64,000 nucleotides of DNA, from positions 186,001-250,000 of the forward strand of contig NZ_CANMFF010000003.1 of the NCBI RefSeq assembly GCF_947497005.1, given 5' to 3'. The stretch comes from an uncultured Ruegeria sp. (GTDB lineage Bacteria > Pseudomonadota > Alphaproteobacteria > Rhodobacterales > Rhodobacteraceae). The notes beneath the pieces were generated by a model, which saw only the letters and a list, made by a program, of their open reading frames with translations, made no database searches and was not told the DNA's origin. Of this stretch, positions 1-64,000 are shown piece by piece (positions within the stretch are counted from its first letter, which is position 1; each line of letters starts with the position of its first letter). The translations under genes and the position numbers were made by a program.

Positions 1-1970
1 TCAATGGTCAGGGTCGATTTACCACCACCGGACACTCCGGTGACACAAACGAACTTGCCCAAGGGAAATTCGGCCGTGACATTTTTCAGATTGTTGCCCG
101 TAGCCTTCACCACGGTCACTTTCTGCTTCTTCCCTTTGCGACGCTCGGCCGGGACCGCGATTTCACGTGTTCCGGCTAGGTACTGACCGGTGATCGAGGC
201 CGCATCAGCAGTGATTTCAGAAGGTGTTCCCTGGCTGACCACCTGCCCGCCATGCACACCCGCGCCAGGACCAATGTCGAAAACATAGTCCGCCTCGCGG
301 ATGGCTTCTTCATCGTGTTCCACGACGATGACGGTATTGCCCTGATCACGAAGGTTCTTCAGCGTTCCCAGCAACCGGTCGTTGTCACGCTGATGGAGGC
401 CAATCGACGGCTCGTCCAGCACGTATAGAACCCCGGTCAAGCCCGAGCCGATCTGGCTGGCCAGACGAATACGCTGGCTTTCGCCACCCGAGAGAGTCCC
501 ACTTGAGCGCGACAGTGTAAGGTATTCCAAACCAACGTTATTCAGGAAACCTAAACGTTCTCGAATCTCTTTCAGGATCGCCCGCGCGATCTCGTTTTTC
601 TGAACGCTCAGGTGCTTTGGTGCCTCTTCAACCCAGGCCAAAGCTTCGCGGATCGACATTTGCACTACCTGACCGACATGCAGCCCGGCAATCTTTACCG
701 CCAAAGCTTCAGCTCGCAGACGATACCCTTCACAAGTGCCGCAGGAGCGGTTGTTCTGATACCTCTCGAATTCTTCGCGGATCCACGCGCTGTCTGTCTC
801 GCGATAGCGACGCTCCATATTCGGGATCACGCCCTCGAAACTGCGGGTCACCTGGTAGACCCGCCCACCTTCGTCATAGCGGAACTGAATCTCTTCTTCA
901 CCAGATCCGCGCAGGAAAACTTCCTGCACCTTTTTGGGCAGGTCTTTCCAAGGCGTGTTTTTGTCAAACTCATAGTGGCGGGCAATAGCTTCGATGGTTT
1001 GCAGGAAGTACGGCGACTTGCCCTTGCGCCACGGCGCCAAGGCCCCGTCATACAGCTTCAGCGTCTGATCCGGCACGACGAGCCGTTCATCAAAGAACAG
1101 TTCAACCCCCAACCCGTCGCAATCCGGGCAGGCCCCAAACGGCGCATTGAACGAAAATAGACGCGGTTCGATTTCAGGGATCGTAAAACCGCTGACCGGA
1201 CAGGCAAAATTTTCACTGAAGGTGATCCGTTCCGGGTCACCTTCACGTGGCGCAGTTTCCAGAATTGCGATCCCGTCTGCCAAATCCAGAGCGGTGCGCA
1301 GACTATCAGCCAGACGCGTCTCCATCCCTTCACGAACGACCAAGCGGTCGACGACGACATCGATATCGTGACGGAATTTCTTGTCTAACGTGGGTGGCTG
1401 ATCCAGTTCATGGAACTCGCCGTCCACTTTCACGCGCTGAAAACCCTGCTTGCGAAGTTCAAGGAATTCCTTCCGGTATTCACCTTTCCGGTCGCGCACG
1501 ATCGGGGCAAGCAGATAGCCCCGTGTGCCCTCCTGCATCGTCATGATCCGGTCAACCATGTCCTGCACCTGTTGCGCCTCGATCGGTTGCCCGGTGGCCG
1601 GGCTGTAGGGCGTACCCGCGCGGGCGAAGAGCAAACGCAGATAGTCATAGATTTCGGTAACAGTGCCCACTGTCGAACGCGGGTTCTTGGAGGTTGTTTT
1701 CTGCTCGATGGAGATCGCCGGGGACAAGCCGCTGATGTGATCGACATCGGGCTTTTCCATCATGTCGAGAAACTGCCGCGCATAGGCCGACAGACTTTCG
1801 ACGTAACGGCGCTGACCTTCAGCGTAAATAGTGTCAAACGCTAGCGAGGACTTACCCGAGCCCGACAAACCGGTGATCACCACCAGCTGATCCCGAGGGA
1901 TATCGACGTCGATGCCCTTGAGGTTATGCTCACGCGCGCCGCGCACCTCGATATTCTTCAGCTCAGCCAT
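1..1970 (-). CDS. uvrA: Excinuclease ABC subunit A (UvrA), 3' end cut by window edge
   Basis: UvrA is the damage-recognition ATPase of nucleotide excision repair and loads UvrB onto DNA. About 656 codons of a protein usually near 950 residues are present. The start is the ATG at 1970, reading [20 protein letters not shown], followed by the first Walker [10 protein letters not shown]. Further in are an ABC signature ([15 protein letters not shown]), a Walker B ending [13 protein letters not shown], and the second Walker A (GVSGGGKST) close to the left edge. The frame is open to base 1, so the C-terminal ABC domain lies outside the window. A LexA-type site lies about 70 bases upstream, so SOS induction is likely. 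Identification is secure. Confidence 0.97.
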
Positions 1971-2038
1971 TTCCGGCCCCCAACAAACAAGTGGTTAAGA
2001 GATAGGCGAGCTTGCCTGAGTCTCCAACAAAAAAGTTA

Positions 2039-2053
2039 GAACATTTAGTGAAC
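2039..2053 (-). promoter_or_regulatory. Probable LexA (SOS) box of uvrA
   Basis: On the + strand this reads GAAC-N7-GAAC, which is GTTC-N7-GTTC on the uvrA strand. That direct repeat is the known LexA operator of alphaproteobacteria such as Rhodobacter. It lies 69 bases upstream of the uvrA start, and uvrA is a classic SOS gene. Binding is inferred. Confidence 0.75.
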
Positions 2054-2147
2054 GTACAGGTTTTCGCCGACCAAATCAAACTGCGATCAAAAAATAGATT
2101 ATTCCGACGCAGTGCTTCATGGCCAATGGTTGATTTTGGGAAGATAA

Positions 2148-2224
2148 TGGCGCGGTTGACGGGGCTCGAACCCGCGACCCCCGGCGTGACAGGCCGGTAC
2201 TCTGACCAACTGAGCTACAACCGC
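2148..2224 (-). tRNA. tRNA-Asp(GTC), distal copy
   Basis: A 77-nt cloverleaf on the minus strand with acceptor stem GCGGTTG/CAACCGC, discriminator G and encoded CCA. The anticodon loop CTGTCAC gives GTC, and the T arm has GGTTCGAGCCCC. It is nearly identical to the copy 44 bases upstream and probably shares its transcript. Confidence 0.96.
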
Positions 2225-2268
2225 GCATCTCTTTCACGGCCTTTATCCTGGACCAAGGTTGGCAGCAG

Positions 2269-2345
2269 TGGCGCGGTTGACGGGGCTCGAACCCGCGACC
2301 CCCGGCGTGACAGGCCGGTACTCTAACCATCTGAGCTACAACCGC
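2269..2345 (-). tRNA. tRNA-Asp(GTC), proximal copy
   Basis: A second 77-nt tRNA-Asp with anticodon GTC and encoded CCA. It differs from the distal copy only around the D arm. It is first in the two-tRNA transcript and is preceded by a good sigma70-type promoter. Confidence 0.96.
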
Positions 2346-2376
2346 CCGCTGCATGTTCATTGCTGAACGTTTGGGT

Positions 2377-2405
2377 GTATTATGGCTACGGTCGGGCAGC
2401 GTCAA
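2377..2405 (-). promoter_or_regulatory. Sigma70-type promoter of the tRNA-Asp pair
   Basis: On the minus strand, -35 TTGACG (2405-2400), a 17-base spacer and -10 TAATAC (2382-2377). This is close to consensus and about 30 bases upstream of the proximal tRNA-Asp. Confidence 0.7.
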
Positions 2406-2485
2406 GCGGCGTTTTGAAGTTTTTTGTCAGAATCCAGTTTTTTGTTCACGAGCTGTTTTTGCTCCTGCGAACAGGTCAATTTTAC

Positions 2486-2514
2486 TTGCAGCAAATTCTT
2501 TGGAAAGATATGAC
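2486..2514 (+). promoter_or_regulatory. Sigma70-type promoter of tRNA-Val
   Basis: -35 TTGCAG (2486-2491), 17-base spacer, -10 TATGAC (2509-2514). The predicted transcription start is near 2521, a few bases before the mature tRNA-Val 5' end at 2525. Confidence 0.55.
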
Positions 2515-2524
2515 CGCGTCCCAT

Positions 2525-2599
2525 GGGTGATTAGCTCAGTGGTAGAGCGCTTCGTTCACATCGAAGATGTCAGGAGTTCAAATCTCTTATCACCCACCA
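2525..2599 (+). tRNA. tRNA-Val(CAC)
   Basis: A 75-nt cloverleaf with acceptor GGGTGAT/ATCACCC, discriminator A and encoded CCA. The anticodon stem CTTCG/CGAAG encloses loop TTCACAT, giving anticodon CAC. The T loop is TTCAAAT. Confidence 0.96.
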
Positions 2600-2711
2600 T
2601 TCCCTTCTTGGAATTTCGTTTAAAACCAGTGGGCTTGCCACGTCGGGTTTACGGCGACTATCGTGACCTATTTGACCCAAAAAATGGTCACACGCAGAGG
2701 CTGAACTCATA

Positions 2712-4298
2712 ATGACGGGGTTAAAGCGAGACATTGGCCTATTAGGGCTTACCTTCATCTCAGTTGGAGGGATCATAGGCTCGGGCTGGTTATTCGGGCC
2801 TCTACTGGCAGTTCAGCACGCTGGGCCTGCGGCTGTAATCTCATGGATTATTGGCGCGGTTGCCATGTTCATATTGGCAATCACCTTCGCCGAGATTTCC
2901 GCCATGCTTCCCATTCCGGGCGGGATTGCGCGTGTGCCACAGTTTTCGCATGGCAACATCGTGTCGATGGCCATGGGGTGGACGGCCTGGATCGGCTATA
3001 ACACTACAGCGCCAATTGAAGTGGAGGCCATGTTGAAATACCTCGCGCCTTACGCGCCTTGGCTGCATACGGCTGAGACGGGCGATCTGACCGGGGCAGG
3101 TGTTTTCGTCGCGTTGGTTTTCATGCTGTTGTTCGTCGCCGTGAACGCGCTTGGGGTCAAGTTTTTCACACGGGTTAACGCAGCGCTTACATGGGTAAAA
3201 ATCGCCATCCCTGTGGTCCTGTCAATTCTGCTTATCACAAGCCGATTCAACGTTGAGAACTTCACCCAGCCGGAAGGGTTTGCACCTTACGGCTTGCAAG
3301 GGATCATGGCCGCTGTTTCAACCGGAGGTGTTATCTTTTCGTTCATAGGTTTTCGCCATGTGGTCGATATGGCAGGCGAAGTTCGAAATCCGCAATTTGC
3401 CATTCCAGCCGCCTTGGTGCTGTCGATTGTCATGTGCGCCGCCATTTACCTTGGCCTGCAAGTGGCTTTCATCGGCGCGCTGGACCCTTCTATGTTATCC
3501 AAAGGGTGGGCACAGTTGCGCTTTGGTGGCGAGGGTCCATTGGACGCGGTTATCATGTCCGTTGGCTTGGTTTGGTTTCTGAGCCTGCTGAATGTCGGGT
3601 CTGTGATCGGCCCCTTCGGCAACGGGCTAGTTGCAACCGGGTCGAATGCCCGTATCGCCCTCGCCCTCTCGCAAAATGGGTTCCTGCCCAAACGACTACA
3701 AACCTTATCATCATTCGGGGTCCCCTTGTGGGCGCTTGCAATGAACTTCCTGATCGGAACGCTGTTCTTGCTGACAGTGCCCTTTACCACCGTCATTGCT
3801 TTGAACGGTGCGGCCATCGTCTTGTCATTTGCTGTCGGACCGGTTGCGGTGGTTTGTCTGCGGGATCTTTTACCTGAACATCCTCGGTCGATCCGCATAC
3901 CGTCCGTTCGCCTTGTCGCGCTGTCTGCCTTTACCATTGCCACGTTAATTGTCTATTGGAGCGGATGGGACACGGTCTGGCGGCTTGGCATCGCGCTGAT
4001 CGTCGGCATGGTTCTGTTGCTTATCCGTTTCCGAGGGCGTTTAGACGAAATGGATGTTACCGAGGCCTTGTGGCTGATGCCTTACTTCGCCGGTCTTGGG
4101 TTTATCTCTTTCCTTGGGCAGTTTGGAACCGGATCGTTGAAGCAAATTCCGTTTGGATGGGATATTCTGCTTTGCATCCTGTTTTCATCAATCATCTTCG
4201 TTCTTGCGGTCCGCTCAGCGCTTTCGCAAGAAAAGTTCAAAGAATACATCGCTGAAGAAGAGATACTTGATCCAAAGAAGCCCGTCGTTGGATTGTAA
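2712..4298 (+). CDS. APC-superfamily amino acid permease
   Basis: An integral inner-membrane transporter of 528 residues with about 12-14 hydrophobic segments. The N-terminus carries the APC motif GGIIGSGWLFGP near residues 19-30 in TM1, and the second segment is followed by FAEISAMLPIPGG, typical of amino acid/polyamine antiporter families. The long hydrophilic tail (ending PKKPVVGL) is cytoplasmic by prediction. The substrate cannot be read from the sequence. The start ATG at 2712 fits the TM1 position. It is monocistronic, with a terminator directly after it that also serves the convergent lon. Confidence 0.88.
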   Translation: MTGLKRDIGLLGLTFISVGGIIGSGWLFGPLLAVQHAGPAAVISWIIGAVAMFILAITFAEISAMLPIPGGIARVPQFSHGNIVSMAMGWTAWIGYNTTAPIEVEAMLKYLAPYAPWLHTAETGDLTGAGVFVALVFMLLFVAVNALGVKFFTRVNAALTWVKIAIPVVLSILLITSRFNVENFTQPEGFAPYGLQGIMAAVSTGGVIFSFIGFRHVVDMAGEVRNPQFAIPAALVLSIVMCAAIYLGLQVAFIGALDPSMLSKGWAQLRFGGEGPLDAVIMSVGLVWFLSLLNVGSVIGPFGNGLVATGSNARIALALSQNGFLPKRLQTLSSFGVPLWALAMNFLIGTLFLLTVPFTTVIALNGAAIVLSFAVGPVAVVCLRDLLPEHPRSIRIPSVRLVALSAFTIATLIVYWSGWDTVWRLGIALIVGMVLLLIRFRGRLDEMDVTEALWLMPYFAGLGFISFLGQFGTGSLKQIPFGWDILLCILFSSIIFVLAVRSALSQEKFKEYIAEEEILDPKKPVVGL

Positions 4299-4326
4299 AA
4301 AGGCGGAGCAATTGCCCCGCCTTTTT
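4297..4326. terminator. Bidirectional intrinsic terminator between the APC permease and lon
   Basis: A hairpin AAGGCGGAGC / GCCCCGCCTT with loop AATT and one mismatch, flanked by A and T runs. It lies between two convergent genes, so it can stop both. Confidence 0.85.
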
Positions 4327-4346
4327 CATTCGTTCAATCCGTCTTC

Positions 4347-6755
4347 TTAGTGTGCAGTGGCCGATGGCCCGGTCGCTTCGGGCGAGGCAGCTGCGGCCGC
4401 CGCAGCCTCCTCGGCGGCTTCGTCCCATTCAATCGGTTCGGGAGTGCGCACCAGAGATTGCTCCAGAACTTCCGAGACGTGCTTTACCGGGATGATCTTC
4501 AAACCTTCCTTCACATTGTCCGGGATATCCGCCAGATCCTTTTCGTTTTCCTCTGGGATCAGGACGGTCTTGATGCCCCCGCGCAGCGCAGCCAGCAGTT
4601 TCTCTTTCAAACCGCCAATCGGCATTGCATTCCCACGCAGCGATACTTCACCCGTCATGGCGATGTCCTTGCGTACCGGAATTCCAGTCAGAACCGAAAC
4701 GATCGATGTCACCATCGCCAGACCCGCTGACGGACCATCCTTGGGCGTTGCACCATCCGGCACGTGCACGTGGATGTCCAGCTTGTCGAACTTTGGTGGT
4801 TTCACACCGATTTTGGGCGAGATCGAACGGACATAGGATGAGGCCGCGTCGATGGATTCCTTCATCACATCGCCCAACTTACCGGTGGTCTTCATCCGCC
4901 CCTTACCGGGTAGTTTCAGCGCCTCGATTTGCAGCAGATCACCCCCGACCGACGTCCAGGCCAATCCAGTCACAACACCGATCTGATCATCCTGCTCGGC
5001 CAGGCCATATCGGAACTTCGGAACCCCCAGAAACTCATCCAGGTTTTCCGGCGTGACCTTAACGGTTTCCGCCTGTTTCTTGATGATCTTGGTCAGCGAC
5101 TTCCGCGCCACCTTGGCGATTTCACGTTCGAGGTTCCGCACACCCGCCTCGCGGGTATATGTGCGGATCATCTTCTGCAGCGCTGCATCGGTCAGTTCAA
5201 ATTCCTTGTCTTTCAGACCGTGGTTTTTGACCTGCTTGCCGATCAGGTGTTGCTTGGCAATCTCGCTTTTCTCGTCCTCGGTGTAGCCGGCCAGCGGGAT
5301 AATCTCCATCCGGTCGAGCAGAGGCCCGGGCATGTTGTAGCTGTTCGACGTGGTCAGGAACATTACGTTGGACAGGTCATACTCGACCTCCAGATAGTGA
5401 TCCATGAACGTGCTGTTTTGTTCTGGGTCCAACACTTCAAGCATCGCCGAAGCCGGGTCGCCACGGAAATCCTGCCCCATCTTGTCGATTTCATCCAACA
5501 AGATCAGCGGATTCGTGGTTTTGGCCTTTTTCAGCGCCTGAATAATCTTGCCCGGCATCGACCCGATATAGGTCCGACGGTGGCCACGGATCTCGGATTC
5601 GTCGCGCACACCACCCAGCGAAATGCGAATGAACTCGCGTCCAGTTGCACGTGCAACCGACTTACCCAGTGAAGTTTTACCCACACCCGGAGGGCCGACA
5701 AGGCACATGATCGGGCCTTTCAGCTTTTTCGAACGCTGTTGAACCGCCAGATACTCAACGATCCGCTCTTTGACCTTCTCAAGGCCATAGTGATCGGCAT
5801 CCAGAATGTCCTGAGCGCGCGCCAGATCCTTTTTGACGCGGGATTTGGTGCCCCACGGCAATGCGAGAATCCAGTCCAGATAATTGCGCACAACCGTGGC
5901 TTCGGCCGACATCGGCGACATGTTCTTGAGCTTCTTCAGCTCGCCTTCGGCCTTTTCCAGCGCTTCTTTCGACAGCTTTGTCTCAGCGATCTTGGCTTCC
6001 AGTTCCGCAACCTCATTGCCGCCGTCTTCACCATCGCCAAGCTCTTTCTGAATGGCCTTCATCTGTTCATTCAGATAATATTCGCGCTGCGTCTTTTCCA
6101 TCTGGGATTTAACGCGCGTCTTGATCTTTTTCTCGACCTGCAGAACCGACATTTCGCCCTGCATCAGGCCATAGACCTTCTCGAGCCGCTCACTGACGGA
6201 CAAGGTTTCCAGCAGTTCCTGTTTTTGCTCAACCTCGATGCCCAGATGACCCGACACAAGGTCAGCCAACTTTGCGGGCTCTGTGGTTTCACCCACGGCG
6301 GTCAGAGCTTCTTCCGGAATGTTCTTACGCACTTTGGCATAGCGTTCGAACTCATCCGTGACCGTTCGCAACAGGGCTTCAGTCGTGGTGACGTCACCGG
6401 GAATTTCGGTCAGATATTCGGCTCGGGCTTCGAAGAAGTCCTGGTTTTCAAGGAATTCCGTGATCTGCACCCGCGCCTGACCTTCGACCAGCACCTTCAC
6501 GGTTCCATCGGGCAGCTTCAGCAGTTGCAGCACATTGGCCAATACGCCTGCACGATAAATCCCATCTTCATCGGGATCATCAACGCCTGGATCAATCTGG
6601 CTGGACAAAAGAATTTGCTTGTCATCCTGCATCACCTCTTCCAGGGCGCGGACCGATTTGTCACGGCCTACGAAAAGCGGCACGATCATATGTGGAAACA
6701 CCACAATATCGCGCAGCGGCAGGACGGGGTATGAGGAATTCAGAGGCTCTTGCAT
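4347..6755 (-). CDS. lon: ATP-dependent protease La (Lon)
   Basis: Cytoplasmic AAA+ serine protease that degrades misfolded and regulatory proteins. The 802 residues match full-length LonA. It has an N-terminal substrate domain (1-200), a coiled region, the AAA+ module with Walker A GPPGVGKT (354-361) and Walker B LILLDEIDKM (about 417-426), and the protease domain with PKDGPSAG (catalytic Ser676) and GGLKEK (Lys719). The C-terminus has an Ala-rich tail that is not part of the conserved fold. A heat-shock-like promoter lies about 80-105 bases upstream. Confidence 0.98.
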   Translation of the reverse strand: MQEPLNSSYPVLPLRDIVVFPHMIVPLFVGRDKSVRALEEVMQDDKQILLSSQIDPGVDDPDEDGIYRAGVLANVLQLLKLPDGTVKVLVEGQARVQITEFLENQDFFEARAEYLTEIPGDVTTTEALLRTVTDEFERYAKVRKNIPEEALTAVGETTEPAKLADLVSGHLGIEVEQKQELLETLSVSERLEKVYGLMQGEMSVLQVEKKIKTRVKSQMEKTQREYYLNEQMKAIQKELGDGEDGGNEVAELEAKIAETKLSKEALEKAEGELKKLKNMSPMSAEATVVRNYLDWILALPWGTKSRVKKDLARAQDILDADHYGLEKVKERIVEYLAVQQRSKKLKGPIMCLVGPPGVGKTSLGKSVARATGREFIRISLGGVRDESEIRGHRRTYIGSMPGKIIQALKKAKTTNPLILLDEIDKMGQDFRGDPASAMLEVLDPEQNSTFMDHYLEVEYDLSNVMFLTTSNSYNMPGPLLDRMEIIPLAGYTEDEKSEIAKQHLIGKQVKNHGLKDKEFELTDAALQKMIRTYTREAGVRNLEREIAKVARKSLTKIIKKQAETVKVTPENLDEFLGVPKFRYGLAEQDDQIGVVTGLAWTSVGGDLLQIEALKLPGKGRMKTTGKLGDVMKESIDAASSYVRSISPKIGVKPPKFDKLDIHVHVPDGATPKDGPSAGLAMVTSIVSVLTGIPVRKDIAMTGEVSLRGNAMPIGGLKEKLLAALRGGIKTVLIPEENEKDLADIPDNVKEGLKIIPVKHVSEVLEQSLVRTPEPIEWDEAAEEAAAAAAASPEATGPSATAH

Positions 6756-6834
6756 GCTCTATCCTTATCGTTGGCAAGACGGCTCCTGTCCCTCATCGAG
6801 GCAACACTTGGCCGTCTCCTGTCTTGGACGATAA

Positions 6835-6862
6835 AGGTGGGGCCTCATCGCCCTTTTTCAAC
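6835..6862 (-). promoter_or_regulatory. Possible RpoH (heat-shock) promoter of lon
   Basis: On the minus strand, GTTGAAA (6862-6856), a 13-base spacer, then CCCCACCT (6842-6835). This resembles the sigma32 consensus CTTGAAA-N11-16-CCCCATNT. lon is a classic heat-shock gene. Inferred from motif only. Confidence 0.5.
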
Positions 6863-6978
6863 CTTACCGCCATGTATCGTCATTCAGAATGAACCGAGGT
6901 TTGACCGACTGCAAGGCGTCCCGCGAACATATCCACCGAAATTGACACAACGCTCCTGAGTGCAGCGTAATTTTTAGG

Positions 6979-7386
6979 TCAGAACACCCGTTGCACCGCG
7001 CGTGACAGGAAGAATCCATGGCCGTTCCGGTTGCGACATTCCAGTCCCTTGGTGGAAGAGCTGCAGGTGAACCCTCCAAAGTTTTCGGTGGCTCCGTATT
7101 CCGCCCGGCCTTGTGCATCTCTATTTCGGCTCAGAGGTTGGCACAACATTTCAACTGAACCGGTATCGAACATCAGGAAGTCATGCCCCCAGTCAGATTG
7201 ACAATTCGCCGGTCGCGGCATGGCGGGCTGGCCCGATTTCTCGATGATCGTGCATTGGATGTCAGAGGAATCTGCACTTAAACCAACCGAACACTGAATG
7301 TTCTCAGATGGGGTTTCAAAACTCCAAACGTCTGAAGTGGCGGGTGTGGCGCTCAAAAGCACGGCGCCCAGAAAAAGGCGAAACAT
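6979..7386 (-). CDS. Small secreted protein, DUF6636-like
   Basis: A 135-residue protein with a signal peptide (MFRLFLGAVLLSATPATS) and six cysteines in the exported part. The motif FETPSENIQCSV resembles the FxTPSxNIxC start of DUF6636 proteins, whose function is unknown. A longer reading from a GTG at 7404 is possible, but CGGAG sits 6-7 bases before the ATG at 7386, so that start is preferred. It lies alone between lon and tgt on the same strand. It is probably periplasmic with disulfides. Confidence 0.75.
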   Translation of the reverse strand: MFRLFLGAVLLSATPATSDVWSFETPSENIQCSVGLSADSSDIQCTIIEKSGQPAMPRPANCQSDWGHDFLMFDTGSVEMLCQPLSRNRDAQGRAEYGATENFGGFTCSSSTKGLECRNRNGHGFFLSRAVQRVF

Positions 7387-7477
7387 AAAAAATCTCCGGG
7401 TCACAAACTAAAATAGTATTGCTTGAAGTGACCCAAGATTACTGGAAAACTACGCAATTGTCACCTGAAGGGAGAAC

Positions 7478-8608
7478 TTACAAGGGCTCGATATCCCCCT
7501 GCGCGCGCTGCGCATGGAACTCGGCCTGCCAAGCCTCAAAGGTACCTGCCGCAATCGCATCGCGCATGCCCTGCATGATTTCCTGAAAGTAATGCAGGTT
7601 ATGCCAGGTCAGCAACATGCCCGATATCATCTCATTGGCGCGGAAAACATGGTGCAGATAGGCCCGCGAGTAACTCGAACAGGCCGGACATGTGCAATTC
7701 TCATCCAGCGGACGCAGGTCGTCAGCATGTCGCGCGTTCTTGATGTTCACAACACCGTAGCGCGTGAACACCTGCCCCGTGCGCCCGGACCGCGAAGGCA
7801 AAACGCAGTCCATCATGTCGATCCCACGCGCGACGGCACCGACAATATCGTCCGGCTTTCCGACGCCCATCAGATATCGCGGCTTATCCTTGGGTAGGAA
7901 TTCGGGCGCATAATTGAGACAAGAGAACATGGCCTCCTGCCCCTCGCCCACGGCCAAACCACCAACGGCGTACCCTTCGAAGCCGATCTTTTTTAACGCC
8001 TCGGCGCTTTCTTCGCGCAAATCTTGTTCAAGACCACCCTGCATAATGCCGAAAAGCGCATGACCCGGACGATCCCCGAATGCTTCACGCGACCGTGCGG
8101 CCCAACGCATCGACAGGCGCATGGACTCGGCAATCCGGTCCCGGTCGGCTGGCAGCGCGGGACACTCGTCGAAACACATGACAATATCCGAGCCCAACAG
8201 GCGCTGAATCTCCATCGACCGTTCCGGAGTCAGCTCATGTTTTGACCCGTCGATATGGGATTTGAAGGTCACACCTTTTTCAGTCAGCTTGCGCAGCCCG
8301 GCCAGCGACATGACCTGAAATCCGCCGGAATCCGTCAGAATAGGACGTTCCCAGTTCATGAACTTATGCAACCCGCCCAAACGGTCAATCCGTTCCGCAG
8401 TTGGGCGCAGCATCAGGTGATAGGTGTTACCCAGCAGAATATCCGCTCCGGTCGCCCGGACGCTCTCAGGCATCATCGCCTTGACCGTAGCTGCGGTGCC
8501 AACGGGCATAAAGGCCGGCGTACGTACATCGCCGCGGGGCGTGCTGATCACGCCGGTGCGGGCCTTGCCGTCAGTGGCCTTCAGGTTAAATGAGAATTGC
8601 AGGGTCAT
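7478..8608 (-). CDS. tgt: tRNA-guanine transglycosylase
   Basis: Exchanges guanine-34 of GUN-anticodon tRNAs (Asp, Asn, His, Tyr) for the queuosine precursor preQ1. It has 376 residues, the normal bacterial length. Visible motifs are NTYHLMLRP, the active-site DSGGFQ, the nucleophile-region Asp in [12 protein letters not shown], and a zinc site [16 protein letters not shown]. The substrate-pocket motif reads GGLAVGE, with Val as in preQ1-using bacterial enzymes rather than Gly as in queuine-using ones. It lies downstream of a nucleoside hydrolase gene on the same strand, 63 bases away. Both window tRNA-Asp genes (GTC) are potential substrates. Confidence 0.97.
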
Positions 8609-8671
8609 ATCATCGCCTCGGATCGCCGAACCGGGCAGGCTTTGCCCGATCCGATTGGTCTTTGCAACCCA

Positions 8672-9583
8672 TCAAGGCAGCGAGGCAACGCGTTCCGTAA
8701 ACAGACGAACAACCCCTGCCCCATCCACATTACGACAGACACGAACCACGGAACGCGCAGGATCAGGCTGCGTCGCCCCCAACCGGTCTCCTTCGGTCTC
8801 GACCCGCAGGCCCGTTTCAACCATGTTGAACATTGACCCGTGAGAACACGCGATCACGGCGGTTGAATCGTGCAACCCGCACCCTTCCAATCCGCCAACT
8901 TCTCTATAGAAGTTCAGGTAGAAGCGAGAGATGTCACGCAGGAAAGCCCCCATGTCAGGCGAGCGTCTTGCCAAATCCTCGAAATCCGCAGTCTCGTAGA
9001 GCGTTTTTAATGTGACATCCAACCCGACCAAAACGGTGTCGGGCGGAGCGGAAAAGACCTCATCGGCCGCGAGGGCATCGTGATAGATATTGGCCTCAGC
9101 ATGTTCAGTGATGTTGCCTGAACAGAATACAGCGCCGCCCATGATCACCAGTTGACCTAGATTACCGGTAAATTCCGGGTCCAACCGCATGGCGTTGGCA
9201 ATGTTGGTCAATGGTCCGACTGCACAAACGACCAGCTCACCTTTGTGTATCCGGGCCATCTCAACCAGAAACTCTGCGGCTGGAAGATCATGGTTCGATC
9301 CGATCTCGAGAATCTCGGTCAGGTCACCAAATCCCTCGGGGCCGTGTACATGTTCAGACGGTGCGTGCGTGTCAGACCCCAGCGGGTACGCGGCCCCTTC
9401 TGCAACCGGAATGTCCAGACCCAGCTTGTTCAAAAGGAACCGGGCATTGCGACTGGATTGGTGAACATGTGTATTGCCGAATACTGTGGTCAGGCCGATC
9501 AGGTCAATTTCAGGTGCGGCGACAGCATAGGCGATGGCCATGGCATCGTCGATGCCGGGATCTGTGTCGATAATCAGTTTCAT
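8672..9583 (-). CDS. Inosine/uridine-preferring nucleoside hydrolase family protein
   Basis: Hydrolyses the N-glycosidic bond of ribonucleosides. The N-terminal calcium site DTDPGIDDA is intact at residues 6-14, and the family motif VGPLTNIA and the later HDS motif (CGLHDSTAV) are present. The ATG at 9583 gives 303 residues starting MKLIIDTDPG, the usual family start; an upstream TTG at 9601 would only add six residues. It is probably transcribed with tgt. Base preference cannot be read from sequence; salvage of purine or pyrimidine nucleosides is the default reading. Confidence 0.9.
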   Translation of the reverse strand: MKLIIDTDPGIDDAMAIAYAVAAPEIDLIGLTTVFGNTHVHQSSRNARFLLNKLGLDIPVAEGAAYPLGSDTHAPSEHVHGPEGFGDLTEILEIGSNHDLPAAEFLVEMARIHKGELVVCAVGPLTNIANAMRLDPEFTGNLGQLVIMGGAVFCSGNITEHAEANIYHDALAADEVFSAPPDTVLVGLDVTLKTLYETADFEDLARRSPDMGAFLRDISRFYLNFYREVGGLEGCGLHDSTAVIACSHGSMFNMVETGLRVETEGDRLGATQPDPARSVVRVCRNVDGAGVVRLFTERVASLP

Positions 9584-9761
9584 CCTAGCCCGATACCGCA
9601 ATCAAGCCGGGATGCAAAGCAGCCACAGAGGCCATATTCAAAGTCGCATTCCCATATTGGGACATTTGCATCCGGTTGTTTACCCTCCATACCAGAGTTG
9701 AAATTGGGCGACTCAACCCCCATATGTATACCATAGTACACAATAATAATAAGAGGACAGA

Positions 9762-10652
9762 ATGACCGAAGAACAGATCATCGGATTACTTTCATCAAAC
9801 ATCATTTACCTGCTGGCCGCGGTGCTGGTGGTTATCGTTATTCTCAAGGGCATCAAGATTGTGCCTCAATCCGAGAAATACGTGGTCGAACGGTTCGGAC
9901 GGCTGCATTCCGTGCTTGGCCCCGGCATCAACTTTATTGTCCCTTTTCTGGACGTTGCGCGCCACAAGATCTCGATCCTCGAACGTCAGTTGCCAAATGC
10001 AACGCAGGACGCAATCACCAAAGACAACGTACTGGTTCAGATCGATACGTCGGTCTTCTATCGTATTCTTGAGCCAGAAAAGACGGTTTATCGAATCCGT
10101 GACGTCGATGGTGCGATTGCGACCACTGTGGCCGGTATCGTCCGCGCCGAGATCGGCAAGATGGACCTGGACGAAGTACAATCTAACCGGTCACAACTGA
10201 TTGATCGCATTCAGGAAAGCGTTGAAACCGCCGTTGATGACTGGGGGATCGAAGTCACCCGGGCCGAAATTCTGGACGTAAATCTGGATCAGGCCACCCG
10301 CGACGCGATGCTGCAACAGCTGAACGCTGAACGCGCCCGCCGTGCGCAGGTGACCGAAGCCGAAGGTCAGAAGCGCTCTGTTGAACTGCAGGCTGATGCT
10401 GAGCTCTATGCGGCAGAACAAACCGCCAAGGCGAGACGTATTCAAGCCGAGGCCGAAGCTTACGCGACCGGCGTTGTAGCCAAGGCAATTCAGGACAACG
10501 GGATCGAGGCGGCTCAGTATCAGGTTGCGTTGAAGCAGGTTGAAGCGCTGAACGCTTTGGGCAACGGTACTGGCAAGCAAACCATTGTCGTACCCGCCAA
10601 TGCGCTTGAAGCCTTTGGTGACGCGTTCAAGATGCTCAAAGGAGGAAAATGA
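9762..10652 (+). CDS. SPFH/Band 7 (stomatin/QmcA-like) membrane protein
   Basis: A 296-residue protein with one N-terminal transmembrane helix (about 10-30), an SPFH/PHB domain starting VPQSEKYVVERFGR, and a C-terminal coiled coil rich in Ala and Glu (about 185-250). Stomatin-like proteins form oligomeric membrane scaffolds and may influence membrane protease access. The stop overlaps the start of an NfeD gene, the usual partner, so the two are translationally coupled. Confidence 0.93.
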   Translation: MTEEQIIGLLSSNIIYLLAAVLVVIVILKGIKIVPQSEKYVVERFGRLHSVLGPGINFIVPFLDVARHKISILERQLPNATQDAITKDNVLVQIDTSVFYRILEPEKTVYRIRDVDGAIATTVAGIVRAEIGKMDLDEVQSNRSQLIDRIQESVETAVDDWGIEVTRAEILDVNLDQATRDAMLQQLNAERARRAQVTEAEGQKRSVELQADAELYAAEQTAKARRIQAEAEAYATGVVAKAIQDNGIEAAQYQVALKQVEALNALGNGTGKQTIVVPANALEAFGDAFKMLKGGK

Positions 10653-10930
10653 TGGCTGACCCGTTCTGGCTGACCTGGTGGATCTGGCTGGCCGCCGCGC
10701 TGGCACTGGGTATCCTGGAAATCGTTCTGCCCGGATTCATTTTTCTGGGCTTTGCAATCGGGGCGGCGATTACGGGTCTTATCCTTTTCATTCCCGGTCT
10801 GACATTGTCGCTGCATGTTCTTGCGCTGATCTTCGCAGTGCTTTCGCTAATCGCATGGCTTGTTCTGCGCAAGCTTTTTGCCTTGCCGCATGGTCAGGTC
10901 AAAACCTTCACGCACGATATCAATGACTAA
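10649..10930 (+). CDS. NfeD-family membrane protein
   Basis: A 93-residue protein with two or three transmembrane helices (WIWLAAALALGILEIVLPG, then two more hydrophobic segments), of the short NfeD1b type that lacks a ClpP-like protease domain. It overlaps the SPFH gene by 4 bases (ATGATGG), and a strong GGAGG lies at 10641-10645. NfeD proteins pair with stomatin-like partners; the molecular role is still unclear. Confidence 0.88.
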   Translation: MMADPFWLTWWIWLAAALALGILEIVLPGFIFLGFAIGAAITGLILFIPGLTLSLHVLALIFAVLSLIAWLVLRKLFALPHGQVKTFTHDIND

Positions 10931-11024
10931 ATTGCCGCGGCGCCCACTTGGGCGTCGCTGCCCCACTGGACGCTGTTGCGGGTATTCCCTATATAATCAC
11001 TCAGGCAACTGACCCGAGGCAAAG

Positions 11025-11387
11025 ATGACTCACCCGAGCGAACAGTTTGAAGGCACACCGCTGATTGCGCCGTCAACGATTGAACACCCTCTTTATGAAC
11101 CGGTGGTCGATGCGTGCCGCACGGTCTACGATCCGGAAATTCCGGTTAATATCTATGACCTTGGGTTGATTTACACGATCGACATTGCGGCCGACAACGC
11201 AGTGAAGGTCATCATGACCTTGACGGCACCTGGATGTCCGGTCGCTGGCGACATGCCCGGCTGGATCATGGAGGCCATCGAACCCGTTGCAGGCGTCAAA
11301 GAGGTTGACGTTGAACTGACTTGGGAACCGCCCTGGGGCATGGAAATGATGTCCGACGAGGCTCGTCTGGAACTGGGTTTTATGTAG
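11025..11387 (+). CDS. MIP18/DUF59-family Fe-S assembly factor (SufT-like)
   Basis: A 120-residue DUF59 protein. Typical features are VYDPEIPVNIYDLGLIY near residues 31-47 and the cysteine motif LTAPGCPVAGDMP near residues 68-80. Relatives (SufT, the MIP18 family) assist Fe-S cluster maturation or transfer. An IscA-type gene follows about 800 bases downstream on the same strand, but with a gene on the other strand between, so joint function is inferred from context. Confidence 0.9.
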   Translation: MTHPSEQFEGTPLIAPSTIEHPLYEPVVDACRTVYDPEIPVNIYDLGLIYTIDIAADNAVKVIMTLTAPGCPVAGDMPGWIMEAIEPVAGVKEVDVELTWEPPWGMEMMSDEARLELGFM

Positions 11388-11508
11388 CTACCTGGCACTG
11401 CGCCCTGGCCAACTATCACAAAACATTGGCACTTTCGTTACTCAATCGTGCGGTACCTGTCACAAAATTAGCGGAAAATGCTTTCGGACGGCATTAACGG
11501 ATGCTGTG

Positions 11509-11586
11509 CCTCGGGCCGGGTTCGCTATGATCGCCCCCCGATTCCCCGGCTCAGGAACTGGGACCGTTCTTGCCCGAGAACGGTCC
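11509..11586 (+). ncRNA. Structured RNA element ending in a strong hairpin; possible 3' UTR or small RNA
   Basis: Two consecutive hairpins lie in the 226-base gap after the DUF59 gene. The first pairs 11509-11520 with 11544-11555 (GGGCCGGG with CCCCGGCTC, extended by CCT/AGG). The second is a perfect 10-bp stem GGACCGTTCT / AGAACGGTCC (11561-11586) with a 6-base loop. A pyrimidine tract TTTCCTTTCTT follows, so it can act as terminator. No RNA family is recognised. Confidence 0.4.
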
Positions 11587-11597
11587 TTTCCTTTCTT
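11561..11597 (+). terminator. Intrinsic terminator downstream of the DUF59 gene
   Basis: Perfect 10-bp inverted repeat with loop TGCCCG, followed by a T-rich tract. Confidence 0.75.
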
Positions 11598-11613
11598 GCA
11601 CACGAAATGGCGA

Positions 11614-11955
11614 TTACTTCAGATTGCAGGTTTCTTTGATTTCTGCGGCTCTGGCGTCCAGCTGTTTTACATAGTCGCCAGACAGCATTTGAAGCCTTTT
11701 GTGTTCGGTACCGGTGACCAAGCCCAATAGCGCCCCAGCAGGAGTGATAGCGGCGACACTTTCCAATTGTTTGTCCTCCGCGTGTTTCTTTTCAGCCTCA
11801 ATGGCACGCAAGTCCCCTTCTGCAGTCGCACAGTTCACTGGATGCCTTTCGGCCTCCGTGGCCGCTGAAACGCCCGCAGACACCAAGCATGCAAACACCG
11901 CAAATAGCACCGGCCTGTGTGGCGATACTTTAACAACACCCCGCAAAACATTCAT
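11614..11955 (-). CDS. Small exported protein of unknown function
   Basis: A 113-residue protein with an N-terminal hydrophobic stretch (VLFAVFACLVSAGVSA) that looks like a signal peptide. After it come an Ala/Glu/Lys-rich probable coiled coil (AEGDLRAIEAEKKHAEDKQ), a Gly/Ala hydrophobic patch (ITPAGALLGLVTG), and a final helix. There are two cysteines, one near each end of the mature part. The ATG at 11955 is preferred over one 21 bases upstream because AAAGG lies 8 bases before it. No family is recognised. It stands alone between two Fe-S assembly genes on the opposite strand. Confidence 0.65.
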   Translation of the reverse strand: MNVLRGVVKVSPHRPVLFAVFACLVSAGVSAATEAERHPVNCATAEGDLRAIEAEKKHAEDKQLESVAAITPAGALLGLVTGTEHKRLQMLSGDYVKQLDARAAEIKETCNLK

Positions 11956-12172
11956 ATCAATAACCTTTCCCATCAAACGCCAAGAACGCGCATTGCTCCG
12001 TTACGTCTCTGCAACCAATGCTAAGCCTGCATTCCGTGCCAAAGCAAGTTACGGTTCCACAAAACAGAAAGGCCAATCACCTCAGCAAATTCAATTTCTT
12101 TACCCCTCATCGACTTGAGCCCGGGGGCCTTGGACCTTAGATTAGACGTAGCGCGCGAAATTGGAGATTTAT

Positions 12173-12538
12173 ATGTTCGGCATTCCCGGCAAACAGGCTG
12201 TGACCATTACGCCTAAAGCCGCAGAGCAGATCACCCGCCTGATGAGTTCAGGTGGCCACGCTGGCTTGCGCATTGGCGTAAAAAAAGGCGGCTGTGCAGG
12301 CATGGAATATACCATGGAATATGTCGATCAGTCAGATCCTCATGACGAAGTCGTCGAACAAGACGGCGCACGCATCATGATTGCACCCATGGCGCAAATG
12401 TTCCTGTTTGGAACCGAAATCGACTATGAAGTGTCCTTGTTGGAGGCGGGTTTCAAATTCAAGAACCCTAACGTTGTCGATGCTTGCGGCTGCGGAGAGT
12501 CTATAAAGTTCGACGAGAACATCGCTCAGCAAAGCTAA
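12173..12538 (+). CDS. HesB/IscA-type Fe-S cluster assembly accessory protein (SufA-like)
   Basis: A 121-residue A-type carrier that holds and passes on Fe-S clusters. All three family cysteines are present: KKGGCAGMEY, and the C-terminal DACGCGES. The start is the ATG at 12173, because GGAG lies just upstream; a TTG at 12161 would add four residues and remove the ribosome-binding site from its proper place. The overall length and motif order match SufA/IscA; which subtype is not certain. Confidence 0.92.
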   Translation: MFGIPGKQAVTITPKAAEQITRLMSSGGHAGLRIGVKKGGCAGMEYTMEYVDQSDPHDEVVEQDGARIMIAPMAQMFLFGTEIDYEVSLLEAGFKFKNPNVVDACGCGESIKFDENIAQQS

Positions 12539-12687
12539 ACGGGCATCGCAATTCAGCTTGTTCGCCTCGCCTGGTGGCCCAGTCGGCGATTTATGCATCT
12601 GAGCCTATCCTGCGCGCAGAATTGTAAGATGGTCTCGACAATGTTATCCGCATCCTTAAATCACCGAATGATCAGGGAGATACGGAT

Positions 12688-13437
12688 ATGCGGCGAAAGC
12701 TGGCGGCTGGAAACTGGAAAATGAATGGCACCGGCGCAGAGCTCAGTGAATTGAAAGCGCTGTCTCAACACCATCCCAAAGCATCAGTCGATATCCTGAT
12801 TTGCCCCCCGGCCACATTGCTCAGCCGCGCATCAGTTGCGATACAAGGAACTGCAATCTCTGTCGGTGGACAGGATTGCCATGCAGCGACGTCAGGCGCA
12901 CATACCGGAGATATCAGCGCGGAAATGCTGGTGGATGCCGGTGCGACCTCGGTCATTCTGGGCCATTCCGAACGTCGTGTGGATCATGGCGAGCATGATG
13001 AAGATGTGCGCACCAAGGCCCGTGCAGCGATGGAAGCCGGATTGAAGACGATCATCTGTGTCGGTGAAAGCCTAGAGCAGCGTGAGGCAGCTAACACGCT
13101 CGACATCATTGGCGGCCAGATGTCCGGTTCGATCCCTGATCTGTCCACCGGCGAGAACCTGATCGTGGCTTATGAACCGATCTGGGCGATTGGCACCGGA
13201 AAAGTCCCAACCCTGGAAGAAATCGGAGAGGTTCACGACTTCATGCGTGCACGACTGGAGCGTCGCTTTGGAGAAGGTGTGGGCCGTTCCGTCCGCCTAC
13301 TCTATGGTGGTTCCGTGAAACCCGGGAATGCGCCCGACATCTTCGCAGTTTCGAATGTCGATGGTGCACTGGTGGGCGGGGCCAGCCTGAAGGCTGCAGA
13401 TTTCTCAGGCATTGTTCAGGCGCTGGAAAGCGTCTGA
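12688..13437 (+). CDS. tpiA: Triosephosphate isomerase
   Basis: Interconverts dihydroxyacetone phosphate and glyceraldehyde 3-phosphate in the cytoplasm. It has 249 residues, the usual length. Active-site residues are visible: the Lys of GNWKMNG (near 12), His of LGHSERR and Glu of the AYEPIWAIGTGK loop. The phosphate-binding YGGSVKPGN and GALVGGASL close the barrel. It is transcribed alone, convergent with the deaminase gene that ends 6 bases away. Start ATG 12688 has AGGGAG upstream. Confidence 0.98.
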   Translation: MRRKLAAGNWKMNGTGAELSELKALSQHHPKASVDILICPPATLLSRASVAIQGTAISVGGQDCHAATSGAHTGDISAEMLVDAGATSVILGHSERRVDHGEHDEDVRTKARAAMEAGLKTIICVGESLEQREAANTLDIIGGQMSGSIPDLSTGENLIVAYEPIWAIGTGKVPTLEEIGEVHDFMRARLERRFGEGVGRSVRLLYGGSVKPGNAPDIFAVSNVDGALVGGASLKAADFSGIVQALESV

Positions 13438-13443
13438 AAAGCT

Positions 13444-13889
13444 TTATTCTGCAATATCTTCGGCCCAGAGTTCTGGCTTTTCTTCAATAAACCGTTGCAT
13501 TAGTGCGATGCAGTCGGGGTCATCGACAATGATCACTTCGACCCCGCGTTCACGCAGAAAGTCTTCGTTGCCGCCGAAATTCAGTGTGTCACCGATCACC
13601 ACGCGCGGGATTCCGAACTGAACGATGGTGCCCGAACACATCATGCAGGGTGACAGCGAGGTGTACAGGACCGTATCGCGATACGTTTTCTGACGCCCTG
13701 CCTTGCGCAGAGCGTCCATTTCACCATGTGCAATCGGATCGCCGCCCTGCACGCGCTGATTGCGGCCTTGCGATACGAGCTCGCCGCCTCTGACAAGAAC
13801 CGAACCGATGGGGTTCCACCCTCATCAAATCCGGCTTTGGCCTCCTGATAGGCCATACGTAGCAGGTGTTTGTCAGTCTCGCTCAGCAT
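13444..13889 (-). pseudogene. Yeast-type cytosine deaminase, frameshifted
   Basis: The two reading frames together encode a cytidine-deaminase-fold enzyme closely resembling yeast cytosine deaminase Fcy1. The 5' part (from ATG 13889, preceded by GGAG) reads MAYQEAKAGFDEGGTP. The 3' part carries HGEMDAL (zinc His and catalytic Glu) and SLSPCMMC (two zinc Cys), and ends ELWAEDIAE, like Fcy1. One base is missing in the G run at 13810-13813 (C run on the coding strand). Adding it back restores IGSVLVRGGELVSQGRN between the two parts. Either a recent mutation or a homopolymer sequencing error; all catalytic residues are otherwise intact. Confidence 0.85.
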
Positions 13890-13954
13890 TCTGAGCTCCA
13901 TTCAGTGGGTTTCCTACAGCCTGCCCAAGAGCACAGCCAGGGTCAATGAAGGGC

Positions 13955-14266
13955 TTATGCCAGCTTCATTACAATCAAGCCGGTCACTATCAAAACCGCT
14001 GCAAATACACGCATTGGGGTCAGCGCCTCGCCCAAAAAAAGAATACCCAGCGTAAACGCCCCGACCGCTCCGATTCCGGTCCAGATGGTGTAGGCCGTGC
14101 CCAAAGGCAGATCGCGCATCGCCAGAGCCAGCAGACCGAAAGAGCCGACCATCGAAACGCCCATAACGGCCGTAGGCCACAAACGTGTGAAACCAGCCGA
14201 TTGCTTCATGGCAACCGCCCAGACGATTTCCAACAGGCCAGCAATTAAAAGAAAAATCCAGGGCAT
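13955..14266 (-). CDS. gdx: Guanidinium exporter of the SMR family (Gdx/SugE)
   Basis: A 103-residue, four-helix small-multidrug-resistance protein. The TM1 segment MPWIFLLIAGLLEIVWAV holds the essential membrane Glu (residue 13), and GTAYTIWTGIGAVGA matches the SugE/Gdx subtype rather than the drug-exporting EmrE type. Gdx proteins exchange guanidinium for protons as antiparallel dimers. The start is the ATG at 14266 with GAGG 7 bases upstream; longer in-frame reading would run into the riboswitch. A guanidine-II riboswitch directly upstream supports the substrate. Confidence 0.95.
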   Translation of the reverse strand: MPWIFLLIAGLLEIVWAVAMKQSAGFTRLWPTAVMGVSMVGSFGLLALAMRDLPLGTAYTIWTGIGAVGAFTLGILFLGEALTPMRVFAAVLIVTGLIVMKLA

Positions 14267-14282
14267 AAGGCAACCTCGCATC

Positions 14283-14331
14283 CGTTCGGGTCGTCCCGAA
14301 TGATGTCCCAAAATGGGGAGGTCGTCCTCTG
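14283..14331 (-). promoter_or_regulatory. Guanidine-II riboswitch (mini-ykkC)
   Basis: On the minus strand two hairpins with ACGA tetraloops follow each other: GAGG-ACGA-CCTC (14329-14318) and TTCGGG-ACGA-CCCGAA (14300-14285), separated by 17 bases. Paired stem-loops with ACGR loops are the defining feature of the guanidine-II class, in which the two loops dock and bind guanidinium. The second hairpin ends about 18 bases before the gdx start, close to the ribosome-binding GAGG, so translational control is likely. Confidence 0.92.
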
Positions 14332-14370
14332 AACTCCAGATATGAACCCGGCACGTGGATTCAAGACATG

Positions 14371-14400
14371 AAAAAGCCAGGCGGTCGAAACCGCCCGGCT
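14371..14400 (-). terminator. Intrinsic terminator after dctM
   Basis: On the minus strand the stem AGCCGGGCGGT / ACCGCCTGGCT with loop TTCG, one mismatch, is followed by TTTTT. It separates the TRAP operon from the riboswitch-controlled gdx. Confidence 0.85.
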
Positions 14401-14419
14401 GTGTTCATCGTCAGACCAT

Positions 14420-15796
14420 CTAATTTGTTATTATTTCCGGTCCCATGAAGGTGTTGGGCAAGAAGGTCGAGATCCAGGGAATATACGTCACCATGATCAG
14501 GAAGACGAACAGAACAGCCAGGAACGGCAGCGCCGCCTTCACAACGCTCATCATTGGCATTCCCGCGACACCCGAAGTTACGAACAGGTTCAGCCCGACC
14601 GGAGGTGTGATCATCCCGATCTCCATGTTCACCACCATGATGATGCCCAGATGGATCGGATCAATGCCCAGCTCAATTGCGATTGGAAACACCAGCGGGG
14701 CCACAATGACCAGCAGGCCCGAGGGTTCCATAAACTGACCACCGATCAGCAGGATCACATTGACCACGATCAGGAAGGTCACGGGCCCCAGACCCGCCGA
14801 CAGCATGGCGCTGGCGATGTGTTGCGGCACTTGTTCATCGGTCAGCACATGCTTGAGGATCAGCGCGTTCGCGATTACAAACAGCAGCGTCACGGTCAGC
14901 TTGCCAGCCTCGAACAGTGTATGCTTGGTGTCGGGGTGGAAGAACGCCGTAATCAGCGCGTAAGGCTTTTTCAGCAGCGGCAGGTTTTGTGCGCCCTCTT
15001 CCGTGCTCAGCGGCCCCATGTCCTTGTAGACAAAACTTGCAATGAAGAACGCGTAAACAGCAGCAACCGCAGCAGCTTCGGTTGGAGTAAAGATGCCCCC
15101 ATAGATACCGCCCAGAATGATGACAATCAGGAATAGACCCCAACCGGCTTCGCGGGCTGACGTAAAGATCTCTCCCCAGCCTTTCCATTCACCCTTTGGT
15201 AGGTTCTTGACCTTGGCCATCACATAGATGGTGATCATCAACATCAGACCCGCCATCAATCCCGGAATAACACCTGCCAGGAACATACGACCAACCGAGA
15301 CCTCAACGGCTGCGGCATACACAACCATCACAATGGACGGAGGGATCAGGATGCCCAGCGTGCCGGCATTACAGATCACACCGGCGGCGAATTCCTTTGA
15401 ATAGCCAACCTGACGCATTCCTGCGATCACAATGGACCCAATGGCCACAACCGTAGCCGGAGAAGACCCGGACAAGGCAGCAAACAGCATACAGGCAAAA
15501 ACACCCGCAATCGCCAGACCACCTGGCAGATGCCCCACACAGGCGATTGAGAACCGGATGATCCGCCGCGCCACGCCACCGGTCGTCATGAATGACGAAG
15601 CCAGGATGAAGAACGGGATCGCGAGCAGCGTAAAGTGACCCTCGAATGCCTCAAAAAGCGTACCCGCGACCGATGCCAGCGAACTGTCAGAGTAGATCAG
15701 AAGGAACAGGGTCGAGCTTAGGCCTAGCGCAACTGCGATCGGAACACCGATCAGCAGCAGGCCGATGACCATCGAGAAAAGAAGAATGACGTCCAT
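14420..15796 (-). CDS. dctM: TRAP transporter large permease, DctM family
   Basis: A 458-residue membrane protein with about 12 helices, the ion-coupled transport subunit of a tripartite ATP-independent periplasmic transporter. DctM signatures include GAILIPP-like GTLGILIPPSIVMVVYA and TPPVGLNLFV near the C-terminus. It starts at TAATG, overlapping the dctQ stop by 1 base, so the two are coupled. Third gene of dctPQM; a terminator follows. The dctBD neighbours suggest a C4-dicarboxylate substrate, but TRAP substrates vary. Confidence 0.95.
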   Translation of the reverse strand: MDVILLFSMVIGLLLIGVPIAVALGLSSTLFLLIYSDSSLASVAGTLFEAFEGHFTLLAIPFFILASSFMTTGGVARRIIRFSIACVGHLPGGLAIAGVFACMLFAALSGSSPATVVAIGSIVIAGMRQVGYSKEFAAGVICNAGTLGILIPPSIVMVVYAAAVEVSVGRMFLAGVIPGLMAGLMLMITIYVMAKVKNLPKGEWKGWGEIFTSAREAGWGLFLIVIILGGIYGGIFTPTEAAAVAAVYAFFIASFVYKDMGPLSTEEGAQNLPLLKKPYALITAFFHPDTKHTLFEAGKLTVTLLFVIANALILKHVLTDEQVPQHIASAMLSAGLGPVTFLIVVNVILLIGGQFMEPSGLLVIVAPLVFPIAIELGIDPIHLGIIMVVNMEIGMITPPVGLNLFVTSGVAGMPMMSVVKAALPFLAVLFVFLIMVTYIPWISTFLPNTFMGPEIITN

Positions 15797-16473
15797 TAGT
15801 TTTGCTCTCCCTGCTGAGCGCGGACTTCTTCGATCTCGTCCTCGACTTCATGACTGGCGACAAGGCGGTCTGTCTCACCGCGCCAGATTTGAACGGCAAC
15901 CTGCGCGAACCGGATCACCAGCAGCAGCATCGACACCGGAAGCACCAGATACGGCACGACCTTGGGCAGCTTCTCGTACCCTTCGCCATAGTTGATCAGG
16001 CCTTCCAGAAAACGCAGGGGGGCGACCATTGGAATGTCATCCACCTCGTAGAAGCTTTGGCTGCGTGCATCGAAATTGAATCCGGTCGGGAACCAACGAC
16101 CCGAGGTTGGAGGCAAGTCAGCAAAGACGGCCCAATAGTCATAGGCGCCTTTCAGCAACAGCAACGAGAACACCAGACAGCACCCCACTGCGATCAAAGC
16201 CAGAACGCGCCGTGGCGCAGGCGCCAGCATGTTCAGGATAGCGTCCACACCCAGATGGGAGTGTTTCTTGACCGCATAAGATGCGCCAAGCAGCACCAGC
16301 CAGCCAAAGGTGAACACCGTAAGTTCAAGCGCCCACAGGATATTGGAATTGAAAACAAACCGCGCGATCACGTTTGCAAATGTCACGACCGTCATCAGGC
16401 CCAACAGCAACGCAATCAGGGTTTCTTCGATATGGTCGACCAGCCCGCCTTGGCCGGAATTCGCACCAGACAT
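15796..16473 (-). CDS. dctQ: TRAP transporter small permease, DctQ family
   Basis: A 225-residue inner-membrane protein with four predicted helices. The first two (LIALLLGLMTVVTFANVIARF and TVFTFGWLVLLGASYAV) match DctQ. An insert of about 50 residues (FADLPPTSGRWFPTGFNFDARS and onward) separates helices 3 and 4, making it longer than the typical 160-180 residues; such long DctQ proteins are known in dicarboxylate-type TRAP systems. It lies between dctP (110-base gap with a hairpin) and dctM. Confidence 0.93.
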   Translation of the reverse strand: MSGANSGQGGLVDHIEETLIALLLGLMTVVTFANVIARFVFNSNILWALELTVFTFGWLVLLGASYAVKKHSHLGVDAILNMLAPAPRRVLALIAVGCCLVFSLLLLKGAYDYWAVFADLPPTSGRWFPTGFNFDARSQSFYEVDDIPMVAPLRFLEGLINYGEGYEKLPKVVPYLVLPVSMLLLVIRFAQVAVQIWRGETDRLVASHEVEDEIEEVRAQQGEQN

Positions 16474-16509
16474 CTTTCTGTCCCCGCATTTTTTGTATGA
16501 GAGAGTGTG

Positions 16510-16532
16510 GGGCGGGCTTGATCAGCCCGCCC
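16510..16532 (-). repeat. Stem-loop between dctP and dctQ
   Basis: A perfect 9-bp inverted repeat GGGCGGGCT / AGCCCGCCC with a 5-base loop and no T run after it. Such hairpins after the binding-protein gene commonly protect the upstream mRNA or lower downstream expression, which would give excess DctP. Confidence 0.6.
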
Positions 16533-16583
16533 GGCCATCGCGTCAAATACTCCCCAGTCCCGGACGCGCGGCCTCTGCCCGGT

Positions 16584-17585
16584 TTAGAACCCGGCGTTGA
16601 TGGCCTGTGCGGCGTCGATCTTGTCCTGACCAACGTCACCGGCGAACTGGTCCCATACAGGCTTCATCGCGTCGACCCAAGCCTGCCGCTGCTCCGGGTT
16701 TAACTCACGAATGATGCCACCCGCATTTGTGATCGATGCCTTGGCGGCTTCGTTCACGGAAAAGGCTTCCTTGTTGCGGGTTTCAGTCACTTCACCCAGA
16801 ATGGTCACGAACTGGTCACGCACTGCCGGATCCAGACTGTCCAGCCAGTCAACGGAGGTCACGACCAGATAGTCGATGATGCCGTGGTTGGTTTCGGTGA
16901 TACCGTCCTGAACCTCAAAGAACTTCTTGCCATAGATGTTCGACCAGGTGTTTTCCTGACCGTCCACAACACCCTGCTGCAGCGCGCCATAGACTTCCGA
17001 GAACGCCATTTTCTGCGGGCTGCCGCCAATGGCTTCCATCTGTGCCACTAGCACGTCCGAGGATTGCACGCGGAATTTCAGGCCATTGGCATCCGACGGA
17101 TTTTCCAGCGGTTTGTTTGCAGACATCTGTTTCATGCCATTGTGCCAGAAGGCCAGTCCCTGCAGGCCGCGGCGCTGCATGCTGTCCTTCATCGCCTGAC
17201 CGTCAGCCGAAGCCTGGAACGCGTCCACAGCATCGATGTTCTTGAACATAAACGGCAGGTCGAACAGGCGGAACTGCTTGGTGAACTTCTCGAACTTCGA
17301 CAGCGAAGGCGCAGCCAATTGAACGTCGCCTTGCAGCATCGCCTCAAGAACTTTGTCGTCATTGTAGAGCGTCGAGTTCGGATAGACCTCCATGCACATC
17401 ACGCCGTTCATCTCATCATTGACGCGCTGTTCCAGCAGCGAAGCAGCGATGCCTTTGGGATGTTTGTCTGTGTTTGTCACATGTGCGAACTTAACGACGA
17501 TTTCACCATCATCACAGGCTGCCATGCCTGCAGTGGCTGTGACGCTAAGGGCCAGAGCGGTTGCGGCCGTTGTCAGGAATTTCAT
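16584..17585 (-). CDS. dctP: TRAP transporter solute-binding protein, DctP family
   Basis: A periplasmic substrate-binding protein of 333 residues. The signal peptide is MKFLTTAATALALSVTATAGMA. The mature part shows DctP features: KFAHVTNTDKHPKGIAA, VYPNSTLYNDDKVLEAMLQG and the LKFRVQSSDV segment with the Arg that binds the substrate carboxylate, followed by QNGQENTWSN-like VVDGQENTWSN. The ATG at 17585 has GGAGG 9 bases upstream; the longer reading to 17639 is rejected. First gene of dctPQM, with tandem operator-like repeats upstream. Confidence 0.95.
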   Translation of the reverse strand: MKFLTTAATALALSVTATAGMAACDDGEIVVKFAHVTNTDKHPKGIAASLLEQRVNDEMNGVMCMEVYPNSTLYNDDKVLEAMLQGDVQLAAPSLSKFEKFTKQFRLFDLPFMFKNIDAVDAFQASADGQAMKDSMQRRGLQGLAFWHNGMKQMSANKPLENPSDANGLKFRVQSSDVLVAQMEAIGGSPQKMAFSEVYGALQQGVVDGQENTWSNIYGKKFFEVQDGITETNHGIIDYLVVTSVDWLDSLDPAVRDQFVTILGEVTETRNKEAFSVNEAAKASITNAGGIIRELNPEQRQAWVDAMKPVWDQFAGDVGQDKIDAAQAINAGF

Positions 17586-17727
17586 CTGTCTTTTCCTCCC
17601 AGACTTCCTAGAAACTGTCCTTCGACGCCAGTTCGGCATCGGATGCCGCGAAGTGAAACGATTCGATGTGCACCGCTCAACGATTTGTTTTCTGCATTCG
17701 GACTTTCCTATTTTTCATTTGATTTCA

Positions 17728-17741
17728 GTGCTCTCGAGCAC
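17728..17741. promoter_or_regulatory. Perfect palindrome upstream of dctP
   Basis: GTGCTC-TC-GAGCAC, 14 bases, lies between the tandem repeats and the dctP start, about 145 bases before the ATG. A possible protein-binding site; no factor is recognised. Confidence 0.4.
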
Positions 17742-17778
17742 ACCAAAAAACATGCATCCGAAATACCGTAACTGCCGA

Positions 17779-17828
17779 GTGCGAAAATCCGCACAGCAAA
17801 ACACCATGTTGTGCGAGATTCCGCACAA
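17779..17828. promoter_or_regulatory. Tandem inverted repeats, likely DctD-binding sites of dctPQM
   Basis: Two copies of GTGCG-N6-CGCAC: 17779-17794 and, extended to TTGTGCG-N6-CGCACAA, 17809-17828. Their centres are 32 bases apart, about three helical turns, so both face the same side of DNA. They lie about 200-240 bases upstream of the dctP start in the 360-base gap behind dctD. Tandem upstream sites are typical for DctD-type activators. No -24/-12 sigma54 promoter was found in the gap. The rest of the gap shows no gene. Confidence 0.65.
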
Positions 17829-17945
17829 CTCACGAATCAAATGGCCGAATCACTGCTTACACAACCGCAGTCCGCAACAGCGGACTGCCCGGCCCAACAG
17901 CTTTCATCACATGATAATGCGAAAAAGGTGGCGGGAGCCCGCTCG

Positions 17946-19175
17946 TTACCGTCGGTAGTCCTCGGCCCGAATCTGATAGCGGGCCAGCTTGTCATAGAAG
18001 GTTTTGCGAGGTAGCTTCAGCGCCTTCGCGGCATCGGATGCTTTGCCATTGTGCCGCCCCAGTGCTGCGATCAGCAGTGACCGTTCCACCCGTGCCATTT
18101 GTTCGCTCAGCCCAAGGTCCGCCGCCTGCGCAACCTCCTCTGGCATCCCCAGCACAAAGCGCATGGCGGCTGACATCAGCGATCGTGCATTTCCAGGCCA
18201 GTCGCTGGCCATCAGCGACGCCAGATGTTCGGACGAAATCTCCGGTGCGGCGATCCCTGCCTGTTCCGCCGACTGTGCGACGTAATGGCGGAAAATCACC
18301 GGAATGTCGTCAGGACGTTCCGCGAAGGATGGGATGCGCACGCGCATAACATCCAGCCTGTAAAACAAGTCTGCGTTGAACCGCCCTTCGGAACTTAACA
18401 CGGACAGATCGGCAGTGGTGCCCGCAATGATGCGCCCGCCCGGCCCATGTTCAATTAGCTCCAAAGCCGCAAATTGCGTAGCTCGGGGCATGGCAGAGAC
18501 TTCGTCCAGAAACAAAGAACCGCCAGCGGCGTCATCGCAGCTTTTGGCCAGATCATCGGGACTAAGGCTAGAGGCCGTGCGTTTGACAAACGGTCCCTGC
18601 CCTGCGGATGACATCAGGTGTACGACCTCAGCGACCTTTGAGATGCCACTTCCCGGCGGTCCCGTCACTAGTACCTCGGCCCCTGTCGGTGCAACGGTCC
18701 GGACCCGCTCGCGCAGAGCCTCGGCCTGCGGCGACAAGCCAAACAGCAGCCGCGCGGCAGGATCTCCACGCTCCAGCTCGGATTTCACCGCTCTTTGCTC
18801 CAAGACTTGGGAACGGGCTGCAAAGGCACGCTCAAGTACCTCCAGCAGGTCAGACGCCGCGCACGGCTTTTCCAGAAAGTCGAATGCGCCCTTTCCCATG
18901 GCCTCCACAGCCATGGGTATGTCGCCCTCTCCCGTCAGCAAAACTACGGGCAGGTCCGGATCGATTTCTCGTGCATAAGACAAAAGGTGGAACCCGTCCC
19001 GCCCCGGCATGCGGATATCCGAGATGATGACACCGGGAAAATCCCGACGGATATGATCCTTGGCGGCCACAAAAGACCCTGCGGTCGTTGGCAGGTAATC
19101 CGCTAATTCCAGAGTTTGAAACAGGGCCTCGCGAACGGCAGCATCATCATCGACCAACAAAACCCTTCGCATCAC
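17946..19175 (-). CDS. dctD: DctD-like response regulator with a degenerate AAA+ domain
   Basis: A 409-residue regulator: receiver domain with phospho-acceptor Asp53 (IISDIRMPGRDG), a central NtrC-type AAA+ domain, and a Fis-type helix-turn-helix at the end (ASDAAKALKLPRKTFYDKL). The AAA+ domain is shortened: Walker A reads GPPGSGIS (172-179) with Ile in place of the Lys, and the whole GAFTGA loop that contacts sigma54 is missing, while Walker B (LFLDEV) and the arginine-finger region remain. It overlaps dctB by 4 bases. It probably controls dctPQM without sigma54, as the Rhodobacter NtrC does. Confidence 0.88.
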   Translation of the reverse strand: MMRRVLLVDDDAAVREALFQTLELADYLPTTAGSFVAAKDHIRRDFPGVIISDIRMPGRDGFHLLSYAREIDPDLPVVLLTGEGDIPMAVEAMGKGAFDFLEKPCAASDLLEVLERAFAARSQVLEQRAVKSELERGDPAARLLFGLSPQAEALRERVRTVAPTGAEVLVTGPPGSGISKVAEVVHLMSSAGQGPFVKRTASSLSPDDLAKSCDDAAGGSLFLDEVSAMPRATQFAALELIEHGPGGRIIAGTTADLSVLSSEGRFNADLFYRLDVMRVRIPSFAERPDDIPVIFRHYVAQSAEQAGIAAPEISSEHLASLMASDWPGNARSLMSAAMRFVLGMPEEVAQAADLGLSEQMARVERSLLIAALGRHNGKASDAAKALKLPRKTFYDKLARYQIRAEDYRR

Positions 19176-20911
19176 GCTGCCTCTTCTTTGTCACAGGGTT
19201 CCAGTTCGACGGTAAACATGGCCCCATCCGCCGTATTCGCCCCTCGAATATCGCCGCCGAAACTTTGAACCAGCCCGTAGGAAATCGAAAGCCCCAGCCC
19301 CAATCCTTCTGACGACCCCACACTCTTGGTTGAATAGAACGGTTCGAACATCCGGTCGGGGTCTTCAATGCCGGGGCCTGTATCCTGCACAGAAACGCTC
19401 AACCGCGCGCCTTCTCGCAGCGAAATCGTTATGTTCCGTTCGGGTCGTCCCAACATTGCATCCGCCGCATTGTTGATCAGATTCACAAAGACCTGCACTA
19501 GACGTACATCCCCCCCCCACGCATACACAGCACTTATGGGCGGTTCCCAGTTCAAGGTCATACTATCGTCTCGCAGGCGGGCTGCGGTCAGTTCGACAGC
19601 CGTATTCAGAACCTGAACCAGATCGACACGCCCCATCGGTTCGCTTTCGTTGCGGGCAAAAGCGCGGAGGTTCTTGATGATCCGCGCCATACGCGCCGCC
19701 ATTTCGGATATGCGCCCCAGATTATCGGCTGCTTTCTCGGGTTTTCCACGCGTCATGAATGCCGAGCCGTTGTCCGCAAATTGCCGGATCGCCATAAGGG
19801 GCTGATTCAATTCATGACTGATCCCGGCCGACATTTGCCCCAAAGCGCTGAGTTTCCCCGCTTGCACCAGATCCGCCTGAGCCCGCCGCAGGGCTGCCTC
19901 GGCTTCTTCCCGTTCCGTCACTTCCCTGCGTAAGCTGGCATTGGCAACTGTCAGGTCACGGGTGCGTTTGGCCACGCGACTTTCCAGAACGGCATTCGCC
20001 TGTGCCAGAGTCCGCCGCCGCTCCATGGCAAGAAAGAGCATTGCGCCGAAAGCCAGACAGATCGCCGCGACTGCTGCCGCCTGAAGCCTGGCAAGTTGCA
20101 GGGCTGGCGCCACATCCACCAAAACCTCAGCCGTCATATCTATGACCGGCAAATCAAGGGTAAGGTGCAGGGCATCGCGCGGCAGATAACGCCCCCAATT
20201 CAATTGCCATAGTTCGTGCCTACCAACTTGCGTCGAAGCAAAATCAACGGTCGCGCCATCTGGCGGTGTCAGCCCCGGTTCACCCTCCGCCCGGTACCAG
20301 AACAGCAGGTCCGACCTGTTGGAGATGAAGACAACACCATCTGAATCGACAAAGAAAACCGCTTCGGTACTGCCACGCCAAGTCTGTTCAACGTCCTGAA
20401 CATCAGCAACGACCATCAGCGCGCCTTCAATATGGCCAGACGGGCCGAAGGCTGGTGCGGCGTAGGAATAAATCCGGTCATCGCCCAAGGGCACGACCTC
20501 ATGCGCATTACCCAAGGCACCCTGCATCGCACGACGGAAAGCGGGGTGCCCGGCCATGTTTCGCTGGGACACCGGCTGCGCCGCAACCAAGACCTGACCG
20601 CTCTTGTTCAGGTACATCATATTGACCGCTGCAGTCTTGTCCGCAACGTCAAGAAGCATCGCCTGAGCTTGGCGTATGTCAGCCTGTGTATCCAACTCAT
20701 GCAGAATGGGGTGCGTTGCCATCAACACCGCAAGTTCCTGATACACTTGCATTTGCGTGCTCAACCGGTCGGCCGCAAGCTCAAGGTCGGCCTCGGCCTT
20801 TTCACTCAGTTGAGACAGCGCCTGCCTATAACCGTATGACCATACGGAGGCCGACAGAAATCCAACGGCGAGTACGAAACTGGCAATGAACCAAACCCTT
20901 TGCATAGACAT
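19172..20911 (-). CDS. dctB: DctB-like sensor histidine kinase
   Basis: An inner-membrane kinase of 579 residues from the ATG at 20911. TM1 is near residues 5-25, followed by a periplasmic sensor region of about 260 residues, TM2 (LQAAAVAAICLAFGAMLFLAM), a coiled coil and the kinase core. The H box is AGISHELNQPLMAIRQF, the N box VNLINNAADAM, and the G boxes DTGPGIEDPDRMFEPF and GLGLGLSIS. Domain order matches DctB, which senses C4-dicarboxylates. Upstream in-frame codons to 21241 overlap the divergent P450 and are rejected. Confidence 0.9.
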   Translation of the reverse strand: MSMQRVWFIASFVLAVGFLSASVWSYGYRQALSQLSEKAEADLELAADRLSTQMQVYQELAVLMATHPILHELDTQADIRQAQAMLLDVADKTAAVNMMYLNKSGQVLVAAQPVSQRNMAGHPAFRRAMQGALGNAHEVVPLGDDRIYSYAAPAFGPSGHIEGALMVVADVQDVEQTWRGSTEAVFFVDSDGVVFISNRSDLLFWYRAEGEPGLTPPDGATVDFASTQVGRHELWQLNWGRYLPRDALHLTLDLPVIDMTAEVLVDVAPALQLARLQAAAVAAICLAFGAMLFLAMERRRTLAQANAVLESRVAKRTRDLTVANASLRREVTEREEAEAALRRAQADLVQAGKLSALGQMSAGISHELNQPLMAIRQFADNGSAFMTRGKPEKAADNLGRISEMAARMARIIKNLRAFARNESEPMGRVDLVQVLNTAVELTAARLRDDSMTLNWEPPISAVYAWGGDVRLVQVFVNLINNAADAMLGRPERNITISLREGARLSVSVQDTGPGIEDPDRMFEPFYSTKSVGSSEGLGLGLSISYGLVQSFGGDIRGANTADGAMFTVELEPCDKEEAA

Positions 20912-20952
20912 GGGTCTTGCATTCAACGCGCCGCATGGCAAGTGTGCGGCGC

Positions 20953-22134
20953 ATGAAGTCATTCTCACAAACTCCGACCGACCCGGGTTTCGTTCAAAAC
21001 CCTTACCTGTTTTACGATCAGGCCCGAAACGCCGGCGACCTGATTTATTGGCGGGATTATGGCATGGTCGCAGCGGTCTCCAATCGGGCGGTTCGGGCCT
21101 TGTTTCGGGACCGCAGATTTGGACGAGAAGAACCGCCCGAACGCGCAACGCAAGGCCCTTCCCATCTGGCGCCCTGGCTGGCGGTCGAAGCTCATTCGCT
21201 GCTGGAAGCTGAACCTCCACGGCACACGCGTTTACGCTCACTCGTCATGCGTGCCTTCACATCGCGCGCCATTTCGGCCTTACAACTAACCATCGAAACC
21301 TTGTGCCATGATCTGATCAAGGCGTTTCCCGATGGTCCTTTCGACCTGTTGAATGCCTATTGCACTCAGGTCCCGGTGATCACGATCTGTCGACTTCTCG
21401 GCGTTCCCGAAGCCATGGCGCCCGATTTGTTGCAGTGGTCCCATGACATGGTTGCGATGTATCAGGCCAACCGCAAACGGGACACCGAAGACCAAGCCGC
21501 CAGGTCGTCTCAGGAATTCACCGAGTTCCTGCAAGGGTACATAAAGTTGCGACGCAGTGATCCGCGCGATGATCTGATTACACGACTGATAAGCGCCGAA
21601 GAAGAAGGTGAAAAACTATCCCTCGACGAACTGGTCGCGACCTGCATCTTGCTGCTGAACGCTGGCCATGAGGCAACTGTGCATTCACTGGGGAACGGTG
21701 TGAAGACCCTGTTGCAGACCAATACCAACCCCGACGTACTGGCAGCAGATGGAATCGACGCAACAATCGAAGAGATCCTGCGTTACGATCCGCCTTTGCA
21801 TATGTTCACCCGCTACGCGTATGAGGATTCCGAAGTCTTTGGTCATTCCTTCAAACGAGGCGATCAGGTGGCACTGTTGCTTGGGTCGGCGAACCGCGAC
21901 CCTGCTATCTGGGAAGACTCAAACACGTTCCAACCGACCCGCCCGACCGAGATAAATACGAGTTTTGGCGGAGGCATTCATTTCTGCTTAGGCGCGCCAT
22001 TAGCACGTTTGGAAATGCGCATTGCTTTACCGATCCTGTTCGAAAGCTGTCCGAACCTGCAACTGGCCGCGCCGCCGGTTTATTCGGACAGTTATCACTT
22101 TCACGGCCTGAATCAGTTGCTGGTTAAAATCTAA
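20953..22134 (+). CDS. Cytochrome P450
   Basis: A soluble haem monooxygenase of 393 residues, the bacterial class I length. The haem-binding loop FGGGIHFCLGAPLAR is complete near residue 345. The I helix reads LLLNAGHEATVH (AGHEAT in place of AGxET) and the K-helix motif EEILRYDPP carries ExxR. The start ATG 20953 (MKSFSQTPTDPGF) fits the family; ATGs at 20935 and 20917 are alternatives and none has a strong ribosome-binding site. Divergent from dctB with about 40 bases between starts. No redox partner lies next to it; substrate unknown. Confidence 0.92.
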   Translation: MKSFSQTPTDPGFVQNPYLFYDQARNAGDLIYWRDYGMVAAVSNRAVRALFRDRRFGREEPPERATQGPSHLAPWLAVEAHSLLEAEPPRHTRLRSLVMRAFTSRAISALQLTIETLCHDLIKAFPDGPFDLLNAYCTQVPVITICRLLGVPEAMAPDLLQWSHDMVAMYQANRKRDTEDQAARSSQEFTEFLQGYIKLRRSDPRDDLITRLISAEEEGEKLSLDELVATCILLLNAGHEATVHSLGNGVKTLLQTNTNPDVLAADGIDATIEEILRYDPPLHMFTRYAYEDSEVFGHSFKRGDQVALLLGSANRDPAIWEDSNTFQPTRPTEINTSFGGGIHFCLGAPLARLEMRIALPILFESCPNLQLAAPPVYSDSYHFHGLNQLLVKI

Positions 22135-22189
22135 CCTGCACATATCCACGTATGCGCGATGCTTCCGGCCGGGGGCAGCGCGCCCCTTT

Positions 22190-22672
22190 TCACGCCCCTT
22201 CTGCCAAAGCACTCAGCGGCAGCATCGTCGTGGATTTGATCTCTTCCATTGAAAGTAATGCTGTAACGTTATGAACCCGGACTTCCGAGATCAGCGATTG
22301 GTAAAACTCATCATAGGCGCGCGCGTTTTTAACTCTGACCTTCAGGATGTAGTCGATATCGCCTGCCAGCCGATGAGCTTCTTGCACTTCCGGGTGATCT
22401 CGCAGTGCTTTCAGGAACTTGCGCTGCCAATCCGCCTCATGCTCTGAGGTTCGGATCAAAACAAAGAACGTCGCTTCAAACCCAAGGGCTTCAGCATCCA
22501 GAAGAACTGTCTGCTGGCCGATAATTCCGGCACTCTTGAGCTTGCGGATACGATTCCAGACGGGCGTCTTTGAACTGCCGACGCGGGCTGCTATTTCGTC
22601 CAGAGATTGCCCCGCATCGCGCTGCAGCTCGGCCAGAATTTTCCGATCCGTGTCGTCTATCCGCACCGCCAT
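22190..22672 (-). CDS. Lrp/AsnC-family transcriptional regulator
   Basis: A 160-residue DNA-binding protein: N-terminal helix-turn-helix (DDTDRKILAELQRDAGQSLD and SSKTPVWNRIRKLKSAGII) and a C-terminal RAM ligand domain (LAGDIDYILKVRVKNARAYDEF). It is transcribed away from the sulfate-reduction operon, with palindromes in the gap, so it may regulate itself and that operon, with an amino acid as the likely ligand. It converges with the P450. Confidence 0.92.
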   Translation of the reverse strand: MAVRIDDTDRKILAELQRDAGQSLDEIAARVGSSKTPVWNRIRKLKSAGIIGQQTVLLDAEALGFEATFFVLIRTSEHEADWQRKFLKALRDHPEVQEAHRLAGDIDYILKVRVKNARAYDEFYQSLISEVRVHNVTALLSMEEIKSTTMLPLSALAEGA

Positions 22673-22702
22673 TCCAAATTTCCTTCCGTTTCAACGTTCC
22701 TG

Positions 22703-22735
22703 TTCCAGTTTCTGGAAATTTCGGAACATATGTTC
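22703..22735. promoter_or_regulatory. Two palindromes in the lrp-cobA divergent gap
   Basis: TTCCAG-TTT-CTGGAA (22703-22717) and the perfect GAACATATGTTC (22724-22735) sit 21 bases apart, centre to centre about two helical turns. They lie between the divergent regulator and cobA. A further ACATATG occurs near 22750. Operator function is inferred from symmetry and position. Confidence 0.5.
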
Positions 22736-22816
22736 TTATTTAGGCCAACATATGGCGCTTTGGTGGGAATATTTCCTATATTGCAGGGTAAGTCAAACCA
22801 CACCCGGGATGATCCG

Positions 22817-23593
22817 ATGCAGGATTTTCACACAATCAGCCCCATAGGACATGTCGATTTTGTCGGCGCTGGTCCAGGCGATCCCGAACTATTGACGCTC
22901 AAGGCGCTGACTGCGTTTGAGCGGGCGGATGTCGTATTGCACGACCGCCTCATCAGCGCGCCGGTGCTGGAGCTGGCTGGACAAAGCGCCGTGCTGGTCG
23001 ATGTCGGCAAGGCCGGGTTCGGCCCGTCATGGAAGCAAAGTGATATCGACGCGCTTCTGGTCGAATATGCCCTGAAGGGCAACCACGTGGTGCGCCTGAA
23101 GTCAGGCGACCCAACTGTCTTTGGCCGTCTGGACGAAGAGATAGAAGCCGTAGAGGCGGCTGGTATCTCATGGCAGATTATCCCTGGCGTCACAGCCGCA
23201 TCAGCCGCAGTCGCCAGCATCGGTCAAAGCCTGACCCGCCGGGGCCGCAACTCATCCGTACGATTTATGACCGGGCACGACATGAAAGGTTTCGCCGATC
23301 ATGACTGGGCGGCTTTGGCGCGCGCAGGATCGGTTGCTGCGATCTATATGGGCAAGAAATCGGCCCGTTTCATTCAGGGTCGTCTGATCATGCATGGTGC
23401 CGATCGCGCCACGCCTGTCACTCTGGTCGAGAATGCCTCGCGTCCCGACCAACGCATTCTGGCCACGACGCTGGACCAATTGCCCACCGATCTGGCTGCC
23501 ACCGAAATGGACGGCCCGGCCCTGACTTTCTATGGCCTTGCACCGCGCGAAGCGGCACAGGCTGTATCTGAATTCAACAAGGAGCTTGCCTGA
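22817..23593 (+). CDS. cobA: Uroporphyrinogen-III C-methyltransferase (SUMT)
   Basis: Adds two methyl groups from SAM to uroporphyrinogen III, giving precorrin-2 on the way to sirohaem. It has 258 residues from the ATG at 22817. Family motifs are VGAGPGDPELLTLKAL (10-25), VVLHDRLIS, VRLKSGDPTVFGR and the VIPGVTAAS-like IIPGVTAASAAVA. It corresponds to the C-terminal domain of CysG; no dehydrogenase/ferrochelatase domain is attached. First gene of the sulfite reduction operon, so its role here is sirohaem supply. It abuts the next gene by one overlapping base. Confidence 0.95.
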   Translation: MQDFHTISPIGHVDFVGAGPGDPELLTLKALTAFERADVVLHDRLISAPVLELAGQSAVLVDVGKAGFGPSWKQSDIDALLVEYALKGNHVVRLKSGDPTVFGRLDEEIEAVEAAGISWQIIPGVTAASAAVASIGQSLTRRGRNSSVRFMTGHDMKGFADHDWAALARAGSVAAIYMGKKSARFIQGRLIMHGADRATPVTLVENASRPDQRILATTLDQLPTDLAATEMDGPALTFYGLAPREAAQAVSEFNKELA

Positions 23594-23907
23594 TGGCCCG
23601 CGCTTTTACCCCCAAAGTCGTCACCGCAAATGATTTGCTGGAAGGTGACGTTATTTACCAGACTGAAGATGACCGCTGGTCGCGTGAACTGTCTGACGCG
23701 GAACTGATCACCGACGAAGCACATGCTCAGGTGCGCCTGCTGGACGCGGCGCGCCAGGCAAACAAAATCGTGGGCGCTTACCTGGCTGATGCCGTTGTCG
23801 GCGAGAACGGCCCCGAGCCCACACACTTTCGGGAAGATTTCCGCCGGACTGGTCCGTCCAACTATGCCCACGGCAAACAGGAAACTTCCCCGCAGCCCCG
23901 GGCCTGA
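23593..23907 (+). CDS. DUF2849 domain protein of the sulfite reduction operon
   Basis: A 104-residue protein beginning MARAFTPKVVTANDLLEGDVIY, the DUF2849 pattern, with a conserved-looking WSRELSDAELI segment. DUF2849 genes sit between the SUMT and sulfite reductase genes in many alphaproteobacteria. The function is unknown; a helper in sulfite reductase maturation is a reasonable guess. The start overlaps the cobA stop by one base (TGATG). Confidence 0.88.
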   Translation: MARAFTPKVVTANDLLEGDVIYQTEDDRWSRELSDAELITDEAHAQVRLLDAARQANKIVGAYLADAVVGENGPEPTHFREDFRRTGPSNYAHGKQETSPQPRA

Positions 23908-23971
23908 CCTCTGGCCCTTCTCTCTCCCCTTCAAGGCCCCGGTTCGGGGCTGCAACCAAGGACAGCTAGAC

Positions 23972-25636
23972 ATGTATCGCTACTCCGAGTTTGACCATGA
24001 GTTTCTGGCAGAGCGCAACGCACAGTTCCGCGCCCAGGTCGAGCGCCGCATTGACGGGTCGCTGACCGAAGACGAGTTCAAACCCCTGCGCCTGATGAAC
24101 GGCCTGTATCTACAGCTGCACGCTTACATGCTGAGGGTCGCCATTCCCTATGGGACACTGAACAGCGCGCAGATGCGTCAGCTGGCTCTGCTGGCCGAAA
24201 AGTGGGACAAAGGCTATGGCCATTTCACCACCCGCCAGAACATCCAGTACAACTGGCCGAAACTGAACGACGTGCCGGATATGCTGGACGCGCTGGCCGA
24301 GGTTGGCATGCACGCAATCCAGACCTCGGGCAACACCATCCGTAACGTGACCGCCGACCACTTTGCCGGTGCCGCTGCGGATGAGGTCGCCGATCCCCGC
24401 CCCTATGCCGAACTGCTGCGCCAGTGGTCGACCGACCACCCGGAATTCCAGTTCATGCCGCGCAAATTCAAGATCGCCATTACCGGCTCGGAAAACGACC
24501 GCGCCGTGATCAAAGCGCATGACATCGGCCTTCAACTGGTCGAGCGCGACGGCGTTTTGGGCGCGCGCGTGATTGTTGGCGGCGGTCTGGGCCGTACGCC
24601 GATGATCGGCAAGGAACTGTCCGAATTCGTCGCCTTTGACGACCTGTTGGCTTACCTTGAAGCAACCGTTTCCGTGTGGAACCAGATCGGCCGACGTGAC
24701 AACAAATACAAAGCGCGTATCAAGATCACTGTGCACGAAAACGGCATCGACACGATCCGCGCCAAGGTCAACGAGCGCTTTTTGCAGGTTCGCCCGCAGT
24801 TCAAGGGCGCTGACATGAACTTGCTGGAAGAGATCAAAGGCCATTTTGCCCCTCCAGCCTTCCGCGAAGGTTCGGTTGCGTCATTTGAAAGTGCCTATAC
24901 CAACGATCCGGTTTTCCGGTCGTGGGTCGATACCAACATCGCACCACACAAGAACGCCGACCACGCGATTGTCACGATCTCGATCAAGAAGCACGGTCAA
25001 ACGCCAGGCGATGCGACAGCTGAACAGATGCGCGTGATGGCCGATCTGGCCGAACTGTTCGCCTATGACGAGCTGCGCATCAGCCACGAGCAGAACGTGA
25101 TCCTGCCGCATGTCCACAAATCGGACCTGCCTGCGATCCACGCCAAACTGAAGGAGCACGAGCTGGCCACCGCCAATTTCGGCCTGATCAGCGACATCAT
25201 CGCCTGCCCCGGCATGGACTATTGCGCGCTGGCGACAGCGCGTTCGATCCCGGTTGCGCAGGAAATCGCGACACGCTTTGAAGATATGAAGCTTGAGCAT
25301 GATATCGGCCACCTGAAGATCAAGATCTCGGGCTGCATCAACGCCTGTGGTCACCACCATGTGGGCCATATCGGCATCCTGGGTCTGGACCGCGCAGGCG
25401 TCGAGAACTACCAGATCACTCTGGGCGGCGACTCGACAGAAACGGCAGCAATTGGCGATCGCACGGGTCCGGGCTTTGCCTATGACGAGATCGTGCCGGC
25501 CGTTGAGCGCATCGTAGAAACCTATCTGAACCAACGTGAAAGCGCCGAGGAGACATTCCTGGAGACATATCGCCGGGTGGGCATGGCACCGTTCAAGGTT
25601 GCTCTCTACCCAGAGGCCCGCGCAAATGCCGCTTGA
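23972..25636 (+). CDS. cysI: Ferredoxin-type sulfite reductase (nitrite/sulfite reductase family)
   Basis: Reduces sulfite to sulfide with six electrons. The 554 residues from ATG 23972 (MYRYSEFDHEFLAERNAQF) contain two half-domain repeats. The four cysteines that hold the 4Fe-4S cluster and sirohaem are present: ACPGMDYC and GCINACGHHH. The substrate-binding Arg segment is HFTTRQNIQYNW. The long upstream open frame overlaps DUF2849 and is rejected. Nitrite is a possible alternative substrate, but cysH and the cobA context favour sulfite. The stop overlaps cysH by 11 bases. Confidence 0.93.
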   Translation: MYRYSEFDHEFLAERNAQFRAQVERRIDGSLTEDEFKPLRLMNGLYLQLHAYMLRVAIPYGTLNSAQMRQLALLAEKWDKGYGHFTTRQNIQYNWPKLNDVPDMLDALAEVGMHAIQTSGNTIRNVTADHFAGAAADEVADPRPYAELLRQWSTDHPEFQFMPRKFKIAITGSENDRAVIKAHDIGLQLVERDGVLGARVIVGGGLGRTPMIGKELSEFVAFDDLLAYLEATVSVWNQIGRRDNKYKARIKITVHENGIDTIRAKVNERFLQVRPQFKGADMNLLEEIKGHFAPPAFREGSVASFESAYTNDPVFRSWVDTNIAPHKNADHAIVTISIKKHGQTPGDATAEQMRVMADLAELFAYDELRISHEQNVILPHVHKSDLPAIHAKLKEHELATANFGLISDIIACPGMDYCALATARSIPVAQEIATRFEDMKLEHDIGHLKIKISGCINACGHHHVGHIGILGLDRAGVENYQITLGGDSTETAAIGDRTGPGFAYDEIVPAVERIVETYLNQRESAEETFLETYRRVGMAPFKVALYPEARANAA

Positions 25637-26387
25637 CCTGATCCAGACGGAACTGGGGGCCGACCGTGCCGACTTGACCGAGAAGGTCAACGCACTGAAC
25701 GCCCGGTTCCGTCATCATAGCGCCCATGACGTGATGCATGGAGCCATTGAAGAGATCGACGAGCTTGCGCTTGTGTCAAGCTTTGGCGCGGAATCGGTGG
25801 TGCTGCTGCACATGGCGGCGGTCGTCGACAAGATGACCCCGGTGCTGTTCGTGGACACCCAGATGCTGTTCACCGAAACGCTGGAATACCAGCAGGAGGT
25901 CAGCGAGCGTCTGGGCCTGAAGAACGTTCGCATTATCCACGCGGATGACGAGGACATTCAGCGGGAAGACCCCTATGGCGCGCTGCGCCTGCGGGATACG
26001 GATGCGTGCTGCAATCTACGCAAAACGTTTCCGTTGCAGCTGGCTCTGACGGGCTTTTGTGGTTGGATCACAGGACGAAAACGCTTTCAGGCCGGGACTC
26101 GCGCCATGCTCGATTTCTTCGAGGTCGAGGACGGAACAGGCCGGATCAAAGTCAATCCGCTGGCCCATTGGGCGCCCGAGGACGTGCGCACGTATATGAT
26201 TGAGAACAACCTGCCCCGGCATCCGCTGGTGGCCAAAGGATACCCTTCGATCGGCTGTGCGCCCTGCACATCGCCAGTCAAAGAGGGCGAAGACCCCCGC
26301 GCCGGTCGTTGGCGCGATCAGAACAAGGAAGAATGCGGCATCCACTTTGTCGATGGCAAGATGGTGCGCGCCGGAGAGAAAACATGA
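25626..26387 (+). CDS. cysH: Adenylyl-/phosphoadenylyl-sulfate reductase, Fe-S type
   Basis: Reduces activated sulfate to sulfite using thioredoxin. The 253 residues include the ATP-pyrophosphatase-like SSFGAESVVLLHM, the cysteine pairs Cys128-Cys129 (DACCNLRK) and Cys211-Cys214 (GCAPC) that bind a 4Fe-4S cluster, and the catalytic Cys237 in EECGIH. Enzymes with these four cluster cysteines use APS, while the E. coli type without them uses PAPS, so APS is the likely substrate. Start ATG 25626 overlaps the cysI end by 11 bases; the stop overlaps the next gene by 4. Confidence 0.94.
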   Translation: MPLDLIQTELGADRADLTEKVNALNARFRHHSAHDVMHGAIEEIDELALVSSFGAESVVLLHMAAVVDKMTPVLFVDTQMLFTETLEYQQEVSERLGLKNVRIIHADDEDIQREDPYGALRLRDTDACCNLRKTFPLQLALTGFCGWITGRKRFQAGTRAMLDFFEVEDGTGRIKVNPLAHWAPEDVRTYMIENNLPRHPLVAKGYPSIGCAPCTSPVKEGEDPRAGRWRDQNKEECGIHFVDGKMVRAGEKT

Positions 26388-26791
26388 ACGTAATCGTAAC
26401 GGATGAGGGCTTTTCGCCCGATGACTGGACCGACGGCTTTGTCACTCTGGACGATGCCGCAAATGACGTGGTCGCGCTGGATGTCAGCTCGGACACGGAC
26501 CCGGATGAACTTTTTGACCGGCTGGGCAGCGCCAAGCTGGTTCGGGTGGATTTCCCGTCCTTCGCGGATGGTCGCGGATTTACCATCGCGCGCACACTGC
26601 GCCTGAAAGGGTACACCGGTCGGCTGCGTGCGAAGGGCCATGTGCTGGCGGACCAATATGCAATGGCGCGCCGCAGCGGTTTTGATGAGGTTGAAATCGG
26701 TGGGGACCTGGCCGATCGCCAGTCTGAAGATCAATGGCTGGCCCGCGCCAACTGGAAAGAAAACAACTATCAGGCCCGCCTGCGCGGTTAA
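26384..26791 (+). CDS. DUF934 protein of the sulfite reduction operon
   Basis: A 135-residue acidic protein with the DUF934 core VRVDFPSFADGRGFTIARTLR and LADQYAMARRSGFDEVE. These proteins are found next to sulfite reductase genes in proteobacteria and are presumed to assist the enzyme; the exact role is unknown. ATG 26384 overlaps the cysH stop (ATGA), so the two are coupled. A terminator follows. Confidence 0.9.
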   Translation: MNVIVTDEGFSPDDWTDGFVTLDDAANDVVALDVSSDTDPDELFDRLGSAKLVRVDFPSFADGRGFTIARTLRLKGYTGRLRAKGHVLADQYAMARRSGFDEVEIGGDLADRQSEDQWLARANWKENNYQARLRG

Positions 26792-26818
26792 AAGCCGCCA
26801 ATCGCAAGCTTGTGACAC

Positions 26819-26842
26819 AAAGGGGGCAATCTGTCCCCTTTT
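26819..26842 (+). terminator. Intrinsic terminator after the DUF934 gene
   Basis: Stem AAAGGGG / CCCCTTT with a 9-base loop, ending in a T run (26839-26842). It ends the cobA-to-DUF934 operon before fpr. Confidence 0.75.
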
Positions 26843-26900
26843 CCTGACTTGGATCAACGATTAAACGGAGATGTCGGTTTAGCAGACCGGCAGGTAAACG

Positions 26901-27734
26901 ATGACAGAGATGAAGCCCGTGAGCGAAGTAACTGCCGTAAAGGCCCCCGTCCTGCCGGACGCGCAAACAGTAACCGACGTCAAGCACTGGACAGACAGCC
27001 TGTTCTCTTTCAAGGTGTCGCGTCCCGCCTCGCTGCGTTTCCGCTCGGGCGAGTTCGTGATGATTGGCCTGCTGGGCGACAACGGCAAGCCACTGTTGCG
27101 CGCCTATTCGATTGCCTCGCCTTCGTGGGACGAAGAGCTGGAGTTTTATTCGATCAAGGTGCAGGACGGCCCGCTGACATCGAAGTTGCAGCATATCAAG
27201 CCTGGCGATCAGATCATCCTGCGGCCCAAACCTGTTGGCACGCTGGTTCATGACGCTCTGCTGCCCGGCAAACGCCTGTGGTTCTTCGCTACCGGCACCG
27301 GTTTTGCCCCGTTTGCGTCGTTGCTGCGTGAACCGCAAACCTATGAAGATTACGACGAGGTCATCATTACCCACACCTGTCGCGAAGTGGCCGAACTGGA
27401 ATATGGCCGTCAGCTAATCGACGGCATCCGTCAGGACGAAATGCTGGCCGAGCTGATGGGCGAAGGCTTTGCCGACAAGATCCGCTATTACCCGACCACC
27501 ACTCGGGAAGAGAGCCCCAAGATGGGCCGTATCACCACCCTGCTGCAGGACGGCGAAGTGTTTGCCGATCTGGGCATCGAAGGCGGCATCAAACCCGAAA
27601 CCGACCGCGCGATGGTCTGCGGTTCGCTGGCTTTCAACCTGGACATCAAAGAAATCCTCGAAGGTTTTGGTCTGCGCGAAGGTGCGAATTCGGAACCCAA
27701 GGAATTCGTGATCGAAAAAGCCTTTGTCGGCTAA
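26901..27734 (+). CDS. fpr: Ferredoxin--NADP+ reductase
   Basis: A flavoenzyme of 277 residues that moves electrons between NADPH and ferredoxin/flavodoxin. The FAD-binding motif is RAYSIASPSWDE (about 73-84), and the NADP-binding part has FATGTGFAPFASLLR and MVCGSLAFN. The C-terminus EFVIEKAFVG is the bacterial FPR type. It follows the sulfite reduction operon by 109 bases with a terminator between. It could supply electrons to the ferredoxin-type sulfite reductase; that link is inferred from position. Confidence 0.95.
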   Translation: MTEMKPVSEVTAVKAPVLPDAQTVTDVKHWTDSLFSFKVSRPASLRFRSGEFVMIGLLGDNGKPLLRAYSIASPSWDEELEFYSIKVQDGPLTSKLQHIKPGDQIILRPKPVGTLVHDALLPGKRLWFFATGTGFAPFASLLREPQTYEDYDEVIITHTCREVAELEYGRQLIDGIRQDEMLAELMGEGFADKIRYYPTTTREESPKMGRITTLLQDGEVFADLGIEGGIKPETDRAMVCGSLAFNLDIKEILEGFGLREGANSEPKEFVIEKAFVG

Positions 27735-27742
27735 AGTGACCC

Positions 27743-27772
27743 CGCGTTCGGGGCTTTGCGGTCCCGAACGCG
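27743..27772 (+). terminator. Hairpin after fpr
   Basis: A perfect 10-bp stem CGCGTTCGGG / CCCGAACGCG with a 10-base loop. An A run follows at once, and a T run (27795-27800) comes 22 bases later, so it is not a textbook terminator, but it is the likely end of the fpr transcript. Confidence 0.55.
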
Positions 27773-27892
27773 AAAAACACCGAACAAAACACCGTTTTTT
27801 CGTTGTTGCCTGCGTTTATGCCGCTTGAAGTGCGGCCCGGCCCGGTCTAAATTCCGGGCTCGAAATTCTGCAATTATCAAAGGAATGAACCC

Positions 27893-28441
27893 ATAGCTCG
27901 CAGACCTCACAACGCGCCGCCACAAAGAGATACCGGCCCGCGCGTCAATGATAAGATCCGTGCCCCCGAAATTCGCCTGATTGGCGCCGAAGGTGAAAAT
28001 GTCGGGGTGGTTCATCCCGCCAAAGCCATGCAAATGGCCGCAGATGCCGGTCTTGATCTGGTTGAGATTTCGCCCAATGCGAACCCTCCGGTCTGCAAGA
28101 TCATGGACTTCGGCAAGTTCAAATACGAAACGCAGAAACGCGAAGCCGAAGCGCGCAAGAAACAAAAAATCATCGAGGTGAAAGAGGTCAAGTTCCGCCC
28201 TAACACCGACACGCATGACTATGACGTGAAGATGCGCAATGTGTTCAAGTTTCTGGAGAACGGCGACAAGGTCAAAATCACCCTGCGCTTTCGTGGCCGC
28301 GAAATGGCGCACCAGAATTTGGGCCGCGAATTGCTGGAACGTGTTGCTGAGGACGTCAAGGAACTGGGTAAGATCGAAAACATGCCCAAGATGGAAGGTC
28401 GTCAGATGATCATGATGATCGGCCCGCTTCCGCAGAAATAA
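27893..28441 (+). CDS. infC: Translation initiation factor IF-3, AUA start
   Basis: IF-3 binds the 30S subunit and checks initiator tRNA and start codon. From an ATA at 27893 the frame reads [20 protein letters not shown], then the conserved core ([43 protein letters not shown]) for 182 residues, the family length. AAGGA lies 8 bases upstream. The first in-frame ATG is 38 codons further and would remove conserved N-terminal sequence. Rare start codons on infC are the known basis of its autoregulation. A three-codon reading frame, ATG AAC CCA TAG, overlaps the start. A small hairpin (27840-27859) lies in the leader. Confidence 0.93.
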
Positions 28442-28465
28442 TCCGGTCCAAGGGCCGAAACGATC

Positions 28466-28496
28466 AAAGCCCCTTCGCGCGCGGAGGGGCTTTTTT
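28466..28496 (+). terminator. Intrinsic terminator of infC
   Basis: Stem AAAGCCCCT / AGGGGCTTT with a 10-base loop followed by a T run. Confidence 0.9.
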
Positions 28497-28498
28497 GT

Positions 28499-28888
28499 TC
28501 AGTTCGCCTGCCTGCCTCGAAACCAATGGGCGGCATCCCTAAAGTCGAAGATCAAAGAGACGATGTCGACGATCAGAAGCACCCAAAGAAAGCGAACAAA
28601 GGCTGGGCTCAGGATCTCTTCTGAAGACAGAAGAAGCGCGACGATAACGACAAGTGGTACCCAGCAGACGATGTGCGGCAAAGCCATCGCGCCGCTCATC
28701 CCGCGCGCAGCCACCATGATCGGAACGTTCAGCGCCATGCCGGTTATGGCGAGAAAGGCGACAACCTGTCCCGGTGGCTGATCCAGAAATGCCATCGGAA
28801 CCAGATTGACCGGCACCAATATCACGGCCACCCAAACCTGCACCCACATGGGAAGCGTTCGGAAACTGCACCAGATATCCAGCACCAT
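28499..28888 (-). CDS. Small four-helix membrane protein, unknown function
   Basis: A 129-residue hydrophobic protein with about four transmembrane segments (WVQVWVAVILVPVNLVPMAF, VVAFLAITGMALNVPIMV, HIVCWVPLVVIVALLL, FLWVLLIVDIVSLIF). No family is recognised with certainty. AAAGG precedes the start at a usable distance. It converges with infC and has no operon partner; the downstream aminotransferase-BKACE pair is on the same strand but starts far upstream. Confidence 0.7.
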   Translation of the reverse strand: MVLDIWCSFRTLPMWVQVWVAVILVPVNLVPMAFLDQPPGQVVAFLAITGMALNVPIMVAARGMSGAMALPHIVCWVPLVVIVALLLSSEEILSPAFVRFLWVLLIVDIVSLIFDFRDAAHWFRGRQAN

Positions 28889-28965
28889 AGACGTCGCCCT
28901 TTACCGATCCTTCGCCCGCGACACTAGTGAATGTGATGCGGGCGAAAAGGGAGGTCACAGTAATG

Positions 28966-30282
28966 TCAGAGCACTGCTGAAAGGGCGCGCTCCAGTTTAC
29001 TGACAAGCTCGCCAATCTGCTCGTCTTCAATAACAAAGGGTGGCGCGAGCAGGATATGATCTCCGTTCCGACCATCCCGCGTGCCAGCCATGGGGTAGCA
29101 GATCAGCCCCTCGGTCAGTGCTGCCTTTTTCACCTTTCCAGCAATACCCATAGATGGATCAAATGGAGTTCTGGTTTCACGATCCGCCACCAGTTCAACC
29201 CCGCGAAACAGGCCACGCCCCCGCAGGTCACCCACGTTGGGATGTTGTCCGAAAGCGGCCTCCAATGCGGATTGCAGTTTGGTGCCCATAACCCCGGCGC
29301 GCGCCGGTAATTCGCGTTCTGTTAGCTCACGAACCACTGCCAGCGCAGCAGCTGTGGCAACCGGGTGTCCAATATAGGTATGCCCATGCTGGAAAAACCC
29401 TGATCCATCGCGGATCGCGTCATAGATTTTTCCGGTACACAGCATGGCCCCAATCGGCTGATACCCTGCACCCAGCCCTTTGGCGACGCACAGAATATCT
29501 GGCGCGATGCCGTCATGATCGCAGGCAAACAGGTGGCCGGTACGCCCCATGCCGCACATCACTTCATCCAGTATCAATAACACACCATATTGATCGCAGA
29601 TTTCCCGAATGCGTTTGAAATACCCCTCAACCGCCGGAACTGCGCCAAGGGTTGCACCGACAACCGGTTCGGCCATGAAAGCCATCACCGTATCCGGCCC
29701 AAGGCGCAGAATTTCCGCCTCAAGCTCATTGGCGACGCGTTGGCCGTAGTCAAAACTGCCCTCGCCCTCAGGCTTCTCAGCATATTCATAACAGGCCGAG
29801 ATATGAGTCATTTCGATCAACATCGGCGCGAACTGTGCTCGTCTCCAGGCATTGCCACCGGCTGACAAGGCCCCTAGCGTGTTGCCATGATAGCTCTGTT
29901 TGCGGGCGATGACATGCCGGCGTTCAGGTTGACCAATTTCCAGAAAATATTGCCGAGCCAGCTTGATCGCCGCTTCGGTTGCCTCGGACCCGCCTGAGAC
30001 GAAATACACACGATCCAGATCCCCCGGCGCATGCTGGATCAGCAAGTCCGCCAGCGCCTCGGCCGGTTCCGACGTCATGAACCCGGTATGCGCAAAAGCG
30101 ATCTGTTCCACCTGCTGTTGCACAGCCTGTATTACCGCTGGGTTTGAATGCCCCAGGCAGGACACAGCCGCATCGCCGCAATCCAGATACCGCTTGCCTT
30201 CGGCGTCGATCAGGTAACAGCCATCTCCGCTGGCCGCTATGGGAAGGTCAGATTTCGTGTGGCGCGGGAAAACATGACTCAT
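28966..30282 (-). CDS. Class III PLP-dependent aminotransferase
   Basis: A 438-residue aminotransferase of the omega-amino-acid type. The cofactor loop is VSGGSEATEAAIKLARQY, the active-site Asp is in LLILDEVMCGMGRTG, and the PLP lysine is in ILCVAKGLGAGYQP. The partner domain ends with LAPPFVIEDEQI, usual for the class. The start overlaps the stop of the BKACE gene by 4 bases, so both act in one pathway. Substrate unknown; the neighbour suggests that a beta-keto acid and an amino-keto intermediate are involved. Confidence 0.92.
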   Translation of the reverse strand: MSHVFPRHTKSDLPIAASGDGCYLIDAEGKRYLDCGDAAVSCLGHSNPAVIQAVQQQVEQIAFAHTGFMTSEPAEALADLLIQHAPGDLDRVYFVSGGSEATEAAIKLARQYFLEIGQPERRHVIARKQSYHGNTLGALSAGGNAWRRAQFAPMLIEMTHISACYEYAEKPEGEGSFDYGQRVANELEAEILRLGPDTVMAFMAEPVVGATLGAVPAVEGYFKRIREICDQYGVLLILDEVMCGMGRTGHLFACDHDGIAPDILCVAKGLGAGYQPIGAMLCTGKIYDAIRDGSGFFQHGHTYIGHPVATAAALAVVRELTERELPARAGVMGTKLQSALEAAFGQHPNVGDLRGRGLFRGVELVADRETRTPFDPSMGIAGKVKKAALTEGLICYPMAGTRDGRNGDHILLAPPFVIEDEQIGELVSKLERALSAVL

Positions 30283-31052
30283 GTTTCAATCCTTCCAAGT
30301 GTTTCAACCAAAGCCGCGACCGATGCCGCGTTGTCCGCCCAAGACGTGCCATCTGGTGCCGTCAGGCTGTTTTCAAATCCGACACGTACGTCGCCACCAC
30401 GACGCGCAGTTTCGGCCAGACACACATGTTCCTGTGCCCCAAAGGCGCACACCATCCAGTTGTGCGGGCTGGAGGGAAAGACATCCAAATCCGATGGAAC
30501 AGATTGCTGGCCATCGCTGTATCGCCCCAGCACCAGCAAACGATCTGTCTGATCCGCCTTCACAACGCCTTCGGCCTGCCAGTTTTCCAGCAATCGCACA
30601 TCTTCCATATCATACAGAATATGCTGAACCCGCGTGCCCTGATCCGCACACAAAGCATAGACCCGAGGCACAAGATCAGAGTCTCGCGCAATCTCTCTCA
30701 CTGAAATTGAAGCCCATTCAGGTTGAACCTGTTGCAGACACTCAAATTGCGACGGCACATCGAACACACCCGCCGCTTCGGTAGTGATCTGAACATCCAT
30801 TTCCGGCACCGCGCGCTGCAGCTCTGCCAGCGTTTCGCCATACAATCCGGCGTCCAGCGTATGGTTGCCGTCAGCATCCCGGACATGCAGGTGCACACCA
30901 TTCGCACTTGCGGCATGGCAGTTCCGTGCGGCCCTTACGATCTCATCCGTCGTGACTGGCAAAGCAGGGTGATCCCGCCTGCTCCGCCGGGCCCCGTTGG
31001 GTGCGACCAGAATATACGGTCGACTAAAGTTTTTCGCTGCGTTCGCTGTCAT
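30279..31052 (-). CDS. BKACE-family beta-keto acid cleavage enzyme (DUF849)
   Basis: A 257-residue BKACE protein, the family of 3-keto-5-aminohexanoate cleavage enzyme. These enzymes split a beta-keto acid with acetyl-CoA. Zinc and substrate residues are visible: ILVAPNGARRSRRDHPALP near the start, the metal-binding HLHVRDADG, and the C-terminal GFENSLTAPDG. It is somewhat shorter than the usual 270-310 residues. First gene of a two-gene operon with the aminotransferase. The exact beta-keto acid cannot be read from the sequence. Confidence 0.9.
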   Translation of the reverse strand: MTANAAKNFSRPYILVAPNGARRSRRDHPALPVTTDEIVRAARNCHAASANGVHLHVRDADGNHTLDAGLYGETLAELQRAVPEMDVQITTEAAGVFDVPSQFECLQQVQPEWASISVREIARDSDLVPRVYALCADQGTRVQHILYDMEDVRLLENWQAEGVVKADQTDRLLVLGRYSDGQQSVPSDLDVFPSSPHNWMVCAFGAQEHVCLAETARRGGDVRVGFENSLTAPDGTSWADNAASVAALVETLGRIET

Positions 31053-31299
31053 TGCACCCTCTGATTCTTCTAGCCCCAGCTAATACCCATCGATTTCTTT
31101 TTCAATTTGGCCATAAGAAAACAAATGTTTTTTTGAGTGTATGACGCGCACCCTCATTACCTTGGCAGATAAAGTGCGCCGCGAAACTGCAGATTACCGG
31201 CGGCCCGATGCGTTTCCAAGGCTGAGAAACTTGAGGGAACACGGTTACACCTCTGCTGATCAAGTAGCAGATTTGCGTCATCGCAGGTATAGAGACGGA

Positions 31300-32301
31300 C
31301 TATTCCATGCGCTTAGCACGCGGTTGAGGTCTGGTTGGGATTTCCTTCAGCAATCCCCCAACACCCATTCCGGCAATATCCGCTCCGGTCGTTTCGATCC
31401 CGCAAGCGACCCGTGACAATACCCAATCGGCCCCATTCAAAGCCGGAGATCGCGCGCATCCCGGCAACCCGATCACGGGCCGGTTCTGTATAGCCCCCAG
31501 AAACAGCAGGTTTCCCGGATCAACCGGCATACCAAACCGATCCACCCGTCCACCTGCAAGCCGAACAGCTGATGGGGCAACATCATCCGGGTCCGAAGTC
31601 GCAGATCCGGTCAGGATCATCAAAAGATCGCCACGTGTTGTAGAAACCGCCTTGGCCAACGCGTCTGCACGGTGAGGTACGATCTGAACATCGCAAAGGT
31701 CCAACCCCAAAGCCTCGGTTCGACCGCGAATGGCCGCGATCCCTTTTTCGTTCGGGGGGCCTCCGGGGATATCTGTCACGATTAGTCCGGCAGTCCTATG
31801 AACTGGCCTTGCCAGACGAACGGCCCCCTGCGCCAGATTGGCTGCACGCCGAACATCAGTCTCTGGCACGGCATACGAGATCACTTTGATGGTGGCCACC
31901 ATCCCTTTCGGACCCATCTGCTGGTATTGGGGAACTGTCGCGACCGTGATCATCGGGTTGACCCGATTGAACATCTCCAGCGCGTCTACATCCAGCACTG
32001 CCACCCCCGGCCCGTCCGCCAACAGGTTGACCCGGCCGGTAAACGAGTCGGTCACGCGCAGGTTGGCCGAACCCGCATCGGGTGCAAGGGCCGATGCCAA
32101 AACACGTGCGGCTTCATCTTCGTTGCAATCACCGGGTTCAAGGCGGGCAACTATGACTTCGGTGATCCCCGCCTGAGCCAGTTGAGCCACATGCTCCGCC
32201 TGCAACGACAGGCCCTTACGCAACTTTTGACCGTCCGCCGTAACCGAATGCGCCAGAATGGCTCCTTTCGATTCGGAGACGGTTACCGGTCCAAACTTCA
32301 T
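31300..32301 (-). CDS. Molybdopterin-binding (MoCF) protein, CO-dehydrogenase cluster type
   Basis: A 333-residue protein with a MoCF/MogA-like domain in the C-terminal half (LMILTGSATSDPDDVAPSAV and the GNLLFLGAIQNRPVIGLPGCARSP segment). The N-terminal half (VTVSESKGAILAHSVTADG) is typical of the single-copy partner found beside xdhC in aerobic CO dehydrogenase or xanthine dehydrogenase gene sets. It probably handles Mo cofactor for a xanthine-oxidase-family enzyme. It overlaps xdhC by 4 bases. No structural dehydrogenase genes are in the window. Confidence 0.85.
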   Translation of the reverse strand: MKFGPVTVSESKGAILAHSVTADGQKLRKGLSLQAEHVAQLAQAGITEVIVARLEPGDCNEDEAARVLASALAPDAGSANLRVTDSFTGRVNLLADGPGVAVLDVDALEMFNRVNPMITVATVPQYQQMGPKGMVATIKVISYAVPETDVRRAANLAQGAVRLARPVHRTAGLIVTDIPGGPPNEKGIAAIRGRTEALGLDLCDVQIVPHRADALAKAVSTTRGDLLMILTGSATSDPDDVAPSAVRLAGGRVDRFGMPVDPGNLLFLGAIQNRPVIGLPGCARSPALNGADWVLSRVACGIETTGADIAGMGVGGLLKEIPTRPQPRAKRME

Positions 32302-33266
32302 GCCTTGCCTCGCAAAACGGCCGTCATCTGCGCCAAAATCGCGACGGCTATCTCGGATGGCCCAGCGGCCCCGATGTCCAAACCGATGGGTCCGTGAATT
32401 CTGGAGATCTGCGGCTCAGTGAACCCGGCTGCCTTCATACGCTCAACACGTTTGGCTTGGGTACGTGTCGAGCCCAGTGCGCCAATATAGAACACACCTG
32501 CGCCCAACGCGGCCTGTAGCGCCGGATCATCCAGTTTCGGATCATGCGTCAGCAAGACAATTGCGGTGCGCGCATCCAACCCGAGATTTGCCACGGCTTC
32601 GTCCGGCCAATCCGTCAGGATCGATTCCCCTGGAAAACGGGCGCTGGAGGCAAATGCATCGCGCGGGTCGATAATAGCAGGATCATACCCTGCAATCCGC
32701 GCCATCGGCACCAGAGCCTGCGCGATATGAACCGCTCCGACAACGATCAGCCGTAGTGGCGGGTTATGTACCGCCACAAATGTCTGGCCGTCCTCTTCAA
32801 AACCCGACCGATCCATGCGCAGCCTTTCGGCATAGACATTTCGGCGCAAAGCCCTGTGCCCGGTGTCGATATTGACTTCGTAAGCGACGGGCTCGCGCGC
32901 CGCACGGGCGGCAACCAGTTCAGCCAGCATCGGCTCGGGCAAAACCTTCCCAACAGGTTCGACAAGAACGCGTATGGTTCCGCCACAGGCCAGTCCGACA
33001 GCAAAGGCGTCCTCGTCGCTCACTCCGAATTCCAGCAACCGGGCTTCGCCTTCGTCAATGGCTTCAAGAGCTTCGACGATCACCGCGCCTTCGACACACC
33101 CCCCCGACACGGAACCTTCGATCCGGCCATCGCCACCGATCACCAGTTGGGAACCGACCCGCCGCGGCGCGCTACCCCAGGTTTCGACGACCGTGGCAAG
33201 CGCGGCACCGCTGCCATTGCGGTGCCAATCCAGTGCCGTTTCCGGGCTGTTGTCGAATCGCTCCAT
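32298..33266 (-). CDS. XdhC/CoxF-family Mo-cofactor insertion protein
   Basis: XdhC proteins bind molybdopterin, help its sulfuration and deliver it to xanthine-dehydrogenase-family enzymes. The 322 residues hold the GSVSGGCVEGAV and GLACGGTIRV motifs of the N-terminal domain and a Rossmann C-terminal domain (LIVVGAVHIAQALVPMARIAGY; GALGSTRTQAKRVERM). It is first gene of a coupled pair with the MoCF protein. A neighbouring gene pair coxD-coxE suggests service to a CO-dehydrogenase-like enzyme. Confidence 0.92.
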   Translation of the reverse strand: MERFDNSPETALDWHRNGSGAALATVVETWGSAPRRVGSQLVIGGDGRIEGSVSGGCVEGAVIVEALEAIDEGEARLLEFGVSDEDAFAVGLACGGTIRVLVEPVGKVLPEPMLAELVAARAAREPVAYEVNIDTGHRALRRNVYAERLRMDRSGFEEDGQTFVAVHNPPLRLIVVGAVHIAQALVPMARIAGYDPAIIDPRDAFASSARFPGESILTDWPDEAVANLGLDARTAIVLLTHDPKLDDPALQAALGAGVFYIGALGSTRTQAKRVERMKAAGFTEPQISRIHGPIGLDIGAAGPSEIAVAILAQMTAVLRGKA

Positions 33267-33496
33267 CAGAACCTCCAGATGCCGTCAGTGACCAACATAG
33301 GCAGGATTGGCGCGATGAAAAGCGCGGCAGCCTCACCAAAACGTCTATATTTAGCCTTGCGGGCCAACGCCAAGGCCCAAACTACATTCAATAAATCATA
33401 GCATTGATTGTTAGCGATCCGGGTTTTAGCCTGCGCGGGCAACCGGCCATAAGACCGGACTGCATATCGAACAATTTATAGATCGGAGACAAGCAG

Positions 33497-33997
33497 TTGA
33501 AACGTTTTCTTACATTGGGCGCGGCGGTTGGCCTTTTGACCTCGACCGCGGCATGGGCGGACACTTTCGAACGTTATGGAGAGGTTGAGGGCTGGAAAGT
33601 CTTTATTGATAACGAAAAGAAATCCTGCCTGATCGAGGCCGTGGACGATGCGGAAAACGTCGTTCAAATGGGCCTGACCGAGGATCGTGGCGTCGGCTAT
33701 GTGGGTGTTTTCACCAAAGCCGATACCGATATCAAACGTGGCGAAACACAAGAGGTGGCCATCCTGATTGGCGACAACATCTATTTGGGTGAAGCCACGG
33801 GTATGAAGGGCAATATCACCAAAGGCTATTCCGGTGGCTACGTTCTGTCGGACAGCGCTCAATTCGCGGATGATCTAGCCAAGAAAAAGGTCATGATCGT
33901 GTTCCCCGAGACATCCTACGCCTTCACTGTCGATCTGACCGGCACCTACAAGGCCATGGAAATGGCCCGTAAATGCAACGAAGAACAATTGTCGTAA
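33497..33997 (+). CDS. Secreted protein of unknown function (IalB-like)
   Basis: A 166-residue protein starting at a TTG with GGAG 9 bases upstream. The signal peptide is KRFLTLGAAVGLLTSTAAWA. The mature part (GEVEGWKVFIDNEKKSCLIEA, later MIVFPETSYAFTVDLTGT) has the size and pattern of small periplasmic proteins resembling invasion-associated locus B; that link is weak. It lies alone on the + strand between coxE (convergent, 3-base gap) and xdhC (divergent, 230-base gap without other features). Confidence 0.7.
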   Translation: MKRFLTLGAAVGLLTSTAAWADTFERYGEVEGWKVFIDNEKKSCLIEAVDDAENVVQMGLTEDRGVGYVGVFTKADTDIKRGETQEVAILIGDNIYLGEATGMKGNITKGYSGGYVLSDSAQFADDLAKKKVMIVFPETSYAFTVDLTGTYKAMEMARKCNEEQLS

Positions 33998-34000
33998 TTA

Positions 34001-35260
34001 CTATTCGGAAAGCGCGGCCATCAGCCGTGCTTTCTGCCCCTGGTCGTCGGGTTGAGAGATCACGGCGGCCAGATCCTCGAGCGAGGCGATGGAATGACCC
34101 GCCCTGAAACTGTCGACATGGGGTAACATTGCCGCCACCCCCTGAGCTTTGGGCGCGAACCCGTCCCAACGCAGCAGCGGGTTCAACCAGATCAGGCGAT
34201 TGGAAGACAGATGCAGACGCTCAATCTCTTTCTCCAGGCTCTCTGGGTCACCCCGCTCCAATCCATCGGTGATCAGCAGAACAACGGCCCCCTGCCCCAT
34301 GACGCGTCTTGACCAGTCCCTGTTGAACTGGTGCAGACAATCCCCTATGCGCGTGCCCCCCTCCCAGTCCTGCGCTTCGGCCCCGGCAGCGGCAAGAGCT
34401 GCGTCAACGTCCCTGTGATGCAGGTGACGGGTTATGTTGGTCAGGCGTGTGCCGAAAGTGAAGGCATGAACCCTTGCCCAACCGGCACCCTTGGCGTTCG
34501 ATACCGTGTGCAGGAAATGCAGGATAATACGGCTGTATTGGCTCATCGAACCTGAAATGTCGCAAAGGGCCACAAGATTTGGCCACCGCGGTTTAGGCTG
34601 TAGCCGGGCGATATCGCGCAACTCCCCCCCTTGCCGCATGGCAGCGCGCAAGGTGCGGGCTCGGTCAATGCGGTGTCCCAGATGACTGGCCTGACCCCGC
34701 CGCGATTTAATAGGTTTGACCGGCAGGGTCATCCGCGCCAATACACGTTTGGCGTGTGCGATTTCTGCCGTGCTCATCTGTTCAAAATCCAGATTACGCA
34801 GACGCTCCTCGGACGATGCCGTTTGGGTTGCGTCAATCTCAATTTCGGTTTCGCCTTCGTCTTGCGTGGCCGGTTCTGGCACGTCACGTTCGACACCATC
34901 CAACAAAGCCTCAGCCGCACGTTTTTCTCCGGCATCCGCCTTGCGCTCTTCCTGAACACCCCGAATGGCGGGAAGCATCATGGCCATCATGTGCTCCATG
35001 TAACGCGGGTCGCGCCAGTACATACGGAAGACTTGCGCAAACACGGTGCGATGTTCAGGACGGTTTACGAAACAGGCATGCAGGGTCCAGTAGAAATCCC
35101 GTTTCTCGGAAAAACCTGCCGCTTGAACGGCGCGAATTGCGTCAATCACGCGGCCCGGACCAATGGGCAGCCCCGCTTTCCGCAGCGCACGGGCAAAATG
35201 CGTGATGTTCTGCGCCAGCTTTGGATTGTCCGGAATATCCAGCGGAAGTTGTTCGGCCAT
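34001..35260 (-). CDS. coxE: CoxE-type von Willebrand factor A protein
   Basis: A 419-residue protein with a C-terminal VWA domain containing the MIDAS motif DISGSMS (LVALCDISGSMSQYS) and LLITDGLERGD. The N-terminal half is the CoxE-specific helical part. CoxE works with the MoxR-type ATPase CoxD in maturing the Cu-Mo site of aerobic CO dehydrogenase in Oligotropha. The gene follows coxD by 58 bases. No coxMSL genes are in the window, so the client enzyme is not visible. Confidence 0.88.
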   Translation of the reverse strand: MAEQLPLDIPDNPKLAQNITHFARALRKAGLPIGPGRVIDAIRAVQAAGFSEKRDFYWTLHACFVNRPEHRTVFAQVFRMYWRDPRYMEHMMAMMLPAIRGVQEERKADAGEKRAAEALLDGVERDVPEPATQDEGETEIEIDATQTASSEERLRNLDFEQMSTAEIAHAKRVLARMTLPVKPIKSRRGQASHLGHRIDRARTLRAAMRQGGELRDIARLQPKPRWPNLVALCDISGSMSQYSRIILHFLHTVSNAKGAGWARVHAFTFGTRLTNITRHLHHRDVDAALAAAGAEAQDWEGGTRIGDCLHQFNRDWSRRVMGQGAVVLLITDGLERGDPESLEKEIERLHLSSNRLIWLNPLLRWDGFAPKAQGVAAMLPHVDSFRAGHSIASLEDLAAVISQPDDQGQKARLMAALSE

Positions 35261-35318
35261 CAGCCGTTACGGGGGCTCTGCCCCCATACCCCCGGAGTAT
35301 TTTGGAAAATATGAAACA

Positions 35319-36227
35319 TCAGGCCGGTTCCAATGTGGCTTTTGCCTCGTCGAGAATGCGTTTTGCCTCGGAACCCTGCAGTTTTTGAATGTCGTCCTGA
35401 TATTTGAGGATCGCCCCCAGCGTATCGCCGATCACCTCAGGGCTGAGGTTCATCACGTCCAGCGCCAGCAAGCATTTGGCCCAGTCGATGGTTTCGGCCA
35501 CGCCGGGTTTCTTGAAAAGGTCTTCGGTGCGCAAACGCTGAACGAAAGCCACTACCTCGCGACTGAGCGCATCGGCAGCTTCAGGCGCGCGAGCGTGAAG
35601 GATTTCAATTTCGCGGTCAAAATCGGGGTAGTCGACCCAATGGTAAAGACACCTGCGCTTTAGCGCATCATGCACTTCCCGAGTACGATTTGACGTGACG
35701 ATCACGACGGGCGGTTCAGGTGCCTTGACGGTTCCCAGTTCGGGAATGGTGACTTGAAAATCGCTGAGAGCTTCCAGCAGAAACGCTTCGAACGGTTCAT
35801 CGGTTCGGTCCAGCTCGTCGATCAACAGAACCGGGGCGCCATTTTCGTCCGGACGCATCGCCTGCAGCAACGGACGTTCAATCAGATATTCATCCGAGAA
35901 CAATTCCGCCTGCAAGGCGCCTCGGTCAGCTCCGCCCGAGGCCTCAGCCGTTCGTATAGCGACCATCTGCGCCGGAAAGTTCCATTCGTAAACTGCAGAG
36001 GACGCGTCCAACCCTTCGTAGCACTGTAACCGGATCAAACGACGGTTCAGCCCGGATGCCAGAGCCTTGGCGATCTCGGTCTTGCCGACACCCGCTTCAC
36101 CTTCCAGGAACAACGGGCGTCCAAGCTTCAGCGACAGGAACACAACCGTCGCCAGGGCACGGCCACATACATAGCCCTGACTTCCCAGCATCTGCTGCAC
36201 GGCTTCGATGGAATTTGGCTGAGTCAT
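35319..36227 (-). CDS. coxD: MoxR-family AAA+ ATPase (CoxD-like)
   Basis: A 302-residue chaperone-type ATPase from ATG 36227, preceded by GAGGGG. Walker A is GEAGVGKTE (about 40-48), Walker B is VLLIDELDRTDEPF, and sensor 1 is VIVTSNRTREV. MoxR ATPases act with VWA partners to activate metalloenzymes; CoxD remodels CO dehydrogenase. The next gene is its VWA partner CoxE. The longer reading to 36263 lacks support. Confidence 0.9.
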   Translation of the reverse strand: MTQPNSIEAVQQMLGSQGYVCGRALATVVFLSLKLGRPLFLEGEAGVGKTEIAKALASGLNRRLIRLQCYEGLDASSAVYEWNFPAQMVAIRTAEASGGADRGALQAELFSDEYLIERPLLQAMRPDENGAPVLLIDELDRTDEPFEAFLLEALSDFQVTIPELGTVKAPEPPVVIVTSNRTREVHDALKRRCLYHWVDYPDFDREIEILHARAPEAADALSREVVAFVQRLRTEDLFKKPGVAETIDWAKCLLALDVMNLSPEVIGDTLGAILKYQDDIQKLQGSEAKRILDEAKATLEPA

Positions 36228-36390
36228 AGAACCCCTCGTCTTCTTCGCGGACAAACAGGTCACGCAAGCGCCTGTGCGTCAAGGCCTCAGCCCCTGTCAG
36301 AGCTACGACGTTCCGGTTGGTTGACAAGTTTTTTCGGCAACCCGCGCAGCCCCGGTTGGTCTTTCGTGGCAGCTATGCTAGCGGGATATC

Positions 36391-37428
36391 ATGACCGATA
36401 CCCTCACGATCCGCCGCCCCGACGATTGGCATCTGCATCTGCGCGATGGCGCCATGTTGCAGGCCGTCCTGCCCGAAACTGCGCGTCATTTCGCCCGCGC
36501 GATTATCATGCCGAACCTCGTGCCGCCTGTTGTGCGCGGAGATGAGGCCGTCGCTTATCGCGAGCGCATCTTGGCCGCCCTGCCCGACGGCATGACGTTT
36601 GAGCCGCTGATGACCTTGTATTTGACAGAAGACACCGACGCCGAGGACGTGGCAGCAGCCCATGCCAGCGGGCTGATCAAAGCCGTCAAGCTGTACCCGG
36701 CAGGCGCCACGACCAATTCGGCTTCGGGCGTGCGTGACTTTGACAAAGTGCGTCCGGTTCTGGACAAGATGGCCGAGATCGGCCTGCCCATGTGTGTGCA
36801 TGGCGAAGTGACGGATGCCGAGATCGACATCTTTGACCGCGAGGCCGTGTTCATCGACCGTGTTCTGGACCCGATCCGCAAAGCGACGCCGGGTCTGCGT
36901 GTGGTGATGGAGCATATCACCACGTCGAACGGTGTGGACTATGTCAAAGCCAACGAGACCGATCTGGGCGCAACGATCACGGCGCACCACCTGATCATAA
37001 ACCGCAACCACATCCTGGTAGGTGGGATCAAGCCGCATTACTATTGCCTTCCGGTCGCCAAGCGCGAAGAACACCGCCTGGCACTGCTGGCCGCCGCAAC
37101 CTCGGGCGACACACGGTTCTTTCTGGGCACAGACAGCGCACCGCACACTGATGCGAATAAAGAAATGGCCTGCGGCTGTGCGGGATGTTTCACCGCGACC
37201 AATACTATGTCGCTGGTGACCGAAATGTTTGAGCGGGAAGACGCATTGGACAAGCTGGAAAGCTTTGTCTCGCTCAACGGGCCGGACTTTTACTGTCTGC
37301 CGGTCAACGAAGAGACAATTACTCTGACCAAGGGCGAACCGGTGGAATATCCGTCAAAGATCGACTCGGGCGACGGCCCTGTCACAGTGTTTGACCCTGG
37401 CTTTCCACTGCATTGGCGCGTGGCTTAA
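36391..37428 (+). CDS. pyrC: Dihydroorotase, class II
   Basis: Closes carbamoyl-aspartate to dihydroorotate in pyrimidine synthesis. It has 345 residues, close to the 348 of E. coli PyrC. The metal-binding [10 protein letters not shown] is near residues 11-20, the carboxylated Lys is in [12 protein letters not shown], further metal His in CVHGEV and TAHHLI, and the active-site Asp in LGTDSAPHT. It is transcribed alone and overlaps the convergent MmgE/PrpD gene by 4 bases. Confidence 0.97.
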
Positions 37429-38717
37429 CCCGCCACGCAGTTGGCCAAATCAAGGGCGCGACCACCGGTGCGCAGCATCGACCAGATCGCGTCCGAGTCA
37501 TCCGCTCCGATCAGCTTGGCCGCTTTGGCGCGCACGCGATCCTCGCGGTCAGATATCGACATCGGGGTTAGCAGATCATGGGTAGCGTCGAGGCGGATTC
37601 CGTCGCGACGCAGCAAGGACAGATGCGCCTGCGTTTCTGACAAGCTTTCATCTGCTTCGACCGTGATGCGGTCGCGCAGAGACTTTATGCGCGGGTCTGC
37701 GCAGACCTTGTCGGTATAACTACCGGGCACGGCCGTATCATACCCCATCGCCTGCATCGCGATGACAGTACGGTAAGAGAATTTAGCCCCCAACCCGGTT
37801 GTGGGCGAAAGTTGATTACAAACACTCATCCAGCGGGGATGAGTTTTGATCTTGATTTCAGCCACTTCAGGTTCGGCGATGTCCAGTTCCCGCGCCGCCT
37901 CCAACGCGGCGTGCAGGCCGTGACAACAGGCGTGGAACTTGTGACTGACTGTTTCGAACAGCCACTCATCACCCAAACCATCCAGCGCGCTTTGATACGC
38001 TGCACCATGATGGGTCGCCGCAAATCCGGACGAGCCTTCCAACGCATCGGCGTTAGCCTGAAACCCGCCGTGTACCAACAAGGCCGCCTCGACTCCGGCC
38101 GAAGCGGCAAGACCCGCGTTATACGGTTTGCCCATAGTCCCGAACTGGGCCTTCAGTCCGGCCGCTCGGGTGGCTGTCAGCCCCAAAACGGACCGCATCT
38201 GGCCTGTATCAAACCCCAGCAACCGACCAACTGAGACTGCCGCCCCGAAAGCGCCGGCTGTAGCTGTTTGATGAAACCCGGCCTGATAATGCCCCCGACC
38301 CAGCCACAGGCCAACGCGAATCGAAGTTTCCATCCCGACCAGCGCGGATTCGAGCATATCGACCAGAATGCGGTCATCCCACTCGGACACAGCAAGGGCA
38401 GCAGGCAAGATGGCGACCGACGGATGCCCAATATGCGCAAAATGCGTGTCATCGTAATCCAGCGCATGAGACACGGTGCCATTCACCAAAGCTGCGCCGC
38501 GCAAAGGGGCGGCGCCACCGCCAAAGAGATGGGCCTGAGTGTTCCCGCCCTCCGCCAGAACCATATCGCGAACTAGGGTAGATACCGGCTCGGCTGCACC
38601 TGCACGACCAACGGCGATCCAATCCAGAACAGAAAGCGACGTGATAATCCGTGCCTGAGTGGTCGTTGAAACCGGGCCAGCCGCGAAGGTGGCCAATGCT
38701 GCTGTAAATTCCGTCAT
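37425..38717 (-). CDS. MmgE/PrpD-family protein
   Basis: A 430-residue protein of the 2-methylcitrate dehydratase/aconitate decarboxylase-like family. Typical features are [21 protein letters not shown] (residues about 79-99) and [16 protein letters not shown]. Family members dehydrate or isomerise tri- and dicarboxylates. There are no methylcitrate-cycle genes nearby, so a 2-methylcitrate role is not supported; many paralogues have unknown substrates. Its end overlaps the end of pyrC by 4 bases. Confidence 0.9.
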
Positions 38718-38754
38718 GGGCGCAGTCTAGCGCGCGCCTTAACGGGGTAAAGAC

Positions 38755-39201
38755 CTAGTCGTAGAGTTCTTTGGCACGCGCCTCGAAAGCGCGCACAATC
38801 CGTTGCATGGCTTCGTTGAACACGACGCCGATAATCCCTTGCAAGATGGCATTCTTGAATTCGAAATCCACATGAAAAGTGATGTTGCAACCCCCGTCAG
38901 GTGCATCCTCGAATAGCCAGTCGGACTTCATGTATTTGAAGGGGCCGTCCAGATATTCGGTGTCGATCTTTTTCTGATCTGCAAACAGGGTCACACGGCT
39001 GCCGAACCGTTCACGGAACACCTTGAACGAGATGACCAGATCGGCCTCCATCACCTCTGCCTTGCCAACCACATAAGTCTTACGGATACGTGCGGCAGCA
39101 CACCATGGTAGAAACTTGGGATAGTTGCCCACATCCGCAACAAGATCATACATCTGCTGGGCTGTGTATGGCAGGTGGCGGGTTTCCGAATGGATTGGCA
39201 T
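38755..39201 (-). CDS. COQ10/RatA-type START-domain protein
   Basis: A 148-residue lipid-binding-fold protein from ATG 39201 ([24 protein letters not shown]). The motif [13 protein letters not shown] and the helix [17 protein letters not shown] are hallmarks of the COQ10/RatA family. In alphaproteobacteria these are ubiquinone-binding COQ10-like proteins that support respiration rather than toxins. It is the last of three genes on this strand after lipA and the amidohydrolase, interrupted by hpt on the other strand. Confidence 0.88.
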
Positions 39202-39273
39202 GATGTCCGGTATTTGCAGGTGACAATGGCGCGTCATGTCGTATGTTGCGCGCCAAAGATCAAGGGGGCTGCG

Positions 39274-39816
39274 ATGACTAACCGCGCATATGTGATAGAT
39301 GAGATGATCTCGGCCAAGGCCATCGCCGCCCGAATCGAGGAATTATGCCGCGAGATAACGGCGGAGTTTGACCAAACCGACAAGCTGGTGGTCGTGGGCT
39401 TGCTGCGTGGCAGCTTTGTGTTCATTGCCGATCTTGTACGCGAGTTGGATCTTCCTATTGAAGTGGATTTTCTTGAAGCTTCCTCTTACGGCGATACTAT
39501 GGAAAGCAGTCGTGAAGTTCGCATTCTCAAAGACTTACGTGGCGCAGTTGAAGGGCGCGATGTGTTGGTCGTCGAAGATATTGTCGATACGGGTCACACC
39601 CTGAACCACGTCACCAAGCTGCTTCAAAGTCGTAAGCCCAAACGTTTGAAATCCATCGCATTGCTCGACAAACCCAGCCGCCGTGAAGTTGATTTCCGGT
39701 CAGATTGGATCGGCTTCGAAATTCCGGATGAATTCGTCGTTGGTTACGGGATCGACTACGCACAGCGCAATCGCAACCTGCCCTTTATCGGTAAGGTTCG
39801 GTTTACCGAGGGTTGA
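39274..39816 (+). CDS. hpt: Hypoxanthine phosphoribosyltransferase
   Basis: Makes IMP (and GMP) from purine bases and PRPP. It has 180 residues from ATG 39274, with AAGGGGG upstream. The PRPP loop is [13 protein letters not shown] (about residues 96-108), preceded by [18 protein letters not shown]; the purine-contact Lys and Asp of the C-terminal [20 protein letters not shown] fit HPRT. Single gene. Confidence 0.95.
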
Positions 39817-39857
39817 ACACCTTCTGCGATCGGCAGCGTGCCTGCTTTTGTCACAGC

Positions 39858-41000
39858 CTATCCCAGAACCTGCCGAATGGCAGACACGAAGATGCCGGTA
39901 CCGGTAGGGATCAGTGTATCCGGGAAATCGTAGTCTGGGTTGTGCAATTGTGGATGGTCCCGTCCCGATCCCAACCAGAACATGGCAGTTTTTGCACTTT
40001 TGCCAAACTGACCGAAATCTTCTGAAAACCGCTGCGGCTGATCGACCAGCTTGCAGGCAACGGCCTGATCGGAACAGGCCATTGCCAAAACCGCGACAGC
40101 TTCAGGGTCATTGACGCAGGATTCGAACACTTCGTCATAGCTGATTTCGACCGACAGCCCCTCGGCCTTGGCCGTTTCGCTCACCAGTGATTCAGCATCG
40201 GACACAAGACGTTCCATCCGTGTATCCGTGACCGTGCGAAGGGTCACCCACAATTCGGCGTGCCCAGGCGCGACGCCAACCGTTCGTTCGCCAAGGGTGG
40301 CATGCGTGACTGTGGTCAGGGCATAATCGACACTCAATTCACCACCCGCCCCCAACGTGGCCAAAGCGGGCATCAAGCTGGACAATGCACCCGCTGGTGA
40401 AACTCCGTCTTGCGGGGCAGCCGCATGTGATGTCTTGCCCGTCAAAACGATCTGCATCCCGCAGGAGGCGCAATTCGCGGGACCTTCACAAATCTGAACT
40501 GTGCCAAGTTCAAGACCCGGCAAATTGTGCAGAGACAACACCATATCAGGCGAAATCTCAGCGAATCGACGGGCGGCCCGGTAAGCGACGGCACCATGGC
40601 CGGTTTCTTCAGCGGGCTGGAAAATCAGAACCACGCGTCCTGTTTTCGGGCGCTGTTCCATCAGCGCGTCGGCGACGCCCAGCACCATCGTCATGTGGCC
40701 ATCATGGCCGCACAGGTGCCCTTTGCCCGCAAACTGAGACACATAAGGAAGATCCGACAATTCCTGAATTGGCAGCCCATCCAATTCACAACGAATACCA
40801 AGCGTGGGACCGGATCGGCCGCTTTCGAAAACGGCAGCTACCCCATGTCCGCCCAAGCCGGTCAGAACGCGGTCTGCACCCGCTTTTCGCAGAAGATCAG
40901 CAACCCGCGCAGCAGTTTTCTCTTCCTGTCCTGAAAGTTCAGGCTGTTGATGCAGTTCGTGGCGCAGACGCGTTAGCCACGCGATCCGTTCCGGTGTCAC
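39858..41000 (-). CDS. M20-family amidohydrolase (hippurate hydrolase-like)
   Basis: A cytoplasmic metallo-amidohydrolase of 380 residues. The motif [14 protein letters not shown] opens the family; metal ligands are visible in [22 protein letters not shown] and the final [13 protein letters not shown] small dimerisation domain ([14 protein letters not shown]) is inserted. Substrates are N-acyl amino acids or related amides; which cannot be told. It overlaps the lipA stop by 4 bases. Confidence 0.93.
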
Positions 41001-41947
41001 GCCTGCTGCAACTTTGCTTGCCGTGCCGCGCGTAGTCGGGCGAAATCGTCACCCGCGTGATAGGACGACCGGGTCAATGGCGTTGCAGACACCATCAAAA
41101 ACCCTTTGCCGTACGCTGCTTTTTCATAAGAGGCGAACTCTTCCGGTGTCACGAAGCGATCAACGCCGTGATGCTTTGGAGTCGGCTGCAAATACTGGCC
41201 AATGGTCAGGAAATCGATATCCGCTGCGCGCATGTCGTCCATGACCTGCCGCACCTGCTGTTCGTCTTCACCCAACCCGACCATGATGCCGGATTTGGTG
41301 AAGATGGACGGATCAAGTTCTTTCACCCGTTGCAGAAGTCGCAGCGAATGGAAATACCGCGCGCCCGGTCGGACCTCGAGATAAAGACCCGGCACAGTTT
41401 CCAGATTGTGATTGAACACGTCCGGCTTCGCCTGAACCACTACCTCAAGAACCTCCGGATCACATTTTAGGAAGTCCGGCGTCAGAATCTCGATTGTTGT
41501 TTTGGGAGAGCGGTGACGCACCGCGCGAATGGTCTGCGCAAAATGCTCTGCCCCGCCATCGCTCAGATCGTCCCGGTCAACCGAGGTGATGACCACGTGA
41601 TTCAAGCCAAGTTTTTCAACCGCGTGCGCCACCCGGCCGGGCTCAAACGCATCCAGTTCGTCAGGGCGACCGGTTGCGATATTGCAGAAAGTGCAGCCAC
41701 GCGTACAAATCTCGCCCATGATCATCATGGTGGCGTGGCCCTGGCTCCAACATTCTCCGACGTTGGGGCACCCGGCTTCTTCGCAGACAGTCACCAGATT
41801 GTTGTCGCGCATGATCCGACGCGTGTCCGCATAGCCTTTGCCGCCGGGTGCTTTGACCCTGATCCAATTCGGCTTCTTGGGCTGCGCATTATCCGGGCGA
41901 TGAGCTTTTTCCGGATGACGCTGTTCTGGGATCTTCAGGTCTCGCAC
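40997..41947 (-). CDS. lipA: Lipoyl synthase
   Basis: A radical-SAM enzyme of 316 residues that inserts two sulfurs into octanoyl groups on E2 and GcvH proteins. Both clusters' ligands are present: [12 protein letters not shown] for the auxiliary cluster and CTRGCTFC for the SAM cluster, with the C-terminal serine ligand in RSSYHAG. The N-terminus [15 protein letters not shown] is typical. Coupled to the M20 gene. Its gap to the divergent peroxiredoxin is 261 bases with no other feature recognised. Confidence 0.97.
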
Positions 41948-42208
41948 GTTAGTTTTCCTGAGTTTGGGTCAACTTTTGTTACTCATAACATAGACAGAAG
42001 CGCATTGTTACACCAGCGGTGCATAGCCGCTATGCGTCACCAATTCGCAAACCAAAAAAGAATAGCAAGGACTCAACATTTACGACGTAAATTCAATATT
42101 TAACGAGACGATGAGTTTATTCACGCACGCTGCGTTTCCTCGATTGAATGCGGTTTGGAACTGTTTTAACTCACGACAAAATCACACGTGAATCACAGGA
42201 GCTTGACC

Positions 42209-42757
42209 ATGAAATCCGGCGCACAACTGCCCGACGTGACTTTTCACACTCGTGTCCGCGACGAGTCAATCGACGGACCCAATCCCTTTCGTTGGGAAGA
42301 CAAGACGACAGCTGACTATTTCGCCGACAAGCGCGTAATCCTGTTCTCCCTGCCGGGGGCGTTCACCCCGACCTGCTCGACCTACCAACTGCCCGGTTTT
42401 GAAAATGGCTATGCCGATTTCACTGCCAGGGGGATCGACGAAATCTATTGCTTGTCTGTCAACGACAGCTTCGTGATGAACAAATGGGCTCAGGATCAGG
42501 GCCTGAAAAACGTCAAGGTCATCCCCGATGGATCGGCGGAATTCACCCGCAAAATGGGTATGCTGGTCGACAAGGACAATCTGGGTTTCGGTATGCGCTC
42601 GTGGCGGTATGCGGCCATCGTTAACGACGGTGTCGTCGAAGCGTGGTTCGAAGAACCTGGCCTGATGGATAACTGCCCCGAAGATCCTTATGGTGTGTCT
42701 TCGCCCGAAAATCTGATAAAACATCTACAGGCGCCAGCAGAGCCGGAAATGGCCTGA
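42209..42757 (+). CDS. Peroxiredoxin of the Prx5 type
   Basis: A thiol peroxidase of 182 residues. The peroxidatic Cys lies in FSLPGAFTPTCSTYQLPGFE (near residue 55). The start ATG 42209 is chosen because AGGAG lies 9 bases upstream. The C-terminal part (ASPENLIKHL-like SSPENLIKHLQAP) is a single-domain Prx5 without a fused glutaredoxin. It reduces H2O2 or alkyl peroxides with a glutaredoxin or thioredoxin partner. Followed by a terminator. Confidence 0.92.
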   Translation: MKSGAQLPDVTFHTRVRDESIDGPNPFRWEDKTTADYFADKRVILFSLPGAFTPTCSTYQLPGFENGYADFTARGIDEIYCLSVNDSFVMNKWAQDQGLKNVKVIPDGSAEFTRKMGMLVDKDNLGFGMRSWRYAAIVNDGVVEAWFEEPGLMDNCPEDPYGVSSPENLIKHLQAPAEPEMA

Positions 42758-42774
42758 TCAGAGCCTCGGAACAT

Positions 42775-42805
42775 AAAAAGGCCCGGACTTTTGCCGGGCC
42801 TTTTT
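42775..42805 (+). terminator. Intrinsic terminator of the peroxiredoxin gene
   Basis: Stem AAAGGCCCGG / CCGGGCCTTT with a 7-base loop, followed by a T run. It also lies at the 3' side of the convergent DUF6456 gene. Confidence 0.9.
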
Positions 42806-42809
42806 CCGT

Positions 42810-43893
42810 TCAGCCAATCATTCGGTCGCGTTCAGCCTGATCCTGATAGTGTCTTTTCAAACGCTGCAAAGCAATCCGAAGCACAATCTTGCCAGAGCGC
42901 GCCGACCATCCCATGCGCTTTTCCGCAAGTTCCAAACCTTCCAGATAGCAGCAGCAACGTAGCGCAACATCGCTCAGCCCCGGCCCCAGGTCTGACAAAG
43001 CCCGTGCTACGCGATCCTTCGCATCAGAAGATGCCCCTGCCCCCATGGCTTTCGCTGTCAAAGCTTCCACGTCCTCCAGCGGTCAGAAAACGATCCCAAT
43101 TCTGGGAAACCTGAGGACCGATCTGCGCCAGTTCAAAGTCTTCGCGCAAACGCTCTCCGGCGCTGACAAGGGATTCGTCCAAAAACGGTTTACCGTCGCG
43201 ATCACGCCTGCGGGCCAAGGCGATCAAAGGGCTTTCGGCTACGCTGTATCGAATGCGTCTGGCCCGTTCGGCAGACCCGCCTGAGGGTTTTGTCTGAAAA
43301 GTACTCGGAGCTTCCGCAAATCCGAAATCGGTCCCCGCTCGCGCCTTGTTTTCAGCCTTTGCAATAAGATGGCTCAGCGCCGTTCGCCCTGCCGTAGAAA
43401 TCCGATACCGGGAAATACGCCCGGGATTGTCACAGGAGATCCAGTCTTTCAAAGCCAGCGCTTGTGCAATCCTGCACTCTACAACCGCCGTTCTTGTTGT
43501 CACTGCATCGCCGGTGTCACGCACAACAACGGCCTTGTCCATTTCTTCGGCCACGGCAAGGACTGCACCCGTCTCGCTCAGGCGGCGCAATACACGCAGC
43601 GCCTCTTTGTCAAAGTCTTCATCCGCGGCGTCTTCCATCTCGCTTGATAGATCGTCAACATAGTCAGACGTCGAAAAATGTGTCTCGGCCAACGATTGCA
43701 AAGCCGCATCCACCAACGGATCGTCGCGGCGCATTTCGATGCGTCGAATTTGCCTGAGGATGGTCGACGCATGGCATCCGGCTGATCGCGCGATATCGCG
43801 GATCGAACGCCCGGTCTCGGTATGAGCAAGGTATCTTTGCGCCCTTTCTGGAACCCATGCCGGAATGGTGAAAGCCATGTTGTTTTCCATCAT
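42810..43893 (-). pseudogene. DUF6456 helix-turn-helix protein, frameshifted near its C-terminal third
   Basis: The first frame (start 43893, GAGGG upstream) encodes a helix-turn-helix (SIRDIARSAGCHASTILRQIRRIE) and a DUF6456-type middle part, then stops after one wrong-frame turn at 43024. The conserved end (RVARALSDLGPGLSDVALRC and KRMGWSARSGKIVLRIALQR) continues in the next frame to 42810. Deleting one C in the run at 43040-43044 (or 43034-43037) joins both parts. The protein is a probable DNA-binding regulator of unknown target. Either a sequencing error in the homopolymer or a real lesion. Confidence 0.82.
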
Positions 43894-44129
43894 TATTTGC
43901 CCTCATCGACAAAACAAACTGCCACTTTTCGCCCTCGGAATGTGGGTTAACCAAATCTAACTAGAGGTCCATTCGTTACTCGTTCGTTAACCACACAAGC
44001 CAAGAACCAGATTTGATTCAAAAAGATAAACAGTCGTGAAACCATCGTTCGGGGTGACTTTAACAAAGGCAACACCCGCTTAGGTTGTGCAAAAAAGATG
44101 TGCAAATCTTCAAATAAGGGACACATGAA

Positions 44130-44429
44130 ATGCAGGACCTGATGACAATGATCGCGACCCTCCGCCGCCCACGGATGTTGGCGCGCGCTGCAAAATTCGG
44201 GGCGCAGGATTACAACCGAGACAGGCACCTGCAACGTATTCTGGGATACGGATCGCTACCCGGTTCAGGTCAGGCTGTACTACGGCTGATGGAGATGGAA
44301 AAAGAGGTAAATGCACAGCGAAAAGAAGAAGATGCCGCATATTCACTGGTGCGGCATCTGGATCTGCTTATTGCGCTGTTGGGTGAGGCGCAGCTGTATC
44401 AGGCCAGCCGCGCCTCGATTTTTCAATAA
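44130..44429 (+). CDS. DUF6477 family protein
   Basis: A 99-residue, mostly helical protein. The start MQDLMTMIATLRRPRMLARAAKFGAQDY and the later VRHLDLLIALLGEAQ fit DUF6477, a family of Rhodobacteraceae with unknown function. It is divergent from the DUF6456 gene, across a 236-base gap with repeated TTAACC boxes, an arrangement seen in relatives. Its stop abuts the convergent MttB gene with no gap. Confidence 0.85.
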   Translation: MQDLMTMIATLRRPRMLARAAKFGAQDYNRDRHLQRILGYGSLPGSGQAVLRLMEMEKEVNAQRKEEDAAYSLVRHLDLLIALLGEAQLYQASRASIFQ

Positions 44430-45974
44430 TCAGGCGAACGCGTCCGGCATGGAGGCCTTCTTCTCAGTGATATAGGCTTCCAGTGCCGCAGCAATGTCGG
44501 GATCCATCTGCGGCTGCTGATAGTTGGCCAGCAAATGTTCAACCCGTGTGGTGGCCAAAGCCCGCGTATCACGCGCGCCTTCTTCCTGCCAGGTTTCATA
44601 CGGCTTGTAGTCTAGCAGATCGGATTTCCAGAACGATTCCTTAAAGTTGGCCTGCGTGTGGGCACATCCGAGATAATGCCCGCCAGGTCCGACTTCGCGG
44701 ATCGCATCCATGGCCTGTGCATTCTCGTCATACGCCACGCCTTTGGCCAACCCATGCAGAACACCAAGCTGATCAGCATCCATGACGAATTTCTCGAAAT
44801 CGGCGACCAAACCGCCCTCCAGCCAGCCGCAGGAGTGCAACATGAAGTTCACACCGGACATCAGACCCATGTTCAGTGAGTTTGCGGTCTCATAAGCCGC
44901 TTGCGCGTCCGGAAGTTTCGAACCGCAGAACGATCCCGACGAACGGAACGGCAGGTTCAGGCGACGCGCCAACTGGCCAGCCCCATAAGTAATATGCGAC
45001 GCTTCAGGTGTGCCAAATGTCGGCGCGCCCGAGTTCATATCGATGGATGTCACCATGGCCCCGAAGATTGCCGGTGCTCCCGGGCGAATGATCTGGCTAT
45101 AGGCGACACCTGCCAGAACCTCGGCCAGAACCTGTGTCAGAGTCCCGGTGACGGACACTGGCGACATCGCACCACCAACAATAAAGGGCGAGATGATACA
45201 GGCCTGATTGTTGCGCGCATAGACTTCCAGCGAACCCATCATCACATCGTCAAACGTCATCGGCGAGTTGATGTTGGTCAGCGAGGTCATCACTGTGTTT
45301 TCCTGAACGAATTCCTTACCGAACAGGATTTCACACATCTCGACCGAATCCTGCGCCCGGCTGGGATCGGTGACCGACCCCATGAAAGGCTTGTCCGACA
45401 GGGTCATATGGGCTTTCAACATGTCGAGATGGCGCTTGTTCACCGGAACATCGGTCGGTTCGCATACCGTACCGCCCGAGTGGTGCAGCCATTTGGACAT
45501 GTAGGCAAGTTTCACGAACTTGTTGAAATCATCCATTGTCGCATACCGACGGCCGCCTTGTGCATCACGCACGAACGGAGGACCATAAACCGGTGCCAGA
45601 ACCATATTACGACCGCCGATCACAACCGATTTCTCGGGATCTCGGGCATGTTGGGTGAACTGGCTGGGGGCCGTTTTGATCAATTCGCGGGCCAAGCCAC
45701 GCGGAATGCGCACACGTTCGCCATCGATATCCGCACCGGCATCGCGCCAACGCTCCAGGGCCGCCGGATTGTCAACAAAGTTGACCCCAATTTCCTGCAA
45801 CACGGTTTCCGCGTTGTTTTCAATGACCTCGAGCGCTTCTTCATTTAGCACTTCGAAGTTTGGAATATTCCGTTCGATGTATTTCGCGGTCTCGATACGA
45901 ACTGCGGTACGCTCGGCACGGCGGGCAGCGCCACCGCCACCTCTCGCCCTGCGTCGGGTGTTTGCCTCTGCCAT
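44430..45974 (-). CDS. Non-pyrrolysine MttB-family methyltransferase
   Basis: A 514-residue protein of the trimethylamine methyltransferase family (COG5598). The middle (IFGAMVTSIDMNSGAPTFGTPE; AGQLARRLNLPFRSSG) and C-terminal (GGHYLGCAHTQANFKESFW) motifs match. No in-frame TAG is present, so it lacks the pyrrolysine of archaeal MttB. Relatives of this kind demethylate quaternary amines such as glycine betaine and pass the methyl group to a corrinoid protein. No corrinoid protein or methyl-THF transferase lies near, so the partner is elsewhere. Confidence 0.9.
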   Translation of the reverse strand: MAEANTRRRARGGGGAARRAERTAVRIETAKYIERNIPNFEVLNEEALEVIENNAETVLQEIGVNFVDNPAALERWRDAGADIDGERVRIPRGLARELIKTAPSQFTQHARDPEKSVVIGGRNMVLAPVYGPPFVRDAQGGRRYATMDDFNKFVKLAYMSKWLHHSGGTVCEPTDVPVNKRHLDMLKAHMTLSDKPFMGSVTDPSRAQDSVEMCEILFGKEFVQENTVMTSLTNINSPMTFDDVMMGSLEVYARNNQACIISPFIVGGAMSPVSVTGTLTQVLAEVLAGVAYSQIIRPGAPAIFGAMVTSIDMNSGAPTFGTPEASHITYGAGQLARRLNLPFRSSGSFCGSKLPDAQAAYETANSLNMGLMSGVNFMLHSCGWLEGGLVADFEKFVMDADQLGVLHGLAKGVAYDENAQAMDAIREVGPGGHYLGCAHTQANFKESFWKSDLLDYKPYETWQEEGARDTRALATTRVEHLLANYQQPQMDPDIAAALEAYITEKKASMPDAFA

Positions 45975-46112
45975 GAGAAAATCCCGTCTGGTTGGTTAGA
46001 TTGGAGGTTGTGATACAGGTTTACCAGATCACAAGCATCGGGATAGCGGCGCTCTGGGGGGAAAAGCGACATTGCAAACCCACAAACCAGTGAACCGGTC
46101 ACAAAGGCAGCA

Positions 46113-46834
46113 TCAGGCTTCGGGCACGCTATCCCATTCGACGCTGCCAGTACTTGGCTCTGATACAGGCGGAGTGACGACCTTGTGCCGAAGTTCCTCG
46201 GGATTGTCTTTTAACGAAACCAAAACCGCAATTGTCTGTATAGTGTCTGCACTGTCGCCCTTTTCGAAACCCTCAGTCCGAACGTCGTTCCGGGTCAGCG
46301 CCTCAAGAACAGCCAAGCGTGCGTCTGCCTGTGCTTCTTCTGTATACCGCCGCAAAATCTTGAACTTCTGCGCCAAGGGGACACCGGCTCGTGTTTTGCG
46401 CTTCAACAATTTCACCAAGGGCCCGAGACCAAAATTCACGAAGATGGCGGACCCGGCCATCATAATTGCGAACAACCAGCCCACCGTTCCGGCCATCAAT
46501 CCTACAGCTGCCGAACTTCGCAGGGTTGATACGGTATTCAGACCGTGAATCGTAAATCCGTGGTGAAAAGTGAGGCCCGCCGCCAAGAACCCGATGCCGG
46601 AAACGACCTGCGCTGCCACTCGGATCGGGCTGACTTCGTCTGGCAACAGCGCCGTAAACACAACAAAAGCCGCGGCGCTCGACGCCTCCTGAGTATTTGC
46701 CTGCAAACCCGCACTTCTCTGCCGGGCCTGCCGCTCTGACCCTATCAGCACACAGTAAGAAACAACGCCGACCCCAGGTTCAGTGCAGCAATCTCAATGG
46801 AAATTAGCCACTTGATTTCCTCGTTCAGATGAAT
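46113..46834 (-). pseudogene. MgtC/SapB-family membrane protein, decayed
   Basis: The main frame (46751 downward) lacks its first transmembrane helix and starts only at a GTG inside the gene. The missing part, IEIAALNLGSALFLTV, lies directly upstream in another frame. An extra two bases in the CA repeat at 46749-46754 separate them. The upstream stretch has no ATG before a TGA at 46835-46837. The rest (IGSERQARQRSAGLQANT; AAQVVSGIGFLAAG; GLNTVSTLRSSAAVGLMAG) is typical of MgtC. The gene is probably non-functional. Confidence 0.75.
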
Positions 46835-46967
46835 TCACCCATGGCTTCTGTAAATCTGTCATGTATTTGTTACAAACTTTCCGATTTCTCTTTGTCGAAC
46901 AAATGAAATCCTTCAGGAAATGGACGTCGCTCTTGCGAAATCGCTGGGCTTGCCATAAGGCGCAGGC

Positions 46968-48527
46968 ATGACCCAGACATCCCACGACCGCCTTCTGATC
47001 ATCGACTTCGGCAGCCAGGTTACGCAGCTTATTGCCCGGCGCCTGCGCGAATTGAACGTCTACTGCGAAATTCACCCTTACCAAAATGTCACGATGGATT
47101 TCGTGCGGGAAATAGCCCCGCGCGCTGTGATCTTTTCGGGCGGCCCGGACAGCGTGACGCGCGAGGGATCGCCCCGCGTTCCGCAAGAGATTTTTGATTA
47201 TGGCGTTCCGATTCTGGGCATCTGCTATGGTCAGCAGGTGATGATGCATCAGCTTGGCGGTAAAGTTGAAAGTGGCCATGGCACGGCCGAGTTTGGTCGG
47301 GCCTTTGTCACACCGAAGGCCAATCTGGACATCCTGGACGGCTGGTTCACTGAAGGCGATGAACAGGTCTGGATGAGCCATGGCGACCACGTCAGCGATA
47401 TCGCGCCGGGATTTCAGGTGTTCGGCACATCACCCAACGCGCCATATGCGATCACGGCTGATCCTTCGCGTCACTTCTACGCCGTGCAGTTTCACCCCGA
47501 GGTACACCACACACCCAAGGGCGCGAAGCTGTACGAGAATTTCGTCAAACTCGCCGGGTTCAAAGGCGACTGGACCATGGGCGCCTATCGCGAAGAGATG
47601 ATCCGTAAAATTCGCGAACAGGTTGGTGACAAAAAGGTCATCTGCGGCCTATCAGGCGGCGTCGACAGCTCGGTTGCTGCAATTTTGATTCACGAAGCAA
47701 TCGGGGATCAGCTGACCTGTGTGTTCGTCGATCACGGGCTGCTGCGTAAGAACGAGGCCGAAGAAGTCGTCGGTATGTTCCGCGACAATTACAACATCCA
47801 ATTGATCCATGCAGATGAATCCGAGCTGTTTCTGGGCGAGTTGGAAGGTCAGAGCGATCCAGAGACCAAACGCAAGATCATCGGCAAGCTGTTCATCGAC
47901 GTATTTCAGAAACACGCTGATACCATTGATGGAGCGGAATTCCTGGCTCAAGGCACACTGTATCCTGACGTAATCGAATCTGTGTCGTTTTCTGGCGGGC
48001 CCTCGGTAACCATCAAATCGCACCACAATGTGGGCGGTCTGCCGGAAAAGATGGGGCTGAAACTGGTCGAACCGCTGCGTGAACTGTTCAAGGACGAAGT
48101 CCGCGCGCTGGGCCGCGAGCTGGGCCTGCCGCAGAGCTTTATCGGCCGCCACCCCTTCCCCGGACCTGGCCTGGCGATTCGCTGCCCCGGCGAAATCACC
48201 CGCGAAAAGCTGAAGATTCTGCGTGAAGCCGATGCGATCTTTATCGACCAGATTCGCAAACATGGGCTTTACGACGAAATCTGGCAGGCGTTCGTTGCAA
48301 TTCTTCCGGTGCGGACAGTTGGTGTTATGGGCGATGGCCGCACCTATGATTTCGCCTGTGCATTGCGGGCCGTTACCTCGGTCGACGGGATGACGGCGGA
48401 CTACTACCCGTTTAGCCATGAATTCCTTGGGGAAACGGCGACCCGGATCATCAACGAAGTCAAGGGCATCAACCGGTGCACCTATGACATCACTTCGAAA
48501 CCGCCCGGGACGATTGAATGGGAATGA
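46968..48527 (+). CDS. guaA: GMP synthase (glutamine-hydrolysing)
   Basis: Converts XMP to GMP with glutamine and ATP. It has 519 residues, the usual length. The glutamine amidotransferase domain holds the Cys of GICYGQQ with QFHPEVHHT (His, Glu). The ATP-pyrophosphatase P loop is [11 protein letters not shown], and the dimerisation domain ends with the conserved [11 protein letters not shown]. It is monocistronic; a large inverted repeat follows. Confidence 0.98.
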
Positions 48528-48576
48528 TCCAGCCGTGAACCCTGCATCTGATGATGGGTGACCAATAGTGCGGCAT

Positions 48577-48623
48577 TCATGTTCAAACCGTGCCCGAAAA
48601 CGTCGGGCGTGGCTTGAACATGA
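48577..48623. repeat. Large, nearly perfect inverted repeat after guaA
   Basis: A 47-base hairpin. TCATGTTCAA (48577-48586) pairs with TTGAACATGA (48614-48623), and CCGTGCCCGA (48588-48597) pairs with TCGGGCGTGG (48603-48612, with two G-T pairs). The loop is AAACG and the only mismatch is A48587/C48613. No T run follows. It may end the guaA transcript, protect it, or be a dispersed palindromic repeat. Confidence 0.7.
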
Positions 48624-48725
48624 CGCCTCATCAGCGTTTGAATGATTCGACGAATTCAATCGATTTGTTTTAAGCGCGTGGCGAAGGCCTCATTTCCGAG
48701 GCTGTGACCCTGCGTACATTCCGGG

Positions 48726-49640
48726 GTGCAGTACGTGAATCAAATACAAGAAAACACGTTCAAAGCCGCCTTGTGGATGACGGGAGCCATTGCGTCCTTC
48801 TCTTCCATGGCAGTTGCCGGTCGCGAACTGAGTGTCACGCATGACACGTTCGAGATCATGATGTACCGAAGCGTGGTTGGGTTTGTTGTTGTCGCCCTCG
48901 CACTCACTCTCACCCGCAAATGGGCGCAGGTTTCAACGCAGCGTCTGGGATTGCACGCTGTGCGCAATACCTTGCATTTCACGGGTCAGAATCTTTGGTT
49001 CTACGCAGTCGCTGTGGCGCCTTTGGCGCAGGTTTTTGCGCTGGAATTCACACAACCGCTATGGGTGATCCTGCTTTCGCCGCTGTTTCTGAACGAACGC
49101 CTGACCGCCTTTAGAATAACAGCAGCTCTCATCGGTTTTGCTGGCGTTCTGATCGTGACACGCCCGGGCGCGGCGCCCTTGAGCCCCGGCCTTTTGACGG
49201 CAGCTGCGTCGGCTATTTTCTTTGCGTTTACAACTATCACCACCAAAAAGCTCACAGGCTTTGCCAGTATCGGTTGCATCGTTTTCTGGCTTACGACGAT
49301 GCAGGCGGTTCTGGGGGTTATCGCCGCTGGATTCGACGGTCAGATCTCCCTTCCAACACCCCAAACCGCTCCGTTTTTGGTACTCGTCGGACTTGCTGGA
49401 CTACTGGCCCATTTCTGCATCACCAAAGCCCTGGCAATTGCCCCGGCAACTGTCGTGGTCCCTTTTGATTTTGCGCGCCTTCCAACAATCGCAGTGGTCG
49501 GGATGATCCTTTATCACGAACCAATCGATCACTGGGTCTTGATAGGCGCAGCCGTCATCATTTCCGGTATTTTCCTGAATATCTGGTCCGAAAATCGTAA
49601 CAGTTTAGCAACAGTTGAAAACAGTAGTCGCAATACGTAA
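48726..49640 (+). CDS. DMT-superfamily transporter (EamA)
   Basis: A 304-residue inner-membrane exporter with ten helices in two EamA repeats. The repeats show in LEFTQPLWVILLSPLFLNERL (first) and VPFDFARLPTIAVVGMILYHEPI (second), the paired family motif. The start is uncertain: a GTG at 48726 gives an N-terminus that fits, and another GTG lies 9 bases later. Substrate unknown; many EamA proteins export amino acids or metabolites. Confidence 0.87.
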   Translation: MQYVNQIQENTFKAALWMTGAIASFSSMAVAGRELSVTHDTFEIMMYRSVVGFVVVALALTLTRKWAQVSTQRLGLHAVRNTLHFTGQNLWFYAVAVAPLAQVFALEFTQPLWVILLSPLFLNERLTAFRITAALIGFAGVLIVTRPGAAPLSPGLLTAAASAIFFAFTTITTKKLTGFASIGCIVFWLTTMQAVLGVIAAGFDGQISLPTPQTAPFLVLVGLAGLLAHFCITKALAIAPATVVVPFDFARLPTIAVVGMILYHEPIDHWVLIGAAVIISGIFLNIWSENRNSLATVENSSRNT

Positions 49641-49766
49641 CGCACCGTCACCAGTTGACCTTAAAGTAACCAAAAAGAAAGTATCGTGCATCATACAACG
49701 GGCAGACGCTTAATACACTCAATTCATCGTCATAATAGCCCGCGGGAGTTTGTCAGGGAGGACAGT

Positions 49767-50927
49767 ATGAAGAAAGTACTACTCGCAACCTGTGCTATGT
49801 GCGCTGGAGCGACGGCAGGATATGCAGGCGGTCTGGATCGCAGCGGTCAGGGCATTAACCTGGTCTTTGAAGAAGGTTCAGCGGTTCAGTTCCGGTTGGG
49901 GTACACCGATCCCAGCGTAACCGGGACCATGCCCGCGTTAGCCGGCCCGAACATAGGCCAACCCCAGAACTCCGGTGAAGTGGCCAACGACTTTTTCACA
50001 CCGCATTTGGGTTATAAAACCTCGCTGACCGAAAAGCTCGACTTTGCGATCATGTATGATCAGCCCTTTGGGGCAGACATCGAATATGCAAACACCTATC
50101 CTCTTTCGATCAACCCAATTCCAGGTGGCCGGACCGATACTCTGAGGGCCACGGCAGACACGGATGCCATCACGGCATTGCTGCGCTACAAATTCGACGG
50201 CGGGTTCAGCGCAATCGGCGGCATTCGTGCGCAGCGTGTGCAGGCTTCGGTTACAGTGCCGCTTGCTGCGGGCTACCAGGTTGACTCGGACGCTGACACT
50301 GCATTCGGTTACGTTGTCGGTGTCGCATGGGAAAAACCAGAGATCGCGGCTCGTGTATCATTGACCTACAACTCCAAGATCAGCCACGATCTTTCGCAGT
50401 CAGAGTCGCTGAACCCACCACCATTCCCGCCAATTCCTCCTGGGACTGTGGCCACCTTCAACACCAACAGTGAAATTGAGACGCCTCAGTCGATCAACCT
50501 GGATTTCCAGACAGGCGTCGCGCCTAAAACTCTGGTGTTTGGCTCTATCCGTTGGGTCGACTGGCCACAACTCGTCTATAACCCGCCAAACTATCCACCA
50601 ACAACCAACCTGGTCGATTATGACGACGCCACGTTTACCTACTCGCTTGGCATGGGCTATCAGTTTTCCGAGGAATTTTCCGGCGCTGTGACATTGGGCT
50701 ACGAATCTTCGCAAGGTACTCCTGTATCGAACCTCGGTCCGACCGATGGGTTCTGGAGCATTGGCGTGGGTGGCACATACTCGTTAGAGAACGCCAAGAT
50801 TTCCGGCGGCGTACGCTACACAGACATTGGCGACGCAACGGCAGATGGCGCCTTTGGCCAAACCGCCACCTTTACGGGTAACAGCGCCTGGAGCGTCGGC
50901 TTCCAGATCACCTACGCTCTGAACTAA
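49767..50927 (+). CDS. FadL/OmpP1-family outer-membrane transport protein
   Basis: A 386-residue outer-membrane beta-barrel. The signal peptide is MKKVLLATCAMCAGATAGYA. The mature N-terminus (GGLDRSGQGINLVFEEGSA) forms the FadL hatch, the strand pattern of alternating hydrophobic residues runs to the end, and the C-terminal strand closes with WSVGFQITYALN, an aromatic-rich signature. FadL channels import long-chain fatty acids or hydrophobic compounds. ATG 49767 has AGGGAGG just upstream. A strong terminator follows. Confidence 0.9.
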   Translation: MKKVLLATCAMCAGATAGYAGGLDRSGQGINLVFEEGSAVQFRLGYTDPSVTGTMPALAGPNIGQPQNSGEVANDFFTPHLGYKTSLTEKLDFAIMYDQPFGADIEYANTYPLSINPIPGGRTDTLRATADTDAITALLRYKFDGGFSAIGGIRAQRVQASVTVPLAAGYQVDSDADTAFGYVVGVAWEKPEIAARVSLTYNSKISHDLSQSESLNPPPFPPIPPGTVATFNTNSEIETPQSINLDFQTGVAPKTLVFGSIRWVDWPQLVYNPPNYPPTTNLVDYDDATFTYSLGMGYQFSEEFSGAVTLGYESSQGTPVSNLGPTDGFWSIGVGGTYSLENAKISGGVRYTDIGDATADGAFGQTATFTGNSAWSVGFQITYALN

Positions 50928-50947
50928 ACCAGAAAGATCTTTATTCG

Positions 50948-50978
50948 AGGCTCCGCTGTTTCAGCGGAGCCTTTTTTT
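50948..50978 (+). terminator. Intrinsic terminator of the FadL gene
   Basis: Perfect 10-bp stem AGGCTCCGCT / AGCGGAGCCT, loop GTTTC, T run 50972-50978. Confidence 0.95.
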
Positions 50979-51027
50979 GCGCAAGTTTCGGGTCGCGAAC
51001 GGACCGCATGAATGGAAAAGTGCAGCC

Positions 51028-51924
51028 ATGAGCACACAAAAACACCTTTCTCAGCGCGCCTGGGCCGAACTCATGCTTCTTGCGGTCATCTGGGGCGCGT
51101 CCTTTGTGGCTATCCGGATCGCCCTGGACACCATCCCCGTGATGACATCGGTATTGCATCGCACATTCTGGGCGATGCTGGCGCTCTGGTTGGTCGCGTG
51201 GAGCATGGGGCTTTCGCTCCCACGGTCGCCTCGCATCTGGGGCGCGTTTCTGATCATGGGGTTGCTGAACAACGTGATACCGTTCAGCCTTATGGCTTGG
51301 GGTCAACTTTACATTGATACCGGTCTTACCGCGATCCTGAACGCGGCCACGGCTATATTTGGTGTTCTGGTTGCAGCCCTGTTTTTCAGGGACGAGCGGT
51401 TGACGAAACCCCGTCTGCTTGGCGTTTTCCTGGGTTTCCTAGGCGTCTCAATTACCATCGGACTACAGAACTTCACCTCTTTCAGCCTGCAAAGCACCGC
51501 CCAACTTGCGGTATTAGCAGGAACAATCTCTTACGCTTTTGCCGCGGCTTGGGCACGAATTTCGTTGTCGGACCTTCATCCAATCGTCGCTGCGGCCGGG
51601 ATGTTGACCGGTTCAACTCTGTTGATGCTTCCGCTTTCGCTTGCCGCAGATGGGGTGCCAACGCTTGCATTGCCTGCAATCACTTGGGTGGCGATTGGAT
51701 ATTACGCCATTGTGGCGACGGCCGGGGCATATCTTTTGTACTACCGCGTGCTGGCAATGGCTGGCAGTGGTAACCTGATGCTGGTGACGCTTGTGATCCC
51801 TCCGGTGGCCATTGTACTTGGCGCAATTCTGCGAAACGAAGCACTGCCACCCAACGCCTATTTCGGCTTTGCCATTCTTGCCCTGGGTCTTTTGGTATTG
51901 AACTGGTCCGGTCGGCGCGATTGA
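51028..51924 (+). CDS. DMT-superfamily transporter (EamA), second copy
   Basis: A 298-residue exporter with ten helices, of a different subgroup from the gene at 48.7 kb. The first EamA repeat has VIWGASFVAIRIAL and LNAATAIFGVLVAALFFRDERL; the second has VTLVIPPVAIVLGAILRNEAL. The ATG at 51028 gives a normal N-terminus (MSTQKHLSQRAWAEL). Substrate unknown. The next gene starts 48 bases downstream and may be cotranscribed. Confidence 0.9.
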   Translation: MSTQKHLSQRAWAELMLLAVIWGASFVAIRIALDTIPVMTSVLHRTFWAMLALWLVAWSMGLSLPRSPRIWGAFLIMGLLNNVIPFSLMAWGQLYIDTGLTAILNAATAIFGVLVAALFFRDERLTKPRLLGVFLGFLGVSITIGLQNFTSFSLQSTAQLAVLAGTISYAFAAAWARISLSDLHPIVAAAGMLTGSTLLMLPLSLAADGVPTLALPAITWVAIGYYAIVATAGAYLLYYRVLAMAGSGNLMLVTLVIPPVAIVLGAILRNEALPPNAYFGFAILALGLLVLNWSGRRD

Positions 51925-51972
51925 CGCCGCGCGCTGCCCGATTTAGCAAAGGCTAAAAAGGGACAGCACGAA

Positions 51973-52845
51973 ATGATCTATAACACGGCCCAAGACTGGC
52001 GCACGGCAAGCCGCAAGAAAGTGCTGTTCTTTGGCATGTCCGGTCTGGGAAAGACCTATGTCTCGAACATTCTCAGGGACTCGGGAAACTGGTTCCACTA
52101 CTCGATCGACTATCGGATCGGCACGCGCTATATGGGCGAGTACATCACCGACAACGCCAAAGCCGAGGCGATGAAGGTTCCGTTTCTGCGAGAGCTGCTG
52201 CTGTCGGATTCGATCTATATTGGCTCGAATATCTCATTTGCAAACCTGACACCGGTTGCGGCCTATCTGGGCAAGCCAGGCAATCCTGCCCTGGGCGGGC
52301 TTGAAATGCCGGAATACCGCCGCAGACAGGAACAATTCCGTCTGGCGGAAATACATGCCTTACTGGATACCGAGTACTTTATCGACCGCGCCGAGCGCCT
52401 GTATAAATACCCCAATTTCATCTGCGATACCGGTGGATCAATCTGCGAATGGGTGGATCCCGAGGACCCGAGGGATCAGGTTCTGTCCGAGCTTTCGCAG
52501 CAGACCCTGATGATCTGGTTGAAAGGTGATGAAGGCCACACCGCAGAACTTGTGCGCCGCTTCGACAAAGCCCCCAAACCAATGTCTTATCAGGCCGAGT
52601 TTCTGACACATGCCTGGACAAAATACCTGGACCAGCACGGATGTGCGGAATCTGATGTAAACCCCGATGATTTCGTTCGCTGGACCTATGCGCAGGCACT
52701 GGCGCATCGCCACCCCCGATACGAGGCTATGGCGAAAAACTGGGGTGTGGCGATTGCCGCCAGTGACATCGGTAATATTCGCGATGCCACCGATTTCGAT
52801 GAGTTGATCGAACGCACCCTTGAGGCCAAGCGCAATAACGCCTAA
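51973..52845 (+). CDS. P-loop NTPase of unknown function
   Basis: A 290-residue soluble protein with a Walker A GMSGLGKTY (residues 21-29) right after an N-terminal beta strand (KKVLFFG). A kinase-like pattern follows (FHYSIDYRIGTRYM), later CDTGGSICEWVDP and MIWLKGDEGHTAELVRRF. The order resembles nucleotide or shikimate-type kinases, but no family is recognised. It lies 36 bases before metA on the same strand, so both may be on one transcript. The function is unknown. Confidence 0.78.
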   Translation: MIYNTAQDWRTASRKKVLFFGMSGLGKTYVSNILRDSGNWFHYSIDYRIGTRYMGEYITDNAKAEAMKVPFLRELLLSDSIYIGSNISFANLTPVAAYLGKPGNPALGGLEMPEYRRRQEQFRLAEIHALLDTEYFIDRAERLYKYPNFICDTGGSICEWVDPEDPRDQVLSELSQQTLMIWLKGDEGHTAELVRRFDKAPKPMSYQAEFLTHAWTKYLDQHGCAESDVNPDDFVRWTYAQALAHRHPRYEAMAKNWGVAIAASDIGNIRDATDFDELIERTLEAKRNNA

Positions 52846-52881
52846 CTACCAGTTTTCACTATTCTCTTCGAAGTCTGACAC

Positions 52882-53799
52882 ATGCCCATCAAAATCCCAT
52901 CAGATCTGCCTGCTTTTGACGTCCTGACCAAAGAGGGCGTCATGGTCATGGACGAAGATCAGGCCATGCGTCAGGATATCCGCCCCCTGCGTATCGGCTT
53001 GCTGAATCTGATGCCCAAGAAAATTCAGACAGAAAACCAGTTCGCGCGTCTGATCGGTGCAACCCCGTTGCAGATTGACCTGTCGTTGATCCGCATGACC
53101 GAACACCGCACCAAGACCGCCGCTGCTGAGCATATGTCCGAATTTTACCGACCTTTTCAGGAGGTCAAGGATCAGAAGTTCGACGGCCTGATCATTACCG
53201 GTGCCCCAATCGAACATCTGGAATTCGGTGATGTCACATATTGGGACGAAATCAGCGAAATCTTCGAATGGACCCAAACCAACGTGCAGTCCACCTTTGG
53301 GGTGTGCTGGGGCGGGATGGCGATGATCAATCATTTCCATGGCGTCCGGAAGCACATGCTGGAAGCCAAGGCTTTCGGGTGTTTCCGGCATCGCAACCTA
53401 GATTCGGCATCTCCTTTTTTACGCGGGTTTTCAGATGATTGCGTCATACCGGTCAGCCGCTGGACAGAAATGAAACAGGACGAGATCGATCTTGCACCCG
53501 GTTTGAGGACCCTGCTGGGTAGCGACGATGTCGGCCCCTGTCTGGTCGAAGATCGTGGCCACCGGGCATTGTATATCTTCAATCATTTCGAATATGACAG
53601 TGACACGCTGAAACAGGAATATGATCGGGACGTCACCAACGGCACCCCCATCAACGTGCCAATAAACTACTATCCTGACGATGATCCGTCCAAGACGCCG
53701 CAGAACCGGTGGCGCAGTCACGCACATCTTCTCTATGGCAACTGGATTAACGAGATATATCAGTCCACACCTTTCGATATGACCAAAATTGGCCGTTAA
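52882..53799 (+). CDS. metA: Homoserine O-acyltransferase (MetA), acetyl-CoA type predicted
   Basis: First step of methionine synthesis: acylation of homoserine. The 305 residues have the nucleophile Cys142 ([11 protein letters not shown]) and the His and Glu of NHFEYD. Residue 111 is Glu ([10 protein letters not shown]). In MetA enzymes Glu at this place goes with acetyl-CoA and Gly with succinyl-CoA, so it is probably a homoserine O-acetyltransferase despite the metA name. The gene after it starts inside its 3' end. No riboswitch lies in the 36-base gap before it. Confidence 0.95.
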
Positions 53800-54742
53800 A
53801 GCCCTGATATCCTTTGGCCTGATCGTTCTGGGCCTTGTCGTGCTGACAACCTGGCGCAGCGCCCGGAACGAAGCGCAGGCCGAAGCGGCTTTTCCGCCCG
53901 AAGGTCAGATACTGGACGTGAATGGCATCGCTGTTCATGCAGTAGTCATGGGTGAAGGGCCTGATGTCGTTCTGATCCACGGTTCAAGTGGAAACACGCG
54001 CGATATGACCTTTGCGTTGGCCCCCATTCTGGCCAAGTCGTACCGCGTGATCGTATTTGACCGACCGGGGTTGGGCTATTCCGAAAGCTTCAATCCCGAT
54101 GGCGAAACCATCATTGAACAAGCGGATATCCTGCAACGCGCCGCGGCCCAACTTGGGGCGGAAAAGCCCATCGTGGCTGGGCAAAGCTATGGCGGTTCAG
54201 TGTCACTTGCCTGGGCTGTGACCCGACCTCAGAATATCTCGGCTTTGGTTCTGATCGCCCCAGCTGCGATCCCATGGGAAACGCCTTTGGACGGGTTCAA
54301 CCGGCTTGCGTCGACCTCGGCTGGTAATGCGTTTGTCTTGCCCTTGATCAGTTCATTCGTGCCTGACTGGTACGTAGTACAAGCGTTGGACAAAGTGTTT
54401 GCACCGCAAACGGCCCCTGAAGGATACGTTGAACATTTCGGGCCCGGGCTGACAACGCGGCGCGGGTCAATGCATGCAAACGCCAAGCAACGCGCCAACC
54501 TGCTGGATGAGGTCACCCGCCTGCAACCGAGATACGGCGAAATTTCCATTCCGACAGAAATCATTCACGGAACTGCAGACGACACGGTTGGTCTTGAATG
54601 GCATTCTGAACGTCTGATCGAACAAATCCCCGGCGCTGAACTGATCGAGTTGCCGGGTATCGGTCATATGCCACAGGTGGTTGCAGCACCCGAAGTCGCC
54701 GCCGCGATAGATCGTGCAGCGCAGCGAGCGGGTTTGCGTTAA
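53789..54742 (+). CDS. Alpha/beta hydrolase with N-terminal membrane anchor
   Basis: A 317-residue hydrolase. An N-terminal hydrophobic helix ([18 protein letters not shown]) anchors or exports it. The core shows the oxyanion motif [11 protein letters not shown], the nucleophile elbow AGQSYGGS, an Asp in [10 protein letters not shown] and the His in LPGIGHMPQ. Substrate unknown. It starts at TTG 53789, overlapping the metA stop by 11 bases; no better start is seen. Being coupled to metA does not by itself say anything about function. Confidence 0.85.
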
Positions 54743-54791
54743 CCTAAGCTCTAATCCATAGTCAGATATGGATTTTATCGCGAGGTGACAT

Positions 54792-55661
54792 ATGGCCCGG
54801 TCCGGAAAAGGCTCTATTAAGAAGTATTTTCAGAAAGACGCGCCCAAAGCTGTGCGGGAAGAAATAAAAAGCGCGAAAAAGGGCGATATCCTGAACCCGA
54901 CCTACCCGTATTCGGAAAAAATTAAGACCAAGGACTATGAAAGTCAGATAGAGCTGCTCCAAATCGAACTCGTCAAGATGCAATCGTGGGTCAAGGAAAC
55001 CGATCAACGGGTCGCCATCATTTTCGAAGGCCGCGATGCCGCAGGTAAAGGTGGAACCATCAAGCGATTTCGCGAAAACCTGAACCCGCGCGGTGCCCGC
55101 AACGTGGCGCTTAGCAAGCCTTCGGACACAGAACGCAGCCAGTGGTATTTTCAGCGCTACATCCCCCACCTGCCCGCTGCCGGGGAAATCGTGTTCTTTG
55201 ATCGCAGCTGGTATAATCGCGGTGTTGTCGAGAACGTCTTTGGCTTTTGCACGCAGGAAGAGCGTGAGCGGTTTTTCCGTCAGGTTTTGCCACTTGAAAC
55301 TGGTCTGGTGAATGACGGCATCCATTTCTTCAAATTCTGGCTCAATGTTGGACGCGCAGAACAGCTGAATCGTTTTCTGGCGCGCGAAACCGACCCATTG
55401 AAGCAGTGGAAACTTAGCCCGATTGACGTGGCAGGGCTGAACAAGTGGGACGAATATACGCAATCGATCTCGGAAACCCTGACCCGGTCGCACACTGACG
55501 CCTGCCCCTGGACCATTGTACGTTCCGATGACAAAAAACGCGCGCGCCTTGCCGCTATCCGAACGGTCCTGCATGCTTTGGATTACGGTGAGAAAGACAC
55601 GAAAAGCATCGGCAATATTGATCCACAGATTTGCGGTGGCCCAGATGTGTGGGAGGCATAA
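54792..55661 (+). CDS. ppk2: Polyphosphate kinase 2
   Basis: Transfers phosphate between polyphosphate and nucleotides. It has 289 residues and the PPK2 motifs: Walker [17 protein letters not shown] (about 77-92), the lid [22 protein letters not shown] segment with Walker B DRSWYNR, and the C-terminal [14 protein letters not shown]. Length and single domain suggest class I, which phosphorylates nucleoside diphosphates. Single gene, followed by a TetR gene after 113 bases. Confidence 0.96.
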
Positions 55662-55774
55662 ATTGCGAACTCGCCCCACCCGGTTGAAGCCTTCACAGGC
55701 ATGTGTTGGACGGCAGTGCGTCTTTGTTCTATGTCCTTGTGTCTCAACATCTATTCAAGAAACCTGAGGCCAGG

Positions 55775-56389
55775 ATGTCGAAACGGGGCTATCACCACGG
55801 AAACCTGAAACAAGCCCTGATCGAGGCGGCATTGTCTCTGATCGAAGAAAAGGGGCCAACCGGCTTCACTTTGTCCGAGGCAGCAAAAACCGCCGGTGTC
55901 ACGCCTGCCGCCGTCTATCGTCATTTTCACGGGCGTGAGGACTTGATTGCCGAAGCCGCACGGCAAGGGTTTGAGATGTTCGCGGACCTGATGCAATACG
56001 CCTATGACAAAGGCCAACCATCTGCCCTGGCGGCCTTTGAAGCAACCGGACGCGCTTATCTGGCCTTTGCGCGAAAAAACCCCGGGCATTACATCGCCAT
56101 GTTCGAAAGCGGGATATCTTTGAACCGGACGCCCGAATTGTCCCTCGCAGCAAACCGTGCAAAATCCGTTCTGGAAAAGGCTGCGGCTGATCTGTCCCAG
56201 CATATTCCCCCAGAGAAGCGCCCGCCCGCCTCGATGTTCAGTGCCCATATTTGGGCGATGAGCCACGGCGTAGTTGAACTCTACGCCCGCAATACAGGCG
56301 CAACCTCGCCGTTCCCACCGGAAGATCTGCTGGAAAGCGGTATCGGAATTTACCTGCGCGGTCTGGGCCTGATCCAACAGGACAACTGA
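55775..56389 (+). CDS. TetR-family transcriptional regulator
   Basis: A 204-residue repressor-type protein. The N-terminal helix-turn-helix is FTLSEAAKTAGVTPAAVYRHFHGREDLIAE. The C-terminal domain (HIWAMSHGVVELYA) is of the WHG type. The ATG 55775 is preceded by CCAGG; the longer frame upstream lacks a start signal. Its end is 6 bases from the convergent cyclase gene. Target genes are unknown; ppk2 lies directly upstream on the same strand. Confidence 0.92.
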   Translation: MSKRGYHHGNLKQALIEAALSLIEEKGPTGFTLSEAAKTAGVTPAAVYRHFHGREDLIAEAARQGFEMFADLMQYAYDKGQPSALAAFEATGRAYLAFARKNPGHYIAMFESGISLNRTPELSLAANRAKSVLEKAAADLSQHIPPEKRPPASMFSAHIWAMSHGVVELYARNTGATSPFPPEDLLESGIGIYLRGLGLIQQDN

Positions 56390-56395
56390 CGGCTG

Positions 56396-57454
56396 TCAGA
56401 ACGAACGGCTGCCCTGAGGCATACTTAAGCCCGAAGTCACGTTAATCAGTTCCATCTCACCCATCCCCTTGATTTCGACCTGCCCAAGGTCGGATACTTG
56501 GAACTCGTCGATCAGGGCGTACTTCATCTCTTCCGGGGCGACGATGTTCATCGGATTGGCGAACACCTGCAACCGGGACGCGATGTTTACGGCTGGGCCA
56601 AAGACGTCATAGACATATTTTTGAATTCCTACGACCGATCCGACGGCAGCGCCCATCCCCAGACCAATCCGGGCCTGCCATTTGTGTGGATGACTTTCGT
56701 TACGGCGTTCAAGATACCGCAGGAACCGTACCGCACAATGTGCCACAGCGGTCGCATGATCCGGTGTGGGGTCAGGCATACCTGACACGGCTAAATACGC
56801 GTCGCCAATCGTCTTGATCCGCTCACACCCGAATTGTTCAACAATGCGGTCGAAGGCCGTGAAGATGTCATTCAGCTCACTCAAGGTCACCGTCGGGTCG
56901 GTTTTAGCAGCAAAATCCGTGAATCCGACAAAATCCAGCATCACCACCGAGACCTGCTTATACAATTGCGGAGTGACAACGCCAAAAGTCTTGAATTCTT
57001 CATACACGGCCCGTGGCATCAGGTTCAGCAACAGGCGTTCGACCCTCTCCTTTTCGCGCTCAAGCTCTCGGGTGTTGCGTTCGACCATGGTGGAATAGCT
57101 GTCGATCATGCTTTCCAACTCGCGAATGCGGGTAATATTCTGACATTCGATGATCAGCACCTGCTCGGACAACCCACTAGCCAACGAGACCGTGACCGCA
57201 AATATCAATGTCCGGCGTTTGGGCTTGATTTGCAATTCAACCGAGTACCTCAGGCCAGACTGTTTCACATCTTCCAGCTCTTTTGGATCCAGATCAGGCA
57301 AAATGTCCCTAAGGGTATTTTCTGCGTTGGGGGTTCCGAACCATTCCGTGAAGGGCCCGTTGTGGAACACGAACTGCAAATCGGATGCGCGCACCACCGC
57401 GACTCCTACACCGATTGCGCGTAGCAGTTGTTCGTTAATTGCAAGAATGCTCAT
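56396..57454 (-). CDS. PAS-coiled-coil class III adenylate cyclase
   Basis: A soluble cyclase of 352 residues: PAS-like domain (1-110), a signalling coiled coil (112-142) with LLLNLMPRAV, then the catalytic domain (165-340). Metal ligands are Asp174 (VVMLDFVGFT) and Asp218 (TIGDAY). Substrate-selecting residues are Lys214 and Asp283, the adenylate-cyclase pair rather than the Glu/Cys of guanylate cyclases. Asn290 and Arg294 (NIASR) complete the site. It begins 4 bases inside the globin stop, so expression is coupled and the globin may act on it. It probably makes cAMP. Confidence 0.9.
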   Translation of the reverse strand: MSILAINEQLLRAIGVGVAVVRASDLQFVFHNGPFTEWFGTPNAENTLRDILPDLDPKELEDVKQSGLRYSVELQIKPKRRTLIFAVTVSLASGLSEQVLIIECQNITRIRELESMIDSYSTMVERNTRELEREKERVERLLLNLMPRAVYEEFKTFGVVTPQLYKQVSVVMLDFVGFTDFAAKTDPTVTLSELNDIFTAFDRIVEQFGCERIKTIGDAYLAVSGMPDPTPDHATAVAHCAVRFLRYLERRNESHPHKWQARIGLGMGAAVGSVVGIQKYVYDVFGPAVNIASRLQVFANPMNIVAPEEMKYALIDEFQVSDLGQVEIKGMGEMELINVTSGLSMPQGSRSF

Positions 57455-57819
57455 GCCGCGTTCCGGGCGACAATGATCGAACGTTTTCCTTCAATTGCGG
57501 CCAGTGCAGTTTTGATGTCACCATCCGACATTCCATGCTGGCTCAGTGCGTCGCCAAACAGTTCGGCCATAACGTCAAACTCATCATGCGAAATGTTCAG
57601 ATGCCGATGAACAGCTTCGATCCTGTCATCACTGAAAGATGCGGGTCCGCCAATCAGGGACGATACGAATTTAGTCTGATGATCAATCAAACGCGGCATA
57701 TCGATATCTTCAAAGTGATGGCCGATATCATCCGAATCCAGCGCCATTTCATAGAAGGTCATTACGACACGGCTGATTGTTTTGAAGCCGCCGTACTTCT
57801 CATAGAGTGTCTGTGCCAA
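57451..57819 (-). CDS. Group I truncated haemoglobin (TrHbN-like)
   Basis: A 122-residue 2-on-2 haemoglobin. The N-terminus LYEKYGGF and GGP (residues 57-59) match group I. Predicted haem contacts are Tyr23 (B10) and Gln48 (E11), the pair that stabilises bound O2 and supports NO dioxygenation in Mycobacterium HbN, and the proximal His71 (F8) in VHRHLNI. It starts at TTG with a weak ribosome site; no ATG is available after the upstream stop. The stop overlaps the cyclase gene. The 244-base gap before it shows only AT-rich sequence. Confidence 0.9.
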   Translation of the reverse strand: MAQTLYEKYGGFKTISRVVMTFYEMALDSDDIGHHFEDIDMPRLIDHQTKFVSSLIGGPASFSDDRIEAVHRHLNISHDEFDVMAELFGDALSQHGMSDGDIKTALAAIEGKRSIIVARNAA

Positions 57820-58063
57820 ACGAATACTCGCGCGTTACCAATCAATAACACTACAACACTATATCAAATTGAGATTTTTGTTAATGTTTATGATTTCTGA
57901 CAGAGAATGATCCCCAGAACCTGGTTGTGGCGCTGGACATAGCTTCGAGATTCCGCATGTTCGTATCTTGAGAATTTCTGACTTCGCTGAGGAAATTGAA
58001 ACCGAAGATGCATATGCGCCACGCTAGTGTGACACACATTTTTTGTCATGACATAAAGGTTGA

Positions 58064-58153
58064 TGGCGGAGAGACAGGGATTCGAACCCTGGAGACGGTC
58101 TCCCGCCTACACACTTTCCAGGCGTGCGCCTTCGACCACTCGGCCACCTCTCC
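58064..58153 (-). tRNA. tRNA-Ser(GGA)
   Basis: A 90-nt type II cloverleaf with a long variable arm (GGCGGGAGACCGTC), acceptor GGAGAGG paired with CTCTCC, discriminator G and encoded CCA. The anticodon loop CTGGAAA gives GGA. The 131 bases upstream hold no obvious consensus promoter. Confidence 0.96.
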
Positions 58154-58284
58154 GTGACGGCGATATTTGGACGAATGTAATCGGATTTGCAAGGCCCCAA
58201 TTTGGCGAAATCCGGGGAATAGCTTAAATAAATCAAGCAACCCTCTGAGGGCCGATCAATCGCCAAAGCATGCTGCCTGCCCCC

Positions 58285-60711
58285 TCAGATTTCATCGCCG
58301 GCGTCCGGGTCCAAATCCGCTTCGGTCAGGTCCGCTGGTTTTCCTGCGACCGCGCGTGGCTCTTCCTGAACGGACTCGGAGGTATCCTGCTCACCCTTGT
58401 CCGGGGTTTGCAAGGCTTCGGGATTACGCAACCAGATGTCGCGCTGCGCAAAGGGAATTTCGATCCCCGCTTCCGAGAATTTTTGGTTGATTTCATGGTT
58501 CATGTCAGATTTCACCGACAGAACCCAATTCACGTCCCGCAGGATTGCGCGGATCTCAAAATCAAGCGAATCCGCACCAAACCCCTGGAACACCACGCTT
58601 GGCGCCGGGTTGGCCAGAACCATCGGATGACTGTTGGCAATTTCGCCTAAAATGGTTTCAACCAAGCGCGTGTTGGTACCGTATGCAACACCAACCGGAA
58701 CGATCACCCGACCGATTGTGTTTCCACGGGTATAGTTCGTGACAACCCCGCTGATCAGGTCAGAGTTCGGAACAATTACATCCGTCCTGTCAAACGTCTC
58801 GATCCGGGTCGAGCGAACGGAAATGTCCCGCACATATCCCATCATGCCGTTCACATCGATCCAATCCCCTTTGGAAATCGGGCGCTCGACCAGAAGGATG
58901 ATGCCTGAAACAAAGTTCGATACGATGGTTTGTAAGCCAAAACCAATACCTACAGACAGCGCGCCAGCGACAATAGCCAGAGACGAAAGGTCAAATCCGG
59001 CCACCATAATTGCGACCAAAGCGGCCAGAAAAACACCGACATATCCCGAACCAGCGACAATCGCGTTTTGGCCGCCGGGGTCGATACTGGTTTTCGGCAG
59101 AAGCGAATTGCGCAGCCCGCTTTGCAATAACCGCGTCAGCGTATAACCGATTGCGAAAACAGCAACAAATGTCAGGAAATTGCTTGGTGATACTGTGACG
59201 CCGCCGATATCAAACCCAAGCAGCAGGCGCGACCATGCTTCCAGCAAATCGGTCTCGCGCGCGCCCCAGTAAATCGCCAGGACGGGCAGCGCCACGATAG
59301 CCAGCGCAAACCCGACCAGCACTGCAAAAAGCGAATCCCGCGCGGCCTCACCTTGGCCAGTGATCCAACCGTAAATCTGGCTGATAAACCGCTGCAGGAT
59401 AACCAAAGCCCCGATGAGCACCAGTGTCTTAACGGCGGGAAACACGATTGCTTCGGCTGCATTGGTGTACCCGAAAATCGCCAGAAGAGGAGACGCGATG
59501 CCCAACAGGAACAAAGCCCGGCGCAGAAACTCAACCAATTGGCTGAAGCCTGCAGAACGGGTTGAGGAAGATTGATCCGGCGGGCCGTCGGTTGTTCGAA
59601 TCTGGCGTATTCGCAACAACAACAAAGCTGTTGCGACAATGACCGGAAAACTGACAACTGCACGCGTCGCGTCCGAAATGTTTTCGATCCGTTCGAATAG
59701 CAGTGCCAATTCATGCAAAACCAGCATCAAGGCAAGCAGATCAATATACACACGCAGCTCTGTAATGCGTGCAGCAGACAGTCGTTTGAAACCCTGCGAC
59801 GCGCCGATCACGTAAACTTGGCGACCGATCCAGTCATAGAAAAATACAATCGCTGCCCAATACGGAATATTCTGCAGCAACAGGCTTCCCCGCAAACCCG
59901 GAACACCAGTGAGGCCAATTGCTGTGACCACGGTCAAAACGCCGATCCAAGGCAACAGAATCCGTAACAGAGAGATTACGAACGACCACACCCCCGTACC
60001 GGCCCCGCCTAGCAGCCTCAGGTAGTCGCCCCCACGTTCTGACCAACGTTTGCCAAAGATCAAAAGCACAGCTGAAATGATTAGCAGTATGAAGATTGCT
60101 AACCCGCGATCACGGATTTGCTCACGCACAACATCTGAACGCAAGTTGGTGATCGTTTCATTTGTCAGGCTTTGGATAGCTTCTTTGACATCCACCCATG
60201 CCGGCCCCCAATACGCTGGGTTTATCGGCGACGGACCCTGTTCAAAGAACTCCTTTGTCTGCCGCGCGCGAATGATCTGATCTATTTCGCTGATCAGCCC
60301 GTTGGCACGGCTATATGCCTCTTCGGAAATGATGCGCGGAACACGCAGACTGTTGAGCTGTTCTTCTAGATGCGCGCGAAGTTTGGCAATGTCTTCAGGC
60401 TCTGTCGCGTCCCCTTCGGGTTTGGGACCCAACGCCTTGATCTGGCTTTCCAACGTAGTAATGCGGTCGGTATTTGCATTGCGAGCGCGGTTAAAGTCGT
60501 CCCTGTAACTGTTTATTTCAGAGCGTAAATTTTCCAAAGCAGCGTCCGAAGCGCGGTTCGCCTCGATCACGGATTCGGCGCGGTCCGCCGTTTTGATCCA
60601 ACCCTGATAATACTCGCTTTGCCGGTCCGTCAGCTGCGCGACTGCGCCATCCGAAAACCCGACAAAGCACAGGAATAACAGGGTCAGAAACAGGCGGACC
60701 TGTCCCAGCAT
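58285..60711 (-). CDS. MscS-family mechanosensitive channel with DUF3772 domain
   Basis: An 808-residue channel. A signal peptide (LFLTLLFLCFVGFSDGAVA) is followed by a periplasmic coiled-coil DUF3772 region (about 25-190), about ten transmembrane helices, and the MscS pore and beta domain. The pore helix is VGIGFGLQTIVSNFVSGIILL, followed by VERPISKGDWIDVNG. It opens on osmotic downshock to release solutes. Start ATG 60711 overlaps the cysK stop (TAATG), so both are coupled. The longer frame into cysK is rejected. Confidence 0.93.
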   Translation of the reverse strand: MLGQVRLFLTLLFLCFVGFSDGAVAQLTDRQSEYYQGWIKTADRAESVIEANRASDAALENLRSEINSYRDDFNRARNANTDRITTLESQIKALGPKPEGDATEPEDIAKLRAHLEEQLNSLRVPRIISEEAYSRANGLISEIDQIIRARQTKEFFEQGPSPINPAYWGPAWVDVKEAIQSLTNETITNLRSDVVREQIRDRGLAIFILLIISAVLLIFGKRWSERGGDYLRLLGGAGTGVWSFVISLLRILLPWIGVLTVVTAIGLTGVPGLRGSLLLQNIPYWAAIVFFYDWIGRQVYVIGASQGFKRLSAARITELRVYIDLLALMLVLHELALLFERIENISDATRAVVSFPVIVATALLLLRIRQIRTTDGPPDQSSSTRSAGFSQLVEFLRRALFLLGIASPLLAIFGYTNAAEAIVFPAVKTLVLIGALVILQRFISQIYGWITGQGEAARDSLFAVLVGFALAIVALPVLAIYWGARETDLLEAWSRLLLGFDIGGVTVSPSNFLTFVAVFAIGYTLTRLLQSGLRNSLLPKTSIDPGGQNAIVAGSGYVGVFLAALVAIMVAGFDLSSLAIVAGALSVGIGFGLQTIVSNFVSGIILLVERPISKGDWIDVNGMMGYVRDISVRSTRIETFDRTDVIVPNSDLISGVVTNYTRGNTIGRVIVPVGVAYGTNTRLVETILGEIANSHPMVLANPAPSVVFQGFGADSLDFEIRAILRDVNWVLSVKSDMNHEINQKFSEAGIEIPFAQRDIWLRNPEALQTPDKGEQDTSESVQEEPRAVAGKPADLTEADLDPDAGDEI

Positions 60712-61745
60712 TACACGTCCTCGAACACGCCGGGAATGCTGCGCGGTGCCTCGGTCATCCAATCCGGAACCGGCAGCTCTTTTTCACGCAGGAATTCAGG
60801 GTTGAACAGCTTGGACTGATAGCGCGTGCCATAGTCACACAGGATCGTCACGATGGTGTGGCCCGGCCCCATGTCCTTGGCCAAACGCACAGCACCCGCC
60901 ATGTTGATCGCGGTTGAGCCGCCCATAACCAGGCCTTCGTCACGCAGCAGGTCAAAGATGTAGGGCAACGCCTCGTTATCAGGGATCTGATAGGAGTGAT
61001 CCGGGGTGAACCCTTCCAGGTTCCTGGTGACCCGCACCTGCCCGATGCCTTCAGCGATCGAACTGCCCTCCATCGCGATTTCACCAGTGGTGTAGAAGGA
61101 AAACAGGCCGGCGCCCATCGGATCAGCCAGTCCGATTTTGACTCCCTTGGGCTGCAAAACGTCGGCGACACCCGCCAGCGTTCCGCCAGAGCCTACCGCG
61201 CTGACGAACCCGTCAACCTTACCGCCGGTCTGTTCCCAGATTTCCGGACCTGTGGTTTCCACATGCGCCTGGCGATTCGCCACGTTGTCGAACTGGTTGG
61301 CCCATATTGCGCCATTGGGCTCTGTCTGCGCCAGTTCTTCGGCCAGACGGCGTGAGTAATGTACAAAATTGTTAGGGTTGCGATACGGGGCCGCAGGTAC
61401 CTGTACCAGTTGGGCGCCAGCCAAACGCAACATGTCTTTCTTTTCTTCCGACTGGGTTTCCGGGATTACGATAACTGTTTTGAACCCCATCGACGCCCCC
61501 ACCAGCGCCAGACCAATACCGGTATTGCCGGCAGTGCCTTCCACAATGGTGCCGCCGGGCTTCAAATCACCCCGCGCAATGGCATCCTTGATGATATAGA
61601 GCGCAGCACGATCCTTGACCGATTGACCCGGGTTCATGAACTCGGCTTTGCCGAGAATTTCGCATCCAGTCTCTTCACTGATACGGCGCAGCCGGATCAA
61701 CGGTGTTTTTCCTACTGCGTCAGCAAGATCTCGTGCAATGCGCAT
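60711..61745 (-). CDS. cysK: Cysteine synthase A (O-acetylserine sulfhydrylase)
   Basis: A PLP enzyme of 344 residues that makes cysteine from O-acetylserine and sulfide. The PLP lysine lies in NPGQSVKDRAAL, the phosphate loop in VEGTAGNTGIGLAL (GTAGNTG), and the cofactor Ser/Gly loop in SAVGSGGTLAGVAD. It is 20-30 residues longer than the E. coli enzyme, mostly at the C-terminus. Third gene of the trgA-trgB-cysK locus. In Rhodobacter sphaeroides the same order confers tellurite resistance. It overlaps the MscS gene. Confidence 0.94.
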   Translation of the reverse strand: MRIARDLADAVGKTPLIRLRRISEETGCEILGKAEFMNPGQSVKDRAALYIIKDAIARGDLKPGGTIVEGTAGNTGIGLALVGASMGFKTVIVIPETQSEEKKDMLRLAGAQLVQVPAAPYRNPNNFVHYSRRLAEELAQTEPNGAIWANQFDNVANRQAHVETTGPEIWEQTGGKVDGFVSAVGSGGTLAGVADVLQPKGVKIGLADPMGAGLFSFYTTGEIAMEGSSIAEGIGQVRVTRNLEGFTPDHSYQIPDNEALPYIFDLLRDEGLVMGGSTAINMAGAVRLAKDMGPGHTIVTILCDYGTRYQSKLFNPEFLREKELPVPDWMTEAPRSIPGVFEDV

Positions 61746-61813
61746 GGTCGCCCCTTGTAATTTGGTATCCCCGAAGATTTACAGCCGCACTGCCGCGACC
61801 ACAAGCGCGATAG

Positions 61814-62929
61814 TCACGCGCGCAACCGGTCCCGATGACGGGCCAGCCAATACGCTAGAGACACCAGTTGCAAATCCTTGAAAAGATGACGGTCGGTCAT
61901 GTCGACAAATTCGTCAAACGGCAAGATCTGGCTGCGGATATCTTCACCTTCAGTATCCAAACCACCGGTGAGAGTCGTCTCGGTCAGGTCACCAAGCCCG
62001 ACATAAAGATACATGAATCCAGTCGAGGACCCGGCTGAGGAATAGGCTCCACCAGCGTATTCCAGCCTGTCAAATCGAACACCAGCTTCCTCCATCGCCT
62101 CGCGATGCGCGGTCTGTTCGGGTGTTTCGCCCGGATCAATCATTCCGGCAATGGCTTCCCATAGCCAAGGTTCAGGATCGTTGATCAGAAAAACAGGCGG
62201 TCTGAACTGCTCGACCACAAGCACGGTATCGCGGACAGGGTCATATGGCAGTACTGAGACGGCACTGCCCTGCAGCAAGCCTGCTCGGCGCAGAACCGGC
62301 CCCATGCTGCCGTCATGTTGCCGGTGTTGAAGATCGATTTCCTCCATCCCGAAGTAATCCACGTAGACCCGATCATGTCGATGCACGATCACATCCTTGG
62401 TCACGTCCCGAGGATCTCCGGTTCGACGCTGCCCGGCCAAAACTTTCGCCCAGGCGCGGGTTTGAATGGGGCGCACGCTGCGCGCCATGGTCTGAGGATC
62501 GATTTTACCGAAATAGGCCATCTCTTCCTCTGCGGCGAGCGTTGTGAGCTCTCCCAGTTTGTCCGCCCAATCCTGCAGCGACCACAAATCCCCCGGTTGC
62601 CAAACACCGGGGGCCGGGAAAAAGACCTGTGCCCCGGCTTCGCTTCCGTCTTCCAGTAGGACCTTCAGAGGCTTCAGATCATAGTCGAAAGACCCTTCAT
62701 AGTAAGCCAGTCTGGCCAAGTCATCAGGTGACAGTCCTTGCGACAACAAGCCTACGGTTTTGGCACCTTTCGCTGGCAGGATCATAGGAAAATCCTGCCC
62801 TCGTACCGCGTGAACCGCGTGGTCACGCAGGATGGCTGTCTGAGCATCGGTTTCTCTCAGCGGACGGCCCAAAACGCTTTCCAACAGCGGCAGGTGCCGC
62901 AGCGTTCCATAGAAGAACAATTCAGACAA
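61814..62929 (-). CDS. trgB: TrgB: GGCT-like domain fused to NUDIX hydrolase
   Basis: A 371-residue two-domain protein. The N-terminal 150 residues form a gamma-glutamylcyclotransferase-like fold (LFFYGTLRHLPLLESVLGR, with YGTL). The C-terminal part is a NUDIX hydrolase with the box GMIDPGETPEQTAHREAMEEAGV-type pattern, here with the central REAMEEAGV, and resembles ADP-ribose pyrophosphatases. TrgB is part of the Rhodobacter tellurite locus. The substrate of either domain is not known. It lies between trgA and cysK, 27 and 68 bases away. Confidence 0.9.
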   Translation of the reverse strand: MSELFFYGTLRHLPLLESVLGRPLRETDAQTAILRDHAVHAVRGQDFPMILPAKGAKTVGLLSQGLSPDDLARLAYYEGSFDYDLKPLKVLLEDGSEAGAQVFFPAPGVWQPGDLWSLQDWADKLGELTTLAAEEEMAYFGKIDPQTMARSVRPIQTRAWAKVLAGQRRTGDPRDVTKDVIVHRHDRVYVDYFGMEEIDLQHRQHDGSMGPVLRRAGLLQGSAVSVLPYDPVRDTVLVVEQFRPPVFLINDPEPWLWEAIAGMIDPGETPEQTAHREAMEEAGVRFDRLEYAGGAYSSAGSSTGFMYLYVGLGDLTETTLTGGLDTEGEDIRSQILPFDEFVDMTDRHLFKDLQLVSLAYWLARHRDRLRA

Positions 62930-62956
62930 AATCGATCTCTCTTGTAAGAAAACGGT

Positions 62957-63397
62957 TCAGCGCCATTGGCGTTTGGCCTGCTCTGTGGCCAGCCCCGCGA
63001 CTATTGAACCAATGGCGAAAGTAATCAGAATCTCGGGATAGATCAGTTGTTTACCATATTCTATCCCGATCTGGAAAATGGCCATAACCGCTTCAAACGG
63101 ACCGCCGTAGCGGTTGCGCATGGCAAGTCGGAACATCTCGTAACAGCCTTGGACAAACAAAGCCCAGAAGATGAGAGAGGCAACACCTGTCAGACCATTG
63201 TTGATCCCAGCAGTCCAGCCGCGCCCGGCACGCTTGCCCATAATTTTCCAGCCACAGATCGCGCCAAGGGCCATATTGACCAGGGTAAAGTAGCCATAGT
63301 CCTTACCTTCTTCGCCGTTTTCGATAACCATGCTCGAAACGATAAAAGCCAGCACGACAAGGCAAACAGCGGCTACAAGACGCGAGGCAGTGGGCAT
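62957..63397 (-). CDS. trgA: TrgA-family membrane protein
   Basis: A 146-residue membrane protein with four predicted helices (LVAAVCLVVLAFIVSSMV; FTLVNMALGAICGWKIM; GVASLIFWALFVQGCYEM; LITFAIGSIVAGLA). The order with trgB and cysK identifies it as TrgA, described for tellurite resistance in Rhodobacter sphaeroides. The mechanism is unknown. It starts 15 bases after the methyltransferase gene, so the operon may begin upstream of the window. Confidence 0.88.
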   Translation of the reverse strand: MPTASRLVAAVCLVVLAFIVSSMVIENGEEGKDYGYFTLVNMALGAICGWKIMGKRAGRGWTAGINNGLTGVASLIFWALFVQGCYEMFRLAMRNRYGGPFEAVMAIFQIGIEYGKQLIYPEILITFAIGSIVAGLATEQAKRQWR

Positions 63398-63412
63398 AGG
63401 ACAGTCCGTGAA

Positions 63413-64000
63413 TTAACTTCGTTTCGCTATTGTGATCTGTGTCACATCGCAATTGCCCGTGTCAAAGGCTGCGCCACATGCGGTCAAATAATAATTCCAC
63501 ATGCGGCGAAAACGCTCATCAAACCCCATGTCCGAGATTTGATCCCACTTGGCGTTGAATGTCTCGTACCAGCGGCGCAAAGTCAAGTCGTAGCTCTTCC
63601 CGAACTCTTTCGAGTGAACAACGGTCAGCCCAGCTTGTTCAATCTGCTGACGTAGAATTGTCGGCGACGGAAGCATCCCGCCAGGAAAGATGTATTTCTG
63701 AATGAAATCAACGCCGTTCTTGTAAAAGTCCCAGCGATGATCACCGACCGTAATAATTTGCAAAGTCGCCTGAGCACCGGGCCTCAGCCGCTCACGAACA
63801 GTTTCAAAATAGACTGGCCAATATTTTTGACCCACCGCCTCGAACATCTCGATGGATGCAATGCCGTCATAAATCCCGCGTTCGTCCCGATAATCTTGCA
63901 ACTTAAACTCGACCTGATCAGATAATCCTGCCTTTTCAATACGTTCATTTGCGTATTTAAACTGTTCCTGACTGATGGTCAGTCCGGTTACGCGCAAGCC
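63413..64000 (-). CDS. Cyclopropane-fatty-acyl-phospholipid synthase family methyltransferase, 5' end cut by window edge
   Basis: The C-terminal 195 residues of a SAM-dependent methyltransferase. Visible motifs are GLTISQEQFKYANERI (motif II), LQDYRDERGIYDGIASIEMFEAVGQKYW, and the C-terminal ETFNAKWDQISDMGFDERFRRMWNYYL. This matches CFA synthases and the related MMA/furan fatty acid enzymes. The frame is open to base 64000, so the SAM-binding start lies outside. It lies directly before trgA on the same strand. Confidence 0.92.
   Translation of the reverse strand, partial: GLRVTGLTISQEQFKYANERIEKAGLSDQVEFKLQDYRDERGIYDGIASIEMFEAVGQKYWPVYFETVRERLRPGAQATLQIITVGDHRWDFYKNGVDFIQKYIFPGGMLPSPTILRQQIEQAGLTVVHSKEFGKSYDLTLRRWYETFNAKWDQISDMGFDERFRRMWNYYLTACGAAFDTGNCDVTQITIAKRS

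Follow-up and report, generated by a model that had tools for sequence, protein, structure and literature searches.

The window, by which we mean the whole stretch of 64,000 nucleotides analysed, carries on its reverse strand a gene for a group I truncated haemoglobin followed directly by a gene for a PAS-linked class III nucleotide cyclase. Their features are as follows.

57451..57819, reverse strand: group I truncated haemoglobin, 122 residues, TTG start (open reading frame, Pfam, alignments)
57751..57753, reverse strand: codon of Tyr23 (B10), from alignment with group I globins
57679..57681, reverse strand: codon of His47 (E10), which aligns with cyanoglobin 1s69 and is predicted to be the distal, sixth ligand of the haem
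57676..57678, reverse strand: codon of Gln48 (E11), from alignment with group I globins
57607..57609, reverse strand: codon of His71 (F8), proximal haem ligand (alignments)
57451..57454, reverse strand: ATGA overlap of the globin TGA stop and the cyclase ATG start, four shared bases
56396..57454, reverse strand: PAS, signalling-helix, class III nucleotide cyclase, 352 residues, ATG start (open reading frame, Pfam, AlphaFold2 model)
57137..57454, reverse strand: PAS-like domain (residues 1-106) in which no His is fully conserved (AlphaFold2 strand order, sub-threshold PAS_8)
57020..57136, reverse strand: signalling helix, residues 107-145, strongly conserved (alignment, AlphaFold2; matches the last part of Pfam HNOBA)
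56447..56974, reverse strand: class III catalytic domain (residues 161-336), containing Asp174, Lys214, Asp218, Asp283, Asn290 and Arg294 (Pfam, alignments, model)

Pfam recognises both products (Bac_globin, 5.9e-15; Guanylate_cyc, 1.6e-41), in agreement with the sequence-only reading of this DNA, which had named the two proteins and the four bases shared by their stop and start codons. The closest named relative of the cyclase, at 96% identity, is from Ruegeria. Among the nearest 80 of 148 confirmed cyclase relatives, the 4-base overlap is kept in 72; in the others the spacing is +4 (four), +3 (two), -11 (one) or +7 (one), and across all pairs it ranges from -11 to about +41. The TTG start of the globin is supported by the same 80 relatives, because each of them has GTG or ATG as the start codon closest to that place in the alignment. 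On the 5' side of the pair lie a tRNA-Ser gene (58064-58153), a channel of the MscS/MscK family and cysteine synthase; on the 3' side, convergent, lie a TetR regulator and PPK2. A promoter and terminator scan of the locus gave no signal exceeding shuffles, and boxes resembling those of FNR, NnrR, CRP or NsrR occur 5' of the globin in 0-1 of 81 loci.

The pair is strongly conserved. In all of the 80 nearest relatives examined, a globin lies directly upstream of the cyclase on the same strand. We then have 385 genomes of Alphaproteobacteria, with up to 11 globin and up to 5 cyclase candidates scored per genome. They hold 18 full-length matches to the cyclase family (E below 1e-95), in 17 genomes under 12 family labels, so the pair is patchy in the class; each of the 18 has a globin match next upstream. 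The remaining class III cyclase matches of these genomes (E<=1e-30) serve as a control: of 60, only one adjoins a globin match; the 60 score from about 1e-50 to 1e-31 and match over the helix and catalytic part only. The difference gives a Fisher value of 9e-17, for rows that are not independent. A few of the 18 are imperfect: in G027 the globin match is partial and two in-frame stops interrupt the family match of the cyclase, the G208 cyclase has one such stop, the G001 match runs across a stop at its end and that of G165 starts at residue 69.

Taken from the globin side, 17 of 19 matches at E<=1e-30 in the class genomes are accompanied by a cyclase, the exceptions being G039 and G310. The G039 globin (L114) is a close, unpaired relative with His at E10, and adjoins a Rieske ring-hydroxylating oxygenase. 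In a draw of 61 relatives, all 44 cyclases have their globin and 44 of 47 globins have their cyclase; within it, the pair is present in all 37 genomes of the carrier's genus. The three remaining globins (L192, L193 and L194) each come from a genome with a full pair elsewhere, and no cyclase profile match was found beside them. By eye, a cyclase-like stretch interrupted by stops lies beside the L192 globin. Conservation across genomes, which the sequence-only reading had set as a test of the pair, is thus borne out.

Further afield, three of 398 Pseudomonadota genomes match at E<=1e-60, all of them Alphaproteobacteria (up to 5 candidates scored per genome; the share of the 398 from outside the class is not given), and in G620 the globin was confirmed beside the cyclase. 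A search of 72,556 plasmid records at the same threshold added one match, on a Novosphingobium plasmid. The carrier genome itself has a second, diverged pair (L124, G000:C23), whose globin and cyclase are both nearest to those of G154. Distances among globins and among cyclases correlate (r 0.91 for 95 pairs, 0.80 for 35 diverse pairs), as expected from joint inheritance, to which shared species history contributes.

Around the pair, the genes change. In 36 of 96 loci none of the six neighbour genes of the window lies within the fetched flanks, and the pair is still kept: adjacency and the order globin then cyclase persist while neighbours and spacing vary. No obligate third operon gene was seen in the 96 loci; a methyltransferase is found near the pair in 11 and a hydrolase in 10. 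A UbiE-like methyltransferase precedes the second pair of the carrier. An OsmC protein and FAD oxidoreductases are encoded 5' of the pair in G154, the only such case among the 96 loci, and on Novosphingobium pentaromativorans plasmid pLA3 (L191). The plasmid carries, on one strand, OsmC, two FAD oxidoreductases, the pair, a hybrid histidine kinase and a response regulator; relatives of this kinase occur at 11 of the 96 loci.

Positions B10, E7, E10, E11 and F8 of the globin were assigned by aligning it with chains of group I globins and cyanoglobin, on which we take Tyr23 to be B10, Leu44 E7, His47 E10, Gln48 E11 and His71 F8. With its Bac_globin profile, His F8, GG motifs and Tyr B10, the protein is a group I truncated haemoglobin. 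The Tyr-B10, Gln-E11 and proximal His71 pointed out earlier are indeed kept in this alignment. His47, absent from that earlier account, is here proposed as the sixth haem ligand: its counterpart in cyanoglobin 1s69 is the His at chain position 46, presumably the sixth haem ligand of that protein. From this one aligned residue, the globin is predicted to be hexacoordinate, with His47 and His71 as a bis-His pair. According to PMC4720485, hexacoordination has been observed in Synechocystis and Synechococcus globins, and a His or Lys at E10 may coordinate. According to PMC7082302, Chlamydomonas THB10 and THB11 have a conserved Lys at E10, yet show no hexacoordination in the ferrous form.

We compared 95 paired globins (80 from genome_contigs and 15 from other genomes) with 23 other group I globin domains. 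The pairs L168 and L116 were excluded because of stops within their cyclase frames. The 23 domains match the same profile, domain matches below 25 bits having been dropped; some share one protein, two have no His F8, and the third globin of the carrier is outside the set. His at E10 is present in 95/95 paired globins versus 2/23 others, the two being close relatives without a cyclase (L099 and L101). The same holds for Asp46 (95/95 versus 1/23), Thr49 (92/95 versus 1/23) and Lys50 (94/95 versus 1/23), and in the N-terminal part for Phe12 (93/95 versus 0/23) and Ser16 (90/95 versus 0/23). Mostly common to the other group I globins are Tyr23 (20/23), Phe36 (23/23), Gln48 (17/23) and His71 (21/23). 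Clustering at 80% identity reduces the 95 sequences to 40, of which 40 keep the E10 His, 40 Asp46, 38 Thr49 and 39 Lys50. Altogether, the E-helix signature Asp46-His47-Gln48-Thr49-Lys50 is nearly confined to globins paired with a cyclase.

The cyclase has the residues of a class III adenylate cyclase: a metal Asp pair, a Lys/Asp adenine pair, and Asn with Arg. We take Asp174 and Asp218 to be the two metal ligands, Lys214 and Asp283 the adenine pair, and Asn290 and Arg294 the transition-state residues. All six are invariant in 23 aligned relatives and present in 95/95 of a larger set, except for Lys214 (93 Lys, 2 Arg), so that the earlier statement that Lys214, Asp283 and the catalytic residues are kept stands. 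In the AlphaFold2 model, residues 16-106 follow a PAS-like order of strands and helices; the PAS_8 score, 18.8 bits, is under the cut-off of 21.8. The commonest PAS His, His31, occurs in 57 of 95 relatives, and no His column is fully conserved. Assignment of this domain to HNOBA, the PAS of soluble guanylate cyclase, was considered and rejected, because in the proteins inspected only profile positions ~150 to 216 of 216, the helix part, match and a GAF-cyclase matches too. No H-NOX Pfam match was found in globin or cyclase. No haem-binding site is recognisable in the enzyme predicted to make cAMP.

Since the two genes adjoin and the enzyme has no recognisable haem site of its own, the haemoglobin is likely to be the cyclase's separate gas sensor. 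We consider it probable that the globin is a gas-sensing subunit of the predicted adenylate cyclase encoded directly behind it, and a split cAMP sensor for O2 or NO is the best-supported idea. For this pair we infer haem binding, hexacoordination, contact, ligand and sign of effect, and the mechanism would run as follows. In the absence of an external ligand, the haem iron would be held by His47 and His71 together. Binding of O2 (or NO or CO) would displace His47 and so move the E helix. In trans, the globin would dock on the PAS domain or the signalling helix of the cyclase, and the helix would relay the change to the cyclase dimer, altering cAMP output. Tyr-B10 and Gln-E11 usually stabilise bound O2, which is why we consider O2 the most likely ligand.

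NO is not favoured by the distribution of NirK, which represents one NO source only: the carrier has no NirK match, and pair carriers show no significant enrichment (2/17 versus 21/368 genomes, Fisher p=0.27). The same counts leave without specific support the proposal, made in the sequence-only reading, that the globin shields the cyclase from NO. They also weigh on a broader explanation, that the globin is an NO dioxygenase or a similar redox enzyme, co-expressed to clear NO or reactive species and making no contact with the cyclase. Mycobacterium tuberculosis HbN, a group I relative matched by the globin, does have NO dioxygenase activity (PMC3493545), and the FAD oxidoreductases and OsmC 5' of the pair in pLA3 and G154 would suit an enzymatic role. 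However, neighbours of this type are confined to one of 96 loci and the plasmid, ligands would presumably reach the haem more slowly past a His at E10, and removal of NO leaves unexplained why one cyclase family joins the globin (18/18 versus 1/60). We therefore regard an enzymatic globin as unlikely.

The predicted bis-His ligation could also belong to a haem-redox sensor, in which Fe3+ and Fe2+ would both be bis-His and the globin would report the redox state of the cell to the cyclase. The OsmC and FAD oxidoreductase genes beside the pair in two lineages fit this idea, but their rarity elsewhere tells against it, and we find it rather improbable. That shared transcription serves expression only, and that the two proteins act independently, is very improbable: the three of 47 globins without a detectable cyclase alongside would agree with it, whereas the adjacency and order kept amid changing neighbours and spacing, and the pair-specific E-helix residues, do not.

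If the globin is a separate gas sensor, the reading that we prefer, its cyclase would still be one cAMP input among many, for the carrier genome has 25 class III cyclase matches. The genome also has 12 cNMP-binding matches (11 over the cut-off), which are possible cAMP targets.

Elsewhere, the group I globin fold is joined to signalling proteins, since it occurs as a domain inside CheA-type kinases and a chemoreceptor of Alphaproteobacteria. In CheA, P2 usually occupies the place between Hpt and H-kinase_dim. Nine alphaproteobacterial CheA-type kinases have a Bac_globin domain at this place (L103, L105, L110, L111, L117, L118, L121, L122 and L123); several of the frames run off the stretch read, and no HATPase is present there in L105 or L118. 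The L117 and L122 proteins each carry one more globin close to CheW, and the L123 globin has no His F8. These kinases are possibly a gas-sensing kind of CheA. In L119 (4464-7328, forward strand), a truncated globin is N-terminal in a PAS chemoreceptor (MCP). A second kind of pair is found in L157 (2505-4249, reverse strand; G342): here the gene after a diverged group I globin encodes a class III cyclase led by a GAF domain and a helix. PMC7082302 mentions fusions of 2/2 globins with kinase domains or nitrate reductase domains.

Each protein of the pair is of a known family. Their two-gene combination is not described in the literature searched, which covered few papers of subscription journals and included passages of PMC1592074, PMC7082302, PMC3287990, PMC3820574, PMC4720485 and PMC13313319. 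A conserved pair whose enzymatic output is defined would open the roles of truncated haemoglobins and of hexacoordination to direct experiment on two small proteins, with cAMP production as the readout of what the haemoglobin senses. The Ruegeria group would gain a haem-based route into cAMP signalling.

Globin-coupled sensors, which include the globin adenylate cyclases of Leishmania, join a globin and an output domain. The pair resembles them in having a globin as presumed input to a nucleotide cyclase. Theirs is a single polypeptide, whereas here a separate gene encodes a 2/2 group I truncated globin. This difference, already remarked on from the sequence, holds among relatives: the best 120 of 4755 matches to a joined query contain no fused protein, all being of 345-401 residues without a listed globin domain, and a distant fusion may rank lower. 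Soluble guanylate cyclase (H-NOX, PAS, coiled coil, cyclase) shares the order PAS, helix, cyclase, and its chains align with the cyclase model over about residues 1-344, although the rigid arrangement differs (rmsd 18.6-21.2 Å). The pair has no H-NOX domain, which the separate globin would replace, and its residues are of the ATP type. Stand-alone H-NOX proteins have as their partners in trans the kinases or diguanylate cyclases of adjacent genes; they too are separate haem sensors next to a signalling partner, with another haem fold and another output. Cyanobacterial GlbN and Chlamydomonas THB1 are likewise of the group I fold and have at E10 a residue that may ligate the haem; to our knowledge neither is located beside a cyclase.

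The pair would thus work like a globin-coupled sensor or a soluble guanylate cyclase, but it lacks the defining feature of each, fusion in the one and H-NOX in the other. It may represent, with about even chances, a new gas-receptor architecture, in which a soluble adenylate cyclase has a detachable bis-His truncated haemoglobin as its regulatory subunit in trans. Such a receptor would be the cAMP equivalent, in bacteria, of soluble guanylate cyclase, with a globin in place of H-NOX, and one case among several in which Alphaproteobacteria use truncated globins as signalling inputs, CheA kinases included.
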